A model generated the notes under the pieces. It was not told the DNA's origin and searched no databases. It worked only from the letters and a program-made list of their open reading frames with translations. From positions 372,001-436,000 of the forward strand of contig NZ_JAKRGA010000004.1 of assembly GCF_022347785.1 (NCBI RefSeq): a stretch of 64,000 bases of DNA. The letters run 5' to 3'. The stretch's first letter is position 1. The number at the start of each line of letters is the position of its first letter. Source of the stretch: Psychrobium sp. MM17-31 (GTDB lineage Bacteria; Pseudomonadota; Gammaproteobacteria; Enterobacterales; Psychrobiaceae). The translations under genes were made by a program, and so were the position numbers. Below are positions 1 to 64,000 of the stretch, one piece after another.

Positions 1-815
1 AGATCAGGTTTAGCCATTACAAAATCTTTGTGCTCTTGCTCTAATTCAACATCGAGTTTAATTGTCGCTAGCTCGTAAGATAGGCGCGCCATTTCTTCGT
101 GCTCTAGCATGCGCTTACCTATGGTTTTTGCGCCGCGGAAGCTTAATGTCGCTAGCTTGTCGATGTTGTTGTAAATATCATTAATGCTACCAATACCTTG
201 TAGCATGCCTAGCGCGGTTTTCTCACCAACTTTTGGTACACCCGGAATGTTATCAGAGCTATCACCCATTAGGCCTAAGAAGTCGATAATTAGCTCTGGT
301 GGCACACCAAATTTCTCAACGACGCCTTCGCGATCCAGTATCGTATTAGTCATGGTATTGATTAGCGTAGTGTTTTCGTCGACCAGCTGCGCCATGTCTT
401 TGTCACCAGTACTAATCAGCGTGTGGATGCCTTGCTTACTGGCTTGTGTTGCTAGAGTACCGATAACATCGTCGGCCTCGACGCCTGGGATCGAAATTAA
501 TGGAATCCCCATTGCTTTGATCAAGTTGTGCAGTGGTTCGATTTGAATGCGTAGATCGTCTGGCATTGGCGGACGATTTGCTTTGTACTCACTGTAAAGA
601 TCGTTTCTAAAGGTTGGCCCTTTAGCATCAAAAACAACCACCATATTGGTAGGCTGATATTGGTTGATCAACGATCGTAACATGTTGATCACGCCATAGA
701 CGGCACCAGTCGCTTCGCCTTTTGAATTGGTTAAATGAGGCGGCGCAAAAAACGCGCGAAATAAATAGGATGATCCATCAACTAAGACGAAAGGATTTTC
801 TTTTACGTTGGCCAT
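1..815 (-). CDS. polA: DNA polymerase I, N-terminal part (runs off the window)
   Basis: The minus strand reads open from an ATG at 813-815 to the window edge, giving about 271 residues of the 5'-3' exonuclease (flap nuclease) domain of DNA polymerase I. Visible family motifs are [14 protein letters not shown] at the N-terminus, [10 protein letters not shown] with the metal-binding Asp, [35 protein letters not shown] and [20 protein letters not shown] (helix-hairpin-helix). In the family this domain removes RNA primers in Okazaki-fragment processing and damaged strands in excision repair. The Klenow part lies outside the window. Its upstream gap contains two DnaA boxes. The identification is secure; only completeness cannot be judged. 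Confidence 0.96.
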
Positions 816-1360
816 AATAGTGATCGTTCTTGTGATTATTATTGGTAAATTGGCAGCTATCTTAGCACGCCAATCTAGCGGGTGTTAGCGTGATAATTCT
901 GATTGGTGAATTGGCGCTAAATTTAACTCACAATCAGCGCTGGTTTCTGTGGATAACTCTGTGGGATAAAATATTTCGAAAAAGATGAAAACAGAAAAGT
1001 AATAAAAAGATAGTCTTTAAAGGGTTGATTTATATAGATAAGTTATATAAGAATCAAATCACACAATTTTTAGTCGTAATGTGGATAATACATACAACTT
1101 GGCATAAGGATTGCCGTGTTGAAAAGTGTAAATATTTTGAGAATTAAGGCTGTGAACAACTTGAAAATGAATCATCAATTGATGAATTATTGACCGCGTT
1201 TTTTGAGCCGGAGCGTTAATTTAACAGATTGGATTTTTATTACCAGTATTAATTTAAAAAAAGATCATTTTATTTTTAATTGACGATCCTTGGCTTTGAT
1301 CTTTTGCGTTAAATTGGTTTAATAACGGCAGCAATTTTACCGACAAATTAAGGGATCTTT
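816..1360. other. Intergenic region between polA and elbB with DnaA boxes
   Basis: This 545-bp gap separates two divergent genes, so it should hold both promoters. It is AT-rich, particularly 1000-1080 and 1240-1290. The 9-mer TGTGGATAA (DnaA box TTATCCACA on the other strand) occurs perfectly at 948-956 and again at 1080-1088, and a weaker look-alike TGTGAACAA is at 1151-1159. No open reading frame with a ribosome binding site and no structured RNA were recognised here. Confidence 0.5.
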
Positions 1361-2017
1361 ATGAAAAAAGTAGCGGTGATCTTATCTGGATCTGGCGTTT
1401 ATGATGGCGCTGAATTACAAGAGAGTATTTTAACTTTATTAAGCCTTGATCGCGCAGGTGTGTCGATTGAATGTTTTGCACCAAATAAAGCACAGCATCA
1501 CGTTATTAATCACTTAACGGGCGAAGAAGACACGTCTGCGACACGCAATGTTTTAGAAGAAGCTGCGCGTATTAATCGTGGTGATGTGAAAGATTTGACG
1601 ACTTGTGTAGCTAAAGACTTTGACGGTCTTGTGGTTGTTGGCGGTTTTGGTGTTGCAAAAAATCTATCGAACTTCGCATTTGAAGGTACCGCTTGCCAAG
1701 TGGATGAAACTGCTCTGGCAGTATTTAAAGATTTTGCGACTTTATCGCGTCCTTCGCTATATATGTGTATTGCTCCTGCGTTATTACCGGCGGTTTACGG
1801 TGAAGGTGTTGAGCTAACTATCGGCAATGATCCTGACACCATTCAAGCTATTGAGGCGATGGGCGGTAAACATATCGAGCGCACTGTTGAAGAGATTGCG
1901 GTTGACGAATCACGCAATGTGATTTCTACACCAGCCTACATGTTGGCGCAATCAATTTCACAAGCTGCTTCTGGTATCGAAAACGGCGTTGCGCAGCTAG
2001 TGAAGATGATGAAGTAA
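1361..2017 (+). CDS. elbB: Isoprenoid biosynthesis glyoxalase ElbB
   Basis: A 218-residue protein of the DJ-1/PfpI superfamily, ElbB/ES1 subgroup. It starts MKKVAVILSGSGVYDGAELQES, with the ES1-type conserved SGSGVYDGAE turn and a nucleophile region around SLYMCIAPALLP (Cys at about residue 136). ElbB has glyoxalase activity in vitro and has been linked genetically to isoprenoid synthesis in E. coli; the physiological substrate is unsettled. The start ATG follows an AAGGGA ribosome binding site. A Rho-independent terminator follows directly, so it is probably monocistronic. Length is that expected for the family. Confidence 0.93.
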   Translation: MKKVAVILSGSGVYDGAELQESILTLLSLDRAGVSIECFAPNKAQHHVINHLTGEEDTSATRNVLEEAARINRGDVKDLTTCVAKDFDGLVVVGGFGVAKNLSNFAFEGTACQVDETALAVFKDFATLSRPSLYMCIAPALLPAVYGEGVELTIGNDPDTIQAIEAMGGKHIERTVEEIAVDESRNVISTPAYMLAQSISQAASGIENGVAQLVKMMK

Positions 2018-2037
2018 TTCTATCTATTAAGTGCTTA

Positions 2038-2070
2038 CCGAAACCGCGAGCCATGCTTCGCGGTTTTTTA
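2038..2070 (+). terminator. Rho-independent terminator of elbB
   Basis: AAACCGCGA and TTCGCGGTTT form a GC-rich stem with a short loop, followed by a run of T, 20 bp after the elbB stop codon. Confidence 0.9.
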
Positions 2071-2250
2071 TGAACTGTTTCTTTTTTGGTGTATCTACTC
2101 GTCAACGAAAAGGAGTGGTGCTCATTTCAATACATATTCCGTAAACTCGCCGTAAAAACGTCCCTGTTGGCTCAATTTTTCATCCGTGAAAAATAATGTT
2201 TACTCCATATATATCGAAGTAATTTGAGAGCAATGCTTTGAGTGAGCCGG

Positions 2251-2292
2251 ATAGAGAGAGCATAAAGCAATGTCACATCGCGCAGAGTGTGA
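2251..2292 (-). repeat. Degenerate copy of the RyhB-array module
   Basis: On the minus strand, about 20 nt beyond the terminator of the second RyhB-like RNA, the sequence again runs CACACTCTGCGC, then GATGTGACATTGC, then TATGCTCTCTCT. This is the order seen in the five intact modules at 2729-3204. The inverted repeat (plus-strand 2267-2281) is imperfect and no terminator hairpin follows. It looks like a decayed sixth module, which suggests that the second RyhB copy once had its own array. Confidence 0.55.
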
Positions 2293-2309
2293 CGATTTTA
2301 ACGTTGGAT

Positions 2310-2344
2310 AAAAAAGCGGCCGCGTATACCGAAGTATAGCGGCC
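2310..2344 (-). terminator. Terminator of RyhB copy B (UUCG tetraloop)
   Basis: On the minus strand GGCCGCTATAC pairs with GTATACGCGGCC around a TTCG loop and is followed by GCTTTTTT. This is a classical stable C(UUCG)G terminator hairpin immediately after the RyhB core. Confidence 0.88.
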
Positions 2345-2466
2345 TAAATAGCAATGTGAGCAATAGTCGTGTGCATCAATACCGTAAACATTGATACACA
2401 ACAATGAAAGCTGATAACAGACTGCGTTACTAGATTCATCGTCAGGAGATGTGTTTCGTAAAACAC
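2310..2466 (-). ncRNA. ryhB: RyhB-like iron-responsive small RNA, copy B
   Basis: The predicted RNA of about 157 nt runs on the minus strand from a start near 2466 to a terminator whose T run ends at 2310. At 2348-2371 the minus strand reads CACGACTATTGCTCACATTG followed by CTAT. This closely matches the target-pairing core of enterobacterial RyhB (CACGACATTGCTCACATTGC). Upstream lie a sigma-70-type promoter and an overlapping Fur box. In the family RyhB is made when iron is scarce and, with Hfq, represses mRNAs for iron-using proteins. It is strongly similar over its whole length, promoter included, to copy A at 3232-3393. Identification rests on core, Fur box and terminator together; transcript ends are inferred. 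Confidence 0.85.
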
Positions 2467-2472
2467 GTGTTA

Positions 2473-2500
2473 ATAATAATCATTCTCATTTGTGTGTCAA
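2473..2500 (-). promoter_or_regulatory. Promoter of RyhB copy B with overlapping Fur box
   Basis: On the minus strand the -35 box TTGACA (2495-2500) and the -10 box TATTAT (2473-2478) are 16 bp apart. The 7-1-7 element at plus-strand 2474-2488, TAATAATCATTCTCA, matches the Fur pattern TGATAATNATTATCA at 13 of 15 positions. It lies between and across the promoter boxes, the expected position for iron-dependent repression. Confidence 0.82.
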
Positions 2501-2728
2501 CCTTTTATTTTGAATAAATTTCATATTATTTATTAAATTCATTTAAGAAATTGAATTTTAAGGCTTTATATTGTCTGTCAAAAAGGAATATTATTTCGGA
2601 CATCAAGCAGCGATGAGTGGAAAACTGCTGAGGATGATAACTAGAGCAATTTATATAATGGAAAAAATGGATATGACTAGCGATAGCGCTGGCGAGTTGC
2701 ACTGCAAATGAAGAGTTGGATCTGGGGT

Positions 2729-2810
2729 AAAAAAGAGGCCGCATATACCGAAGTATAGTGGCCCCCTAATTATTAGAAAGTATAGCAATGTCACATTGCA
2801 CCGAGTGTGA
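2729..2810 (-). ncRNA. RyhB-array module 5
   Basis: Last module. Its perfect inverted repeat GCAATGTCACATTGC is at 2785-2799. It is followed on the minus strand by ACTTTCTAATAATTAG and a UUCG-loop terminator (GGCCACTATAC / GTATATGCGGCC, then TCTTTTTT). Calling it an RNA is inference from the seed-plus-terminator architecture. Confidence 0.55.
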
Positions 2811-2826
2811 AGTTTTTGAAAGAAAC

Positions 2827-2910
2827 AAAAAAAGAAGCCGCATATACCGAAGTATAGTGGTCCCCTAATTATTTAGAGAGCATAGCAATGTCACATTGCA
2901 CCAAGTGTGA
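2827..2910 (-). ncRNA. RyhB-array module 4
   Basis: Perfect inverted repeat at 2885-2899 and a UUCG-loop terminator with a seven-T tail. It differs from its neighbours by one extra A in the CTAAATAATTAG spacer. Same order of elements as the other modules. Confidence 0.55.
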
Positions 2911-2926
2911 AGTTTTCGAAAGAAAT

Positions 2927-3011
2927 AAAAAAGAGGCCACGACATTGTGAACGATGAAGTGGTCCCCTAATTATTAGAGAGCATAGCAATGTCACATTGC
3001 ACCGAGTGTGA
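2927..3011 (-). ncRNA. RyhB-array module 3
   Basis: Perfect inverted repeat at 2986-3000. The terminator here is of another type: CCAC ... GTGGCC with a long loop, TTCATCGTTCACAATGTC, ending in TCTTTTTT. Confidence 0.55.
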
Positions 3012-3028
3012 AGTTTTCGAAAGAAACA

Positions 3029-3113
3029 AGAAAAGAGGCTACGACATTGTTAAAGATGAAGTGGCCCCCTAATTATTAGAGAGCATAGCAATGTCACATT
3101 GCACAGAGTGTGA
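3029..3113 (-). ncRNA. RyhB-array module 2
   Basis: Perfect inverted repeat at 3088-3102. The long-loop terminator resembles that of module 3, but its stem is weaker (GGCCAC / GTAGCC) and its T run is interrupted (CTTTTCTTG), so termination is probably leaky. Confidence 0.5.
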
Positions 3114-3129
3114 AGTTTTTGAAAGAAGC

Positions 3130-3204
3130 AAAAAAAGAGGCCGCATATACCGAAGTATAGTGGCTCCTGAACAGTAGCAAAGAGTATAGCAATGGAACAT
3201 TGCC
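3130..3204 (-). ncRNA. RyhB-array module 1 (diverged)
   Basis: First module after RyhB copy A. The inverted repeat is imperfect (GCAATGGAACATTGC at 3189-3203) and the flanking TTCACACTCGG element is not recognisable. ATTGCTATACTCT and a UUCG-loop terminator with seven T remain. Confidence 0.5.
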
Positions 3205-3231
3205 CAGCGCATTTAATTGGTGAAGATACAT

Positions 3232-3268
3232 AAAAAAGAGGCCGCATCACGATGTTTTGTGAGCGGCC
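3232..3268 (-). terminator. Terminator of RyhB copy A
   Basis: Minus-strand stem GGCCGCTCAC / GTGATGCGGCC followed by TCTTTTTT, directly after the RyhB core. Confidence 0.85.
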
Positions 3269-3393
3269 CGAATAATAGCAATGTGAGCAATAGTCGTGTG
3301 TATCGACACCGTAAATATCAATACACAACAATGAAAACTGATAACAAACATCATTATTAGATTCATCGTCAGGAGATGTGTTTCGTAAAACAC
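3232..3393 (-). ncRNA. ryhB: RyhB-like iron-responsive small RNA, copy A
   Basis: The predicted RNA of about 162 nt has a start near 3393 and a terminator T run ending at 3232. The RyhB core CACGACTATTGCTCACATTG + CTAT lies at 3275-3298 on the minus strand. The stretch from the Fur box to the core is nearly the same as copy B, with about a dozen substitutions. The terminator differs: stem GGCCGCTCAC / GTGATGCGGCC with an AAAACATC loop. In the family RyhB lowers synthesis of iron-containing enzymes during iron starvation. Immediately downstream on the same strand begins the five-module array, which any readthrough would include. Confidence 0.87.
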
Positions 3394-3399
3394 GTGTTA

Positions 3400-3429
3400 A
3401 TAATAATTATTCTCATTAGTGTTTGTCAA
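3400..3429 (-). promoter_or_regulatory. Promoter of RyhB copy A with overlapping Fur box
   Basis: Minus-strand TTGACA (3424-3429) and TATTAT (3400-3405) are separated by 18 bp. A Fur element lies at plus-strand 3401-3415, TAATAATTATTCTCA, matching 13 of 15 positions of the 7-1-7 Fur pattern. It covers the spacer and the -10 box, as expected for repression when iron is plentiful. Confidence 0.83.
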
Positions 3430-3640
3430 CACTAAATGTTAATTATTTTTTTAAATTTCTAGTTAAAAGAAAATAAAGGAATTTATATCTATTAAAAACA
3501 ATGGCTTGGTTGGTTTGCGATTGCTAAATTTTTTTATATTTACAAGTAAGCGCAGCGGATATTGCTATTTAGTGTTTGTGCCTCGTTGCTTCTCGATTTA
3601 AGGTTAGAATTATTTTTTGATCAATCAAGGAATTTGCGCG

Positions 3641-3946
3641 ATGGATAATCAGCAAAAACAACGCATTATTGAAGAAAGTTGGCAGCATCATAATGAAATT
3701 GAGGCAGCTTATTTAGCGTTAGATATTAGTGCCAAAGACGAGGAGTGGCCTGAGAAACAACGACTTTTGCTTGCTGATATGGCGTTGCACTTATTACAAA
3801 CTGCGTTAAATCCTGAGCAATTGGATGACGAAAAATTGAGAAACAATCTTTACGCCATCCTGACCATTAGCGAGCTCTACCTTCCTGATGCCGATCTGGC
3901 ACACGCCAAAGAGAAAGTGCTTTCTTTGATGCCAAGCGACGATTAA
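3641..3946 (+). CDS. Uncharacterised 101-residue protein
   Basis: A small acidic cytoplasmic protein, predicted mostly helical (MDNQQKQRIIEESWQHHNEI at the N-terminus), with no signal peptide or membrane segment. The ATG at 3641 is preferred because AAGGA lies 9 bp before it; a TTG at 3617 in frame has no such site. It overlaps the convergent HD-hydrolase gene by 4 bp. No family was recognised. Codon use looks like that of its neighbours, and I regard it as a real gene. Confidence 0.72.
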   Translation: MDNQQKQRIIEESWQHHNEIEAAYLALDISAKDEEWPEKQRLLLADMALHLLQTALNPEQLDDEKLRNNLYAILTISELYLPDADLAHAKEKVLSLMPSDD

Positions 3947-4590
3947 AACGTTGGTGAGGCTCCTGTTTCATGCGCTAATTGGCTTAGATATTGTCGCATG
4001 AACTGCCATCTAGCCTGAGCTTCAGACAATCCAGAAGGGGTTTTCATCGTATCTACGAGCCCTTGCAGCTTGACAAAGAAGTGATCGATACAGAAATTTT
4101 TGTCATCTAATTCGCGATCTTTGGCGAAAGGGTCTTTGGGATCATACAGCTCGCTGCCCCAAGTCGCGCCTAACATAACACAACGTGATAATCCTATTGC
4201 GCCTAATGCATCAAGTCGATCGGCATCTTGAACAACTTCAGCTTCTTTGGTCTGCGTTGCAATATTGGCACTGTAACTATGGGCGGCAATGGCGTGATGG
4301 ATAGCATCGAAATATTGGCTTGGATAATCAACCTCTTTTAAAAACTCAATTGCACGATCGGCACTAAATACTGAGCCTTTACTACGATCTGGTGAGTCTT
4401 TAGGCACATTAACGCAATCGTGTAACCAACATGCTGGTAGCACAATGGCTAATTCTGCGCCCTCAGATTGAGCGAGTGAAATACCACTCGCTACAACGCG
4501 TTTGATATGAGCGAGATCGTGGGCGGGATCAAACGCCATTTGTTGTTCAACAAATTGTTGAAAGATAGGTTGCCATTCTAGAGTTTTCAT
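3943..4590 (-). CDS. HD-domain phosphohydrolase (YedJ/YpgQ-like)
   Basis: A 215-residue single-domain HD superfamily protein. Visible metal-ligand motifs are the first His in HDLAHIKRV (about residue 24), the HD pair in WLHDCVN (about residue 53) and the downstream Asp in VVQDADRLDALGAIG (about residue 123). Members of this subgroup hydrolyse phosphate bonds of nucleotides or related compounds; the substrate is not predictable here. It lies 36 bp after rmuC on the same strand, so it may be co-transcribed with it. Confidence 0.82.
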   Translation of the reverse strand: MKTLEWQPIFQQFVEQQMAFDPAHDLAHIKRVVASGISLAQSEGAELAIVLPACWLHDCVNVPKDSPDRSKGSVFSADRAIEFLKEVDYPSQYFDAIHHAIAAHSYSANIATQTKEAEVVQDADRLDALGAIGLSRCVMLGATWGSELYDPKDPFAKDRELDDKNFCIDHFFVKLQGLVDTMKTPSGLSEAQARWQFMRQYLSQLAHETGASPTF

Positions 4591-4626
4591 TGCTATTTCT
4601 TGTCTTTTTCTTACTTTTTAGGATTT

Positions 4627-6027
4627 TTAATCGTTTTTTGTTGGGAGGCTAAGATCTTGTTCAAGCTGTTCATCGGCGTGTTCCGTTAGTTGTGAATTAA
4701 TTGGCTTTTTCACCTCAACGCCAAGTTGCTCGAATCCTTGCACCTGACCAATGATATTGCCTTTGCCTGTAGTGAGCTTTTTGATGGCGGATTCTACACT
4801 GTGATTCGCTTTATTGATATGTGCCGACACGCTTAGTAGATCATCGCCAAATAAGCGGATTTTATCGTAGAGTTTACTGGCTTTGTGCGCGATAAGCTGT
4901 GCATTCTTGTTTTGTTGGTCGATACGCCACAAGTTGTGAATAGTGCGCAATGCCACCAATAGATTGGTTGGGCTGACTAACATAATATTGTTATCAAGCG
5001 CGTAACTTATAAGGTTTGGCTCATGCTCAATTGCCAATAAAAATGCGGGCTCAATGGGGATAAACAACAACACATAATCAAGGCTACGCAGTCCTTTAAG
5101 CTGATGGTAATCCTTTTGTCCAAGCTCCTTTATATGGGAACGCAATGATTGAATATGCTCTTTCAGGGCGACTTGCTGGGCCAATTCGTCATCTGTATTA
5201 AAATAGCGTTCGTAGCCTGTTAGCGAGACTTTAGAATCGATGATGATGTCTTTGTTATCAGGCAAATGCACTATGACATCGGGTCGATAAGCTTTGCCAT
5301 CTTCATTGCGGTGCTGCCCTTGTGTTTGATATTCATGACCATCGCGTAGTCCCGACTCTTGCAGAATGCGCTCTAAGATGACTTCCCCCCAATTACCTTG
5401 TTGTTTGTTATCGCCTTTTAGCGCTTTGGTAAGGTTAATAGCATCTTGTGCCATTTGTTGATTGAGTTGTTTTAGGCTGTGTATTTCGTGCTTTAATTCG
5501 TGGCGCTGTTTCGTTTCGGCGTCGTGACTGTGCTGAACTTGCTGCTTAAAATCGCCTAACTGCGCCTTTAATGGAGCTAAAATCGCATCTATGTTACGTT
5601 GGTTAGCTTTGGCAAAATCTTCGCTTTTCTTTTCCAATGTTTGTTGGGCAAGGTGAGAAAATTGATTTTTAAGCGCTTCTTCATTGGCTTTAATCAATGT
5701 TAATTGCTGCTCATGAGCCGTGATAAGTTGCTGCTGTGTCGCGCTAAGTTCGCTTACTTTGGCAACAAGATTCAATTTGTCTTCGTTTAAACTCGCTGCT
5801 TGCTGTTTGTAGCTATCGCAATCGACATGAAGTTTGTCGATAACATCATCGCTGTGATCGAGTTGCTGCTGTAGCTGTTGGAGCTGGGCGTCACAAATTG
5901 CTTGTTGCGCTGATGAACTCAGGCTCGCTGCTCGTCGGAAAAATAGATAGCTGATGACTGAGCCAGTTAAAGCTCCCACAACAAGGGCTGGAAGATATTG
6001 ATTGAATAGCGGCCAGAAGGATTCCAT
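4627..6027 (-). CDS. rmuC: DNA recombination protein RmuC
   Basis: A 466-residue protein with one N-terminal membrane segment (about residues 10-30, LPALVVGALTGSVISYLFF). A long coiled coil rich in Gln and Leu follows (about 35-205), then the conserved RmuC domain: NWGEVILERILQESGL, YRPDVIVHLPDNKDIIIDSKVSL and LDYVLLFIPIEPAFL. The DSK element resembles a restriction-endonuclease-type fold active site. RmuC limits DNA inversions and rearrangements in E. coli; its molecular activity is poorly known. The domain order and length are typical. Confidence 0.94.
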   Translation of the reverse strand: MESFWPLFNQYLPALVVGALTGSVISYLFFRRAASLSSSAQQAICDAQLQQLQQQLDHSDDVIDKLHVDCDSYKQQAASLNEDKLNLVAKVSELSATQQQLITAHEQQLTLIKANEEALKNQFSHLAQQTLEKKSEDFAKANQRNIDAILAPLKAQLGDFKQQVQHSHDAETKQRHELKHEIHSLKQLNQQMAQDAINLTKALKGDNKQQGNWGEVILERILQESGLRDGHEYQTQGQHRNEDGKAYRPDVIVHLPDNKDIIIDSKVSLTGYERYFNTDDELAQQVALKEHIQSLRSHIKELGQKDYHQLKGLRSLDYVLLFIPIEPAFLLAIEHEPNLISYALDNNIMLVSPTNLLVALRTIHNLWRIDQQNKNAQLIAHKASKLYDKIRLFGDDLLSVSAHINKANHSVESAIKKLTTGKGNIIGQVQGFEQLGVEVKKPINSQLTEHADEQLEQDLSLPTKND

Positions 6028-6171
6028 AGAATTGCAATTTAGTGAATGAGTGTTTCGATAATAGCCCAGATGAATTGCTTTGGTAAGTCGTGGTTTATTA
6101 GTCGTTTAAACAATGTTCTTCAAGATAAGTTAAGCTAAACAACGCTAGCCAAATCTAATGAGGGGCGTAGA

Positions 6172-6546
6172 ATGATCTCACCATCGATGTTGAGGTCAAT
6201 TATGTCTGCTGATTTATATGGCACATCAGCCAAGTACAAACGCGAAGAACAAGGCTATCGCGATAAAGCGTTAAAGCTATTTCCTTGGATATGCGGCCGC
6301 TGCGCCCGAGAATTTGAATACTCTGGCCTAAGGGAATTAACTGTTCATCATATCGATCACGATCATACCAATAATCCGCAAGATGGCAGCAATTGGGAAT
6401 TACTTTGTCTCTATTGTCACGACAATGAACATGCTAAATATACTGAATATGAGCAGCATCCGACCCGTGTCGATGCTGGCGATAATAATCAAGATTTAGC
6501 TACCTATAATCCCTTTGCCGATCTTAAAAGTATGCTTAAAAAATAA
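6172..6546 (+). CDS. yajD: YajD-type HNH nuclease domain protein
   Basis: A 124-residue protein matching the YajD family. The HNH core contains CGRCAREFEYSGLRELTVHH followed by IDHDHTNN, DGSNWELLCLYCHDNEH and a C-terminal YNPFADLKSML tail. Two CxxC pairs bind zinc, and the HH..N..H residues form the beta-beta-alpha metal nuclease site. Its role in the cell is not established. The ATG at 6172 has a GAGGGG site 6 bp upstream, which gives a slightly longer N-terminus than the E. coli protein; an ATG at 6202 is an alternative start. Confidence 0.9.
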   Translation: MISPSMLRSIMSADLYGTSAKYKREEQGYRDKALKLFPWICGRCAREFEYSGLRELTVHHIDHDHTNNPQDGSNWELLCLYCHDNEHAKYTEYEQHPTRVDAGDNNQDLATYNPFADLKSMLKK

Positions 6547-6555
6547 GGAAATTCT

Positions 6556-7086
6556 GTGCTTATTCAAACCGACCTTGTCACACTGCGTCCACTTAATGAA
6601 AACGACGCCCAAGAGTTTTATTTATGGTCACTCGACCGCGAAGTGACTAAATACAGTATTTCGTCTTACGCTTACCCACAGTCTCTGTCCGATATTGAAA
6701 AGTGGTTGGCGAGTATTAATGCGAGCAATAAAACCGTGTCACTGGGCATTTGTTGCCCTCAATCTAATAAGCTTGTTGGCTACGCAGGAATTACTTCAAT
6801 CAGCGCCTTAAATCGCTGCGGCGAGTATTTTATTTTGATTGGCGATAAGAGTTATTGGGGCAAGGGCATTGCCACCGAAGTAACCAAGTTGATTACCGAA
6901 TATGGCATTAAAACCCTAGGATTAAACCGCGTTGAATTAACCGCCTTTGCTGAAAACCCTGCTGCGGTTAAAGCCTATGAAAAAGCGGGCTATCAACACG
7001 AAGGTGTCCTTCGCCAAGCAGGGTTTCGCGATGGCCAATTTTACGACAAGGTTATGATGGCGGTGTTGGCACAAGATTGGATATAA
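6556..7086 (+). CDS. GNAT-family N-acetyltransferase (RimJ/RimL-like)
   Basis: A 176-residue acetyltransferase_3-type GNAT protein: LVTLRPLNENDAQEFYLWS at the N-terminus, the acetyl-CoA-binding region YWGKGIATEVTKLITEYGI (motif A, Q/RxxGxG/A variant GKGIAT) and the ELTAFAENPAAVKAYEKAGY motif B. Substrate unknown; relatives acetylate ribosomal-protein N-termini or small molecules. The start is GTG at 6556, 7 bp after AAGGA. It lies 9 bp after yajD and 13 bp before the next gene, so the three probably form one transcription unit. Confidence 0.85.
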   Translation: MLIQTDLVTLRPLNENDAQEFYLWSLDREVTKYSISSYAYPQSLSDIEKWLASINASNKTVSLGICCPQSNKLVGYAGITSISALNRCGEYFILIGDKSYWGKGIATEVTKLITEYGIKTLGLNRVELTAFAENPAAVKAYEKAGYQHEGVLRQAGFRDGQFYDKVMMAVLAQDWI

Positions 7087-7099
7087 CTCTTACTCGGTT

Positions 7100-7783
7100 A
7101 TGAAAGTAATACTACTGCCAGGCTTAGATGGGACTGGACTACTATTTAACGAATTACTGGCATTTCTGCCTGATGATGTCGATTACGATGTTGTAGTATT
7201 AGATGAACTAGTTGGTAATTCAATTATTGAACATGCCCAAATGTTAGCGAGCAGATACGATGACTCTGAAGAGTTATTAGTAGTGGCTGAATCGTTTTCT
7301 GGTCGGTTAGCTTACGAATTGGCGCTACTAATCCCTCAGCAGATTAAGCACTTAATTTTTGTAGCTAGTTTTATATCGCGCCCGATTGGTATTGCAAGCA
7401 TTGCACATTATCTCCCTTCCTTCGCATTGACAGATAAGCCACTTAATCGATTCATGTTAAAACTATTGGGCTTTGCTAACTTATGTCGAGATAAGCAACT
7501 CAATGCTGTTTTTAAATCACTATCGATTGCTGAATTTTCCAATTTAAGATGGCGGTTGCGCCAAATAAGTAAAATGAGAAAAGTCACACGAAAATTGTCT
7601 GTGGGAGCGACTTACATTAGACCAAGTAAAGAGTATCTCGTTGGAATAAATGCGGTTAACCATATTGAAGAAACATTTCAATCATTTGACATGCGAGTAC
7701 TAGATGGTGGGCATTTTATTGCCCAGTCTCAGCCACAAAAATGTGCACAGATAATTTTGGAAAAATTAGATACGGTTCGTTAA
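7100..7783 (+). CDS. Alpha/beta-hydrolase fold protein
   Basis: A 227-residue protein that begins with an alpha/beta-hydrolase strand and oxyanion loop, MKVILLPGLDGTGLLFNELL. The nucleophile elbow AESFSG has Ser at about residue 74. The probable catalytic His is in DGGHFIAQSQP near residue 207, and an acid is available in FDMRVLDGGH. The compact cap domain is short. Substrate cannot be told. It overlaps the convergent ZIP-like gene by 4 bp. Confidence 0.75.
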   Translation: MKVILLPGLDGTGLLFNELLAFLPDDVDYDVVVLDELVGNSIIEHAQMLASRYDDSEELLVVAESFSGRLAYELALLIPQQIKHLIFVASFISRPIGIASIAHYLPSFALTDKPLNRFMLKLLGFANLCRDKQLNAVFKSLSIAEFSNLRWRLRQISKMRKVTRKLSVGATYIRPSKEYLVGINAVNHIEETFQSFDMRVLDGGHFIAQSQPQKCAQIILEKLDTVR

Positions 7784-8511
7784 CAAACAACACTCATATG
7801 TCCCAATAATCCCAATAGAAAGCCCAAGGTCGCGCCCAGTGTTGGCAGCCAATGACGTTCCAATTTAGCCTGTGGCGCGATGTCTTGAAACACTGAATAC
7901 AAAATACCGCCTGCGGCAAACAGCATTATTGATGAGATCGCGTAAGGCTGCTCAGCAAGCCACCAATAACCGATAACGCCTGATATTGGGCCAATTAACG
8001 CCATTAACCCGAAAATTGTGATGATTTTAAGTGAGCTTAATCTCGAACTTTGTTTTAGCTCATTATAGGCGTTGAATCCTTCTGGTAGATTTTGCAACGT
8101 CATTAATAGCGCTAATAAGAATGCACTGGGGCTGCCTAAAGCGACAGCTGTGCCAAGTGCTAGCGCTTCAGGAATAAAATCACTCAGCATAGCGACTAAT
8201 TGGCTAGCTGTACTCTTGAATTTATCAAGGACAATATCAATTGCCATAAAAGCGATGCTGCCAGATAGAAAGAAAAGGCTGGTGGATAGGGGACTGTGAT
8301 GCTCAATACCTTCTGGCACCAAAATCAAGGCGACAGCCGATAATAATGCGCCGCCACCAAAAGCTATTATGGCGTGTTTTATTTCACTGGTATGCCAATG
8401 TAAAAAACGGTTCGATAAATTAGCCGCAATAGCGCCAGCAGGCATTGCCAGCCCAGCGAGAAGCGTGAATAATAACAGGCTAATAAGTGGCTGATTTTGA
8501 ATCATAATCAA
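7780..8511 (-). CDS. ZIP-like metal transporter family protein
   Basis: A 243-residue integral membrane protein with about eight hydrophobic segments and the organisation of a ZIP (ZupT-like) divalent metal transporter. The two metal-site helices are recognisable as LSDFIPEALALG and LQNLPEGFNAY. The His residues usual in ZIP helices 4 and 5 (HNxPEG, HExPHE) are absent and replaced by Ser/Asp and Gln/Asn. The acidic residues and prolines are kept. Metal selectivity or even transport may therefore differ from ZupT. Its start lies 30 bp from that of the divergent potassium-channel gene. Confidence 0.7.
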   Translation of the reverse strand: MIMIQNQPLISLLLFTLLAGLAMPAGAIAANLSNRFLHWHTSEIKHAIIAFGGGALLSAVALILVPEGIEHHSPLSTSLFFLSGSIAFMAIDIVLDKFKSTASQLVAMLSDFIPEALALGTAVALGSPSAFLLALLMTLQNLPEGFNAYNELKQSSRLSSLKIITIFGLMALIGPISGVIGYWWLAEQPYAISSIMLFAAGGILYSVFQDIAPQAKLERHWLPTLGATLGFLLGLLGHMSVVC

Positions 8512-8541
8512 AGTCCGACAAGCTTGAGGAAAAGCGATTAT

Positions 8542-9492
8542 ATGAATATTACTGCACAGCGACGTAATGTATCACAATTATTAGAATTTAACGCAAGCAG
8601 TAGCACGCGAGCGCGATTGTTTGATGTTGCTATGGTATTGCTTATTATCGCCAATGTCGTTGCGATTATGCTTGAATCTGTGGTTTCAATTGAAGAAAAA
8701 TATCGTACAGAGTTTTGGATATTTGAGATCGTCTCCATCATCATCTTCACCATCGAATATGTGTTGCGAGTTTGGTCGTGTCCCGATATTGAAGAGGGGA
8801 AGTATAGTGATGATTTTAAAGGCCGCTTGAAGTATATGCGTTCTATCCCCGCACTAATTGATTTAGCTGCTATTGCGCCTTTCTTCTTGAGTCTATTCTT
8901 TGTTATCGATTTGCGTTTCCTTCGCGTATTCCGCGTGTTCAGAATCTTTAAACTGACGCGTTATTCGAACGCAATGACCATGCTGCTGCGGGTGCTGCGA
9001 GAAGAATCTAGCTCATTCTTTGCGGCATTTTCTATTTTAACCATCGTGCTAATCACCGCTGCCAGTGGTATTTATTTGATAGAACACGATGTTCAGCCGG
9101 AAGCATTCGGCTCAATTCCCGCGGCTATGTGGTGGGCAACGGCCACGTTAACCACCGTTGGCTATGGCGATGTCACACCAATTACACCGCTTGGTAAACT
9201 CTTTGGCGGCTTAATTACCGTGGTTGGTATGGGAATGGTAGCACTACCAGCAGGTATTTTGGCATCTGGATTTTCGGCGCAATTAAAGAAAAATCGCAGC
9301 CTTTACCGTCATAAACTCATCGAATCGCTGCAAGATGGCGTTATTGATGCCGATGAAAAACAGCAATTAGATGTCTTACGCCGCGAACTAGGTATTACCG
9401 AACAAGAAGCACAGAGTTTGTTGTATACCCACAATCAGCAACGACAAACTCATCATAAAAAATGCCCACATTGTCATAAGGATTTGGATTAA
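8542..9492 (+). CDS. Voltage-gated potassium channel-type ion transporter
   Basis: A 316-residue six-transmembrane channel subunit. The S4 voltage sensor is visible as RFLRVFRVFRIFKLTRYSN with Arg every third residue. The pore loop reads MWWATATLTTVGYGDVTP with the TVGYGD selectivity filter. S6 is followed by a cytoplasmic helical tail containing QDGVIDADEKQQLDVLRREL and a C-terminal CPHCHKDLD, a half zinc ribbon. The ATG at 8542 is preferred (GAGGA 11 bp upstream) over an in-frame TTG at 8497, which would overlap the divergent ZIP-like gene. Selectivity for K+ is inferred from the filter. Confidence 0.9.
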   Translation: MNITAQRRNVSQLLEFNASSSTRARLFDVAMVLLIIANVVAIMLESVVSIEEKYRTEFWIFEIVSIIIFTIEYVLRVWSCPDIEEGKYSDDFKGRLKYMRSIPALIDLAAIAPFFLSLFFVIDLRFLRVFRVFRIFKLTRYSNAMTMLLRVLREESSSFFAAFSILTIVLITAASGIYLIEHDVQPEAFGSIPAAMWWATATLTTVGYGDVTPITPLGKLFGGLITVVGMGMVALPAGILASGFSAQLKKNRSLYRHKLIESLQDGVIDADEKQQLDVLRRELGITEQEAQSLLYTHNQQRQTHHKKCPHCHKDLD

Positions 9493-9866
9493 TTTGAGTC
9501 AGATTCCTCGACTTCTAAGTATTTCAAAAATCTATACCTGACACGAGTCGACGATTTCTTTTCCAGTTTACGTAATTGCACGCGACGATTTAGTTTCATC
9601 GCGATAGAATTAGGCATAAACACTCGAACAACTTTACCTGTGTTGTCTAGATTCACAAATAGAATGTTGGTGTGTCCCTCGTCGTGTAGTAAAGCCGTTT
9701 TATTGACGGATAAGCCTGTCACATTACTGCCAATGATGTCGTTGGGATTTTTTATCCAGAAAATCAAAGCGCAGATACCAACTACTAGAATTGCAAGTAG
9801 CAGCTTGGTAATGTTTTTACTCAAGCCTTGCTCGGCATCTAATTTGGCTTTGGTTTCTGGTCGCAT
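9489..9866 (-). CDS. Uncharacterised single-pass membrane protein
   Basis: A 125-residue protein with one membrane helix at about residues 20-40 (ITKLLLAILVVGICALIFW) and a basic soluble C-terminal half (NRRVQLRKLEKKSSTRVRYR). No family was recognised. It overlaps the end of the convergent channel gene by 4 bp and lies 15 bp after the MetR-like gene on the same strand, so it may be cotranscribed with it. Confidence 0.6.
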   Translation of the reverse strand: MRPETKAKLDAEQGLSKNITKLLLAILVVGICALIFWIKNPNDIIGSNVTGLSVNKTALLHDEGHTNILFVNLDNTGKVVRVFMPNSIAMKLNRRVQLRKLEKKSSTRVRYRFLKYLEVEESDSN

Positions 9867-9881
9867 TGATAGTCCTGTCTA

Positions 9882-10772
9882 TTAAACGTCACTCGCTGAC
9901 TTTGCTATTTCCATAAAACTATCAATATAGTCGATGGCTAAATCGCTTTCGCGTACGCCGATGAAAATCTGTTTATCGATGCCGCTTTTTCCTAATCGCA
10001 CGGAGGTGATTGGTAACTGGCTTTGGTATTGCTCGGCTAGCCAACGGGGCATGGCGGCGACACCGCGATTACTTGCGACCATTTGCAGGATGATATCTGT
10101 GGTTTCAATGGTTTTGTGTTTACGAGGGCTGCATTTGGCAGGCATTAAAAACTGACTAAAGATATCTAATCGCTCGACCTCTACTGGGTAGGTGATAAGA
10201 GTTTCATCACTTAATTGTGGCGGCTCGATGTGTTTTTCGTTGGCTAACGAATGCTCATTGTTAACCACTAATACCAATTCGTAATCAAATACTGGTGTGT
10301 AAACCAAGCCGCGTTTGTACAGTGGGTCTGGTGTAACTAATGCATCGATATCATAGTTGAATAGAGCGCCCATGCCGCCAAATTGAAATTCTTGTTTGAC
10401 GTCGACATCGACATTTGGCCATTGATTGAGATAGGGCGATACGACCTGCAATAACCATTGATAACACGGGTGGCATTCCATGCCGATTCGCAAAGTACCT
10501 CGCTGACCATGGGCATATTGGCTCATTAGTTGTTCGGTGTATTCAATCTGCGGAAGTACGCGATTGGCTAGTGAGAGGATTGATTGACCCGCTTGAGTTA
10601 ATCGCAAGCGACGGCCGTCTTTTTCCCACACTTTGATGCCCAACTGAGACTCTAATTTTTTAATGGCATGGCTTAACGCCGACTGTGTTAAAAAGAGCTC
10701 GTCAGCAGCTTGAGTCAGCGTACCGGAGCGATCAACTTGGCGAATAATAGCGAGGTGGGTGCGATCTATCAC
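9882..10772 (-). CDS. metR: LysR-type regulator resembling MetR
   Basis: A 296-residue LysR regulator. It has an N-terminal winged helix (about 1-60, SGTLTQAADELFLTQSALSH) and a substrate-binding effector domain with features I associate with MetR: IGMECHPCYQWLLQVVSPYL, YTPVFDYELVLVVN, ETLITYPVEVERLDIFSQF and ILQMVASNRGVAAMPRW. MetR activates methionine-synthesis genes with homocysteine as coregulator. No met gene lies next to it, so the target is probably elsewhere. The assignment to MetR rather than another LysR member is moderately firm. Confidence 0.78.
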   Translation of the reverse strand: MIDRTHLAIIRQVDRSGTLTQAADELFLTQSALSHAIKKLESQLGIKVWEKDGRRLRLTQAGQSILSLANRVLPQIEYTEQLMSQYAHGQRGTLRIGMECHPCYQWLLQVVSPYLNQWPNVDVDVKQEFQFGGMGALFNYDIDALVTPDPLYKRGLVYTPVFDYELVLVVNNEHSLANEKHIEPPQLSDETLITYPVEVERLDIFSQFLMPAKCSPRKHKTIETTDIILQMVASNRGVAAMPRWLAEQYQSQLPITSVRLGKSGIDKQIFIGVRESDLAIDYIDSFMEIAKSASDV

Positions 10773-10903
10773 TGCATTTCCTATGAGTAAAATTCATTAA
10801 TTGGAGCTGTTATAGCACTTTTTATGATGTAATTTATAATCTTTTTGAAAGTATTACCGTTAGCAACTATTTTTAGGGGACCACTCGACAAGGAGAATTG
10901 ATA

Positions 10904-11860
10904 ATGCTGTTTATTACCAATCGTGCGCCTAAAGGATCTTTTAATACTGTTATTAACCAGCCGTTTGAGTTTGATTTAGACAATAACGCGCCGGCCAATT
11001 CGGTGTATTTTTGTCAGCGTAATTGTGAAGATGATTACGAAGAAATTGGTTCACAGAACTTGTTGGCGTTATTGAAAGAAAGCTCGGCGCAGCAAGTGCT
11101 TTTATTAATCCATGGTTTTTCTAATTTACCTGAGCCAGATATTTTTCCCCGTGCGTTAGAGTTGCAGCAGCTTTTTGATCAGCAGTCGCCTAATCTTGTG
11201 CAAGTTGTGCCGCTTATTTGGCCGTGTGACAACGATTTGGGGATTATTAAAGACTATTGGGATGATCAGAAGTCCGCCGATGCGTCAGCGCCAGCTTTTG
11301 CTCGCGTGTTACAGAAATTTATGGCGTGGTGAGATAGTGCACCAGAAGATGCGCCATGCTTAAAACGTATTAATGTATTGGCTCATTCAATGGGCAATCG
11401 CGTATTGCGTGAAACCCTGCGCTGGTGGGATAAATACGACATGGCCGATGGCGTGCCACTGATGTTCCGTAACACCTTTATGGTGGCGGCTGATGTTGTC
11501 AATGAATCACTCGAAAAGACTGAATCTGGAGCATTGATTTCGCAAGCCTCTCGTAATGTTAGCGTTTATTATGCCAGTGATGATTTAGCGCTGCGTGCCA
11601 GCAAGATATCTAATTTAAAAAACAAAATTGCGTCGCGCCGTTTAGGTCACACTGGGCCGGAAGACATGAGTAAGGTCGCCACCAATGTTTATGCCTTTGA
11701 TTGTGACGACTTTAATAATAAATACGATATGCCCAAAGGGCACTCTTACTTTCTAACCGATCAACACGGGCAACCGGGCAAGGTGTTTAGCAATATCTGT
11801 ACGGCACTAGAGAAAGGGCGTGTTGAGTCTAAATCTGCTAGCCGTATCAATGTGCTGTAG
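10904..11860 (+). pseudogene. Alpha/beta-hydrolase (esterase/lipase-like) gene interrupted by in-frame TGA
   Basis: One reading frame runs from the ATG at 10904 (AAGGAG 8 bp upstream) to 11860, interrupted by TGA at 11330-11332. The upstream half holds the first strand, VLLLIHGFSNLP. The downstream half resumes in the same frame with DSAPEDAPCLKRINVLAHSM, whose AHSMG is the nucleophile elbow, and continues to the end without further stops. Read through, it would be about 319 codons, similar to serine-esterase-like (DUF900-type) hydrolases. The upstream part alone lacks the catalytic serine. A recent nonsense mutation, a sequencing error and recoding are all possible. Confidence 0.78.
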
Positions 11861-12749
11861 CTAACAACATCGAGACTAAGCGGGAAAGGCCCTTGCCGTG
11901 GTTAGCGGTTTTCCAAGCAATGTGTATCGGCATTGCTTCGCTGGCCACTTCTAACTCTAGTTCAATTAACTCTCCTGTTTCTAATTCATTTTTAATTCGC
12001 GACTTTGGTAAATAGCCAGCGCCGATGCATGCTTTAATGGCATTGCATTTGTAATCGATAGTTGGCACAAAAAAGTGACGACTTTGCTCGAATACGCCAA
12101 GGTTTCTTTGAATCGAATTTACTGCGCTATCGTGAGTGACTACGGTTTGAAAGTTCGCTAATTCAGATGCGCTGATAGGTTGTGGTAAACGGTTAAGTGG
12201 GTGGGAATGGTGCACTACAAAGATGTTTTGCATTGTTCGCCATTCTCGCGCACTAATGCCTTGTTGTGTTGGTATGGGCAAAGCTCCGCCAATGATAAGA
12301 TCGACGCGATCTTCGATCAGTGCTTCCCATGTGCCGTTAAGCACTTCCTCGCTAACATCGATTTCGATGGTTGGATGTTGGGCGATAAAATCCTTCAGCA
12401 CGATAAATACATCGCTACTGTCGACGATTGAATCGATGGCGACCCGCAATTTCGGCTCCCAACCATTGGCGATAGTCTTGGTTTGTACCGCCAGTTTATC
12501 GGCTGCATCGAGCATAATGCGCCCTTGAGTCAGCAAGTGCTTCGCCGCTGGCGTCAATACGCTGCGCCGTCCATGACGTACAAACAAGGTAACATCGAGC
12601 TGCTGTTCTAGCTTTTGTACGATATACGACAGCGCTGATGGTACTTTATCTAATTGCTCTGCCGCTTTAGCAAAACTGCTTTGCTTGTCGATAGCATCTA
12701 ATACAACTAAGGCTTCTAAGGTAATAGGTGGCGAAAAGTTTATCGTCAT
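11847..12749 (-). CDS. LysR-type regulator (YhaJ-like), divergent from pirin gene
   Basis: A 300-residue LysR regulator. The winged helix is at about 8-68 (DKQSSFAKAAEQLDKVPSAL SYIVQKLEQQL) with the characteristic VRHGRRSVLTP wing, and an effector domain follows. The SFAKAAEQLDKVPSALSY pattern and the divergent pirin gene match the yhaJ-yhaK arrangement of E. coli, where YhaJ responds to aromatic compounds. The gene starts 101 bp from the pirin gene, so it probably controls that shared region. It overlaps the broken esterase gene by 14 bp at the 3' end. Confidence 0.8.
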   Translation of the reverse strand: MTINFSPPITLEALVVLDAIDKQSSFAKAAEQLDKVPSALSYIVQKLEQQLDVTLFVRHGRRSVLTPAAKHLLTQGRIMLDAADKLAVQTKTIANGWEPKLRVAIDSIVDSSDVFIVLKDFIAQHPTIEIDVSEEVLNGTWEALIEDRVDLIIGGALPIPTQQGISAREWRTMQNIFVVHHSHPLNRLPQPISASELANFQTVVTHDSAVNSIQRNLGVFEQSRHFFVPTIDYKCNAIKACIGAGYLPKSRIKNELETGELIELELEVASEAMPIHIAWKTANHGKGLSRLVSMLLATAH

Positions 12750-12850
12750 AAATGTTCAAAAATTTTGAATAGATTGAGCTTAATATTCCTGTTATTCGTT
12801 TTATGCGCAAGTTTTATGATGGTTTTATCATTCGAAATTGGAGACATATT

Positions 12851-13552
12851 ATGATTAATCACATTAGTTTTTCGCAATTAGGCAAGGCTAACCACGGTTG
12901 GCTGAATGCTAATCATCACTTTAGTTTTGCCCGTTATTACAATCCACAGCGTATGGGCTTTGGTGCGTTGCGGGTGATCAATGACGATGCCATTGCGGCC
13001 CAAACTGGGTTTGATGCTCATCCTCACGACAATATGGAAATCATTACCTATGTCCGCAGTGGTGCCGTATCTCATCGCGACAGCATGGGAAACCAAGGTG
13101 TTACCAAGGCTGGTCAGGTGCAAGTGATGAGTGCCGGAACGGGTATTGTTCACGAAGAGCATAATCTAAGTGATGAAGAGTTAACGCTGTATCAAATTTG
13201 GATTGAGCCTAAATCACGTAATGTGAAGCCGCAATGGGGTACTAAGAACTTTCCGACAACGCAATCGAGTAAATTACCGCTATTGGTGTCAGGGTTTGAA
13301 GAAGATAAAGATGCGCTTTTTATCCACCAAGACGCTCGTATTTATGGCGGAAAAGTGGCTGCAGGCACTGAGTTTGAACATAAGATCGATAATCAAGCTT
13401 ATGTGTTAGCGTCCAGCGGCGAATTTGCGCTTAATGACAATGGTAAAGAAGTGACCATGAATAAGGGCGATGGGGCAGAGGTAACCTTGCAAAAATCTGT
13501 AACAATTCGCGCCTTGTCTGATAGTGAAATAGTCATTATCGATACGCCGTAA
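12851..13552 (+). CDS. Pirin-family bicupin protein (YhaK-like)
   Basis: A 233-residue pirin. The N-terminal cupin contains the metal-binding set in FDAHPHDNMEIITYV and EEHNLSDEE, preceded by FGALRVINDD. The second cupin starts near residue 150. Pirins bind iron or another divalent metal; bacterial members can act as quercetin dioxygenases or redox sensors. The ATG at 12851 has GGAG 8 bp upstream and matches the family start. An upstream in-frame ATG at 12803 would add 16 residues without support. It is probably cotranscribed with the GFA gene 39 bp downstream. Confidence 0.86.
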   Translation: MINHISFSQLGKANHGWLNANHHFSFARYYNPQRMGFGALRVINDDAIAAQTGFDAHPHDNMEIITYVRSGAVSHRDSMGNQGVTKAGQVQVMSAGTGIVHEEHNLSDEELTLYQIWIEPKSRNVKPQWGTKNFPTTQSSKLPLLVSGFEEDKDALFIHQDARIYGGKVAAGTEFEHKIDNQAYVLASSGEFALNDNGKEVTMNKGDGAEVTLQKSVTIRALSDSEIVIIDTP

Positions 13553-13591
13553 TTGCGTTATGATGCTTGCTCTATTCGACGAGGAAAAATC

Positions 13592-13999
13592 ATGATTACA
13601 GGCAAGTGTTTATGCGGTGAAGTTCACATCGAACTCAATGGCGATATTAGCGATATCATTCATTGCCATTGTTCGTTGTGTCGTAAAAACAGCGGTACTG
13701 CATATGCCACCAATGGTTTTGTTAATGCCGCTGACTTTGAGGTGGTGAAAGGCAAAGAGCGCTTGAGTGTATTTTCATTCAAGCCGCGACGTTATCGCTA
13801 CTTTTGCGAAAACTGTGGTTCGCCAGTGTATAGCGCCAGTGATGATGATCCTACGCGCTATCGTTTACGATTAGGAATTATCGATAGCGATATTGATGCG
13901 CGTCCAATATCCCATAATTTCGTTTCTTCTAAAGCGAATTGGGAAGATTTAGATGCCGACTTACCGCGCTATGATGGCTTTGAGCCCGCACGCAGTTAG
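13592..13999 (+). CDS. GFA/CENP-V-type zinc-binding protein
   Basis: A 135-residue protein of the GFA (glutathione-dependent formaldehyde-activating enzyme-like) family. The zinc-ligand Cys sets are visible as GKCLCGEV, CHCSLCRKNSG and FCENCGSPVYS. Most family members are not proven formaldehyde-activating enzymes; the fold is the confident part. The ATG at 13592 follows GAGGAAAAA and fits the family N-terminus; an upstream in-frame ATG at 13553 begins immediately after the pirin stop and would add 13 residues. Confidence 0.86.
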   Translation: MITGKCLCGEVHIELNGDISDIIHCHCSLCRKNSGTAYATNGFVNAADFEVVKGKERLSVFSFKPRRYRYFCENCGSPVYSASDDDPTRYRLRLGIIDSDIDARPISHNFVSSKANWEDLDADLPRYDGFEPARS

Positions 14000-14087
14000 T
14001 GGCAAAACATTATTTCTAAATAACAGGCAATGGCGCATGGGATTTCTGATAGAATAACGCCTCGAAAATACATCTGAGAGCACTATC

Positions 14088-15314
14088 TTGCACGCGCCAG
14101 TTCAACAGCAAAAACCTAACATCGAATTTATCTCGCTAATGGCCTTTATGATGTCGTTAGTTGCTTTGTCTATTGACGCGATAATGCCCGCGATGACGAT
14201 GATTGAATCGTCGTTAAACCTTACGCCCTCACAAGATATTCAACTGGTTATTTCCTTGGTGTTACTAGGCCAAGGCATTGGCCAGCTGGTGTTTGGTCCT
14301 CTCTCGGATACCTTTGGCCGCAAACCCCTTATTTATGCAGGTTATGCAGTATTTCTTGCGGCAACCTTGGTGTGTATGTGGGCACCAACCTATGAATCTT
14401 TGCTAATTGCACGCTTTATTCAAGGCTTTGGCCTTGCAGCGCCGCGAGTCCTCACCATGGCGATAATCCGCGATAAATACGCTGGGCCACTTATGGCGCA
14501 AGTGATGTCGTTTATTATGGTGTTCTTTATTTTAGTGCCAATGATTGCGCCGTTGATTGGCCAAGGTATTTTATTAGTTGCCGACTGGCATACGATTTTT
14601 GCAGTGATGTTAATACTTGGCATTATCTCGCTGATCTGGTTTGCAATTCGTCAGCCAGAAACACTGGCAGATGAAAATCGTAAAGCGTTAAAACCGAGCG
14701 TGTTGTGGAATACCTGTAAGGAAGTGTTCACCACCCCAGTGTCCATGGCTTATACCTTAGCTGCTGGTATTTTGTCTGGCGCATTTATTTCCTATCTAGC
14801 CAGTGCCCAACAAGTTTTCGGGGGTACTTATGAATTAGGTGAGTACTTCGCGTTGTACTTTTCAGGCTTGGCGTTGGTTTACGGTTTAGCATCGTTTTTT
14901 AACGGTAAACTTGTGGTGCGCAAAGGCATGCAGTTTATGGTGTTTCGCGCTTTTTATGTGCTGGTGGCTTCATCTGTGATCTTCATGGCGACAGTAATCT
15001 GGCAAGATTATGCGCCGCCCCTTAGTTGGGTAACTTTCTATTTCGTGGTTTCCTTTGCTAGCGTCGGCGTGCTTTTTGGCAATTTAAATTCATTGGCAAT
15101 GGAGCCGCTTGGTCACCTCGCCGGATTCGGTGCAGCTGTTGTCGGCGCTGTATCAACCTTAACTGCGGTGTCTATTGCATTGTTTATCGGTTCGTTATTT
15201 GATGGCACGATATGGCCGCTGACATTAGGATTTTGTGGGTGCAGTATTGTGTCGGCTGTTGTAGTATTCGCCATCGAGCGATTTAGAACTTCGGAAGAAA
15301 CCAGCCAGTCATGA
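14088..15314 (+). CDS. Bcr/CflA-type MFS drug efflux transporter
   Basis: A 408-residue, twelve-helix major facilitator. The loop 2-3 motif [21 protein letters not shown] and the helix-4 stretch [22 protein letters not shown] place it with the Bcr/CflA 12-TM multidrug (DHA1) group, which exports drugs by proton antiport. The only good start is TTG at 14088 with GAGAG 7 bp before it. The stop overlaps the pabA start by 4 bp (ATGA), so the two are translationally coupled even though their roles look unrelated. Confidence 0.88.
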
Positions 15315-15892
15315 TTTTAGTGTTAGATAACTATGACTCTTTTACCTACAACATAGTCCAATATTTTCAGCAGCTTGGTCATCAAGTTGAGGTTGTGCGC
15401 AACGACGAAGTGTCGCTTGAACAAATAGAAGCAATGAGGCCGGACTACCTAGTGATTTCGCCAGGACCGTGTACGCCAAACGAAGCGGGAGTTTCACTGG
15501 ATGCCATCGAGTATTTTGCCGGTAAATTACCAATTCTCGGAGTGTGCTTAGGTCATCAAGCAATGGCACAAGTTTTTGGTGGTGACGTTGTGCTGGCGCA
15601 TAAAGTAATGCATGGCAAAACCTCATTAATCGATCACGACGGTAAAGGCGTTTTCACCAATCTGCCAAACCCGCTGCGAGTTACTCGCTACCACTCGTTA
15701 GTTGTTGAACCGTCAACCTTGCCAGATTGTTTTGAAGTCTCTGCTACTGTTGCTAGCGAACAAGGGCAAGAAATTATGGCTATGCGTCATAAAACCTTGC
15801 CAATTGAGAGTGTGCAATTCCACCCTGAATCAATTTTAACCGAGCAGGGACTGATATTGCTGAAAAATTTTCTCGATACACATGTAAAATAA
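15311..15892 (+). CDS. pabA: Aminodeoxychorismate synthase glutaminase subunit
   Basis: A 193-residue class I glutamine amidotransferase: [19 protein letters not shown] at the start, oxyanion strand [11 protein letters not shown], nucleophile Cys in GVCLGHQA (about residue 79) and the His-Glu pair in QFHPESIL (about residue 170). It supplies ammonia to chorismate. PabA (folate) and TrpG (tryptophan) are very similar; the absence of trp genes nearby favours PabA. Start overlaps the MFS stop. Confidence 0.88.
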
Positions 15893-16127
15893 TTGTTTAA
15901 TTATTTCGTAGTCAATAAGTAGCTAAATAGCGCACATATAACAAACCAAACCTATAAGCCTTTCAATGTAAAAATATATTCCATTCAGCTCGCAAAATGG
16001 AACTTGAAAAATTGTACTTCGAAGTACAAGCCTGAAATAACAAATTTTTAACCTTTTGAGTTTGTCATTTTTTTTGTGAACTTGCTGCATTGTTATTCTC
16101 AAAAAAGAGAGTATGATCGCGAATCCA
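15893..16127. other. Gap between pabA and the iron operon with an 18-bp palindrome
   Basis: An AT-rich stretch of about 235 bp with no gene. It contains the perfect palindrome TTGTACTTCGAAGTACAA at 16012-16029. This could be a UUCG-type hairpin or a dimeric operator; there is no T run directly after it. The Fur box of the next gene begins just beyond this gap. Confidence 0.5.
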
Positions 16128-16129
16128 AA

Positions 16130-16144
16130 TGATAGTCATTCTCA
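16130..16144 (+). promoter_or_regulatory. Fur box of the TonB receptor operon
   Basis: TGATAGTCATTCTCA matches the 7-1-7 Fur pattern TGATAATNATTATCA at 13 of 15 positions and lies 20 bp before the start codon of the lipoprotein gene, so the three following genes are probably repressed by Fur with iron. Confidence 0.85.
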
Positions 16145-16164
16145 ATTGTGAAGGAAATTTAAGG

Positions 16165-18915
16165 ATGCGTAAAATACTCCCGTTGTCATGTATTACCATG
16201 GCGTTGATGCTTGCTGGTTGTGGTGGTTCATCAAATAGCATTTCAGTTGAAAACATTGATGCACAGGTTGTTGAGGATAAAACGTATGAACATACGTTTG
16301 CCGACCTTGACAACAAGACCCCAGTAGTTACTGGCTTAGCTAGCAATGGTAACGTTCAAATTACCACTAGCGGATTTAATTACGTACCTAATGCTAACTT
16401 CAACGGTGCCGACTCAGCAACGATAGAAGTGGGCAAAACTCGTTATACAGTGCAGTTCACCGTTACCGCTGAAAATGATTTGCCGACAATTGCAACTACA
16501 GATATGGAAGTTGGTGCTTCTAGCGAAATTCAAGGTCAAATATCTGTTGCAGATGTTGATGATGAAGATGTTAAAGTGGCGCTTAAAAAAGCTCCTGAAG
16601 TAGGCGATTTAACACTAAATGCAGATGGTAGTTTCGTTTACAAAAATGACGATCTAACTTTGCCGAGTTTGAGTTTCGAAGTGACTCTAGATGATGGTCA
16701 TGGTGAGACTGTTGATTTTACGATCAATTTATCAGCTGCCTATGACTCTAACGAAGACAAGGCAAATTATTACTACGCGTCAAATAAGTCGCACCTTAAA
16801 CAAGCCGAGTCTCGCATTGCTGCAATCAATGATGATGCGTTAGTGGTTGAAGCCTATACTGCAATCGCGCAGGGTTACGCACTTGCATCATTAGATGATC
16901 AAGTGGCGATAATCTTTGATAATAAAATTACTCTTCAACGTCAAAAAGCTGATTTGGCTTACGGGCTAGCTTCAACTTATCATCGACTAGGTAAGGCAGA
17001 ATTAGCGTCGCAATATCTAGATAAAGCACTTCAATCATTACTGACCTACTTGGCCGATATCGGTGTTGAAAATATGGCTAGTGCGGACCGTAAGTTGGTT
17101 ATTAATCTTTACCGCAATTTCCGAGATTTTGGGCAAGGTGCTTCACTAGATACGGCGCTAAACTCCCTCAACTTTATTATTTCACAGGCGAGAACCGAGG
17201 AATATTCAGGATCTTATTCAGGCCTTGTATTAGAACAGCGCAATGTGATTAGAACACTAGCTGATCAATATTTACTATTGGCTGATGATGACCTAACAAA
17301 GCAACCGTTTGCTGAGCAAATTGCTAAAGAACTAAAACTGTATGTTGAACAGGTTAAGGGAATTGCTCCGCGCTTTACAACGATTAATGACGTGCCGGAC
17401 CAAGCCTTCCACTCAATTGCTGCTGTGCGTTTAGGAGATGCAATACCACTAGCAATAGCAATTAACAACTTCGATCTCGCAAAAGATTTCTTAGCGCAAA
17501 CAATTGCATACTACGGTGACGCAAACTATGACAGTGAGTATCAGTATCCTGCCGATCAACATGCTGCGAATACACTAGCGCGCCATCGTTATGCGCTAGC
17601 CGACGCGGTGACATATTTTGATCTCCTATATCCAAATGCAGCAGAAAATGCAGCGTTACAACTACATGATTTTGAACTTTCGACAGATCGAAGGCTAAAA
17701 AATGATATTGTAAATGAAAAGCTTATTACGGATGCGGTGGCTTCTATTAGTAGCGGAAATTCAGTTACACAGGCATTAGAGCCTATTACACAAGCTTCAC
17801 CTGACAATCCTTATATTCAGCAAGATTTGTTAACTAAACGTTCTCTTGTTACGCCATCCGTATCTTCGTTTTTATTTGGTTTAAGCAATGATGAAAAAGC
17901 ATTGGACGTTGTGACTGCGAGCCTTAATTTAACATTAAGTGAAGAACTGGTTGTTGAAAAAACAGGAAATCATTTACATACCTTAGGCACATCAGGTTGT
18001 TACAAGATTGCTAGTATTTATCTGAAAAAAGGATTACTCGATCTGCAAAAGGCTGCTGCTCAGCGTTGTCACGATGAAATGTACGTTAAATATTACGCAC
18101 CTTATTTTGCAAACAATGATTCACCGTATCGACCACTTGATCATGATAAAGCAGTTTTTGCACAGGCTGATTTGTTCTTTGCTGCTAGGGATAACGCAAA
18201 AGTTGCTAAATTGTTGACCGATACTGAACAATTTATCGCTAGACGTGACTTTGATGAACAAGTTGATTTGTATGCTGAATACGGTAACCGAGCGATGGCT
18301 GCTGGTCAATTTGAGTTGGCATTAAAATACTTTGAGCAAGGGAAAACACTCATCTTAGAAGATGAAAGCTTAACAGGTACAACGGCTATTCGAACATTTT
18401 CTGATTTTAATGAATTAATCAATTTATACGATGAATACAATTCTAAGTCTCTGACTTATAGTGCGGAAAATGAGTTGCGTCGTCGCGGTTATAACGATGA
18501 GAAATACGCCGATTACTTAAAGCAATTACGCGACATCGCAACCGCTGTTAATGACAAGATGGCTACCATTTTAAAAGCGGAATCGGATAGCAATCGCCTG
18601 AGATACGGTGATGACGTAGTCGAGTTATTGGCGAGTAACCGACAGTATAGTGCGGCACAGCAACTGGTGAGTGATTTGGAGCTAGGGGAAGCAGATAGTA
18701 ACGAACTATTAGTGCTTATCTCTATGATTCAGGCGCTGCAAGAAGATTTCCCAGGTTCGTTAGTCGCTTCAATTGACTCTGATAACGATGGTAAAGCGAA
18801 CTTTTTTGCTATTACAGCAACTGATGAGGACAAAGAAAACACCGATATCGAACTAGACAACGATGCAGATGGAGACGGTATTGCCGATGAAGACGATCCA
18901 ACGCCACTTGGCTAA
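16165..18915 (+). CDS. Fur-regulated large lipoprotein with repeat and calcium-binding tail
   Basis: A 916-residue secreted lipoprotein. The signal peptide ends in the lipobox LAGC (Cys19). Two Ig/cadherin-like beta domains follow (about 25-185, including VADVDDEDVKVAL and ADGSFVYKND). A long alpha-helical region with TPR-like helix pairs comes next (about 190-870). The C-terminus is Asp-rich, SDNDGKANFF and DNDADGDGIADEDDP, resembling thrombospondin type-3 calcium loops. The ATG at 16165 is supported by AAGGA upstream; an in-frame ATG at 16129 lies inside the Fur box. No exact family was recognised. Its position before a TonB-dependent receptor suggests a surface partner in iron uptake. Confidence 0.8.
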   Translation: MRKILPLSCITMALMLAGCGGSSNSISVENIDAQVVEDKTYEHTFADLDNKTPVVTGLASNGNVQITTSGFNYVPNANFNGADSATIEVGKTRYTVQFTVTAENDLPTIATTDMEVGASSEIQGQISVADVDDEDVKVALKKAPEVGDLTLNADGSFVYKNDDLTLPSLSFEVTLDDGHGETVDFTINLSAAYDSNEDKANYYYASNKSHLKQAESRIAAINDDALVVEAYTAIAQGYALASLDDQVAIIFDNKITLQRQKADLAYGLASTYHRLGKAELASQYLDKALQSLLTYLADIGVENMASADRKLVINLYRNFRDFGQGASLDTALNSLNFIISQARTEEYSGSYSGLVLEQRNVIRTLADQYLLLADDDLTKQPFAEQIAKELKLYVEQVKGIAPRFTTINDVPDQAFHSIAAVRLGDAIPLAIAINNFDLAKDFLAQTIAYYGDANYDSEYQYPADQHAANTLARHRYALADAVTYFDLLYPNAAENAALQLHDFELSTDRRLKNDIVNEKLITDAVASISSGNSVTQALEPITQASPDNPYIQQDLLTKRSLVTPSVSSFLFGLSNDEKALDVVTASLNLTLSEELVVEKTGNHLHTLGTSGCYKIASIYLKKGLLDLQKAAAQRCHDEMYVKYYAPYFANNDSPYRPLDHDKAVFAQADLFFAARDNAKVAKLLTDTEQFIARRDFDEQVDLYAEYGNRAMAAGQFELALKYFEQGKTLILEDESLTGTTAIRTFSDFNELINLYDEYNSKSLTYSAENELRRRGYNDEKYADYLKQLRDIATAVNDKMATILKAESDSNRLRYGDDVVELLASNRQYSAAQQLVSDLELGEADSNELLVLISMIQALQEDFPGSLVASIDSDNDGKANFFAITATDEDKENTDIELDNDADGDGIADEDDPTPLG

Positions 18916-21604
18916 TATCGGATTGTTAATGATAATCACCTTGCCCGCTTATGGGCAAGGTGATGACATTAAGAATTACCTAGCACAAAACCCGCGTGCT
19001 AAAGACTCTCTTGCAGTGTGTCATAAAATTTCTAATGTCGAACAAGGATCAGTTCTAACACTAGCGCAACAGCAAAATGTACTTACTTGCCTAAAAAAGA
19101 AAGTCGAAACAATTACAGTTGTTGGCCGTCAATGGCTGCCGCAAGAAGTTGAAGTTACTGGTCAATATACGCTATCGCGTGACTTTCTCGATCGCAGCGC
19201 CATTGGTAATGGCAACATTACTGACATGCTAACTATTCTACCCGGTATTCAAGGCAGTGAAGACAGTGAGGGAGTTGAACAGCAAGCAGAGCTCAAGAGT
19301 AAGTTGATATCTATATCTGGTGGTCGTCCATCAGATACGGGATTTTTTATCGATGGCATGTCAAACAACTCTGCGATTAACCCTGATGCAACCTCATTGT
19401 CGGTAAACTCTATCGATGAAATACAGGGGCATCCGCAACAGACATTTGTCAATCAAGCAGTCGTTGGGCAGGTAAAGGTGTTTGATTCAAACATTCCTGT
19501 TGAATACGGTGGTTTTAGCGGAGGGGTCGTTGATGTTGTCTTAAGAGATGAGCGTGAGAGCCCATCATTTCGATTTGACTATCGTACGTCACGAAGTGAA
19601 TTCAACGAATATCGATTGATTGACAATATAGTGCGTCAGCAAGCGGAAGAAGAGCAAATAATCGATATTCCGATTGAACCTGATTTTAAAAAGACCAACT
19701 TAAATATGGTTGCCAGTCAGGTATTAGATGAGCATCACAGTATATCTATGGCTTTGTCTCGTACTGAGTCTAAGATAACTACGGTTTCGTTATTAAAGCC
19801 TGTCGTCACATCTAGAGAGTCGGCTAATTATAGTCTCGGCTATTCGATGCGTAATTTGTGGTTGGATAAATTATCTCTACGTATTAATCACAGTCCTTAT
19901 CAGGGAAACCATATTCGTAAAGACGTACTAAATTCTGATTTCTCGATTAAAGGCGGTGGTACTTTTGCGTCGCTTCGCGCTAATCACAGCTGGTCATTAT
20001 TTGATTGGAATGCGAGTTTGCGATATGGCGAAAGCGATAATTCACGCCGCGCACCACAGTACTATTTACCTTGGTTTAGAGCTAAAGGAAAGGAGTGGGG
20101 AATAGACTCAATTGCTCGTCCTTTGAGTAAAGAAGGCGGGTATGGTGATTTAGATAAAGAGCAAAAAACACTATCTTTGACACAAAAGTTTTTATTAAAC
20201 GACATTGAGTGGCTTGGTCTAATTCATGAGCTGTCCTTTGGCCTAAACTACGATCGAAGAGAGCTGACTCGCCAACGACCTAATGCTGCGATCGATTATA
20301 GTATGCCGCTAGAAGATGGCAGTATAAAGTGTGGTGATGCGACATTAGATTGTATTGAACAAACCTATCAAGTACCGCTTGATGAATTAGCTCAGCAGCT
20401 CGGCGGCGTGCTAGATTTACGTAATCCTGAACACTTTAAGCGTTATCAAGATAATATTATTACTCGAGGCCAATTTTTTAGATCGCGACGTGTATATCCG
20501 CTTGAAGACATCAATGTTACGACCAATAATTTTAACGCTTGGTTACAAGACCGCGTTGAATTGGGAGCCTTACGGCTAACTCTTGGGTTAAAACTAGATC
20601 GCAATCAGTTTTTAAAGCAGTGGAATATAGCACCTCGTCTACATGGAGGCCTCGATCTCTTTGGCGACGAAGAATCTCTGTTAGTATTTGGGGTAAGTCG
20701 CTATTACGCTAACGATATGATGAGTTACAAGTTAAAGGAAGCAAAGCGTGGATATGTAACCCAGTATCGCCCAGTGTATAACGGAATTGTTCAGCCATGG
20801 ACTAATTCACTACAAGAATTGCCATATCGCTATTTATATGAAAACTTGAGTACGCCATTTAGTGATGAATTGACACTTGGCTTGAAACAAAAGTTGTTTG
20901 GTGGAGTATTGTCATTAACTGCAGTACATCGAGATAGCAAAGATAAAGTGGTACGCGGTGATTCCTATGTTAGAGATGGGTACACTTACATTGTTCAATC
21001 GAATAACGGTGAAGCAACTCACAAGCGACTTTCTCTATCTTATTCTATCGCCTTTGAGAATCATCAATTGATGTTCAATACGAGTAAAACGGAAAATACC
21101 AGTAATGGTGAAAGTTCCGAATTACCTGCTGAAGTGATTCCTAGCGATGAGCGCGTATATATTTATACACCGCCTAATACTTATAAATTAGTGTCGCAGA
21201 GTTCTTTAACTCAATTACAAGATAATTTCAGTAGACCCATTACTGCCAACTTGTCGTTATCTAGTCAATGGACTAAAAATCTTCGCAGTAGTCTAAGTGT
21301 TAGTTATCGCGGGCGTTATGAAAGTATGGAGTATACAGGGCTCGATTATACAGCAAACTTAGGTAGTATTACCGAGCCAGGTGAGGAAGCCTATCCTGTA
21401 TTCCAACAGACTCGTAAACCGGCGACTACGCGCGTAAATGGCAAGGTGTCATATGATTATGACATTTCAGCCAAACAATCACTGCGTCTTAGTTTAGAGG
21501 TTGCTAATTTGTTGAACAAACGCACTTATCAAGTGGGTTTAAATCAAATTGGATTAGAGACCGGTCGCAGTTTTTGGCTAGGTCTGAGTTATAATTACGA
21601 TTAA
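18887..21604 (+). CDS. TonB-dependent outer-membrane receptor
   Basis: A 905-residue receptor. Signal peptide at residues 1-24 (MKTIQRHLANIGLLMIITLP, then AYGQG); TonB box ETITVVG at 74-80; plug domain about 90-220 with LTILPGIQG, ISGGRPSDTGFFIDGMSNN and EYGGFSGGVVDV; the rest is a 22-strand beta barrel ending in FWLGLSYNYD with terminal aromatics. It imports an iron chelate or another large substrate using TonB energy. The start lies inside the lipoprotein gene (29-bp overlap), implying coupling. A short extension between signal and TonB box (about 30-72, two Cys) is unusual. Substrate unknown, but the Fur box points to iron. Confidence 0.88.
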   Translation: MKTIQRHLANIGLLMIITLPAYGQGDDIKNYLAQNPRAKDSLAVCHKISNVEQGSVLTLAQQQNVLTCLKKKVETITVVGRQWLPQEVEVTGQYTLSRDFLDRSAIGNGNITDMLTILPGIQGSEDSEGVEQQAELKSKLISISGGRPSDTGFFIDGMSNNSAINPDATSLSVNSIDEIQGHPQQTFVNQAVVGQVKVFDSNIPVEYGGFSGGVVDVVLRDERESPSFRFDYRTSRSEFNEYRLIDNIVRQQAEEEQIIDIPIEPDFKKTNLNMVASQVLDEHHSISMALSRTESKITTVSLLKPVVTSRESANYSLGYSMRNLWLDKLSLRINHSPYQGNHIRKDVLNSDFSIKGGGTFASLRANHSWSLFDWNASLRYGESDNSRRAPQYYLPWFRAKGKEWGIDSIARPLSKEGGYGDLDKEQKTLSLTQKFLLNDIEWLGLIHELSFGLNYDRRELTRQRPNAAIDYSMPLEDGSIKCGDATLDCIEQTYQVPLDELAQQLGGVLDLRNPEHFKRYQDNIITRGQFFRSRRVYPLEDINVTTNNFNAWLQDRVELGALRLTLGLKLDRNQFLKQWNIAPRLHGGLDLFGDEESLLVFGVSRYYANDMMSYKLKEAKRGYVTQYRPVYNGIVQPWTNSLQELPYRYLYENLSTPFSDELTLGLKQKLFGGVLSLTAVHRDSKDKVVRGDSYVRDGYTYIVQSNNGEATHKRLSLSYSIAFENHQLMFNTSKTENTSNGESSELPAEVIPSDERVYIYTPPNTYKLVSQSSLTQLQDNFSRPITANLSLSSQWTKNLRSSLSVSYRGRYESMEYTGLDYTANLGSITEPGEEAYPVFQQTRKPATTRVNGKVSYDYDISAKQSLRLSLEVANLLNKRTYQVGLNQIGLETGRSFWLGLSYNYD

Positions 21605-21622
21605 TCATCACCTTGGGTGAGC

Positions 21623-21662
21623 ACAACAGCCAATATGCTTTTGCTATTGGCTGTTGTTTTTT
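21623..21662 (+). terminator. Strong hairpin terminator just before the di-heme gene
   Basis: A perfect 13-bp stem (ACAACAGCCAATA / TATTGGCTGTTGT) with a 9-nt loop and six T ends one base before the first ATG of the next gene. It should end most transcripts from the receptor gene, or act as an attenuator controlling the gene downstream. Confidence 0.88.
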
Positions 21663-22775
21663 ATGGAGTATAAATTGTCAGTGTTTCGTGTTCTTAGTAC
21701 CTTTGCTTTATTAGTACTAACATTAGTGTGCTCATCCGTGATGCACGCTCAAGAGCTATTTTTACTGCAGCAGTTAAAAGATAGTTATAGCCAACCTCAG
21801 TCACAATGGCCTGCCATTGAAACAGCTGATGGAAGGCAAGTTCAACAACTCGCACCATTGAGCTTAGTGAAGCCAAAACCTCTGCCATCTCAAGTTATAT
21901 TGGGACGTATGTTATTTCACGACACTTCGCTATCACGTGATAAAACTGTTAGTTGTAGTAGTTGTCACGAGTCGCGATTATTGTTTGGCGATATGCGCTC
22001 ACAACCAATTGGAATCGATATGCAGCGTGGCCGACGTAACTCACCAAATATTTTTGGTATCGATCATTGGCAGAGCTTTTTTTGGGACGGTAGAGCCGAA
22101 ACTGCAGAGCAGCAAGCTTTGATGCCAATTGAGGATCCAAAGGAAATGGATTTTAGTGTGGAAGGGGCTTTACTGAGAATTAACTCAGAGACTAAATATC
22201 GGCCATTGATAAAAAAGGCCTTTGGGACAACAACGCTAAATCGCCAGCAACTCGCCAAAGCGATCGTAGCGTTTGAACGCACAATTATGCCAAAAGATAC
22301 CTTATTTTCACGATTTATCGCTATGGTGCAACACAATCCTAAAGCTGCGATAACTATGTTGTCTGAGTCGCAACTCAAAGGACTACATCTCTACCGCACT
22401 AAAGCTAGATGTATGACTTGCCACAATGGTCCTTTACTCAGTGACAATCGATTTCATATCACAGGGTTACATGCATTTGGCCGTCGTTTAGAAGATTTAG
22501 GGCGTTACGAGCATACGCAGGATCCGAGTGATGTAGGGGCGTTTAGAACACCTTCATTGGTGATGGTTAGCCATACCGAGCCTTGGATGCATCACGGGTT
22601 ATTCGTGAGTTTACCGGGAATTATTAATTTCTATAACCGAGGTGGTGCACAACCTAAGCCACGCAAAGATAGAAAACCCGATCCACTCTTTCCCACGACA
22701 ACGTCGTTGCTAAAGCCACTTAAGTTGTCTAAACAGGAAAGAGAGGATTTATTGGCATTTTTAAAAATTCTTTAA
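21663..22775 (+). CDS. Di-heme cytochrome c peroxidase/MauG-family protein
   Basis: An exported protein of up to 371 residues. Signal peptide at about 5-29 (LLVLTLVCSSVMHAQ). Two heme c attachment motifs CSSCH (98-102) and CMTCH (about 253-257). The MauG/CcpA conserved regions LGRMLFHDTSLSRDKTVSC, RNSPNIFGIDHWQSFFWDGR, PMEDPKEM-like IEDPKEMD and FRTPSLVMVSHTEPWMHHG are visible. Such enzymes reduce peroxide or oxidise protein or iron substrates in the periplasm. The start is uncertain: ATG 21663 abuts the terminator, while TTG 21675 has GGAG 6 bp upstream. Relatives occur next to TonB receptors in Fur-controlled iron clusters. Confidence 0.88.
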   Translation: MEYKLSVFRVLSTFALLVLTLVCSSVMHAQELFLLQQLKDSYSQPQSQWPAIETADGRQVQQLAPLSLVKPKPLPSQVILGRMLFHDTSLSRDKTVSCSSCHESRLLFGDMRSQPIGIDMQRGRRNSPNIFGIDHWQSFFWDGRAETAEQQALMPIEDPKEMDFSVEGALLRINSETKYRPLIKKAFGTTTLNRQQLAKAIVAFERTIMPKDTLFSRFIAMVQHNPKAAITMLSESQLKGLHLYRTKARCMTCHNGPLLSDNRFHITGLHAFGRRLEDLGRYEHTQDPSDVGAFRTPSLVMVSHTEPWMHHGLFVSLPGIINFYNRGGAQPKPRKDRKPDPLFPTTTSLLKPLKLSKQEREDLLAFLKIL

Positions 22776-22789
22776 TGTGTAACTTACAA

Positions 22790-23959
22790 CTATTGAATTG
22801 CCTGCGGCATTTGATGTGGTTTTGGTACCCATTGACTGGCGATGAGTGAACATGCCGCTAGTGCTGCTCCGGCGTAAAAGACCAGTGAGTTGTCGATTAA
22901 CCAAATCAATCCAAATAGCGCAGGAATAAACACCGCCGCGATGTGGTTGATGCTAAAGCTAACACCAGCACTTCCTGCCAAATCTTGTGGGTCGGCAATC
23001 TTTTTAAAGTAGGTTTTTAAAGCTATCGCCATTGCAAAAAATAGATGGTCAATAACATAAAGACCTGCAGCCACAGTGCTCGATTCAACAAGCGCATAGC
23101 CAGTAAATACAGCGATTAATCCGATGTACTCCAATGTTAGTGCTCTGTGTTCACCAACACGGCCGATCCATGCGCCGATCTTCGGTGCTAAAAAGAAGTT
23201 AATCACGTGGTTTAGAATATATAGCGCGGTAACTTCGGCGACTGAATAACCAAATTTCTCCACCATTAAGAATCCCGCGAATACCACAAAGATTTGACGA
23301 CGGGCGCCTGATAAAAAGGTCAGTAAATAGAACAAGCTATAGCGCTTTTTTAAAATTAACTTTTTGTGCTGTGGCGCGCCGTGATTAAACTCAGGCATGG
23401 CGAGAAATAGTATGGCAGTGAGCACAATACCGACTCCGCCTAACGCCATATAAACCCACATATAGTCAGCGTCTAATAAACTAAATGCTACCCAAACTGC
23501 GCCATAAGCTAGCAGCGCTGAAGCTGATTTTATCGATAGCAGTTTTCCGAGTTTTTCCGCCGCTTCATCGTGATTAAACCATTGTAAGGAGAGTGATTGG
23601 TTGATGGTTTCATAGTAGTGGAAACCCACCGACATCAAGATAGTTGTCGCATAGAGTCCATACACCGTGGGAAATAATCCCGTGATAGTAACGCCAATGG
23701 ATAACAGTGCTAGTGAGACAACCGCAAAGGTTTGCTCTTTGAGAACTAGTAACACGAATACAGCGGTAAAGGCTAAAAAGCCTGGGACTTCACGTAGTGA
23801 TTGCAGCATGCCAATTTCTGCGCCGGTGAAATTAGCGCTCTCAATCGAGAAATTATTGAGCATGGCAAGCCAAGCAGAGAAGGTCACCGACATAGTGATA
23901 GTCGCCAACGCCAAATAAACGAAGGGAGTTTGATATTTTTTAGGGATTAATGAACGCAT
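22790..23959 (-). CDS. Major facilitator superfamily transporter
   Basis: A 389-residue twelve-helix MFS protein (for example LALATITMSVTFSAWLAML, and the inter-half loop around PEFNHGAPQHKKLILKKRYS). The first-half DRxGR-type motif is weak. No substrate can be predicted. It is divergent from an AraC regulator 77 bp away, an arrangement in which the regulator usually controls the exporter. It converges with the di-heme gene with a 14-bp gap. Confidence 0.8.
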   Translation of the reverse strand: MRSLIPKKYQTPFVYLALATITMSVTFSAWLAMLNNFSIESANFTGAEIGMLQSLREVPGFLAFTAVFVLLVLKEQTFAVVSLALLSIGVTITGLFPTVYGLYATTILMSVGFHYYETINQSLSLQWFNHDEAAEKLGKLLSIKSASALLAYGAVWVAFSLLDADYMWVYMALGGVGIVLTAILFLAMPEFNHGAPQHKKLILKKRYSLFYLLTFLSGARRQIFVVFAGFLMVEKFGYSVAEVTALYILNHVINFFLAPKIGAWIGRVGEHRALTLEYIGLIAVFTGYALVESSTVAAGLYVIDHLFFAMAIALKTYFKKIADPQDLAGSAGVSFSINHIAAVFIPALFGLIWLIDNSLVFYAGAALAACSLIASQWVPKPHQMPQAIQ

Positions 23960-24036
23960 AAATGAGAGCCAATTTAACTGTTGCCAAAAAGATAATTGAT
24001 TATAAGATGGACTAACTTTGGCTGATAGTGTGAATT

Positions 24037-24849
24037 ATGACAAAAGATATCGATAATATGACAGCTGATGGTTGGACTATTACTCAGCGCTCGAAACATC
24101 GCACATTAACTCATCCGATTATGCCCGTGCGGCGTGATATGGAGCCTATGGTGCAAGTGGTAAAGCACAGCCATAGTTGGGGGCAACTGGTTTATGCATC
24201 GCAAGGTGTGATGCAGGTTATTGCCGATGAGGGTTATCACATCGTGCCGCCGGGGCAGGCGCTGTGGCTGCCGTCTAATGTTGAGCATCAAGTGGCTAGC
24301 CGTTTTGGCGCGACTTTTCGCAACTTACATATCGATGAATCATTGTGTGGCGTGTTGGGAGACAAGGTTTATTCGTTTAACGTTGAGCCGTTATTGCGAG
24401 AAGTCATTTTAGCGATGTGCCAGTGGCCGTTTGACTATGAGATGACGGATGAGCGCGAGCGGTTGCTTGCGGTGTTAATTGATCTTCTAAAAGCTGCGCC
24501 CAAAACAGGGCTCTTTATGCCTTCAATTACTGACAAACGCTTAACGCCGATTATCGAAGCCATTACCGCCCAACCAGATAATAAAAAGACCTTGGAGCAA
24601 TGGGCTAGTGAAGTCGGCGCATCGAGCCGCACATTGAATCGTTTATTTAATCAATATTTTGGTTTTGGCTTTAGTCAGTGGAAGCAAAAACTGCGAATAA
24701 TTCAGTCGTTAAACTTACTCGCTGACGGACTGACTACTCAAGAAATCGCATCGACGTTGGGATATGAATCGAGTTCGGCATTTATCTATGCGTTTAAGCA
24801 GCATTTAGGTTGCTCTCCCGGCCATTATCGCAAACAAAATCAAGCGTAA
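24037..24849 (+). CDS. AraC-family regulator with cupin sensor domain
   Basis: A 270-residue regulator. The N-terminal cupin (about 25-110; HSHSWGQLVYASQGVMQV, PPGQALWLPSNVEHQV) resembles NimR/YeaM-type sensors. The C-terminal double helix-turn-helix (about 175-268) shows VGASSRTLNRLFNQYFG and ASTLGYESSSAFIYAFKQHL. NimR controls a divergent MFS exporter in E. coli; the same layout here suggests it controls the gene at 22790-23959. The start at 24037 is the first ATG; 24058 is an alternative. Confidence 0.84.
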   Translation: MTKDIDNMTADGWTITQRSKHRTLTHPIMPVRRDMEPMVQVVKHSHSWGQLVYASQGVMQVIADEGYHIVPPGQALWLPSNVEHQVASRFGATFRNLHIDESLCGVLGDKVYSFNVEPLLREVILAMCQWPFDYEMTDERERLLAVLIDLLKAAPKTGLFMPSITDKRLTPIIEAITAQPDNKKTLEQWASEVGASSRTLNRLFNQYFGFGFSQWKQKLRIIQSLNLLADGLTTQEIASTLGYESSSAFIYAFKQHLGCSPGHYRKQNQA

Positions 24850-25000
24850 TCTTCGGTAGTAATTTAGGCGGAATCTCCTTACAATTGGGCCATCTCATTA
24901 GCTTTTGTATATTTTCTATCGCAGGAGCGCTTAGCCGCCTACATTGACTAAAATTCATAGCTTGGCGTCGATAATAATTATTATAAAATTAGGAATCTTG

Positions 25001-27469
25001 ATGAAAAAATTACTAATTGCATCCCTCGCATTAGGAGCAACTGCCTGTACGACAACGGCAACTAAAGTTGCGGCGCCGGTTGCCAATCAGCCTGTTGAAG
25101 TTATTCAAGCCGCTCAGCCATTACTCAAAGGTGAGCAGCTTACCATGAAGCAAATCATGGCAGATCCTACATGGATGGGCATTGCACCAACCAACGCTCA
25201 ATGGCGCGATGACAATTCGATTTTCTATTCCTTAAAACAAGCTGATTCCCCATTGTACGATGTGTTCGTACAAGCGATTGATGGCAAAGCGAAGAAACTT
25301 GGTTTGGGCGATGCTCATCTTTCGGCACAAGCTAATGGTGTTTTAAATAGCGATAAGTCACTAAAAGCCTTTACTTACCAAGGTAATATTTTCATTAAAG
25401 AGCTAAGCTCGGGCACCATCAAGCAGCTAACTCGTGACTCTTCACGTCGCTCGCAACTACAATTTCTAACCGACGGCCGCTTAGCTTACAAACAAGACAA
25501 TGCTTTCTACGCCATCGATTTAGCCTCAAACAGCAATGCATTATTGGTTGAAATTAAGTTTGCCAAAGCGCCGAAAGCGCCGCAAACACCAACCACCTAC
25601 ATTGGCGCGCAGCAGCACCGCCTAATCAAATACGTAGCATTAGAGCAGCACAACAAAGCAGTGCGTTTCAAGCACAAGCAAGATTTAAAAGCGCAAAATA
25701 AAACAATGGCTACAGCGCCGTTTTATTTAGATCCTAAACATCGTTTAGTTGAAATGAGCCTAAGCCCGAGCGGCGATAAGTTGCTTGTGGCGACTAAAGA
25801 CAAGAGCGTTTCATGGCGCAGTAAACACGACATTATGCCCAACTACCTAGGTAGCCAAGGCTATGTTGAAGCTGTTGATGCCCGTGCACGTGTGGCAGAA
25901 GCAAAACCAAATGCTCATACCTTAGTGTACATTGACGTTGCTACTCGCAAACAACAAACATTAGATTTCAGTCAACTACCGGGTTTTGATGACGATGTAT
26001 TAGCCAGTGTAAAAGCGGAGAATTACGCCAAACAAGGCAAAAAGTACGTCAGTAAAAAAGCGCCGCGTAACATCACTTTGTTACCTGACTGGACATGGCG
26101 CCAAAGCGCGATGGCGTGGAACGACGATGGCTCAGCATTGGCCATTATGCTTGAAGCAAACGATAATAAAGATCGTTGGTTAACTAGCTATGATTTTGCC
26201 AATAACAAATTAAAAACGTTGCACCGTTTACACGATGATGCTTGGGTTAACTACACCTTCAACGAATTTGGTTGGTTAAATGACAACGCAAGCCTGTATT
26301 TCCTATCGGAAGAGAGTGGCTACTCGCAAGTTTATACTGTCGATTTAAAAGGTAAGATCGATCGCGTAACTAGTGGTAAATACGAAATTAGCAGCGTGAC
26401 GTTAAGTGACGACGGTAAAACTATTTTCTACAAAGCGAACAAATCGCACCCTGGTAAATATGAAATCTATCGCACTGATTTAGCTACCAAGCAGCAAACT
26501 CAGCTGACTAAACTTGGCGGCATGACGGATTACAAACTTAGCCCAGCTGAAGACAAGTTATTATTAACGCATTCGTCGCTACTGCGTCATAACGACATTT
26601 ACGTTGCTAGCGCGACTAAACAAGGTGAAGTTAAACGTTTAACCGATACGGTTAGCGAAGAATTTGCCAGCTACGATTGGCAAGCGCCGAAGATTGTTGC
26701 CGTACCGTCGAGTCACGGTGAGCAACCAATTTACGCTAAGATTTATTTACCACCGGGTTTTGATAGCAAAAAAGCAGAATCTTACCCAGCAGTTATCTTT
26801 AACCACGGTGCGGGTTACTTGCAAAATTCACACTATGGTTTCTCGGGTTACTTCCGTGAGTTTATGTTCCACAACTTATTAGCGCAGCAAGGCTATGTGG
26901 TTATGGATATGGATTACCGCGCTTCTAAAGGTTATGGCCGTGACTGGCGTACCGCGATTTATCGTCAAATGGGCACGCCTGAAATTCAAGATTTGGAAGA
27001 TGGGGTCGATTACATGAGTAAGTACTTACAGGTTGATAAAAACCGCGTTGGTACTTACGGTGGTTCGTACGGTGGCTTTATGACATTCATGGCGCTATTC
27101 ACCAAGCCTGAATTATTCCAAGCGGGTGCAGCATTACGTCCAGTAACTGATTGGGCACATTATAATGACGGCTATACTTCTAATATCTTAAACCGTCCAA
27201 ACGACGATGATATTGCTTATCGCAAGAGCTCGCCGATTGAATACGCGCAAAATCTTAATAAGCCTCTGTTAATCATGGCGGGTGTATTAGATGACAACGT
27301 ATTCTTCCAAGACAGCGTGCGTTTAGTTCAGCGTTTGATTGAGCTTGAGAAAGAAGATTTTGAAACGGCGATTTACCCAGTTGAGCCGCATGGCTTTAGA
27401 CAACCATCGAGCTGGTTGGATGAATACCGTCGCATCTTCAAATTATTTGAAGAAAATTTAAAGAAATAG
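25001..27469 (+). CDS. Secreted S9-family prolyl oligopeptidase-like peptidase
   Basis: An 822-residue protein. The leader MKKLLIASLALGATAC looks like a lipoprotein signal with a lax lipobox (ATAC). Beta-propeller repeats span about 90-570. The alpha/beta-hydrolase catalytic domain contains the nucleophile GGSYGG (Ser near 689), Asp in LDDNVFFQD (near 765) and His in EPHGFR (near 796), the order of the S9 peptidases. These cleave oligopeptides (dipeptidyl or acylaminoacyl types). The ATG at 25001 follows AGGAA; an upstream TTG in frame at 24944 would spoil the signal peptide. Confidence 0.9.
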   Translation: MKKLLIASLALGATACTTTATKVAAPVANQPVEVIQAAQPLLKGEQLTMKQIMADPTWMGIAPTNAQWRDDNSIFYSLKQADSPLYDVFVQAIDGKAKKLGLGDAHLSAQANGVLNSDKSLKAFTYQGNIFIKELSSGTIKQLTRDSSRRSQLQFLTDGRLAYKQDNAFYAIDLASNSNALLVEIKFAKAPKAPQTPTTYIGAQQHRLIKYVALEQHNKAVRFKHKQDLKAQNKTMATAPFYLDPKHRLVEMSLSPSGDKLLVATKDKSVSWRSKHDIMPNYLGSQGYVEAVDARARVAEAKPNAHTLVYIDVATRKQQTLDFSQLPGFDDDVLASVKAENYAKQGKKYVSKKAPRNITLLPDWTWRQSAMAWNDDGSALAIMLEANDNKDRWLTSYDFANNKLKTLHRLHDDAWVNYTFNEFGWLNDNASLYFLSEESGYSQVYTVDLKGKIDRVTSGKYEISSVTLSDDGKTIFYKANKSHPGKYEIYRTDLATKQQTQLTKLGGMTDYKLSPAEDKLLLTHSSLLRHNDIYVASATKQGEVKRLTDTVSEEFASYDWQAPKIVAVPSSHGEQPIYAKIYLPPGFDSKKAESYPAVIFNHGAGYLQNSHYGFSGYFREFMFHNLLAQQGYVVMDMDYRASKGYGRDWRTAIYRQMGTPEIQDLEDGVDYMSKYLQVDKNRVGTYGGSYGGFMTFMALFTKPELFQAGAALRPVTDWAHYNDGYTSNILNRPNDDDIAYRKSSPIEYAQNLNKPLLIMAGVLDDNVFFQDSVRLVQRLIELEKEDFETAIYPVEPHGFRQPSSWLDEYRRIFKLFEENLKK

Positions 27470-27526
27470 AATGAATCGTGGCATCATTATTGGTGCCACC
27501 GCTAATTAGGGTTAGTAAGGGTTACA

Positions 27527-28753
27527 GTGAGTCGATTAAAAAACTGGTTGTCAAAAGAAGACAAATCGTTACGTAGTGCCGAGCAAAAGTCTCGGCGCCC
27601 TGCGGCTGATGGTGATGCCAAGAGTGGCTTAAAATCAGCTGGTGTTATTGAAACGGAAACTAATTTCTATCGTTACCTCGTGAGCAAAGCATTGTTGTTG
27701 CCACAAGTGGAAGAGGTAGACACGGAAATTCCAGACAATCGAATTTTACTCGACGTAGAGCTGGCGCCAGCACTTGCTCGCCAAGCGACAAAGCAAGAGA
27801 ACAAAGAGCTGTTTAACGCGCTTAAAGCGCAGTTATTCCAAGATGTTGAAGCGCGCGTTGAAAATCGTTTAACTGCGATTGATGAAGAAACCTATCACCG
27901 CTTTACAATTTCGCCGTATTTAATGGATGCAGTGAATATTGTAAATACTAAAGCCGCCTCTATTTCACGTATTAAACCCTTGGTACTAAAGCACGCGAGT
28001 GTCGTCCAAAACCTTGTTGGGGTAATGAATCGCTTTGGGTTGGTGAATCGTTCTGATGATAAACCACTGGAATCTAAAGACGCAGAATTGTGTCTGGGCT
28101 TTTTAGGCATCGAGAAACTACGAGTATTTCTACCGTATTTAATCGTCCATGAATCGCTAAAAGACACCGGCTCTAAGTTCCATCAACCATCGCGTAAAAT
28201 ATGGAATCACGTGCAAATTACCGCACAAGCAGCAAGTGCACTAGCAACTCTTGAAGAGGAATTAGATCCCGACGAAGTGTATATGATGGCGCTGTTTCAC
28301 GAGATGGGCGCAACTATGTTGCTACATTTGGTGGATGAATGTTTCTATGAGACAAGGCGTGAACTAAGCCGCGATGCAGCTGAATCTGGCGCTTCAGAAG
28401 TGAGTCATAAGTTAGCAGAAATTACCTCGGCAGTGCCTGTGCTTGACCGCTTAATGCCTACAAAGGCCAAAGCGCTAAGTGCTGAAATTGCAGCCCGCTA
28501 CAAGTTAAACTTTTTCCGTTTAGCGCCAACCTTGCAAGAATTAGCACAATCGCTGAGTATTGATGATATGGGACCTGCGGCACGCGTGATTGCTCAGGGC
28601 CGGAGTTACGCAGTATTTAAGCAAATGTATCGCGAAGAATTAATCGATAAAGTCGAAGCGACCGCATTGCTGAATTATTATCAGATTGATGCTGAGAAAA
28701 TGAAACTGCTTAACAAGCAAAAATATCTCAAAGTTCCTAAGGTTGAGCCTTAG
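27527..28753 (+). CDS. HDOD-domain signalling protein
   Basis: A 408-residue cytoplasmic protein. After an acidic/basic linker (about 1-50), an HDOD domain occupies about 130-340, with KAASISRIKPLVLKHASVVQ, CLGFLGIEKLRVFLPYLIV, KIWNHVQITAQAASALATLE and MMALFHEMGATMLLHLVDE. In HDOD proteins the catalytic HD residues of phosphodiesterases are mostly lost and the domain acts in signalling. The start is GTG at 27527 with a weak AAGGG site. Its last codons overlap the convergent substrate-binding gene by 17 bp. Confidence 0.82.
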   Translation: MSRLKNWLSKEDKSLRSAEQKSRRPAADGDAKSGLKSAGVIETETNFYRYLVSKALLLPQVEEVDTEIPDNRILLDVELAPALARQATKQENKELFNALKAQLFQDVEARVENRLTAIDEETYHRFTISPYLMDAVNIVNTKAASISRIKPLVLKHASVVQNLVGVMNRFGLVNRSDDKPLESKDAELCLGFLGIEKLRVFLPYLIVHESLKDTGSKFHQPSRKIWNHVQITAQAASALATLEEELDPDEVYMMALFHEMGATMLLHLVDECFYETRRELSRDAAESGASEVSHKLAEITSAVPVLDRLMPTKAKALSAEIAARYKLNFFRLAPTLQELAQSLSIDDMGPAARVIAQGRSYAVFKQMYREELIDKVEATALLNYYQIDAEKMKLLNKQKYLKVPKVEP

Positions 28754-29498
28754 ACATTCCCTGATAACACGAATTATCGTCATATTGCATCAGCTGGCAC
28801 AAGTCTTTTTCTTGGGCCAGCTTTTTGTATGCGCCTTCGATTTTAGCGATGATTTCTGGCGGGGTTTGCAGGCTAACCGCAATCGAAGGAATTGACGAGA
28901 ATGCGTAGCCAATCTTTTCAATACTATTGACGTCTAAGCCAATATCTATCGCCGCGCGTTGTAGTTGTAAATCTGACGCGATCACCAAATCAACGCGACC
29001 AATTTTAAGCATACCCAGCGTTTGACGGACATGAGTGACTCGACTGATATTCTCAAAACCATGGTGAGTAACGAAGGTATCGTTCGCTGTGCCTATTTGA
29101 GTGCCAATCGTTAATTGTTTCAATTTATCAGATGGAAGGTTTGTCAAATTCGATGACTTTAACGCGTAATAGTTTATATCGGCGCGCGACGGAAAACGTG
29201 CTATCCAATGGAATTTATCTTCTCGTGAGTTAGTGCGGTTAATAGTGTAGATAAGCACATTAGGTTTGGTTTGTGCTAACTGATAGCTGCGCGCCCACGG
29301 CAGAACTGCGATGGTGTAATCAATGTCGGCCAGCTCTAATATTTCTTTGACAAGCTCAGTGTGTGGGCCTTTGACTTCACCGCGTTCGACAAAGTTAAAT
29401 GGCCAAAGGTTTTCTGTTACTACTAATAGCGGTTGCTTGGCATAACAACGCATGCTCAAAATTAAAATAAAGAGTAACAATAGGGCTTTTTTTATCAC
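28737..29498 (-). CDS. Orphan family-3 solute-binding protein, paralogue 1
   Basis: A 253-residue exported protein with a signal peptide (KKALLLLFILILSMRCYA) and the bacterial extracellular solute-binding family 3 fold. Motifs include VVTENLWPFNFVERGEVKGP, VLPWARSYQLAQTKPNVLIY and REDKFHWIARFP. No permease or ATPase gene is nearby, so it may be a sensor or a stand-alone binder. It is 11 bp after a paralogue sharing the PWARSY and DKFHWI motifs; a third lies at 51372-52160. Amino acids are a plausible ligand because family 3 commonly binds them and ast genes sit adjacent; that is inference. Confidence 0.83.
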   Translation of the reverse strand: MIKKALLLLFILILSMRCYAKQPLLVVTENLWPFNFVERGEVKGPHTELVKEILELADIDYTIAVLPWARSYQLAQTKPNVLIYTINRTNSREDKFHWIARFPSRADINYYALKSSNLTNLPSDKLKQLTIGTQIGTANDTFVTHHGFENISRVTHVRQTLGMLKIGRVDLVIASDLQLQRAAIDIGLDVNSIEKIGYAFSSIPSIAVSLQTPPEIIAKIEGAYKKLAQEKDLCQLMQYDDNSCYQGMSKAQP

Positions 29499-29509
29499 AG
29501 GGATCTCCG

Positions 29510-30271
29510 CTACAGCTTTTCTACCTTAATGCAGTCAGCTGGTGCTATCTCCATAATTTTGCATAATCCTTGTGATTTGTGAAGTGCTTGGGCCGTTTGT
29601 TGAAGCTTAGTAACGATCGCCTGAGGTGTTTGTATGCTCATAGCTATGGCGGGTTTAGAGCTAAATGCAGTGTCGATTTTTACAATATCTTGGCGCGCTA
29701 AACCATTTTGGCGAATGGCGTGAAGAATGGCATTTTCAGAGGAGATAACTAAATCAACGCGTCCACGTTTAAGCATGCCAACTGATTGAGTGATTCGTGA
29801 AACGCGACTGACTTTTTCAAACTTGTTGCGCACTAAAAAGGCATCGTTCACCGAGTCTATCAGTGCTGCTATTCGCAACTGCTTTATTGATTCTTTAGTC
29901 TGTGGTGCTAGTTTGTGATCGGCTAGCGCGTAGAAATTACTTTCTACTTTAACTGGAATGTGGGTTATCCAATGAAACTTATCGTGGCGTGAAGCGGTGT
30001 GATTAATGGTGTAAATCATGACATTGGGTTTAGTTCGAGCCATCTGATAACTGCGCGCCCACGGCAATAGCGCTAGGGTATAGTCCATGTCTGCTTGTTC
30101 TAACAATTGTTTGACTAATGTCGTGGCACTGCCCTTGATTTGATTATCTTCTAAATAATTAAATGGCCACAGATCTTCGGTGACGACTAGCAGCGGCGGT
30201 TCCGCTGATGGATTTTGGGCGGTTAAATAGCCACTGTAAAAACACAAAATTAAACAGATTAACCACTTCAT
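29510..30271 (-). CDS. Orphan family-3 solute-binding protein, paralogue 2
   Basis: A 253-residue protein with signal peptide (KWLICLILCFYSGYLTAQ) and the same motifs as paralogue 1: VVTEDLWPFNYLEDNQIKGS, LLPWARSYQMARTKPNVMIY and HDKFHWITHIP. The two are the same length and in tandem, so a local duplication is likely. It is divergent from astC copy 1 across a 352-bp gap, which could hold shared control. Confidence 0.83.
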   Translation of the reverse strand: MKWLICLILCFYSGYLTAQNPSAEPPLLVVTEDLWPFNYLEDNQIKGSATTLVKQLLEQADMDYTLALLPWARSYQMARTKPNVMIYTINHTASRHDKFHWITHIPVKVESNFYALADHKLAPQTKESIKQLRIAALIDSVNDAFLVRNKFEKVSRVSRITQSVGMLKRGRVDLVISSENAILHAIRQNGLARQDIVKIDTAFSSKPAIAMSIQTPQAIVTKLQQTAQALHKSQGLCKIMEIAPADCIKVEKL

Positions 30272-31841
<1,570 letters not shown>

Positions 31842-31852
31842 TAGCGTCTTCG

Positions 31853-31886
31853 AAAAAAGGCGAGTGCATAAACACTCGCCTTTTTT
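31853..31886 (+). terminator. Terminator between astC and astA, copy 1
   Basis: GGCGAGTG / CACTCGCC stem, A run before and six T after, placed 12 bp after the astC stop and 43 bp before the astA start. Confidence 0.88.
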
Positions 31887-31928
31887 ATCCTTTAGCATTC
31901 ATTCACCCATCCAAGTAGAGGATCCATT

Positions 31929-32945
31929 ATGTTGGTCATTCGTCCGATAGTCGCTGCTGACTATCCAGCGTTAATGCAAATTGCTCATGATTCAGGTGTT
32001 GGCTTTACATCTTTGCCAACTAACGAGCAATTGCTGCGCTCTCGAATCGCACATTCAGAAGAATCGTTTGCTGCCAATGCGACAAAGCCGGGCACTGAAG
32101 GTTACCTTATGGTGATGGAAGACACGGATACCGGAACTGTTGTTGGTACCTGTGGGCTTGATTCAGCAGTAGGCTTGGATAATGCGTTTTATCATTATCA
32201 CTTGGGCAAAGTTGTCCATTCATCGCAAGAGCTTAAGCTGCACAACACTATTGATACGCTGACACTGTGTAATGATTACACTGGCGCTGCTGAGCTATGT
32301 ACCTTGTTCTTAAGTGAGTCGGCGCGTGGTGGTAATAACGGCCGTGTTCTTTCTCGTTGTCGCTTCTTAATGTTGGCGGAATTTGGCGAGCGTTTTGGCG
32401 ATAAAGTTATTGCAGAAATGCGTGGTGTGTCAGATGAAAAAGGCAATTCACCGTTTTGGGAGTGGTTAGAAGATCACTTCTTTAGCATGGACTTCCCAAC
32501 GGCTGATTACTTGTCAGGCATCGGCAACAAGGTCTTTATTGCCGAGTTAATGCCGCGCTACCCGATTTACGTCAACTTGTTGAGTGACGAAGCGCAAGAA
32601 GTGATTGGTCATGTCCATGAAAAAACGCGTCCAGCGCTACGTTTATTAGAGCGTGAAGGTTTTAGATACCGCGGCTACGTCGATATTTTCGATGCTGGAC
32701 CAACGGTTGAATGTGAACGTGAACAAATCAAAGCGGTGCGTGATTCTATTCGCGTGAAAGTGAAAGTTAGCGAAGTTGAAGAAGGTGCGCCTTATGTCGC
32801 CTGTAACACTGATTTCCAAAACTTCCGCGCAACTGAGGTGCACATCCACGTCGACCACGACGAAGAGTTTGCATTAATCACACGCGAACATGCCGACGCA
32901 TTAAAAGTGGAAGACGGCGATATTATTCGCGTTCTTTCGCTGTAA
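31929..32945 (+). CDS. astA: Arginine N-succinyltransferase, copy 1
   Basis: A 338-residue AstA, the first step of arginine breakdown by the succinyltransferase route (arginine + succinyl-CoA). Family stretches include MLVIRPIVAADYPALMQIA, FYHYHLGKVVHSSQELKLHN, LCNDYTGAAELCTLFL, FIAELMPRYPIYVNLL and the FDAGPTVEC segment. It differs from copy 2 at very many positions, roughly a third of residues by eye, in contrast with its neighbours astC and astD. It is 18 bp before astD, clearly one operon. Confidence 0.93.
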   Translation: MLVIRPIVAADYPALMQIAHDSGVGFTSLPTNEQLLRSRIAHSEESFAANATKPGTEGYLMVMEDTDTGTVVGTCGLDSAVGLDNAFYHYHLGKVVHSSQELKLHNTIDTLTLCNDYTGAAELCTLFLSESARGGNNGRVLSRCRFLMLAEFGERFGDKVIAEMRGVSDEKGNSPFWEWLEDHFFSMDFPTADYLSGIGNKVFIAELMPRYPIYVNLLSDEAQEVIGHVHEKTRPALRLLEREGFRYRGYVDIFDAGPTVECEREQIKAVRDSIRVKVKVSEVEEGAPYVACNTDFQNFRATEVHIHVDHDEEFALITREHADALKVEDGDIIRVLSL

Positions 32946-32963
32946 TTTATTAAGGAGCATTAA

Positions 32964-34433
<1,470 letters not shown>

Positions 34434-34453
34434 TTTGGACTTAGTTGTTAGAT

Positions 34454-34482
34454 AAAAAAGGGAGCTGCGGCTCCCTTTTTTG
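34454..34482 (+). terminator. Terminator after astD copy 1
   Basis: Stem AAGGGAGC / GCTCCCTT with a TGCG loop, preceded by A and followed by T runs, so probably works in both directions. Confidence 0.9.
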
Positions 34483-34524
34483 TTTCAGCAATGAAATAAA
34501 AGCGATGCTGTTAAACCAGTGCAG

Positions 34525-34959
34525 CTAAAGCATTGGAATGATGCGCAATATATTGATTGCTAATAACGAAATCAGTAATGCCTCGAAGTAGCGTTGAAAG
34601 TTCTTTTTCTCGAATAGCTTATCAAACAGCTTCATGACTCCGACCAGAATCGCCAATCCAATAGCGTATTCATACCATTCATTACCACGCCAATTAAACA
34701 GCTGGCTGATAATGAATGCCGCCAACGCGCCCATCGCAAACGCTAAAAATGAGCGTGTAAATTGATATTGTACTGACGAAAAACCAGTGACAATGACCAC
34801 AGCGCTGCTGACCATTAACAAACCGACGACTAGTGTTGCCAGCATCCAGCCAAGGCCATTTGACGGTAGCTCTCCCCAAATAAAAACGAGAAACCACATA
34901 AACAAGCTAGCGCCAATGGCCTGCGAGACAGAGAAGTCTAATTTATCGCGATTCATCAT
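34525..34959 (-). CDS. Uncharacterised four-helix membrane protein
   Basis: A 144-residue protein with four or five hydrophobic helices (IGASLFMWFLVFIWG, LATLVVGLLMVSSAVVIV, FLAFAMGALAAFIIS, YAIGLAILVGVMKL, ALLISLLAINILRI). No family was recognised. Its start overlaps the stop of the zinc-finger gene upstream (TAATG), so it is the last gene of a three-gene operon. Confidence 0.68.
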   Translation of the reverse strand: MMNRDKLDFSVSQAIGASLFMWFLVFIWGELPSNGLGWMLATLVVGLLMVSSAVVIVTGFSSVQYQFTRSFLAFAMGALAAFIISQLFNWRGNEWYEYAIGLAILVGVMKLFDKLFEKKNFQRYFEALLISLLAINILRIIPML

Positions 34960-36635
34960 TATTCCTTGTAATCCAGCTTCTTCATTAACACATCTGACTG
35001 ATACTCATTTGCTGCCTGTGCTTGTTTAGCCCAGCTCTTTTTGCGCGCGAAAAGAATGCCAACTAATAGAGCTAATATCGATAAATCCAGTATTGGCAAG
35101 GCAATGAGTAAATCGCCGATAGTACCTACGTGCGCTTTGCCTGCTGCACTTGTGAAGAAAATAACAAACAGTGAAAAAATCGGTAGGGTGATCCAAAACC
35201 ACCTTAAGATCCGCTTAGTGGAAAGGTTTTTCTTCGCGCCTAGGGCCTTCATCATGATAATGGCAGGGATATAAAATATCAGTGCTGAAACAGTGAGAAT
35301 ATTTAAGAACTGATGAGAGAGTTGAAAGCTATTCACTATCTTCTTCATTCCCAGCGCAAGATTATATAAGTTGAAGTGCTCGACAACTCCGCTACCGAGC
35401 TGCCAAGCAAAAGCCATCAATATCGCGGCTAATACGCCTAATGCGGCAGCAGAGTTAGCAAAGATATTTAAGACCGAGAGTTTACTACGGGCTTGCTGAA
35501 ACTTTTGCTGCAATGCTATTAGTAATTCGTGCATCGCTTTGGTGGATTTACTGGTAATCATGCGTTTGGTGCGCAGCTCGTTGTAAGGAACAACTTTACC
35601 TTCGCGGCTAGATTCACCGCACACGTTGAATAGCGGAGAAGATGTTAAACACTTTATCTTTTGTGGTGATATTTGATTCGCTGCAAGTGCAGAAGTAGCG
35701 GCGTTATAAGTGTGTTCGGTATAGATATAATCACAATCATAAATGAGTCCGCCTAGGGTTTTAAGTTGCCCTTTGCTCGTTGCAAACTCTCCCTGTAGCG
35801 TGGCGTTACAATCGGCGGCAGTAATTTCACCGGGAATAGTGACGGTAAACGCGCCATTGTCGTGATCGGTGACTTGTTGTTTGCTCAACTGCCAAGTACC
35901 AGCATCTTGTAGTTCGAAATCGTCTTGATCACCATGCAGATAATCGTTGGTCCATGTTGTGGTTTCGAACTTGCTCCATTTATGCTTCCAGTTACCTAGT
36001 TTTGCATAAATATCAACGGTTTCAATATAGGTATTCTGACCATCACCATGACAGGTAGAACACCTGTTTTGCCCTGAACCGCCACAGCCTGAGCAGGTAA
36101 CGCGATAATTTCTATAGCCATAGCGAGGTTCTTGTCTCGTCACGTAACCACGTGAGTCTCTGTATTCGTCATAACCAACGATTTCATAACGCGACTCATC
36201 GACTTGGCCTGATCCATAACACGTGCCACAAGTGACTCTGCCCCGACCACCACAAGGTGAGCAAGTGACTAGGCAAGAGTGTTCAAATACCTTTAACGGC
36301 AATTTCTTACGGTGGACAGACGCAAATAAAGAATTATTAGATAGCTCTTTGTATAGCGCATCACATACGCTTTTTCGCTGCCCATTTATCGATGACTCTA
36401 TCGCTTTTTTGGAGTAACTTTTTACTTCGGCAACGCTTGAACAGTTGTAACTATTAATACCGCCTAATTCTCGAGAATTATGGGAGTAATCAATGTTAAA
36501 TACAGCGGTTACCAAAATATCTTTGGCCTCTCTACGCGGAGTGCTACTCGCCGTTAAATTCAATTTGAAATTAGGCAGCCATTTATTTGTAAGCCTCGCA
36601 AAGGGACTTAAGAAAGCATCTTGATTATTATTCAT
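34959..36635 (-). CDS. Membrane protein with DnaJ-type zinc-finger repeats
   Basis: A 558-residue protein. It carries two paired CxxCxGxG-type clusters like the cysteine-rich domain of DnaJ: CSPCGGRG and CGTCYGSG (Cys 125, 128, 136, 139), and CSGCGGSG and CSTCHGDG (Cys 181, 184, 192, 195). The C-terminal third has several membrane helices (about 395-530). There is no J domain. It could be a membrane-bound holdase or chaperone-like factor; the function is unknown. It is flanked in one operon by a PEGA protein (upstream, 1-bp gap) and a small membrane protein (overlapping). Confidence 0.75.
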   Translation of the reverse strand: MNNNQDAFLSPFARLTNKWLPNFKLNLTASSTPRREAKDILVTAVFNIDYSHNSRELGGINSYNCSSVAEVKSYSKKAIESSINGQRKSVCDALYKELSNNSLFASVHRKKLPLKVFEHSCLVTCSPCGGRGRVTCGTCYGSGQVDESRYEIVGYDEYRDSRGYVTRQEPRYGYRNYRVTCSGCGGSGQNRCSTCHGDGQNTYIETVDIYAKLGNWKHKWSKFETTTWTNDYLHGDQDDFELQDAGTWQLSKQQVTDHDNGAFTVTIPGEITAADCNATLQGEFATSKGQLKTLGGLIYDCDYIYTEHTYNAATSALAANQISPQKIKCLTSSPLFNVCGESSREGKVVPYNELRTKRMITSKSTKAMHELLIALQQKFQQARSKLSVLNIFANSAAALGVLAAILMAFAWQLGSGVVEHFNLYNLALGMKKIVNSFQLSHQFLNILTVSALIFYIPAIIMMKALGAKKNLSTKRILRWFWITLPIFSLFVIFFTSAAGKAHVGTIGDLLIALPILDLSILALLVGILFARKKSWAKQAQAANEYQSDVLMKKLDYKE

Positions 36636-36636
36636 G

Positions 36637-36972
36637 TTATTTTTTGACTAGCGAGAAGTTAAAGCGAGTTTTTTTGCCGTTGAGGGTAATCCAGCGGCGC
36701 TGTGTTTCGTAACCGGGGCTTGATACTTCAACGTCATAGCGTCCAGCCTTGAGTTTCATATTGGCACGATATTTAGGGCTAATATTCATAATTCTTACCT
36801 TGGCATTGCGTGGCAAAGTGACAATGCGTAGTGGATATTTCGCTATTTGCTGAGAAGGCGGTGGTTTCGCTACTGCTTTTTTAATTGTCGGCTTTGGTGA
36901 GCCGTTTAAGAAAATAGTAAGAATGGCTAGAACAGCCCAAATCCCTATGGCGTATTTAAATGATATCGTCAC
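36637..36972 (-). CDS. Membrane-anchored PEGA-domain protein
   Basis: A 111-residue protein. One N-terminal membrane helix (YAIGIWAVLAILTIFLNG), a Pro/Lys linker, then a single PEGA-like beta domain (RIVTLPRNAKVRIMNISPKY, LKAGRYDVEVSSPGYETQ). PEGA domains often sit on surface or S-layer-associated proteins. It is the first gene of the operon with the zinc-finger and four-helix proteins. Confidence 0.72.
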   Translation of the reverse strand: MTISFKYAIGIWAVLAILTIFLNGSPKPTIKKAVAKPPPSQQIAKYPLRIVTLPRNAKVRIMNISPKYRANMKLKAGRYDVEVSSPGYETQRRWITLNGKKTRFNFSLVKK

Positions 36973-37297
36973 GATTTCGCTCTAGTAATGCTCGATGTGG
37001 CAATCAGTATGATGCCAAATAATTCGCTAACTCTATATTCGTATTATATTTTTTTCAATGGTTCTTTTGTATTGGAAGTTCATGAGCTCTTGGTTAGCAA
37101 CCAAGCGCAATAACCAGAAGTTAATGACACGGAAATGCCCGAGCTTCAACAGGCTTAGTACTTTTTCTTTTTTGACAGTGAGCTGCGGCTCCCTTTTTTA
37201 TGTCTAGATTTTTATAAAACCTACATAATAGAATTAATGTTTGACAGTGATTCAATAAACTCTATTATGTAGGTATTAATATTTACAGAGTTTACCA
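36973..37297. other. Gap with orphan terminator-like hairpin and padR control region
   Basis: The 325-bp gap between a leftward operon and padR holds, at 37180-37199, GAGCTGCGGCTCCC followed by a T run. This is nearly the astD terminator at 34454-34482 but no gene precedes it. The right end holds the padR promoter. Nothing else was recognised. Confidence 0.55.
37220..37273 (+). promoter_or_regulatory. padR promoter bracketed by a 13-bp inverted repeat
   Basis: CCTACATAATAGA (37220-37232) and TCTATTATGTAGG (37261-37273) are perfect inverted repeats. Between and within them lie TTGACA (37241-37246) and TATTAT (37263-37268), 16 bp apart. The arms resemble ATGT/ACAT-containing PadR operators, so autoregulation is likely. 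Confidence 0.75.
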
Positions 37298-37639
37298 ATG
37301 GCCAATAAAAAAACTTATCTTGGCGAATTTGAGCATTTAGTTTTGTTGAGTGTTTTGTGTTTAACGAAAGAAGCTTATGGTGTAACTATTCGCCGCCACT
37401 TAAAGGATACCATTGGACGTGAAGTGTCTATTGGCGCGCTGTATGCGACAGTAGAGCGCTTAGAGAAAAAAGGCTACATCACTTCGCAGAAAGGTGAGGC
37501 GACTGCAGCCAGAGGCGGAAAAGCGAAGCGGTATTTTCAATTGACGCCGCAAGGGCTGGCAGCAGTAGCCGAAACTAAAGAAAAACTCGAATTAATGTGG
37601 GCAAAGTTACCAGAGCTTCCCGCGATGAGTCTTGCTTGA
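37298..37639 (+). CDS. PadR-family transcriptional regulator
   Basis: A 113-residue winged-helix protein: LGEFEHLVLLSVLCLTKEAYG, ISIGALYATVERLEKKGYIT-like segment (VSIGALYATVERLEKKGYIT) and the wing around ARGGKAKRYFQLTPQG. PadR proteins repress nearby genes until a ligand or signal is present. The next gene begins at its stop, and the pair PadR plus permease-prefix protein is a recurring arrangement. Confidence 0.9.
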   Translation: MANKKTYLGEFEHLVLLSVLCLTKEAYGVTIRRHLKDTIGREVSIGALYATVERLEKKGYITSQKGEATAARGGKAKRYFQLTPQGLAAVAETKEKLELMWAKLPELPAMSLA

Positions 37640-37640
37640 T

Positions 37641-38336
37641 ATGGGACATCATTCGCCTCCTGCGTTAGCCAGATTAATATTAGCAGTCGTTTTACCGCGC
37701 CATTTAGTTGATGATGTATGTGGTGATCTTGAAGAAGAGTTTCAGCTGCAAATACAAGAAAAACCGAGTGTAGCTTCCGCTCAATACTGGTATTGGCATC
37801 AAGTGGTTGGTGCTAGCTGTCATTATTTATTCACCAAAACACGGGTTATTTCTGCTGTAATCTCCTTGTTCTCGATTTTCATCTTTCTCGCGCTTTATGG
37901 TGCTGTTTCATTATTATCCTATGGTGAACAAGCGTTTTTTATTGATGATTTCTGGTACAACGGCAATGTCCACTTATTGTTTTCAGAAGCAAAGTTCTGG
38001 CAAGCTATGCCTGATGCTTTGGCCTATAAATTTTCTCCGGATTTGCTACTAGACCTGACTGCTATCTGCTGGTCGTTGGTAGCATTCAGTCTATTGTTAA
38101 AATTGAGTAATGACGCTTGTTTAAGTCTATTCCAATTCTGTTGTTTAGCGGTGATCCTGATGTTGGCTCCTTATTTCTATGGCGTTATTAGTTTTCAAGT
38201 ATTTCACCTTCCGACAAATCAGGTTGGGCCGCTTATCGCCTTAATGTGGTTGCCTATTCTTTATTTAATATTTCCAGTGACGTATTTAGTGACAAATAAA
38301 CTTAAACGGTCGTTGCTCGAATCATATTCATTGTAA
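37641..38336 (+). CDS. Permease-prefix-domain membrane protein
   Basis: A protein of about 231 residues. The N-terminal 45 residues (SPPALARLILAVVLPRHLVD, then DVCGDLEEEFQ) match the prefix domain found before FtsX-like permeases next to PadR regulators. Here it is followed by about four membrane helices and no FtsX permease. ATG 37641 lies directly after the padR stop; an in-frame TTG at 37632 would overlap it. It may be a truncated or specialised form. Confidence 0.7.
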   Translation: MGHHSPPALARLILAVVLPRHLVDDVCGDLEEEFQLQIQEKPSVASAQYWYWHQVVGASCHYLFTKTRVISAVISLFSIFIFLALYGAVSLLSYGEQAFFIDDFWYNGNVHLLFSEAKFWQAMPDALAYKFSPDLLLDLTAICWSLVAFSLLLKLSNDACLSLFQFCCLAVILMLAPYFYGVISFQVFHLPTNQVGPLIALMWLPILYLIFPVTYLVTNKLKRSLLESYSL

Positions 38337-38372
38337 AAGTATTCACTCACTTCGTCTGAAAGGAAGTTTGCT

Positions 38373-40970
38373 GTGTTGATAGTTAAAAAACTGATATGCG
38401 CGCTAGTCTTGATAGTCATATTGATGTCTACAGCTTATTCTGCGGACTACCGTCTTGGCGTTGCCGCTCAGCCCCTTAAGCAAAAAATTTCGCTAAAGTT
38501 AGATCCACAACTGGACGAGTTTTCTGGCTCCACTTCGATAGAGCTGGAAATAGGTCAAGATGTCGAAGGCATAGATATTTATGCTAAAGATATCAGTATG
38601 TCGACTGTGGTTTTAAAAAGTATGACCGCAGATTTAAAGGTGGATTTAGTGCCATCAAAATCTAGTGAATATGACATAGTGACATTGCGCGGATCACAAA
38701 CTATTAGTCGTGGCCGTTATCAGCTATTCATTGAGTACACGGCGCCGATAAACAATGAACCAAATGGCTTGTATAAATTTTCCGATGGCGATGAGCTCTA
38801 CTTAGCGACTCAACTACAAGCGATGAAAGCAAGAACAGTGTTCCCAAGTTTCGATGAGCCATCATTTAAGATTCCATTTCAAATGGATGTAACAGCTCCT
38901 TCGACCTATCAAGTATTAGGCAACACTTCCATTCACAAAATTATTTCGCAGGGTAAGTACACGACTCATTATTTTAAACCAACGGCATCAATAAATACCG
39001 ATGTCTTGGCGGTTGCGGTTGGCAAGTTCACTGCTTGGCCAATAAAGGAAATGGCGATCCCATCAACTATTTATACCATCAAGGGACAGCAGTTAGATGT
39101 TGAGGTAATCCGGCGGGATATCCCCAAAATATTTAAGCATGTCCAATCTTACTTCGACTCGGCGTACCCCTTTGAAAAGTTAGATTTTCTACTGCTCCCA
39201 GTCTATAGCGGCGCGGGAATGGAAAATGTTGGACTCATAACTTTGCATCAAGATTTAGTGACGTTCCCAAATAGTAAAAATGAGATAGGGAACTATGAAT
39301 CGCACAAACTAATTGCTCATGAAATCATTCACATGTGGTTTGGTAACTTAGTAACCATGAAATGGTGGGACGATTTATGGCTCAATGAATCTTTTTCAGA
39401 ATGGCTGGCGAGAAAAATAGTTAATAATCACTTTCAAGAACTCGGTGGTGAGCTAGATTTACCACAACTAGGAGCGTTCTGGGATGATACGCCATCAACG
39501 CCTGCTATTAAGCGCCAGATGAAGTCTGTTGAGGATTACAACGCTATAGGGCAAATCGTTTACACCAAGGGACATGCAATTATATCTATGGTTGAGCAGC
39601 ACGTAGGTGAGTTAGCATTTAAACGCGCTATCGTTGATTACATTAAACAGTTCAGTGGTAAAAACGTCTCGTTTGAGGATTTTATTGGCTTTATGGAAAG
39701 GCATACTAATACGACGCTTTTTCCTATCTTTGACTCGTTTTTGACTAAACCACAATATCCATTGGTAACTTTAACAAGCTCAGAGCGGCAACTGCAGATT
39801 TCTCAGCAGCCATTTTCTGAAACAATATCGACTAAAGGCTCTAGCTTCGATACAACATCGATATGGCATATTCCATTGCGGATAAAATTCATAACGCAAC
39901 AAGGAATTATTACTAAATCTGTTTTGCTAAACAGCAGAAGTCTAAGTATCTCGTTGCCAAAGGGCACTTATGCCGTCTTTGCGGATGGAGGCGCTTTAGG
40001 CTATTTCAGGTACCATGTGAAAGGTTTTGATACCGATTCAACCAATTGGCTTGAACACCTTACCAACAAAGAGAAACGCTCGTTATTGGCTAACAATAGT
40101 GACTTGGTGAAAGGGGATTATTTGAAATATGTTGATGCCCTAGCGCTGCAATTAAAACTGTTACAGAGTGATTTGCTCGTTCATGAGCTCGCAGTCGGTG
40201 TTATTGATGATCTGAATAGTGATTTCTATGATTTTTTACCACTCTCCTTACAGGGAGCATTTCGAGATTATTTGACGAAGGCCTTGTTAAAAACAACAAC
40301 ACAAATACGCTGGTACCAGCAAACAGAGGTTAGTGATGAGCTACGTGCCTCCTCATTGAGTTTCTTGGGAGCAAAGTTATTGGACAAAGATGCGATTAAC
40401 TTTGCCACTTCGCACTATCAAACTGTTTTAAATAACAAATCATCACTGAGTGAATTGATGCAAAGGGCAGTTCTTGAAGTTGTTGCAAGCGATGGGACTA
40501 AAAGGGAGTTCAATCGATTTAAACAAGCTTACATGACATCCAAAAGTGAATTAACGAAAGATAAGATAATTCGCTACATGGGATACTTTTCGTATCAAAA
40601 TTCCGTCGCTGATTACTACAACTTTTTATTTTCAAGCGATCTTAATACGACAGAGTTCAGAGGCTATTATTTACAATATCCAGTCTATAACCCCAAAAAT
40701 AGAATCGATGCTATTAACTATTTAGAAGCTAATCTCTCCAAATTGTTTGCCAGAGTTTCTGAGGATGATAAACAATGGCAACCTTATAGTTTTGCATCTG
40801 GTTGCTCAATGGAATTACGCCGTAAATTAAATCTGATTTATCAGCCTTACTTCAAGGAAGTTAAAGGATTAAAAGAAAAACTGCACAACGTAAATCACAT
40901 GATTAGCAGCTGTGAAAAGATGCAAAGATCTAATCATCCTCAACTAGAAGCATTATTGCTGAAGCATTAA
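38373..40970 (+). CDS. Exported M1-family zinc aminopeptidase
   Basis: An 865-residue metallopeptidase with signal peptide (KKLICALVLIVILMSTAYSA). The M1 exopeptidase motif GAGMEN is near residue 279, and the zinc motif HEIIHMWFGN with the distal Glu in LWLNESFSEW is near 315-340. An ERAP1-like C-terminal helical domain follows (about 530-860). It trims N-terminal residues from peptides, here in the periplasm or outside. The start is GTG at 38373 after AAGGAAG. It is 36 bp after the permease-prefix gene, so probably in the PadR-controlled operon. Confidence 0.9.
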   Translation: MLIVKKLICALVLIVILMSTAYSADYRLGVAAQPLKQKISLKLDPQLDEFSGSTSIELEIGQDVEGIDIYAKDISMSTVVLKSMTADLKVDLVPSKSSEYDIVTLRGSQTISRGRYQLFIEYTAPINNEPNGLYKFSDGDELYLATQLQAMKARTVFPSFDEPSFKIPFQMDVTAPSTYQVLGNTSIHKIISQGKYTTHYFKPTASINTDVLAVAVGKFTAWPIKEMAIPSTIYTIKGQQLDVEVIRRDIPKIFKHVQSYFDSAYPFEKLDFLLLPVYSGAGMENVGLITLHQDLVTFPNSKNEIGNYESHKLIAHEIIHMWFGNLVTMKWWDDLWLNESFSEWLARKIVNNHFQELGGELDLPQLGAFWDDTPSTPAIKRQMKSVEDYNAIGQIVYTKGHAIISMVEQHVGELAFKRAIVDYIKQFSGKNVSFEDFIGFMERHTNTTLFPIFDSFLTKPQYPLVTLTSSERQLQISQQPFSETISTKGSSFDTTSIWHIPLRIKFITQQGIITKSVLLNSRSLSISLPKGTYAVFADGGALGYFRYHVKGFDTDSTNWLEHLTNKEKRSLLANNSDLVKGDYLKYVDALALQLKLLQSDLLVHELAVGVIDDLNSDFYDFLPLSLQGAFRDYLTKALLKTTTQIRWYQQTEVSDELRASSLSFLGAKLLDKDAINFATSHYQTVLNNKSSLSELMQRAVLEVVASDGTKREFNRFKQAYMTSKSELTKDKIIRYMGYFSYQNSVADYYNFLFSSDLNTTEFRGYYLQYPVYNPKNRIDAINYLEANLSKLFARVSEDDKQWQPYSFASGCSMELRRKLNLIYQPYFKEVKGLKEKLHNVNHMISSCEKMQRSNHPQLEALLLKH

Positions 40971-40988
40971 ATTATCTGTGACAGATTG

Positions 40989-41014
40989 AAAGGGAGCAGC
41001 AGCTCCCTTTTTTA
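40989..41014 (+). terminator. Terminator after M1 peptidase gene
   Basis: AAAGGGAGC / GCTCCCTTT stem with AGCA loop and T run, 19 bp after the stop. Confidence 0.9.
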
Positions 41015-41078
41015 TTTTCTGGATTATTGTAATATGTTCCGCTGTTAATTCAGTAGGCTATTGAAAAGGAAGTAATGG

Positions 41079-41540
41079 ATGAAATTTAGGTTATTAATTC
41101 TGATATCAGGTATCTTAACGCTATTTGGTTGTGGGTTAGCGGCTCAAGTAGAAGAAACTGATGCATTAATGGAATCGTTTTACGCTGAAAGGGCTGATGG
41201 GCAGAATGTTGATCGCTACTATGCAAAAATGTTTTGGGATGCGACAAGTCAGCAAGAATGGAAAAATATAATTTCGCTAGTTAAAAAAGCACATGGCACA
41301 TTAAATTCACATGAGCAGGTAAATTGGAACATTAAGTCGACATCTCATACCAACCAACTTTCAGGAACTTTCGTTTCTTATGTTTACAATGCTCATCATG
41401 AAGTTGGCGTAGTGACTGAATATCTAACGCTGTTTAGAGAAGATGATGATGATGAGTTTAAAATATTGAGCCATAGGTTTGATAGTCAGGAAATTAAAGA
41501 ACTTGTTAATAAAGGTATTCAGCAAGTCGCAACTGAATAG
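41079..41540 (+). CDS. Small lipoprotein of unknown function
   Basis: A 153-residue lipoprotein: signal KFRLLILISGILTLFGCG with lipobox LFGC (Cys18). The remainder resembles DUF4019-like small periplasmic proteins (FWDATSQQEWKNIISLVKKA, HEVGVVTEYLTLF). No function is known. It is flanked by terminators on both sides, so it is monocistronic. Confidence 0.72.
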   Translation: MKFRLLILISGILTLFGCGLAAQVEETDALMESFYAERADGQNVDRYYAKMFWDATSQQEWKNIISLVKKAHGTLNSHEQVNWNIKSTSHTNQLSGTFVSYVYNAHHEVGVVTEYLTLFREDDDDEFKILSHRFDSQEIKELVNKGIQQVATE

Positions 41541-41545
41541 AGTAT

Positions 41546-41572
41546 AAAAAGGGAGCTACTGCTCCCTTTTTG
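41546..41572. terminator. Bidirectional terminator between convergent genes
   Basis: AAAAAGGGAGC / GCTCCCTTTTT with loop TACT lies between the stop codons of the lipoprotein (+) and the secreted protein (-), with A and T runs on either side. Confidence 0.9.
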
Positions 41573-41576
41573 TTTT

Positions 41577-42458
41577 TTACAATCCCAACTTTTTACGCAG
41601 TTTGCGGTGCTTGTTGTTGTGTTGTTGCCAGTACTTTTCTTTGATGGTGGCAATTAGTGTCGCGCTTGAGGTGAGTACTTTAGCGCTTTCGCCAAAACCG
41701 CTTTTGTAGGTGTCTTCCCAGCCTTGAATGACGTATGGAAATTCATTGTTAAAGGTAATCGCTAGGGTGCGGTTGAGTGTTGGGTATTTGATATTGTACA
41801 CCGACGTTTTATCGCCTTTATTTAGACTCAGTTTGGCAGGGTAGGCTTTGGTATCGATATGCAATAAACGGCTATATTCCAGCGCTGGAATGAGCTGCAC
41901 TTCACCCTGTGGCAATGATGTTGGGTTGAGACGGATTTTCGTCCATAGCTCATCTTCTAACAGTGCTTTGTTTAAGGTGAAGTTTTTATCCGCTTCGCCT
42001 TCGAAATATGAGTGAGATGACACCTCGAATAACCCGCGATTATTGAGCTGTGCGTAGGCGTTGCCACACCATTCTTGGGTTGTATTACTGACCTTAATTG
42101 CATGACCTTGATTGTCTGTCGGTGAAAAGGTGCTGGTCATGATAGTGTAAGGATAAATGCCTGTAAGAAAGGATTTGTGCTTGTTGAGTTTAAGCACGCC
42201 GATATTAGTGTCTTTTACGGAATCTGCCTTTACCTGCTCCTTTGGTAGGAACTGTTCGGTAACATAAATCAGTGTCGCCGTGCCTTCGTTGAGTTCACCA
42301 TAACGCGCTTGTTGAAGTTTGTATGATGACAACTCGGCATCGCCTGCATACCAATAATCTTTGAATTGCTGATTGATGTGATTATTCGCACTCGCATTGT
42401 GGGCTGTCAGCACTAACAAGGATGCGAGGAGTGAACGCGTTATGTTTGTCTTTATCAT
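41577..42458 (-). CDS. Uncharacterised secreted protein
   Basis: A 293-residue protein with a clear signal peptide (SLLASLLVLTAHNASA). Conserved-looking segments are YWYAGDAELSSYKLQQARYG, QEWCGNAYAQLNNRG and TLAITFNNEFPYVIQGWED. I recognise the sequence type as one occurring widely in marine bacteria without a known function. No catalytic motif can be named. Confidence 0.72.
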   Translation of the reverse strand: MIKTNITRSLLASLLVLTAHNASANNHINQQFKDYWYAGDAELSSYKLQQARYGELNEGTATLIYVTEQFLPKEQVKADSVKDTNIGVLKLNKHKSFLTGIYPYTIMTSTFSPTDNQGHAIKVSNTTQEWCGNAYAQLNNRGLFEVSSHSYFEGEADKNFTLNKALLEDELWTKIRLNPTSLPQGEVQLIPALEYSRLLHIDTKAYPAKLSLNKGDKTSVYNIKYPTLNRTLAITFNNEFPYVIQGWEDTYKSGFGESAKVLTSSATLIATIKEKYWQQHNNKHRKLRKKLGL

Positions 42459-42570
42459 TGGGTTATTCCGCTGTGAATGGGCATCTATTAACAGACCTTA
42501 GCATCTGCTAAATAATTACACAGGTGGCTCTTTACGATAAAGACTTGTACGAACAAGAACTGCGGGCAAA

Positions 42571-42596
42571 CAAAAAGGAGCTAAAAGCTCCTTTCT
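42571..42596 (-). terminator. Terminator of the DEAD-box helicase gene
   Basis: On the minus strand AAGGAGCT / AGCTCCTT with a TTT loop is followed by TTTTTG, about 20 bp beyond the helicase stop. Confidence 0.85.
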
Positions 42597-42616
42597 TCGT
42601 GATAAATATTCTGACG

Positions 42617-43954
42617 CTATTTAGAGTCAGACTTCACATTACCCGACCAAATATCCGCATAAATAGAAGATTCTTTTTTGGCAGCTTTCTTGGCTTTTTT
42701 CTTTTTGCCAGAACCCGGCGGTGGCACGACAGGTTTGTTGGCAGAAAAATCAGGATCGATAAGTGACTCGTCGATTTCAAAGCCGGCGATTTCTTCGCGT
42801 TCTAATCTGAACTTGTTTTTCTTCTCGATAATTTTGAAGTGGTGATAATCTTCATAATCGATTAGCGATAACGCCAAACCAATTTCACCGGCACGGCCAC
42901 TACGACCAATGCGGTGCATGTAATCTGCTGGGCTTCTTGGTAAATCGTAGTTAATTACCACAGGTAGCTTTTCGATATCTAAGCCACGGGCGGCAATATC
43001 TGTAGCGATTAACACTTCAATTTCGCCATCTTTAAATGCTTGCAGCACACGGCTACGTGCGCCTTGACCTTGATTGCCGTGGAATACTTCGGCAGTAATG
43101 TCGTGTTTAGCAAGCTTTGATGCAAGGTGTGAGCAACCGCTTTTTGAATTTACGAATACTAAAACCTGTCGCCATTGATTTTCTTTAATTAAGTGCGCCA
43201 GCGCAGCGGTTTTCTGACCTTTGTTTACGGTAAACACACGCTGAACTAATGTACTGGCATCGGCGCTTTGCACCTGTACTTCAACAGGATTGTTTAGCAG
43301 TTTTGATGTTAACGCTTTTACCTGTTCAGGGAAGGTGGCGGAGAATAACAGCGTTTGTTTTTGCTTTGGCATCATCGCCAATAGCGCTGACAACTCTTCG
43401 GTAAATCCTAAACTCAACATGCGATCGGCTTCATCAAGCACTAGTGTTTTTACTTGATCGAGTTTAATAGCATTGCTGGAAATCAAATCGAGTAGGCGAC
43501 CCGGTGTTGCCACCAAGATATCGGTGCCACCGCGCAGTGCTAGCATTTGTCTATTAACAGACACGCCACCAAACACGGCGACGGTTTTTACTGTGCCATT
43601 TAGATGAAATGCGTAAGAGCGAATACTGTCAGCGACTTGGGTTGCTAATTCACGTGTCGGCACTAACACTAGCGTTGCTGCGTAGTTTCCTTTCTTGTTT
43701 GTGCTCGGCTTTCCAGATGATTTAGCGTTAAACAGCTGTTGCAGCAATGGCAGGGCAAAGGTCGCTGTCTTACCCGAGCCAGTATTCGCGCCTGCGATGA
43801 GATCACTACCATTCAACACACTTGGAATGGCTTGCGCTTGAATCGGCGTTGGCTGTTTATATTCCAAGTCGACTAAACGCGCCAACAATGGAGAAATAAG
43901 GCCAAGCTCGCTAAAACAGCTTGATGAAGAGGCGGTATTATTGTCGTTAGTCAT
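42617..43954 (-). CDS. rhlE: DEAD-box RNA helicase (RhlE-type)
   Basis: A 445-residue ATP-dependent RNA helicase: Q motif (FSELGLISPLLARLVDLEY, PTPIQAQAIP), Walker A GANTGSGKTATF, PTRELATQ, VATPGRLLD, DEAD in LVLDEADRML, SAT in LLFSATFP, and in domain 2 ATDIAARGLDI and MHRIGRSGRAGE. The C-terminus is a short basic tail (KKKKAKKAAKKES). The pattern fits the RhlE group, which acts in ribosome assembly and RNA turnover. RhlE against other DEAD paralogues is the only doubt. Confidence 0.9.
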   Translation of the reverse strand: MTNDNNTASSSSCFSELGLISPLLARLVDLEYKQPTPIQAQAIPSVLNGSDLIAGANTGSGKTATFALPLLQQLFNAKSSGKPSTNKKGNYAATLVLVPTRELATQVADSIRSYAFHLNGTVKTVAVFGGVSVNRQMLALRGGTDILVATPGRLLDLISSNAIKLDQVKTLVLDEADRMLSLGFTEELSALLAMMPKQKQTLLFSATFPEQVKALTSKLLNNPVEVQVQSADASTLVQRVFTVNKGQKTAALAHLIKENQWRQVLVFVNSKSGCSHLASKLAKHDITAEVFHGNQGQGARSRVLQAFKDGEIEVLIATDIAARGLDIEKLPVVINYDLPRSPADYMHRIGRSGRAGEIGLALSLIDYEDYHHFKIIEKKNKFRLEREEIAGFEIDESLIDPDFSANKPVVPPPGSGKKKKAKKAAKKESSIYADIWSGNVKSDSK

Positions 43955-44168
43955 GAATAGTCGCGGCTTAAAGTAAAAGTAATGGCGCTATTTTACCGTA
44001 TTTATGTCCATGAGAGTGAACTGAATCTAGCTTGATTATTGTTGGGTGGTAAATGTGTGTTGTTTACCTCGTTTTGAATTGTAATTGAGCACTCAATGCA
44101 TTACATTCACCAAACACTGTTACACATAGATGTGTATTGAAAATCATTAAAGCTAAGGAAAGCTCCTC

Positions 44169-44564
44169 ATGAAAAAATTATCCCTCTTGATTACTGTATG
44201 TTTATTTCTCTTATTAGGAGTAAATTCAGCATACGCTGTCACTGTTCAGCAAGCATATTCAAAACAGCAAAGTGATGTCCAAGTTCAAGGGATGGGAACC
44301 GTCGTTCGGTTGCTAAGCGATGATCTAGAAGGCGCCCGTCATCAAAAATTCATTCTTAAATTATCATCAGGCCAAACCATACTTATTGCCCATAACATCG
44401 ATTTAGCCCCGCGTATAAATAGTATTGCTACTGGTGATAAAGTGCAGTTTTTTGGTGAATACGAGTGGAATAACAAAGGCGGTGTCGTACATTGGACGCA
44501 TCACGATCCGCGAAGACGTCATGTTGGTGGCTGGCTTAAACATCGCGGGAAGGTTTATCAGTAG
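44169..44564 (+). CDS. DUF3465-type exported protein
   Basis: A 131-residue protein with a signal peptide (KKLSLLITVCLFLLLGVNSAYA) and an OB-like small domain. It carries the conserved end WNNKGGVVHWTHHDPRRRHV and GGWLKHRGKVYQ that I associate with DUF3465. OB-fold-type nucleic-acid interaction is a possibility; no function is known. Confidence 0.82.
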   Translation: MKKLSLLITVCLFLLLGVNSAYAVTVQQAYSKQQSDVQVQGMGTVVRLLSDDLEGARHQKFILKLSSGQTILIAHNIDLAPRINSIATGDKVQFFGEYEWNNKGGVVHWTHHDPRRRHVGGWLKHRGKVYQ

Positions 44565-44707
44565 GATTAACTAGATTGGGAGTCAGCAGTGGCTGATGGA
44601 CTATCGTTGAAGTTATTGTATGTTTAATTTTGCTTTAATTCCGTCAATCTCGCTATTGATATGTTTTTGTTCTTAAAGTTACGTTAAAAAATTACCTGTA
44701 TTAAATA

Positions 44708-45763
44708 ATGAGTTTTATTAAAGTGATAAATGATTTATCTAGAATAACTGTATACATTGAGTCTTATGCGATTAACAGAAACAACGGAGAATGGTGTAAG
44801 CGAGCCAATGCGACAGGCTTTTTTGTAAAAACTGAAAATAAAATATTATTGGTAACGAATTGGCACGTTGTCACTGGATTAGATCCGAATAACCCGCAAA
44901 AAAATAGAGGGAGGAGTGTACCTGAAGTTTTAAAAATCACTGTAATTAGCAAAGATAATATGATTACTGAATTGTCACTCCCGTTATACAACAAAGAGCT
45001 GGAGCCATTATGGCGGGAACATCCAGAGCGGAATACTGTTGATTTAATTGTATTACCTATTTCAATGACTTTAGATAAGTATTTTCATATTTTTGATATC
45101 TTTTCAGAACTTGATTCACACTCATTAACTCCTTTGGTTGGAAAAGATGTGTTTATTTTAGGTTATCCTTTTGATAAGGATTCTTTAAAGGAATCATTTG
45201 ATGATTTTGACCATTATTTTTTACCTATCTGGAAAAGGGGGAGTATTGCAAGTGAACCCTCAGCTCTAATTTCAGATAAAGTGATTTTAATAGATAGTTT
45301 GACTCGAGCAGGGATGTCAGGTTCGCCAGTCGTTTTATCTGAAGATGTTTCAATAATGGTCGCACGTACCAAGCGCGGACAAGACGTACTAAAAAGAATT
45401 GATGAAGGTGATGTTTTGGCAATCACAGAATCAACACCAGAGGATATTGGCTACGAACAGCGTCAAAAATATAGCATTTTAGGAGTTTATTCTGGGGTAG
45501 TTGGTACAACTAAGCTTCAGGAGTTAGCTTTAGGAAAGTGCTGGCATATCGATGTCCTTCAAAATTTAATTGAAAACCAAATTAAGGGAAAAATGCCTTA
45601 TCATGCACCATTGCCGCCTCATCCCTACTACGAAGAATTTGTCGAGCAAACTATGGGGGTTATTATTCGTATAGATTCTAATGGTGAAAACATCGAAACA
45701 ATAAGACTTTCAAAAGAGTATGAACTGCCATCTTATTCATATAGCTATAATTTTAGAAATTAA
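44708..45763 (+). CDS. Trypsin-like serine protease domain protein
   Basis: A 351-residue cytoplasmic (no signal peptide) protein with a trypsin-like triad: His in LLVTNWHVVTG (about 53), Asp in NTVDLIVLP (about 111) and Ser in GMSGSPVVL (about 204). The rest is poorly conserved. It is more AT-rich than its neighbours and stands alone between DUF3465 and lrp genes, suggesting transfer. Such stand-alone trypsin-like proteins are seen in defence and stress contexts; the role here is unknown. Confidence 0.75.
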   Translation: MSFIKVINDLSRITVYIESYAINRNNGEWCKRANATGFFVKTENKILLVTNWHVVTGLDPNNPQKNRGRSVPEVLKITVISKDNMITELSLPLYNKELEPLWREHPERNTVDLIVLPISMTLDKYFHIFDIFSELDSHSLTPLVGKDVFILGYPFDKDSLKESFDDFDHYFLPIWKRGSIASEPSALISDKVILIDSLTRAGMSGSPVVLSEDVSIMVARTKRGQDVLKRIDEGDVLAITESTPEDIGYEQRQKYSILGVYSGVVGTTKLQELALGKCWHIDVLQNLIENQIKGKMPYHAPLPPHPYYEEFVEQTMGVIIRIDSNGENIETIRLSKEYELPSYSYSYNFRN

Positions 45764-45805
45764 AATAATGAGGCAGCTGAACATTAAAATTTTAATAGTT
45801 TAGCT

Positions 45806-46234
45806 TTACCGCTTCAACTTAGTCGCCAAAATTACCGATGAATTCGTTCGTTCCACCCCTTCTAGGTTACCAATTTCTTCCAATACCGTATTCAGCTTAT
45901 TGAGTGACTGTGCCTGCACCACGGCGATGAGATCGTATTCGCCGCTGATGACGTGGAGATCGACGATTTGCGGGATGCGTTGTAGTTCAAGGTTGGTTTT
46001 CGATACCAACTTAGGACTTTCTTTGATCAGCACGTGGGCAGACACAATGTCGTCGAGATATTCGCTGCCGTAGTTAACGCTGTAGCCTTGGATGATGCCG
46101 CTTTGTTCTAATTTGGTAATGCGGTTTTGTACCGTCGAGCGGGATAAATGCAGGGCGCGGGCTAGATCTGAGACACTGGCGCGGGCGTTTTCTCGTAGTA
46201 GGGCTAATAGCTCTTCATCTTTCTTATTTATCAT
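45806..46234 (-). CDS. Lrp/AsnC-family regulator
   Basis: A 142-residue protein. The winged helix (MINKKDEELLALLRENARAS, LHLSRSTVQNRITKLEQSG) is followed by a RAM/AsnC ligand-binding domain (VISGEYDLIAVVQAQ). These bind amino acids and respond by changing oligomer state. It is divergent from the second ast cluster with a 207-bp gap, so control of that cluster by this regulator is likely; arginine or a pathway intermediate would be a sensible ligand (inference). Confidence 0.87.
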   Translation of the reverse strand: MINKKDEELLALLRENARASVSDLARALHLSRSTVQNRITKLEQSGIIQGYSVNYGSEYLDDIVSAHVLIKESPKLVSKTNLELQRIPQIVDLHVISGEYDLIAVVQAQSLNKLNTVLEEIGNLEGVERTNSSVILATKLKR

Positions 46235-46324
46235 AATGACGATCTATTTGGTTAATTTGATAGGTTATATGGTTAAAAATATCATATCGACACTGCAAAT
46301 TGAATGATTGAAGCGACATAATAA

Positions 46325-47647
<1,323 letters not shown>

Positions 47648-47664
47648 TAAGCAATAACTTAATT

Positions 47665-47690
47665 AAAGGGCTGATTATTCAGTCCTTTTT
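47665..47690 (+). terminator. Terminator between astC and astA, copy 2
   Basis: AAAGGGCTGA / TCAGTCCTTT (one G-T pair) with a TTAT loop and a T run ending just before astA. It is at the same position as the copy 1 terminator but of unrelated sequence. Confidence 0.75.
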
Positions 47691-47705
47691 GTTTGAGGAA
47701 TTATT

Positions 47706-48719
47706 ATGCTAATTATCCGTCCGATTACTAGTGATGATTATCCAGCGTTAATGCAGATTGCGATTGATACGGGAATAGGTTTCACGTCGTTGCCAATCAA
47801 TGAAGATCTGTTGCGTAAACGTATTAAACACTCGGAAGAGTCGTTTGTGGCGCAAGTGGATAAGCCGGGTGACCAAGGTTATTTATTGGTGATGGAAGAT
47901 ACTGAAACGGGTGAAATCGTTGGTACTAGTGGTATCGAAGCATCAGTTGGTTTAGATAGTGCGTTTTATCACTATCACCTTGGTAAAGTGGTGCATTCAT
48001 CGCAGGAATTAAAACTGCACAATGTGATTAATACGCTGACGCTGTGTAACGACTACACGGGTGCTGCTGAGGTTTGTACGCTGTTCTTAAAAGAGAAAGC
48101 GCGCTTTGGTAACAATGGTCGTGTGTTATCGCGTTTCCGTTTCTTGATGCTTGCAGAATTTGCCGAGCGTTTTGGACAAACCGTTATTGCAGAAATGCGC
48201 GGTGTGTCTGATGAAGAAGGTCATTCTCCGTTCTTCCAATGGCTGCAAGAGCATTTCTTTAACATGGATTTCCAAACCGTCGATCACATGATGGGCTTGG
48301 GTAATAAGGTCTTTATTGCCGAGTTAATGCCACGTTATCCGGTATACACCAATTTACTGAGCCAAGAAGCACAAGATGTCATTGGCCACGTTCATAAGAA
48401 AACAGCGCCTGCATTAAAACTTCTACAACGCGAAGGCTTTGTACACCGTGGTTATGTAGATATTTTCGATGCTGGACCAACAGTTGAGTGTGAGTTATCT
48501 GAAATTAAATCGGTGAAAGAGAGCAAGCGTTTAAGCGTGAAGGTGACTAGCGAAGTTAGCGACGCTGTACCACACATTATCTGTAACACGGTGCTAGAAA
48601 ACTTTAGAGCTATGGAAGCGCAAATCGCTATCGACGGCGAGACGGCAATGATTACGCCGCAGCAGGCTGACGCATTAGGCGTTAGCGATAATGATCCAAT
48701 TCGCGTGTTGGCTATTTAG
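47706..48719 (+). CDS. astA: Arginine N-succinyltransferase, copy 2
   Basis: A 337-residue AstA with all family stretches (FYHYHLGKVVHSSQELKLHN, LCNDYTGAAEVCTLFL, FIAELMPRYPVYTNLL, FDAGPTVEC). It differs from copy 1 at many sites across its length, most in the C-terminal 60 residues, and at the DNA level it is far more diverged than the flanking astC and astD genes. It is 22 bp before astD. Confidence 0.93.
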   Translation: MLIIRPITSDDYPALMQIAIDTGIGFTSLPINEDLLRKRIKHSEESFVAQVDKPGDQGYLLVMEDTETGEIVGTSGIEASVGLDSAFYHYHLGKVVHSSQELKLHNVINTLTLCNDYTGAAEVCTLFLKEKARFGNNGRVLSRFRFLMLAEFAERFGQTVIAEMRGVSDEEGHSPFFQWLQEHFFNMDFQTVDHMMGLGNKVFIAELMPRYPVYTNLLSQEAQDVIGHVHKKTAPALKLLQREGFVHRGYVDIFDAGPTVECELSEIKSVKESKRLSVKVTSEVSDAVPHIICNTVLENFRAMEAQIAIDGETAMITPQQADALGVSDNDPIRVLAI

Positions 48720-48729
48720 TCAGTACTAG

Positions 48730-50211
<1,482 letters not shown>

Positions 50212-50325
50212 TCACTTTTATTTGATCTCGCGCTAAAGATTAGCGGGAAACGATCATTATAATGCACATATTGGTAGGCGATTGGCTCGCCTACTTAACT
50301 AACAAGATGAGAAATAGGATAAGTT

Positions 50326-51123
50326 ATGCACAACAACGTAGATGAATTATTCCAACAGCTTTGGACACAATACCTTCAAGTAACGCCTTCGGCTGAGAAA
50401 ATTTGTCAGCTTTTAGGTAAGGGCGAAGCGATCATTAACGATCACATCGCACTGCGTACTTTTAACATCGCTAAAGTAAACCTAGAAGTTCTAGCTGAAC
50501 ACTTCAAAAAAGTGGGCTACGAAGAAAAAGGTCAATACAACTTTGAAGCGAAGAAACTAAGCGCTAAGCACTTTGAGCACAGCGACCCAGATCAACCAAA
50601 AGTATTCATCAGTGAATTACGCGTTGAAGAGTGTTCAGAAGAGCTACAAGCTATCGTTCACAAGCTAGTTGACAAAGTTGATGCAAGCGTGACTACTGCG
50701 CCTGAATTCGTATACAACGGCGCACCTTGGCAGGTAAGTAAGGCTGACTACCAAACGCTAATTAGCGAAAGCGAATACGCTGGTTGGACTGCGGCTTGGG
50801 GTTACCGTGCAAACCACTTCACTGTACACGTAAACAAGCTATCTGGTTACACGGATCTTGAGTCAGTAAACGAAGCGCTTAAAGCAGCTGATTACCGTCT
50901 AAACGTATCTGGCGGCGAAATCAAAGGCAGCAAAGAAGTATTGTTAAAGCAATCTTCAACTATGGCTGATACTGCTGTGGCTACATTCAGCGACGGTGAG
51001 TTAGAAATTCCTTCGTGTTTCTACGAGTTCGCTGAGCGTTTCAACATGGCTGATGGCAACGAGTACACTGGTTTCGTTGCAGCTTCTGCTGACAAAATTT
51101 TCGAAAGTACTAACGTTAACTAA
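50326..51123 (+). CDS. DUF1338 protein (2-oxoadipate dioxygenase/decarboxylase-like)
   Basis: A 265-residue protein of the DUF1338 family: DHIALRTFNIAKVNLEVLAE near the start, HFEHSDPDQPKVFISEL, and WGYRANHFTVHVNKL with metal-ligand His residues, then a Glu in the C-terminal part. Characterised members convert 2-oxoadipate to 2-hydroxyglutarate in lysine breakdown using Fe(II). In Shewanella-type genomes it commonly follows astD. The 5' region has a hairpin (GTAGGCG / CGCCTAC, 50274-50294). Confidence 0.85.
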   Translation: MHNNVDELFQQLWTQYLQVTPSAEKICQLLGKGEAIINDHIALRTFNIAKVNLEVLAEHFKKVGYEEKGQYNFEAKKLSAKHFEHSDPDQPKVFISELRVEECSEELQAIVHKLVDKVDASVTTAPEFVYNGAPWQVSKADYQTLISESEYAGWTAAWGYRANHFTVHVNKLSGYTDLESVNEALKAADYRLNVSGGEIKGSKEVLLKQSSTMADTAVATFSDGELEIPSCFYEFAERFNMADGNEYTGFVAASADKIFESTNVN

Positions 51124-51148
51124 TTTAACGTAAGCTTTTCTACATATA

Positions 51149-51186
51149 AAAAGCTCATCAGCAAAATTGCTGGTGGGCTTTTTTTA
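51149..51186 (+). terminator. Terminator after DUF1338 gene
   Basis: Long stem AAAGCTCATCAGCA / TGCTGGTGGGCTTT with an AAAT loop and T run, 26 bp after the stop. Confidence 0.92.
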
Positions 51187-51371
51187 TTCCTATTGCCAGT
51201 GAAATAAATCACCCTATCGGGTCATTTACACCTGTAAGACAAGTGAGATAGCATGGTTATACTCAGGCTTTTTCAGATGGTTTGAGAATGTATCACGCCG
51301 ATCTTCGCTGCTTGCAATCAAGCTCCTGTTAAGTGGATTGCAATGGATGGCTTAAATTACTCGGTTACTTT

Positions 51372-52160
51372 ATGTATAAGCTATTTTATCAATCAGTTTT
51401 CTTCGTCTTCACGCTAGTTAGCGCACTATTTGTGGGCTGTGCTAATGCCGTGGTGAAACCTTCCATCAAAGTTGTTACCGAGTTTATGCCGCCATTACAG
51501 ATGGCAAAGTCAGGTCATCAAATTCATGGCAAAGTCGCACAATTGGTGCAAGCTGTAACCAAAGATACAGGATTGCCACATTCCATCGATGTATTTCCTT
51601 GGGCGCGCAGTTATTTATGGGCCACCACTAAACCTAATGTTTTAATTTTTCCGATAATTCGCACCAAAGAGCGCGAAGATAAGTTTCATTGGGTTGGACG
51701 CGTGTGGAGCTTTTCAGCGCAAATGTATCGCCTAAAAGGCCGCAAGCCGATTGTAATTAACAAGCTTGAAGATGCGAAAAATTACAACATCGCCGTCTAT
51801 CGGGACGACTTTTTTCATCGCTATTTGTTGGCGCAGGGATTTAATGAAAGCAATCTCTATCCCGCGGCTGGCATTGAGCAGAGTATCAATCTGTTTCTCA
51901 ATAAACGCGTCGATTTAATTTTGGTGGACAGCTCTATCTTTGAATATTATCTCAAGCAGTATCAGCGAGATATCGATGAAGTTGAATCTTTATTTACCTT
52001 AAAAAACGTTAAACAAAACGATGCCTATATCGCATTGAGTAAAAGCACCAATCCTGCAATCGTTGAGTTGTTTAAGCAAAGCTATCAACGCGTTGCGGCA
52101 AGTCCCGAATTTGCTGATAGCTTACGCGATGCTGTTGCTGTTAGCGCCAATACTCAATAA
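51372..52160 (+). CDS. Orphan family-3 solute-binding protein, paralogue 3
   Basis: A 262-residue exported protein (signal MYKLFYQSVFFVFTLVSALF, then VGCANA). It shares with the two paralogues at 28.7-30.3 kb the VFPWARSYLWATTKPNVLIF and REDKFHWVGRVW motifs and the length, but is more distant from them than they are from each other. ATG 51372 is the natural signal-peptide start; the in-frame TTG at 51333 is unsupported. No transporter components are nearby. It converges with and overlaps the NTF2-like gene by 20 bp. Confidence 0.8.
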   Translation: MYKLFYQSVFFVFTLVSALFVGCANAVVKPSIKVVTEFMPPLQMAKSGHQIHGKVAQLVQAVTKDTGLPHSIDVFPWARSYLWATTKPNVLIFPIIRTKEREDKFHWVGRVWSFSAQMYRLKGRKPIVINKLEDAKNYNIAVYRDDFFHRYLLAQGFNESNLYPAAGIEQSINLFLNKRVDLILVDSSIFEYYLKQYQRDIDEVESLFTLKNVKQNDAYIALSKSTNPAIVELFKQSYQRVAASPEFADSLRDAVAVSANTQ

Positions 52161-52569
52161 TCCGTTTTACTTTTTCCCCGTCAAATTCAAATACACTCAA
52201 ATGGATTTCGCCATCGAATTGTTTTCGTATAACGGCAATCGCGTTTAATCCAGTCATCATCTGGATAATTTGATAGCGAGGTTGTTGATATTGATAGTCA
52301 CCTTGGCCGTGAAATCTCACGGTGTTCTTGTATAAGCCTGCGCGAGAATAGGTGCCGCCGTAGACTTCATGAACATAAGTAAAATCATCGGTGTATTGTG
52401 CAAACAACGAGTCGATGTCTTGTTTGGTTGAGCCTGCCATAAGCACTTTGTTTTGCAATTCGTTGACTTGCTTAACTCGCTCGACAAGTTGTTCGGAATT
52501 AAGCTCTTTGGCGTTTGCTGCTGGTAATGACACCAAAAACAATAAGATAAAGTAAGTGATATAACGCAT
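52141..52569 (-). CDS. Exported NTF2-like (SnoaL-type) protein
   Basis: A 142-residue protein with signal peptide (RYITYFILLFLVSLPAANA) and an NTF2-like fold pattern: DIDSLFAQYTDDFTYVHEVY in the helix-strand start, then KNTVRFHGQGDYQY and DGEKVKRIIEYWR at the end. No catalytic residues can be assigned. It lies 5 bp after the metallo-beta-lactamase gene, forming one operon. Confidence 0.72.
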   Translation of the reverse strand: MRYITYFILLFLVSLPAANAKELNSEQLVERVKQVNELQNKVLMAGSTKQDIDSLFAQYTDDFTYVHEVYGGTYSRAGLYKNTVRFHGQGDYQYQQPRYQIIQMMTGLNAIAVIRKQFDGEIHLSVFEFDGEKVKRIIEYWR

Positions 52570-52574
52570 GGTGA

Positions 52575-53714
52575 CTATTCCTGTGCTGGTGGAACAACAA
52601 GCTCAACGTCAATGACTTTGTTGCCTTGTAATTTGAAGGTTAAATGCTGTCCGTTTGGCCAACCAGAGAAGTTAAAGCGTTGCGGTGAAGCAGGGCGCAG
52701 ACGTGCGACAAATTGCCCTTCAATAGCGGCATAATAAAAGCCTGCCTGTTCAAAAACTGTGATGGTTTGATTGTCAGACAGTTGGTGCTGACCTAGATAA
52801 GGTGTGATGTCTTTTATTACAAAGTCTTTAGTTGGCTTGGCATTCATTGTTCGTTGAATGCGTCGTTTTAAATTATTTGGGTCGCTATAACCTCCTTCTT
52901 TGTTGCCGCCACTAAAGAAACTCACTAACTTGCTGATAGTTGGTGTCGCTAGAATTGATTCTGCAGTTGCGCCATTCGCAGCTGATTGGTAAATGGTATT
53001 TAGCCACAGTGCACTGTTAGTTCGATATTGGGCTAGATGACTTTTGTCGGTGACGAATCCGTGTCCCGGAACGACCTTAGTTTTGTTATCGATATTAGCT
53101 AGCACTTGGGCGAGTACGCCGTCGGCTTGTTGAGAGCTGTTTGGTCCCCAATTAGTGCCGAAAACATCTCCCATAAAGACAACGTTCGATTGTGGTAAAT
53201 AGACAATTAAGTCGTTGTAGGTATGGGCAATTACACCGCTTGCTTCTATTCGCTGGCCGCCAAAATTCATGATTAGCTGTCGATTGATAAACCATTGATT
53301 ATTGTATGTCAGTGGGTGCTCACTGTTATCTTTTTCTCTTAATACATTGCGTTGTGAAATAATCGTCGCACCGCGCTTAACAAAATATTGATTGGTGCCA
53401 GTGTGGTCGCCGTGATTGTGAGTATTGATAATGAATTTTACCGGAAGGTCGGTAATTGATTTTAAAGCCGCACTGAGTAACTTAGGGTTATCTTCTTTGC
53501 GGTTCATGGCATCGATAAGAAGTACGCCATCTGTAGACAGGACAACGCCGACATTTGAGCCACGGCCTTTTTCTGGCGTAAAGACATAAAGATTGTCGTT
53601 GATTTTTGAGATTGTGATGGGCGAATGAGGAGCTGCCTGCACTGCGTCAGCGCAAAAGGTGATTGCACTAACCCACAGTATCGCAAATATGCGTATTAAA
53701 ATGCTTGTGTTCAT
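52575..53714 (-). CDS. Exported metallo-beta-lactamase fold hydrolase
   Basis: A 379-residue protein. Signal peptide (ILIRIFAILWVSAITFCADA), then the MBL domain (about 35-260) with the zinc motif THNHGDHTG, the further His in GVIAHTYND and Asp/His in FMGDVFG and VPGHGFV. A C-terminal domain of about 110 residues follows. Substrate is unknown; many such proteins hydrolyse lactones or phosphate/sulfate esters. It is divergent from the CadC-like regulator, which is a plausible controller. Confidence 0.83.
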   Translation of the reverse strand: MNTSILIRIFAILWVSAITFCADAVQAAPHSPITISKINDNLYVFTPEKGRGSNVGVVLSTDGVLLIDAMNRKEDNPKLLSAALKSITDLPVKFIINTHNHGDHTGTNQYFVKRGATIISQRNVLREKDNSEHPLTYNNQWFINRQLIMNFGGQRIEASGVIAHTYNDLIVYLPQSNVVFMGDVFGTNWGPNSSQQADGVLAQVLANIDNKTKVVPGHGFVTDKSHLAQYRTNSALWLNTIYQSAANGATAESILATPTISKLVSFFSGGNKEGGYSDPNNLKRRIQRTMNAKPTKDFVIKDITPYLGQHQLSDNQTITVFEQAGFYYAAIEGQFVARLRPASPQRFNFSGWPNGQHLTFKLQGNKVIDVELVVPPAQE

Positions 53715-53874
53715 GGTGTTGTTCCATTTTTTTTAGATTGAACACAAATTAGCTATGTTGTTGAATATTTACATGAAAAAAAGCTGATTTTTGGCTGATT
53801 TTTACGTGAAAGACTTATCACAGCTGAATTTATCAGTAGTATAAGACTCAGATTATTTGGGGAATGACAGAGAG

Positions 53875-55950
53875 ATGTCTCAGCAGTTTTGGGTGAACAA
53901 TTATCTGATCGACATTAAGCGCAATCAGATTTCACATCAACAACAACAAACGCCAATTGCGCCAAAAGCGTTGGCGGTACTCGCCGTGTTGGCTGAACAT
54001 GCCGGCGAAGTAGTGAGTCATGACACGCTAATGGATGCTGTGTGGCCAGATACTATAGTAACTCCCAATACGTTACAGCGCTGCATTGCCCAGTTGCGCA
54101 AAGCTTTTGGCGATGACAGTAAGCATCAAGCCTTTATCAAAACTCATGCTAAGCAAGGTTACAGCTTAGAAGCCGCCGTGTGTTGGGATGATCCTACGCC
54201 AAGTGTTCAGCAGTCAGTCGTTGCCGAAAAAGCGCCGAGCGATGACTCCCCAGCAAAGGCTGAGAACAAGTTGTGGCTAGTGCTGCCGATGCTTTTGTTA
54301 GTGTTGGTGGTGGCATGGTGGCAATTTAATAAATCGCCGCGTCATCAGTTTAGCCACGTGGTGCCATTGACGGCGAGCGATGAGCGAGAGACCAATGCCC
54401 GTTATTCGCCAGATGGTAAATATTTGGTATTTCATCGTTTTCAGGCGACTTGTGAGCATCATATTTGGGCCAAGGATTTAACTACGCAACAAGAGTTTAG
54501 ATTGACCAAGGAGCCGGGGATTTACGGCAGTCATAGTTGGTCGCAAGATGGCTCTCAGCTGACCTTTTCTGAGCGTGGGAATTGCCAACTCCCAGTACAA
54601 AATGCGCAGCCCGAGAAGATCTGCTGGCGTATTAATACCCTCGATTTTTCTAGCGCCTTATCTGAGCCGCAGTCGGTGGTCACACGTCTTGATTGTGATA
54701 CCCAGCGCAATGCGGTGGCGCGCTTTCTTCCTAACGGCAAAATTGCCATGCTGCGAGAAGTTGAACCCTATTTAAATAAACTGACGGTGTTAGATCCCCG
54801 CGATAACAAACTGCACGATGTGTATCGTGACGATGAGCGTTATATTTATAGCTATGATTACTCGTTTAAAACTAACTTAATTGCCCTTACCAGTCGCGAT
54901 GTCGATAGCAATCATTACATTGATGTAATTAGTCTCGATGGCAAACGTTTGTCGAGCCATCCTATTGCGTTGCGTCGTCAGGACGCTAGCTATGAATTTT
55001 ATAACGTCTATTTTCACCCCGATGGCAAATCGCTATTAACTGATACGGCGTTGGGACTTTTTGATTTGTCATTTGACGGCCAGTTGTCACCAATTAATAC
55101 TATGGGACATAACGATGTGTTTGATGCCAATTATCACCCGTCGGGACAGCGCATTGTTGCCAGTCAGATGAGTAGCGATAAAGATATTGTGGCAGTGACA
55201 TGGGATGATATAAAAAGCGGAAAACCATCGGTTATTGCGCGATCTACGAGTGTCGAACTAAGCGCAAAACGTCAGCCAAATGGCGAAGCAGTTGCTTTTA
55301 TTTCCAAGCGCAGTGGCACGCATCAGCTGTGGATTTCTTCAAATAATCAGGTAACTCAGCTGACTGCTTTTGATACGGGCATCGCAAGAGATAGCTTGAT
55401 TTGGGCGGCGAATGGCGAAAGGATCGCTGTGCTGCATCAGCAAAAAATAGTCATGGTTGATCTCAGTGGAAAGGTGCTGCAAATAGATTCTGTGTTGCCA
55501 ATCATGCAGTTGATGAGCTGGCCAACAACGTCGAAATTTATAGTGTTAGCGGAGCAATCACACCAAGCTAGGTTGTATGAGTTTGATATTAATAAGCCGG
55601 ACTCGCTTAAACTCCTTAGCAGTGAGGCGACCATTTCTGCAGTATCTACGGACGCTAAACAAATTGTTAGCGTGCTGGAGAATGGCGATGTGTGGTTGAT
55701 TGGTAGTGAACAGCGACAGTTATCAGCGCTAAATAATCAGGTGTTTAGACAGAATCTTCACTATTACGACAATCAACTGTGGGGGCTAAATCAGCAGCGC
55801 CAATTGTGGCGCTATGACTTGGCCACCGAGCAGCTACATTACGTAAAACAGCTCGGCGATGACATATCAGCACTAACTGATGTAAATGAGTCTGGCGTGT
55901 TACTCAACCAAGTGATCAGTGTTAAAAAAGAATTGATTGAGTTTCAATAG
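53875..55950 (+). CDS. CadC-like membrane regulator with PD40 beta-propeller
   Basis: A 691-residue protein. The N-terminal OmpR/CadC winged helix (about 1-105) shows PIAPKALAVLAVLAEHAGEV, WPDTIVTPNTLQRCIAQLRK and FIKTHAKQGYSLEA. One membrane helix follows at about 137-155 (LWLVLPMLLLVLVVAWW), then a periplasmic TolB/PD40 propeller with repeats such as NARYSPDGKYLVF and SWSQDGSQLTF. DNA binding by a membrane-anchored regulator is the known scheme. ATG 53875 is preferred; a TTG 18 bp upstream is the alternative. It converges with the sensor kinase (29-bp overlap). Confidence 0.84.
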   Translation: MSQQFWVNNYLIDIKRNQISHQQQQTPIAPKALAVLAVLAEHAGEVVSHDTLMDAVWPDTIVTPNTLQRCIAQLRKAFGDDSKHQAFIKTHAKQGYSLEAAVCWDDPTPSVQQSVVAEKAPSDDSPAKAENKLWLVLPMLLLVLVVAWWQFNKSPRHQFSHVVPLTASDERETNARYSPDGKYLVFHRFQATCEHHIWAKDLTTQQEFRLTKEPGIYGSHSWSQDGSQLTFSERGNCQLPVQNAQPEKICWRINTLDFSSALSEPQSVVTRLDCDTQRNAVARFLPNGKIAMLREVEPYLNKLTVLDPRDNKLHDVYRDDERYIYSYDYSFKTNLIALTSRDVDSNHYIDVISLDGKRLSSHPIALRRQDASYEFYNVYFHPDGKSLLTDTALGLFDLSFDGQLSPINTMGHNDVFDANYHPSGQRIVASQMSSDKDIVAVTWDDIKSGKPSVIARSTSVELSAKRQPNGEAVAFISKRSGTHQLWISSNNQVTQLTAFDTGIARDSLIWAANGERIAVLHQQKIVMVDLSGKVLQIDSVLPIMQLMSWPTTSKFIVLAEQSHQARLYEFDINKPDSLKLLSSEATISAVSTDAKQIVSVLENGDVWLIGSEQRQLSALNNQVFRQNLHYYDNQLWGLNQQRQLWRYDLATEQLHYVKQLGDDISALTDVNESGVLLNQVISVKKELIEFQ

Positions 55951-58900
55951 CCTCGGTTTTTTCAGGCGAATAGGGCAGCTCTATGGTAAATAACACGCCG
56001 CCGCTTTGTGGGCTCTTACAGTCGATGCTGCCTTTGAATAGTTGGGTGATTAGGTTGTACACGATATGCATTCCGAGCCCACTGCCGCCTTCGTTGCGTT
56101 TGGTGGTGATAAAGGGTTCGTAGATTTGATCGATAATTGCCTGATCAATCCCATTGCCGTTGTCGCGATAGTAGATGGTGGCAGTGTCTGTCTTGCGAAT
56201 AACTTCAATTGAAATCTCGCCATTGTCTCGACCTTCAAACCCGTGGGTAATTGAATTATTCACAAGGTTGGTGAGGATTTGATAGAGCGGACCAGGGTAA
56301 GATTGCAGTGTTATGTTGTCTTCCCCTTCGATGCGTAGTTCAATATTTTTATTGCGCAGTAATGGATGAACTGCCAGCATGATTTCTTTGATGTATTCCG
56401 TCAGCTCAATTTCGCGCAGCGCTTCTGTGCTTTGGTCGACTGCGACCTGTTTAAAGGTCGAAATTAAGTGAATTGCACGCTCTAGGTTTGAACGCATTAG
56501 CGTGTATGCTTCGTTTTGTCCCGCCAATGATTTATCTAGCTTAGAGGCGGTTAGCGCTTTGTCTTCTACCAATTTAGTTAATTCAACTATAGCGTCTTTA
56601 TTATGAGATACCGCGGTTTTTACAATACTAAGCGGCGTATTTATTTCATGAGCAACGCCAGCTACTAAACCGCCTAGTGCAGCCATTTTCTCACTTTCAA
56701 CCAAACTTGATTGCGCGTGTTTTAGCTTGGCCATTGCAGTTTCTAGTTTTTCATTCTTTTTCGATAATTGCTCTGTCCGGGCAACGACTTGCGCTTCTAA
56801 ATTTCTGAGCACCTGTTGCCTAATGTGATAGAACCACATCAATAAGCCACAGATAATAAACAAGTACAGTGTTTTACTGTATAGATTCCACCACCATGGT
56901 GCGGCTAGATTAACCGCTAAACGGTGAATAGGAGAGGTAAAACCGTTGTCATTTTTTGCGTAGGCCTCAATGGTGTAGTTACCCGGTGGCAGCTTCATGA
57001 GATTGAATTGACGACTGTCTTGATTCATTTTGATCCAATCATCTGAAAGCCCTAACACACGGTAGTAGTACTCAACATTTTGTGCCGAAGAGTTAAGAGA
57101 AGTGTATTTGAATGAGAGGATATCTTGCTGATAGTTGAGGTCGATTGCTTGTAAAAACTCAACTTCTTGCTGCGCAATTTCTGGTGTTGCTTTGGGAGAA
57201 ACTGCTTGTCCCAATACGGTAATTTGAGAAAGAGTAATGGCGTTTAGCGTGCTGTCTAGCGTGATTTTGGTGGGATCGAAGTAATTAAAACCGTCGGATC
57301 CTCCAATAGCGACATAACCATGATTACTTAATGCAGCTGCGCCAAAGTTATATTCCAAGCCTTGGGCGCCATCCAAGACGCTAAAATTGGTAACGCTGTA
57401 ATCAATTGGGTCGATGCGAGACAGTCCGCCGCTAGTTCCTGCCCAAATAAAGCCTTGTTGATCTTTGATCATTGTCCAAACCGCTTCGTTGGCTAAACCT
57501 GTTTCACGGTTGATTACCGTCTTAAGTGAAAGTTTTTTGTCTACCACGGCAATGCCTGCATCTGTTGACGCCCAGATTAAACCGTTATCACTTTCTACTA
57601 CTGTGTACACCATATCGGATGGTGCGCCTTGCTGTTTGGTGAATTGATAGAGCTCGCCGTCTTGAATTTTTAGTAGCCCGTCTCCTAGTGAACCTGCCCA
57701 GATATCACCGTCGATTACTTCGATTTCATAAATTGATTTAGGGATCGGCGTTTTTACATTTTCAAACATTGGCACAAGTTGATCTTGCTGTTCATCGAAT
57801 CGAAATAAACCATTGTGGCGCGCGACAGTAATGATTTCTCCTCGATACGGCTCTAGGTCGATAAAGCGTCGGATTTGTTTAGGCTTTGGAGTGTAGTAAC
57901 GCTTGAGCTTTCGAGTCTCAAGGTTAAACCGAACAACGCCATGTCCAAATGTAGTAAGCCACAACTCACCATTAAAGAATCGGATGTCGGCAATAAAAGC
58001 CATATCGAATTTACTTAACGCTGAGTAATAATCCGATGCTGGTTTTACTGTATTATTATCCGCAATATAGAGTCCTTGTGATGAGCCCATCCACAGTCGT
58101 TGTTGAGCGTCAAATTGAAATGAGCGCATATCGTGATTAGCAAAAAGTTCATTACCAAATATGTCTTGGTCAATATGTCCAAGTTGACGACTACTCAAAT
58201 TCAAGTGGCTAATACCATGGCTAGATGTTCCTATCCACAGTGTGTGTTGATTCATTGCGCGCAGCGATAAGATGTTATTGTCGACGAGGCCGGTGCCTGC
58301 ATTATCGTTAGCTGTGTAATGGTGAACTTGATTACCAAAGAGATCGTAACGATGTAAGCCGCGTTTGCTCGCGATCCACAGCGAATTTTGCAGTACCGTC
58401 ATGGCATTAATGGCTTTATAGTCGCCTTGATGAATAAAGGTCTGCCATTCATATGATTTGTAATTACCGTCAAGCTTGTAACGGCGCACCGCACTATTGT
58501 TAATGGCAACAAAAATCCAGCCTTGATATGAGGCGAGGGTATAGACGTTGTCACTGAGGAGCTTTTCGACCTCAAAGGTGTCTTTATGTTGTCTAAACAA
58601 ACCACTTGAGCTAGCTATGTAGTTGTGATGCTGCGTTTGAATAATGTCGTGAACTTGCATTTTTGCGCTAATAGAATCAGTGATGACTTTTCCTGTTTCA
58701 CTGTCGATAGAGAAAAAACCGTGCTCATAGGTACCTGCAATAACTTTATTGTTACCACAGGAGAGACTGGATATTTTATTTGAAGAAATTTGGGAATTGG
58801 CGGTGGTGATTACAGCAGTTTGACCTGTTTGGTAATTGTAGCGGCTAAGGCCTGAGCGCGTGCCAATCCAAAGGATATTATTTGGTGTGGTACAAAGGGA

Positions 58901-59182
58901 TGAAATATAAGTGCCAGCAAGCTCTGCTAGTGGCGAGCCTTTGTCATTAAATTGAGAAAATTTGTAGCCGTCAAAACGATTTAAACCAGATTGCGTGCCA
59001 ACCCAAGTGTAGCCTAAATTATCGCGAGCCATCGATAAAACCGCTGGTTGGCCGAGTCCATGACGTTGATCTAGTGTGATAAAAACTTCGTTATTTTTGT
59101 TAAGTAATGCGGTACTGGGGGCTGTGGTGGCAAAACTCCCTTTACTGAGCAAAAGCAATAAAACTACCGATAAAAATCGCAC
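55922..59182 (-). CDS. Large sensor histidine kinase with reg_prop propellers
   Basis: A 1086-residue sensor of the two-component regulator propeller type. Signal peptide; periplasmic propeller repeats about 25-650 (WVGTQSGLNRFDGYKF, WIGTRSGLSRYNYQTG, WAGTSGGLSRIDP); a Y_Y_Y domain about 690-760 (YYYRVLGLSDDWIKM, LPPGNYTIEAYAKN); a membrane helix about 775-790; a coiled coil; the DHp box with His near 845 (GVAHEINTPLSIV); and an ATPase domain with NNSITHGFEG, DNGNGID and GGSGLGMHIV. No receiver domain is fused. Its response-regulator partner is not in the window; the convergent CadC-like gene has no receiver domain. Confidence 0.88.
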   Translation of the reverse strand: MRFLSVVLLLLLSKGSFATTAPSTALLNKNNEVFITLDQRHGLGQPAVLSMARDNLGYTWVGTQSGLNRFDGYKFSQFNDKGSPLAELAGTYISSLCTTPNNILWIGTRSGLSRYNYQTGQTAVITTANSQISSNKISSLSCGNNKVIAGTYEHGFFSIDSETGKVITDSISAKMQVHDIIQTQHHNYIASSSGLFRQHKDTFEVEKLLSDNVYTLASYQGWIFVAINNSAVRRYKLDGNYKSYEWQTFIHQGDYKAINAMTVLQNSLWIASKRGLHRYDLFGNQVHHYTANDNAGTGLVDNNILSLRAMNQHTLWIGTSSHGISHLNLSSRQLGHIDQDIFGNELFANHDMRSFQFDAQQRLWMGSSQGLYIADNNTVKPASDYYSALSKFDMAFIADIRFFNGELWLTTFGHGVVRFNLETRKLKRYYTPKPKQIRRFIDLEPYRGEIITVARHNGLFRFDEQQDQLVPMFENVKTPIPKSIYEIEVIDGDIWAGSLGDGLLKIQDGELYQFTKQQGAPSDMVYTVVESDNGLIWASTDAGIAVVDKKLSLKTVINRETGLANEAVWTMIKDQQGFIWAGTSGGLSRIDPIDYSVTNFSVLDGAQGLEYNFGAAALSNHGYVAIGGSDGFNYFDPTKITLDSTLNAITLSQITVLGQAVSPKATPEIAQQEVEFLQAIDLNYQQDILSFKYTSLNSSAQNVEYYYRVLGLSDDWIKMNQDSRQFNLMKLPPGNYTIEAYAKNDNGFTSPIHRLAVNLAAPWWWNLYSKTLYLFIICGLLMWFYHIRQQVLRNLEAQVVARTEQLSKKNEKLETAMAKLKHAQSSLVESEKMAALGGLVAGVAHEINTPLSIVKTAVSHNKDAIVELTKLVEDKALTASKLDKSLAGQNEAYTLMRSNLERAIHLISTFKQVAVDQSTEALREIELTEYIKEIMLAVHPLLRNKNIELRIEGEDNITLQSYPGPLYQILTNLVNNSITHGFEGRDNGEISIEVIRKTDTATIYYRDNGNGIDQAIIDQIYEPFITTKRNEGGSGLGMHIVYNLITQLFKGSIDCKSPQSGGVLFTIELPYSPEKTEAIETQSILF

Positions 59183-59360
59183 TTTTTGTCCTAATCAGAT
59201 AGCAGAGTAAATATTAAGCATAGCAGGTGATTTATTTTTTTTAGTTTTTTGCGGTAAATCTGACCGATTATTTAGCTATTTGTCGTTCTATTTTCTTAAT
59301 CCGTGAATATGCAAGGTGCGTTATAAGTATGGTGTGTTAGCATGTGAGCATGATTAATCC

Positions 59361-60623
59361 ATGTTTTTCAATGCCATGAGTTATTGTGATATCTCAAATA
59401 GCCAGCACCCAATGCTAGCTTATGAAACAGCGCTGCAAGAAGCTCTTGCAAGTGTCAGTGTAAAATCCTGTTCGACTTCTATTCCACTTAGCCAAGCATT
59501 AGGCAAGGTCCTTGCGTGCGATGTCTTATCGCCGATGGATATGCCGCCGTTTTCGCAATCGGCAATGGACGGCTATGCACTGTTGGCGCAGGATTTAGAA
59601 AGCAGTAATGAATTTCGCGTTGTTGGAAAATCTTTTGCGGGTCATCCATATTCAGGAGCTATTACAAGCGGAGAATGTGTTCGCATCATGACGGGGGCGG
59701 TGCTGCCAGAAGGTTGTGATAGCGTCATTATGCAAGAGAAGGTAACGGTTAACGGCGATAGTATTACTATTGATAGCGAGGTTAAGGCAGGGCAATGCGT
59801 TCGTGCGAAAGGGCATGAATATCGAGCTGGGGATGTGGTGCTTAAACGCGGCACGCCGATAAGTGCTCGCCACATTGCGTTATTGGCATCAATGGGATTT
59901 AAAGAAGTTGAAGTTTTTGAGCCGCTGACCGTTGCTATTTTTTCAACTGGCGATGAGCTGATTGAACTTGGTGAGCCGTTAGCTGCAGGACAAATTTATG
60001 ATAGCAACCGATATTCACTAATTGCTCAGTTGGAAAAACTCAATTGTCACGTTTTAGACTACGGCATTATTCCGGATTGCGTTTCTCAGATAGAACGGGC
60101 TTTTAGTCAGGCGAACAGTGAAGCGGATGTAGTGATTACCAGCGGCGGCGTGTCAGTTGGCGAAGCGGATTACACCAAGGAAGTGCTAGATAAACTAGGT
60201 AATATTGAATTTTGGAAAGTCGCCGTTAAACCCGGTAAACCTTTGGCCTTTGGTTACCTCAGCGACAGTGTCTTTTTAGGCTTGCCGGGTAATCCAGTGT
60301 CGGCGATGGTGACTTTTGATAAGGTGGCAAAACCCGTGTTGAAAAAGTTAGCGGGTGAGGCCGATAGTCCGCAAATGCTGCTTGGTGCAACCTGTAAAAC
60401 GCCGCTGCGCAAGAATGTTGGTCGGTTGGAGTTTCAACGTGGATTTGCAGCAACTGATGAAAGAGGCAACTTGATAGTAGAAACAACAGGTGGCCAAGGT
60501 TCTGGTATGGTTGGCAGTATGTGTGCAGCCAATTGCTATATTGTGTTGCCGCAAATGCAGGGTAATGTGGCGGCAGGTGAAACGGTGATGATTGAATTGT
60601 TCGCCGCTAATTTACAGGCTTAA
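59361..60623 (+). CDS. moeA: Molybdopterin molybdenumtransferase MoeA
   Basis: A 420-residue MoeA. Landmarks include DMPPFSQSAMDGYAL, RIMTGAVLPEGCDSVIMQEK, AIFSTGDELIELG and ITSGGVSVGEADYTK with PGKPLAFG and LPGNPVSA. It inserts molybdate into adenylylated molybdopterin. The start could be ATG 59361 or ATG 59376; neither has a strong ribosome binding site. It forms an operon with moeB, 30 bp downstream. No molybdenum-cofactor riboswitch was seen in the 178-bp leader. Confidence 0.95.
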   Translation: MFFNAMSYCDISNSQHPMLAYETALQEALASVSVKSCSTSIPLSQALGKVLACDVLSPMDMPPFSQSAMDGYALLAQDLESSNEFRVVGKSFAGHPYSGAITSGECVRIMTGAVLPEGCDSVIMQEKVTVNGDSITIDSEVKAGQCVRAKGHEYRAGDVVLKRGTPISARHIALLASMGFKEVEVFEPLTVAIFSTGDELIELGEPLAAGQIYDSNRYSLIAQLEKLNCHVLDYGIIPDCVSQIERAFSQANSEADVVITSGGVSVGEADYTKEVLDKLGNIEFWKVAVKPGKPLAFGYLSDSVFLGLPGNPVSAMVTFDKVAKPVLKKLAGEADSPQMLLGATCKTPLRKNVGRLEFQRGFAATDERGNLIVETTGGQGSGMVGSMCAANCYIVLPQMQGNVAAGETVMIELFAANLQA

Positions 60624-60653
60624 TTTATAACCTCGTAATATACAGAGATAGCT

Positions 60654-61409
60654 ATGCGTGAAGATATCCTTAGCCCACAACAAGAGCAGCGTTATGCAAG
60701 GCAAATCAGTTTGCCGAGTGTTGATTTTGTTGGTCAAGAAAAGCTGCAACAGTCGCATGTTGCTGTGATTGGTGTTGGTGGTTTAGGTTGCGGGGCGGCG
60801 CAATACCTTGCAGCTGCAGGTATAGGCAAGTTAACGCTGGTGGATTTTGATGCCGTCGAGCTTTCTAACTTACAGCGTCAGGTGTTACACCAAACGGCAG
60901 ATATCGGAATCAATAAGGCGGAATCGGCCGCGCAATTATTGCGATTGAATAACCCAGAGATTGATATCAAACCTATCACGCAAAAGCTCGACAATGAGGG
61001 TCTAACTTGTTTAATTCAGCAATGTGATGTCATTGTCGATTGCACCGATAATCTAGAGACACGGCAACAGCTAAACAGGTTGTGTTTTAGCGAAAAAACA
61101 CCTTTGGTGTCGGCGGCGGCGATCCGGCTTGAGGGTATGGTGACTGTTTTTAACTACGACGCTAATTCCCCCTGTTATCAATGCTTTAGCCTACTATTTG
61201 GCGAGCAACAACTCTCTTGTTTAGATGCTGGGGTATTGGCCCCCAGTGTTGGTATCGTCGGTGCCATTGAGGCGACTGAGGCGATTAAACTCATTGTCGG
61301 GATCGGAGAGCCACTCGTTGGTCGGCTATTGCTCGGGGATTTCTCAACCATGTCTTTTCGTGAAATGACGCTTAAAAAAAGCAGCACATGCTCCGTTTGT
61401 AATACTTAA
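60654..61409 (+). CDS. moeB: Molybdopterin-synthase adenylyltransferase MoeB
   Basis: A 251-residue ThiF/E1-type enzyme: RYARQISLPSVDFVGQEKLQ, nucleotide loop GVGGLGCGAAQYLAAAG, DFDAVELSNLQRQVLH, DCTDNLETRQ and structural zinc cysteines CYQCF and CSVCNT. It adenylates the C-terminal Gly-Gly of MoaD. It follows moeA directly as in E. coli. Confidence 0.94.
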   Translation: MREDILSPQQEQRYARQISLPSVDFVGQEKLQQSHVAVIGVGGLGCGAAQYLAAAGIGKLTLVDFDAVELSNLQRQVLHQTADIGINKAESAAQLLRLNNPEIDIKPITQKLDNEGLTCLIQQCDVIVDCTDNLETRQQLNRLCFSEKTPLVSAAAIRLEGMVTVFNYDANSPCYQCFSLLFGEQQLSCLDAGVLAPSVGIVGAIEATEAIKLIVGIGEPLVGRLLLGDFSTMSFREMTLKKSSTCSVCNT

Positions 61410-61526
61410 GTGCTGACTCTGGAAATTAAACCATCCTTCGAAAAATCAAAGCTCTACTAAAATTAACACTATGTCGTTAGTTTCAGATGGATACACCTAA
61501 TACGGGGTTCATCGTTAAGGAGTTTT

Positions 61527-62498
61527 ATGAGCCAGTCGTATTACAGCCAGATCGCCGATACCTTTCAAGATTATGCCATCACCTACAATCACCGATTATT
61601 CAATCATTTCCCCATGTCCATTGTCGCTTTAGAGCGATTTGGCGCCACCAATGAACAACTAGAGGCGTTTCGCGAGTATTACTGTGAGCGCTTGGTGTTA
61701 TCTTCTGATACCGAGAATCATTGTGAGATGCAAAGTGCTGAACTCAGTGATATTGAGCAGCAGTCTGACGCGCTCCATCAAAGACTTGAAACTGAAGGTA
61801 TTGAGTCGGTGTTGAAAGCGAAACTGCCGCAACTGCTTACCGGTATTGGTGCTGGCAATTTTTATGCGCTGAATCGTTTAGCCTATGCGGTGAGCCAGCA
61901 GAACTTGAGTGATATTGCGATATCGCTAGCGCTATGGCAAGCCTTGCATTTGCCATTGGGCGAGCTTGGCGAAACCTGCTTGAAAAGACCAACCAGCTTA
62001 TTGCGTGGTGTGAGTAAATCTATCGGCCATATTCGTTTTGGCGCCGGAAATACCACAGAACGCATGACAAGTGTCACCACCCTTATCGACTATCAAACAA
62101 CACCCCATCAACCTGAAGTTATCGACTTTGAAAGTATCGCCAATGCGGCAGCGACCATTTATAAAATGAGTGGCGATTTTACCATGTTGCACAGTGTGAC
62201 GGCTTGTTATTCATTTAGTCAGCTTACGCCCTATATGGAAGATGAAGTTACTGGTTTACGTCATTTGTGGCAGGCGATAGTGGTAGCCTATTTGAGTGCT
62301 GGCAGCCCATCGATGACTAACACTGAAAAACCAGAATTATTGCCGTGGCAAGAAATCGTAAAATTCTGCTGTGCTAGCCACAATGAGCATTTGATTGAGC
62401 TGTGCTATGCCTGTCAGCAGTTGGACAATATGCTAGAGAAAGATGTATTTCATCAGGTAGCTGCTCACTACGTTACTCTTTATAGCGAGCCAGCTTAA
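61527..62498 (+). CDS. Questin-oxidase-like family protein
   Basis: A 323-residue protein that I match to the questin oxidase-like (DUF4243) family: HRLFNHFPMSIVALERFGAT, LLTGIGAGNFYALNRLAYAV, MLHSVTACYSFSQLTPYM and HLWQAIVVAYLSAGS. The founding member is a fungal Baeyer-Villiger oxygenase; bacterial members have no established reaction. Start ATG 61527 follows AAGGAG. Not obviously linked to the moe genes. The family call is from memory of the pattern and is moderate. Confidence 0.6.
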   Translation: MSQSYYSQIADTFQDYAITYNHRLFNHFPMSIVALERFGATNEQLEAFREYYCERLVLSSDTENHCEMQSAELSDIEQQSDALHQRLETEGIESVLKAKLPQLLTGIGAGNFYALNRLAYAVSQQNLSDIAISLALWQALHLPLGELGETCLKRPTSLLRGVSKSIGHIRFGAGNTTERMTSVTTLIDYQTTPHQPEVIDFESIANAAATIYKMSGDFTMLHSVTACYSFSQLTPYMEDEVTGLRHLWQAIVVAYLSAGSPSMTNTEKPELLPWQEIVKFCCASHNEHLIELCYACQQLDNMLEKDVFHQVAAHYVTLYSEPA

Positions 62499-62510
62499 AT
62501 CCGTTTAGAG

Positions 62511-63407
62511 CTATTTATCTTGTTGTGCTAAGCGTTGTTGGGCGAGCTTCTTACGCTCGACAATGCGGCGAATAACAGGAGTTAAAATTAATTCCATCGC
62601 TAACTTCATCTTCCCACCCGGCACGACCAGCGTATTAATTCGCGACATGAATGAGCCCTCAATCATCTGCAGATAATAAGGGAAATCTGTTGACTCTACG
62701 CCCCTAAAACGAATTACAACAAAGCTTTCGTCGAGGCTAGGAATATCTTTGGCGCTAAATGGGTTTGAGGTATCTACCGTTGGTACGCGCTGGAAATTAA
62801 TGTGAGTGCGAGAAAATTGCGGCGTAATGTGGTTGATATAATCGTCCATACTGCGCACGATAGAGTCCATGACTTTTTCTCGGCTGTGGCCGCGATCGTG
62901 GGTATCGCGAATGATCTTCTGAATCCATTCTAAATTGACAATAGGCACCATGCCGATGAGTAAATCGACGTGTTGCGCTACATCGTGCTCGTCGGTGACC
63001 GCGCCGCCGTGTAATCCTTCGTAAAACAGCAAATCACTGTCTTCAGGTAGCGGCTGAAATGGCGTGAACGTACCCGGCATTTGGTTATATGGCACGGCTT
63101 CATCGAAGGTGTGAAGATAACGGCGGATCTCGCCTTGGCCAGTTTCACCATAGGTTTTAAAAAAGGACTCTAATAGCTCGAAGTCGTTGGCTTCAGGGCC
63201 AAAATAGGACAAGCTTTTGTTTTCTTCTTTACACTTGCGGATCGCCAAGTCCATCTCTGGACGGGTGTAACGATGGAAACTATCGCCTTCGGTGTAAGCA
63301 ACATTGACATCCAGTTTGCGAAAAATGTGTTTGAAGGCCGTGGTCGATGTTGATGTACCAGCGCCAGAGGAGCCAGTAATCGCAATGATCGGATGGAGTT
63401 CAGACAT
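62511..63407 (-). CDS. prkB: Phosphoribulokinase-family protein PrkB
   Basis: A 298-residue P-loop kinase: ITGSSGAGTSTSTTAF (Walker A variant), EGDSFHRYTRPEMD, YFGPEANDFELLESFF, YEGLHGGAVT and DTHDRGHSREKVMDSIVRSM. It belongs to the phosphoribulokinase family present in heterotrophic gammaproteobacteria next to yheU and yheT; no Calvin cycle gene is here and the true substrate is not known. Order yheT-yheU-prkB matches the E. coli locus. Confidence 0.92.
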   Translation of the reverse strand: MSELHPIIAITGSSGAGTSTSTTAFKHIFRKLDVNVAYTEGDSFHRYTRPEMDLAIRKCKEENKSLSYFGPEANDFELLESFFKTYGETGQGEIRRYLHTFDEAVPYNQMPGTFTPFQPLPEDSDLLFYEGLHGGAVTDEHDVAQHVDLLIGMVPIVNLEWIQKIIRDTHDRGHSREKVMDSIVRSMDDYINHITPQFSRTHINFQRVPTVDTSNPFSAKDIPSLDESFVVIRFRGVESTDFPYYLQMIEGSFMSRINTLVVPGGKMKLAMELILTPVIRRIVERKKLAQQRLAQQDK

Positions 63408-63481
63408 ATTTATTACCTACAGGTAGTTGTTACTTAATTGTTAAAGTCGGTGGCACAGTTAATCAATTATTCTGCTTCAGG

Positions 63482-63709
63482 TCAATCGCTTGTTTGAACA
63501 AACTGCGCTTTGGGCAATAAGTTGACTGACTCGTGAATTTCAGAATAAACCAACACGATTTCTTCTCGCATAAGCTGTTGTTTTAACTGTTCCATTTGAG
63601 TATCGATGCTGACTTCTTGCTCGCCGTAATCGGTGCCTTCACGCAAGATGTGCTCTTTGAGAATATTGTCTAACGTGGCTGGCGGCAGTGAACTAATTGG
63701 AATGATCAT
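63482..63709 (-). CDS. yheU: UPF0270 family protein YheU
   Basis: A 75-residue protein: MIIPISSLPPATLDNILKEH, LREGTDYGEQEVSIDTQMEQ, QQLMREEIVLVYSEIHESVN. These are the YheU family hallmarks. Its function is unknown. It overlaps the yheT stop by 4 bp (ATGA) and lies 74 bp before prkB. Confidence 0.93.
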   Translation of the reverse strand: MIIPISSLPPATLDNILKEHILREGTDYGEQEVSIDTQMEQLKQQLMREEIVLVYSEIHESVNLLPKAQFVQTSD

Positions 63710-64000
63710 GCGTGGTAAATCTTTTTAAAGAATTCGGCAATACGGTTTTCGACATAAAACTGTGGACGCCATGGAAATTTACCGCCGATAAAACCGACAT
63801 GACCGCCTTTGTTAGTCAGCTCGTATTCCACTTGCGTTGAAAGCTGATGCGGCTCTGGGATAACGGCATGCGTCATAAAAGGATCGTCTTTGGCATGTAA
63901 GATCAAGCTTGGCACGGTAATGTGACTTAAAAACTGCATCGCACTGCATTTTTGATAGTAGTCATCGGCATTTTTAAAACCGTGTAGTGGCGCAGTAACT
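63706..64000 (-). CDS. yheT: YheT-type alpha/beta hydrolase, C-terminal end (partial)
   Basis: The minus strand is open from the window edge to a stop at 63706, giving about 97 residues. Visible are the C-terminal alpha/beta-hydrolase features ITVPSLILHAKDDPFMTHAV (acid Asp) and LTNKGGHVGFIGGKFPW (catalytic His), which match YheT. The N-terminal two-thirds lie outside the window. It starts the yheT-yheU-prkB unit. Confidence 0.9.
   Translation of the reverse strand, partial: VTAPLHGFKNADDYYQKCSAMQFLSHITVPSLILHAKDDPFMTHAVIPEPHQLSTQVEYELTNKGGHVGFIGGKFPWRPQFYVENRIAEFFKKIYHA

Follow-up and report, generated by a model that had tools for sequence, protein, structure and literature searches.

A 64,000-nucleotide stretch of the genome of Psychrobium sp. 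MM17-31 (referred to throughout, at its full length, as the window) carries on its minus strand an array of five tandem modules, which directly follows one of two genes for small RNAs of the RyhB type. As judged from its sequence, this array is real, occurs in three genomes that belong to a single genus, and is constrained at the stem of a short hairpin encoded by its modules; its function is proposed. The modules lie in a fixed order on one strand, have no detectable promoter of their own, finish in terminator-like ends, and keep their stem in two species. The case is one of sequence past an sRNA terminator that has turned into a repeated unit, in which the stem holding the seed core stays constant and most else drifts, within a few related genomes. 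The explanation that we favour, at slightly less than an even chance, is that the array arose by tandem expansion of RyhB's 3' domain and would be transcribed by read-through from the gene ahead of it, yielding longer isoforms with self-masked seed cores.

The two parent genes, each with a Fur box, are found on the minus strand at approximately 3396-3232 (RyhB-A) and 2469-2310 (RyhB-B), and are spaced by 927 nucleotides from start to start. The pair is flanked by elbB (1361-2017, plus strand, identified by a match to NCBIfam ElbB) and by a gene for a protein of 101 amino acids (3641-3946, plus strand), which adjoins the RyhB-A promoter and displays no match to a Pfam or NCBIfam family. The parts of the two genes are as follows.

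3399..3429, minus strand: RyhB-A promoter (TTGACA-18-TATTAT, 11/12) with the overlapping Fur-box-like sequence AATGAGAATAATTATTATT
3232..3396, minus strand: RyhB-A, approximately 165 nucleotides from its predicted start, with the core ACTATTGCTCACATTGCTATT at 3274-3294 and a terminator hairpin with a T-run at 3239-3232
2472..2500, minus strand: RyhB-B promoter (TTGACA-16-TATTAT, 11/12) with a Fur-box-like sequence
2310..2469, minus strand: RyhB-B, approximately 160 nucleotides from its predicted start, with the core at 2347-2367 and a terminator T-run at 2315-2310

Both genes share the TTGACA element, the Fur-box-like sequence AATGAGAAT(A/G)ATTATTATT, the core ACTATTGCTCACATTGCTATT and a GGCC-rich terminator. 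At the level of sequence, both display the Fur box overlapping a strong promoter that is expected of RyhB, and both carry its UUGCUCACAUUGCU core and intrinsic terminator. Against the Rfam model RF00057 they score 30.6 bits (RyhB-A) and 24.5 bits (RyhB-B), below the gathering cut-off of 55, and the label 'RyhB-type' is therefore drawn from the promoter, the core and genus-wide conservation rather than from Rfam membership. The 21-nucleotide core is identical across 15 RyhB copies in eight of the nine genomes of the genus; a scripted pattern match placed the TTGACA and Fur-box layout ahead of 14 of these copies, and the one copy outside that pattern has a TTGACA element and a Fur-box-like stretch as well. 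Two copies are present in five of the nine genomes (among them the own genome and that of a relative, G007) and three in G005, on two contigs. Tandem duplication of RyhB is frequent in this genus, being found also in G003, G005, G006 and G008 (loci L083, L084, L091, L093 and L101).

A first-pass annotation of this DNA had placed five same-strand modules of approximately 100 nucleotides directly after RyhB-A, and that arrangement was confirmed (minus strand, 3231-2729). The units are spaced by 99-102 nucleotides (period 102 by TRF), and the array extends from the RyhB-A terminator to a gap of approximately 230 nucleotides ahead of the RyhB-B promoter. Each A-unit consists, in order, of a 5' flank, a hairpin of the form GCAATG-N3-CATTGC, a short UC- and AU-rich linker, a terminator-like second hairpin, and a T-run. 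An extra module with a GCGATG arm (B1), absent from the first-pass annotation, lies behind RyhB-B, and a tentative, possibly decayed sixth unit follows the fifth. The bit scores given below are those of a covariance model built from eight aligned modules, which lists three of the five window modules under default filters and all five with the filters off, and which finds no match in the decayed unit.

3132..3231, minus strand: module A1, hairpin 3189-3203 with loop TTC, linker, terminator-like hairpin and T7; 80.8 bits, and a fold
3032..3131, minus strand: module A2, hairpin 3088-3102 with loop TGA, linker, weaker terminator; 100.7 bits, and folds
2930..3029, minus strand: module A3, hairpin 2986-3000 with loop TGA, linker, terminator-like hairpin and T-run; 98.3 bits
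2829..2928, minus strand: module A4, hairpin 2885-2899 with loop TGA, linker, terminator-like hairpin and T-run; 96.1 bits
2729..2828, minus strand: module A5, hairpin 2785-2799 with loop TGA, linker, terminator-like hairpin and T-run; 108.3 bits
2678..2728, minus strand: tentatively, a decayed sixth unit behind A5; the stretch 2678-2744 matches the module family at 61% without gaps
2217..2309, minus strand: module B1 after RyhB-B, without a terminator, GCGATG-TGA-CATTGC at 2267-2281; 13.5 bits, E 0.089

Every module had further been described as containing the RyhB seed and, immediately before it, a 9-nucleotide stretch complementary to RyhB. The seed ACATTGCTAT and the anti-seed GCAATGTGA are present in four of the five units; the first unit departs from both, carrying CCATTGCTAT in place of the seed and only seven complementary nucleotides (GCAATGT). 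The DNA inverted repeat GCAATGTCACATTGC was borne out in four of the five units, and as RNA the module repeat corresponds to six base pairs closing a 3-nucleotide loop. The form GCAATG-N3-CATTGC occurs six times in the 4.17-Mb genome (five times in the array, and once inside an open reading frame of 502 amino acids) versus once in a backward-read control; the clustering of this palindrome in the array is beyond chance. The CATTGC hairpin by itself fixes six of the nine anti-seed bases, so that the extra evidence for a match to RyhB comes from the three loop bases alone, for which arithmetic gives a chance of 1/64.

A promoter scan found no promoter inside the array (2729-3231, either strand), nor, over the same interval and both strands, the Fur-controlled promoter that modules would possess as RyhB members; the idea of a promoter within each module was rejected in the absence of a hit. 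The scan returned six hits on both strands, none of them in the array, versus a shuffled expectation of 5.0; three of them are on the minus strand, and of these three the two RyhB promoters alone reached a score of 11/12. By eye, A1 and A5 contain a TATACT-like stretch after the hairpin, without a clear -35 element, from which transcription would start within the linker. The claim that every unit has a terminator was upheld, each A-unit ending in a minus-strand hairpin and T-run. That of A2 is weaker, its tail reading TCTTTTCTTG, and when folded without the tail its linker hairpin wins over the terminator. With the tail included, all eight aligned modules have a terminator-like hairpin as the most stable fold of the sequence 3' of their first hairpin; in a full-unit fold of A4 the linker hairpin competes with it. 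A terminator scan (three found, versus 1.0 expected) left the module terminators unlisted and flagged three small hairpins instead, and their assignment thus rests on direct folds. On the plus strand, between 2200 and 3420, two T5 runs (2813 and 3116) are found approximately 14 nucleotides past a palindrome.

The first hairpin forms in single-unit folds of all eight aligned modules (the bare 15-mer contributes -4.2 kcal/mol in each), and the lowest-energy folds of window B1 and of the G007 module A2 are without it. In a fold of the full 670-nucleotide read-through RNA, the arms of A1 pair with those of A5 and the arms of A2 with those of A4, A3 alone retains its own hairpin, and single-hairpin probabilities range from 0.00 to 0.33; the module hairpin may therefore not form in long isoforms, which may instead adopt a nested fold spanning several modules. 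The linker hairpin was considered as a second structure and set aside, being mostly not clearly beyond mononucleotide shuffles: the fraction of shuffles as stable was 0.07-0.08 for A4 and two G007 modules, 0.11-0.17 for A1, A3 and A5, and 0.25 for the module of a third genome (G001), with A2 as the exception (0.00) and with no linker hairpin in G007 B2.

Modules are present in three of the nine genomes of the genus: the own genome (G000), G007, and G001, in which the array is interrupted by a contig end. Four of the 15 RyhB copies bear modules, all of them in G000 and G007, and the array copy number, decayed copies counted, is 5 + 1 in the window and 2 + 2 in G007, where two modules lie behind each of the two RyhB genes and one of the four is decayed. 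G001, whose genome is 80% complete and which is the ninth genome, not among the eight with the identical RyhB core, has at least one module, ended by the contig break, with CCT preceding CATTGC. The other 11 RyhB copies (six genomes) are without modules in the 190 nucleotides from each core, and without an exact palindrome. When the module model was run on eight loci of module-less relatives, it produced ten hits with E<1, all on RyhB genes, two of these ten rows being one copy present in two loci. Across the order, the pattern of a RyhB core followed by the hairpin was found in two of 394 genomes, both of this genus, with an exact pattern (CACATTGCT-N55-85-GCAATG-N3-CATTGC) that would miss diverged cores and arrays at contig ends, such as that of G001.

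Comparison of the window with G007 indicates which part of the module is constrained. All 15 module pairs agree at every position of both 6-nucleotide stem arms (12 positions), whereas identity outside the stem is 29% in the loop, 31% in the 5' flank and 53% in the part 3' of the hairpin; it follows that the stem is what selection keeps. Twelve identical positions at a background of 46% have an expectation of ~8e-5, an arithmetic value that assumes independent columns and stems from one divergence and related copies. These pairs represent five window modules (A1-A5) and three G007 modules (A1, B1 and B2) in the eight-module alignment, which leaves out window B1, the decayed unit after A5, G007 A2 (GTAATGTTTCATTCC, its stem broken) and the partial module of G001; adding B1 gives the stem one G-U variant, and adding G007 A2 breaks it. 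Because the stem never varies in the eight modules, they display no covariation that would prove an RNA structure; the arms are conserved both in sequence and in their complementarity to each other. Over a 209-nucleotide stretch that contains the promoter and gene of RyhB-A, the own genome and G007 are 89% identical. The existence of decayed or partly decayed copies (the broken stem of G007 A2, and window B1 with its G-U pair and no terminator) indicates that single modules are dispensable.

The module model also matches the RyhB genes of the window, at 2310-2379 (E 0.0004) and 3232-3321 (E 0.0059), and, with weak scores, those of relatives that have no modules (lowest E 0.0088, in L083); outside the stem the similarity between modules and RyhB is weak, and much of the model match sits in the terminator region. 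Shared terminator hairpins are found on the minus strand of the window (2305-2345, of RyhB-B, and 2729-2770, 2829-2870 and 3131-3165) and in locus L082 (1770-1805, 2167-2205 and 2265-2300). In the window and in G007 alike, some modules have the same terminator as RyhB-B, yet these terminators differ between the two, which is a sign of local gene conversion. Together with the model match, the shared terminators point to a duplication of the 3' part of RyhB, from which the modules would descend, followed by local homogenisation.

The first-pass annotation had suggested three roles for the array, among them that of a RyhB sponge. A read-through RNA with up to four copies of GCAAUGUGA, and a 7-nucleotide version in A1, would base-pair with both RyhB RNAs at their seeds and buffer leaky RyhB, above all where termination is least efficient (iron-replete growth). 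The predicted 9-nucleotide duplex between RyhB and a module is worth -13.0 kcal/mol versus -4.2 for the internal hairpin, so that RyhB could be bound in this species; cofolds with RyhB were better than most anti-seed-shuffled controls for all five window modules (among 60 shuffles, 0-3.3% did as well); 3'ETS-leuZ is a described case of an RNA that sponges RyhB (available sections of PMC8383071); and E. coli ryhB termination increases on iron depletion (according to the accessible part of PMC4509938). The relative, however, does not follow. The complementarity to the RyhB seed, which a sponge would be expected to conserve, extends over 9 nucleotides in four of the five A-modules (and in B1, including one G-U) but in none of the four modules of G007 (GCAATGCCA, GCAATGCCG, GCAATGTCA and the decayed GTAATGTTT), none of which contains GCAATGTGA; where the loop lengthens the match from 6-7 to 9 nucleotides, four of the five A-units read TGA, and the G007 loops read CCA, CCG, TCA or (in the decayed copy) TTT. 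None of three tested G007 modules beat its shuffles in cofolds (48-82% as good), a result qualified by a control in which the shuffled anti-seed arm also loses the internal hairpin, favouring the shuffles; two of these three cofolds still put eight pairs on the RyhB seed region. Furthermore, one arm would suffice for a sponge, yet both are invariant, and the sponge would be co-produced with its own prey. A sponge array as a conserved role is weakened accordingly, the absence of the 9-nucleotide complementarity that had been named as counting against it being found in G007, the one relative with modules readable whole, and we regard the reading as unlikely; the anti-seed arm may bind RyhB directly as a derived extra of this species. 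A termination-coupled limiter is also conceivable, if distinctly doubtful, in which leaky termination under iron-replete conditions would produce long RNAs whose five seed/anti-seed hairpins trap or dilute RyhB, and in which loss of iron would sharpen termination, silence the array and free RyhB; a single promoter would then drive the regulator as well as its antagonist, with a threshold tuned by the length of the array.

A sponge needs the anti-seed arm alone and a sibling regulator the seed arm alone; that both are kept while the loop is free fits a seed core masked by its own anti-seed, or a DNA dyad. In the latter case GCAATG-N3-CATTGC would be the site of a dimeric protein, repeated every ~100 bp for use as an operator or for titration, as its invariant half-sites, free 3-bp centre and regular spacing might suggest. 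Exact sites in the module genomes, however, cluster downstream of RyhB, with one elsewhere in the own genome (within the 502-amino-acid reading frame) and none elsewhere in G007, and sites with at most one mismatch number 23 and 24 in two module genomes (array counted) versus 13, 19, 25 and 17 in four module-less mates of the genus. All six genomes exceed the backward control (4-9), and the excess is therefore not tied to modules; a regulon-wide operator was rejected for lack of module-linked enrichment over those mates, and an operator array is very improbable. Nor is a selfish or neutral tandem repeat a probable account, in which a RyhB terminator segment would have been multiplied through slippage and kept uniform through gene conversion, and would act at most as back-up terminators ahead of RyhB-B and elbB: variable copy number, decayed copies, and terminator sequences shared within the window and within G007 all fit it, but drift leaves the 12 identical stem positions at the 46% background (~8e-5) unexplained. 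Among the three roles in the first-pass annotation, the self-masked seed has the best support, since neither arm differs between the two species and only the loop between them varies freely. The third of those roles, graded products of leaky termination, is plausible given the lack of a module promoter in the scan, the terminator-like ends of the A-units and the precedent of E. coli RyhB.

According to the favoured explanation (a read-through expansion of the RyhB 3' domain), transcription would start solely at the Fur-controlled RyhB-A promoter, most transcripts would end at the RyhB-A terminator, and a fraction would continue into the array, where polymerases would transcribe between one and five modules until a module terminator halts them. 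A ladder of RyhB isoforms in steps of ~100 nucleotides, from about 265 to 665 nucleotides, would be the product. Each added module would provide a fresh U-rich 3' end, of the type required by Hfq-dependent sRNAs, and the module terminators could restore such an end to extended RNAs. Each would also add the RyhB seed core CAUUGC, held in a hairpin by the anti-seed arm GCAAUG and opened only by a strong partner or Hfq. Most likely, the module is conserved as an auxiliary seed unit of RyhB type that masks itself, through which the read-through RNA would become functional in iron-responsive pairing, or would at least do it no harm. If true, the array would represent a natural use of terminator leak, either to make graded isoforms or to limit an iron-response sRNA from within its own locus. 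The array lends itself to short, clean mutants that would reveal how sRNA activity depends on seed masking and termination.

The earlier statement that no such system has been described is too strong as to kind, since the read-through of PrrF1-PrrF2 to PrrH provides a tandem precedent (PMC2851614, in the sections available). In Pseudomonas aeruginosa, transcription past the PrrF1 intrinsic terminator yields the longer PrrH, which has its own regulation (excerpts of PMC2851614 and PMC4211561). This closest precedent, as far as those excerpts go, shares with the present locus the tandem Fur-controlled siblings, which are seen here, and the read-through, which is proposed here; it differs in that PrrF2 is itself a complete sibling under a Fur site of its own, whereas the present locus has, between its two siblings, five units that resemble the 3' part of RyhB, carry seed-core hairpins and show no detectable promoter. 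The available portions of the same two papers contain no mention of repeats between PrrF1 and PrrF2. RyhB siblings in more than one copy are known from Yersinia and Salmonella (sibling review PMC4211561, in part). The parent genes resemble RyhB (RF00057) in their Fur box, CUCACAUUGCU core, terminator and multiple copies, and are unlike it in their sub-gathering score, their longer 5' part, and the modules behind them in three genomes.

Leaky sRNA terminators that give rise to extended RNAs, as proposed here, have been described for SgrS and RyhB: in the accessible sections of that study, the termination efficiency of E. coli ryhB is put at ~80% for an hfq- strain, growing cells frequently read through its terminator, and 3'-extended RyhB, whose extensions ended in a different terminator, does not bind Hfq (PMC4509938). 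The extension in that work was an engineered second terminator, as far as those sections describe it, whereas the present array is natural and has a conserved stem. The E. coli 3'ETS-leuZ is an RNA by-product that sponges RyhB (PMC8383071, in part). It is alike in being a by-product sponge, as in the sponge reading, but in the part of that account available it is released from a tRNA precursor and not from the ryhB locus. To our knowledge, it is without a seed copy of its own. Among the matches listed from the open-licence PMC literature, no promoterless array of seed hairpins was found.

Targets were considered for both the modules and their parent genes. The complement of the module seed and linker, GAGCATAGCAATG, resembles a start region; the exact 13-mer occurs three times in the own genome, always in the array, and near-matches with at most two mismatches number 113 on both strands of that genome versus 51 in the backward control, an excess that could be target sites or codon bias. 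Of the 113, 27 were inspected by eye, and the modules may have targets among them. In the sodB leader of the own genome (L145, ~1430-1500), AATGTGAGC lies upstream of the start codon and is complementary to the RyhB core, which makes sodB a possible RyhB target; that module seeds would target sodB was rejected, as its leader matches the CUCACAUU part of RyhB, which is absent from the modules. A RyhB-like promoter with TTGACA and a Fur-box-like sequence is also present at L139 1500-1535 (G008, contig 249), with no RyhB core in the stretch examined. Finally, the 5' part of the RyhB genes (3360-3396 and 2430-2469, minus strand) contains, in folds of the window copies, a small hairpin followed by CTCCTGAC, a motif present in 13 of 14 promoter-proximal RyhB stretches (window and L082-L101 copies; the exception reads CTCCAAAC) that is possibly a second conserved pairing region of RyhB apart from the seed, of anti-Shine-Dalgarno type.
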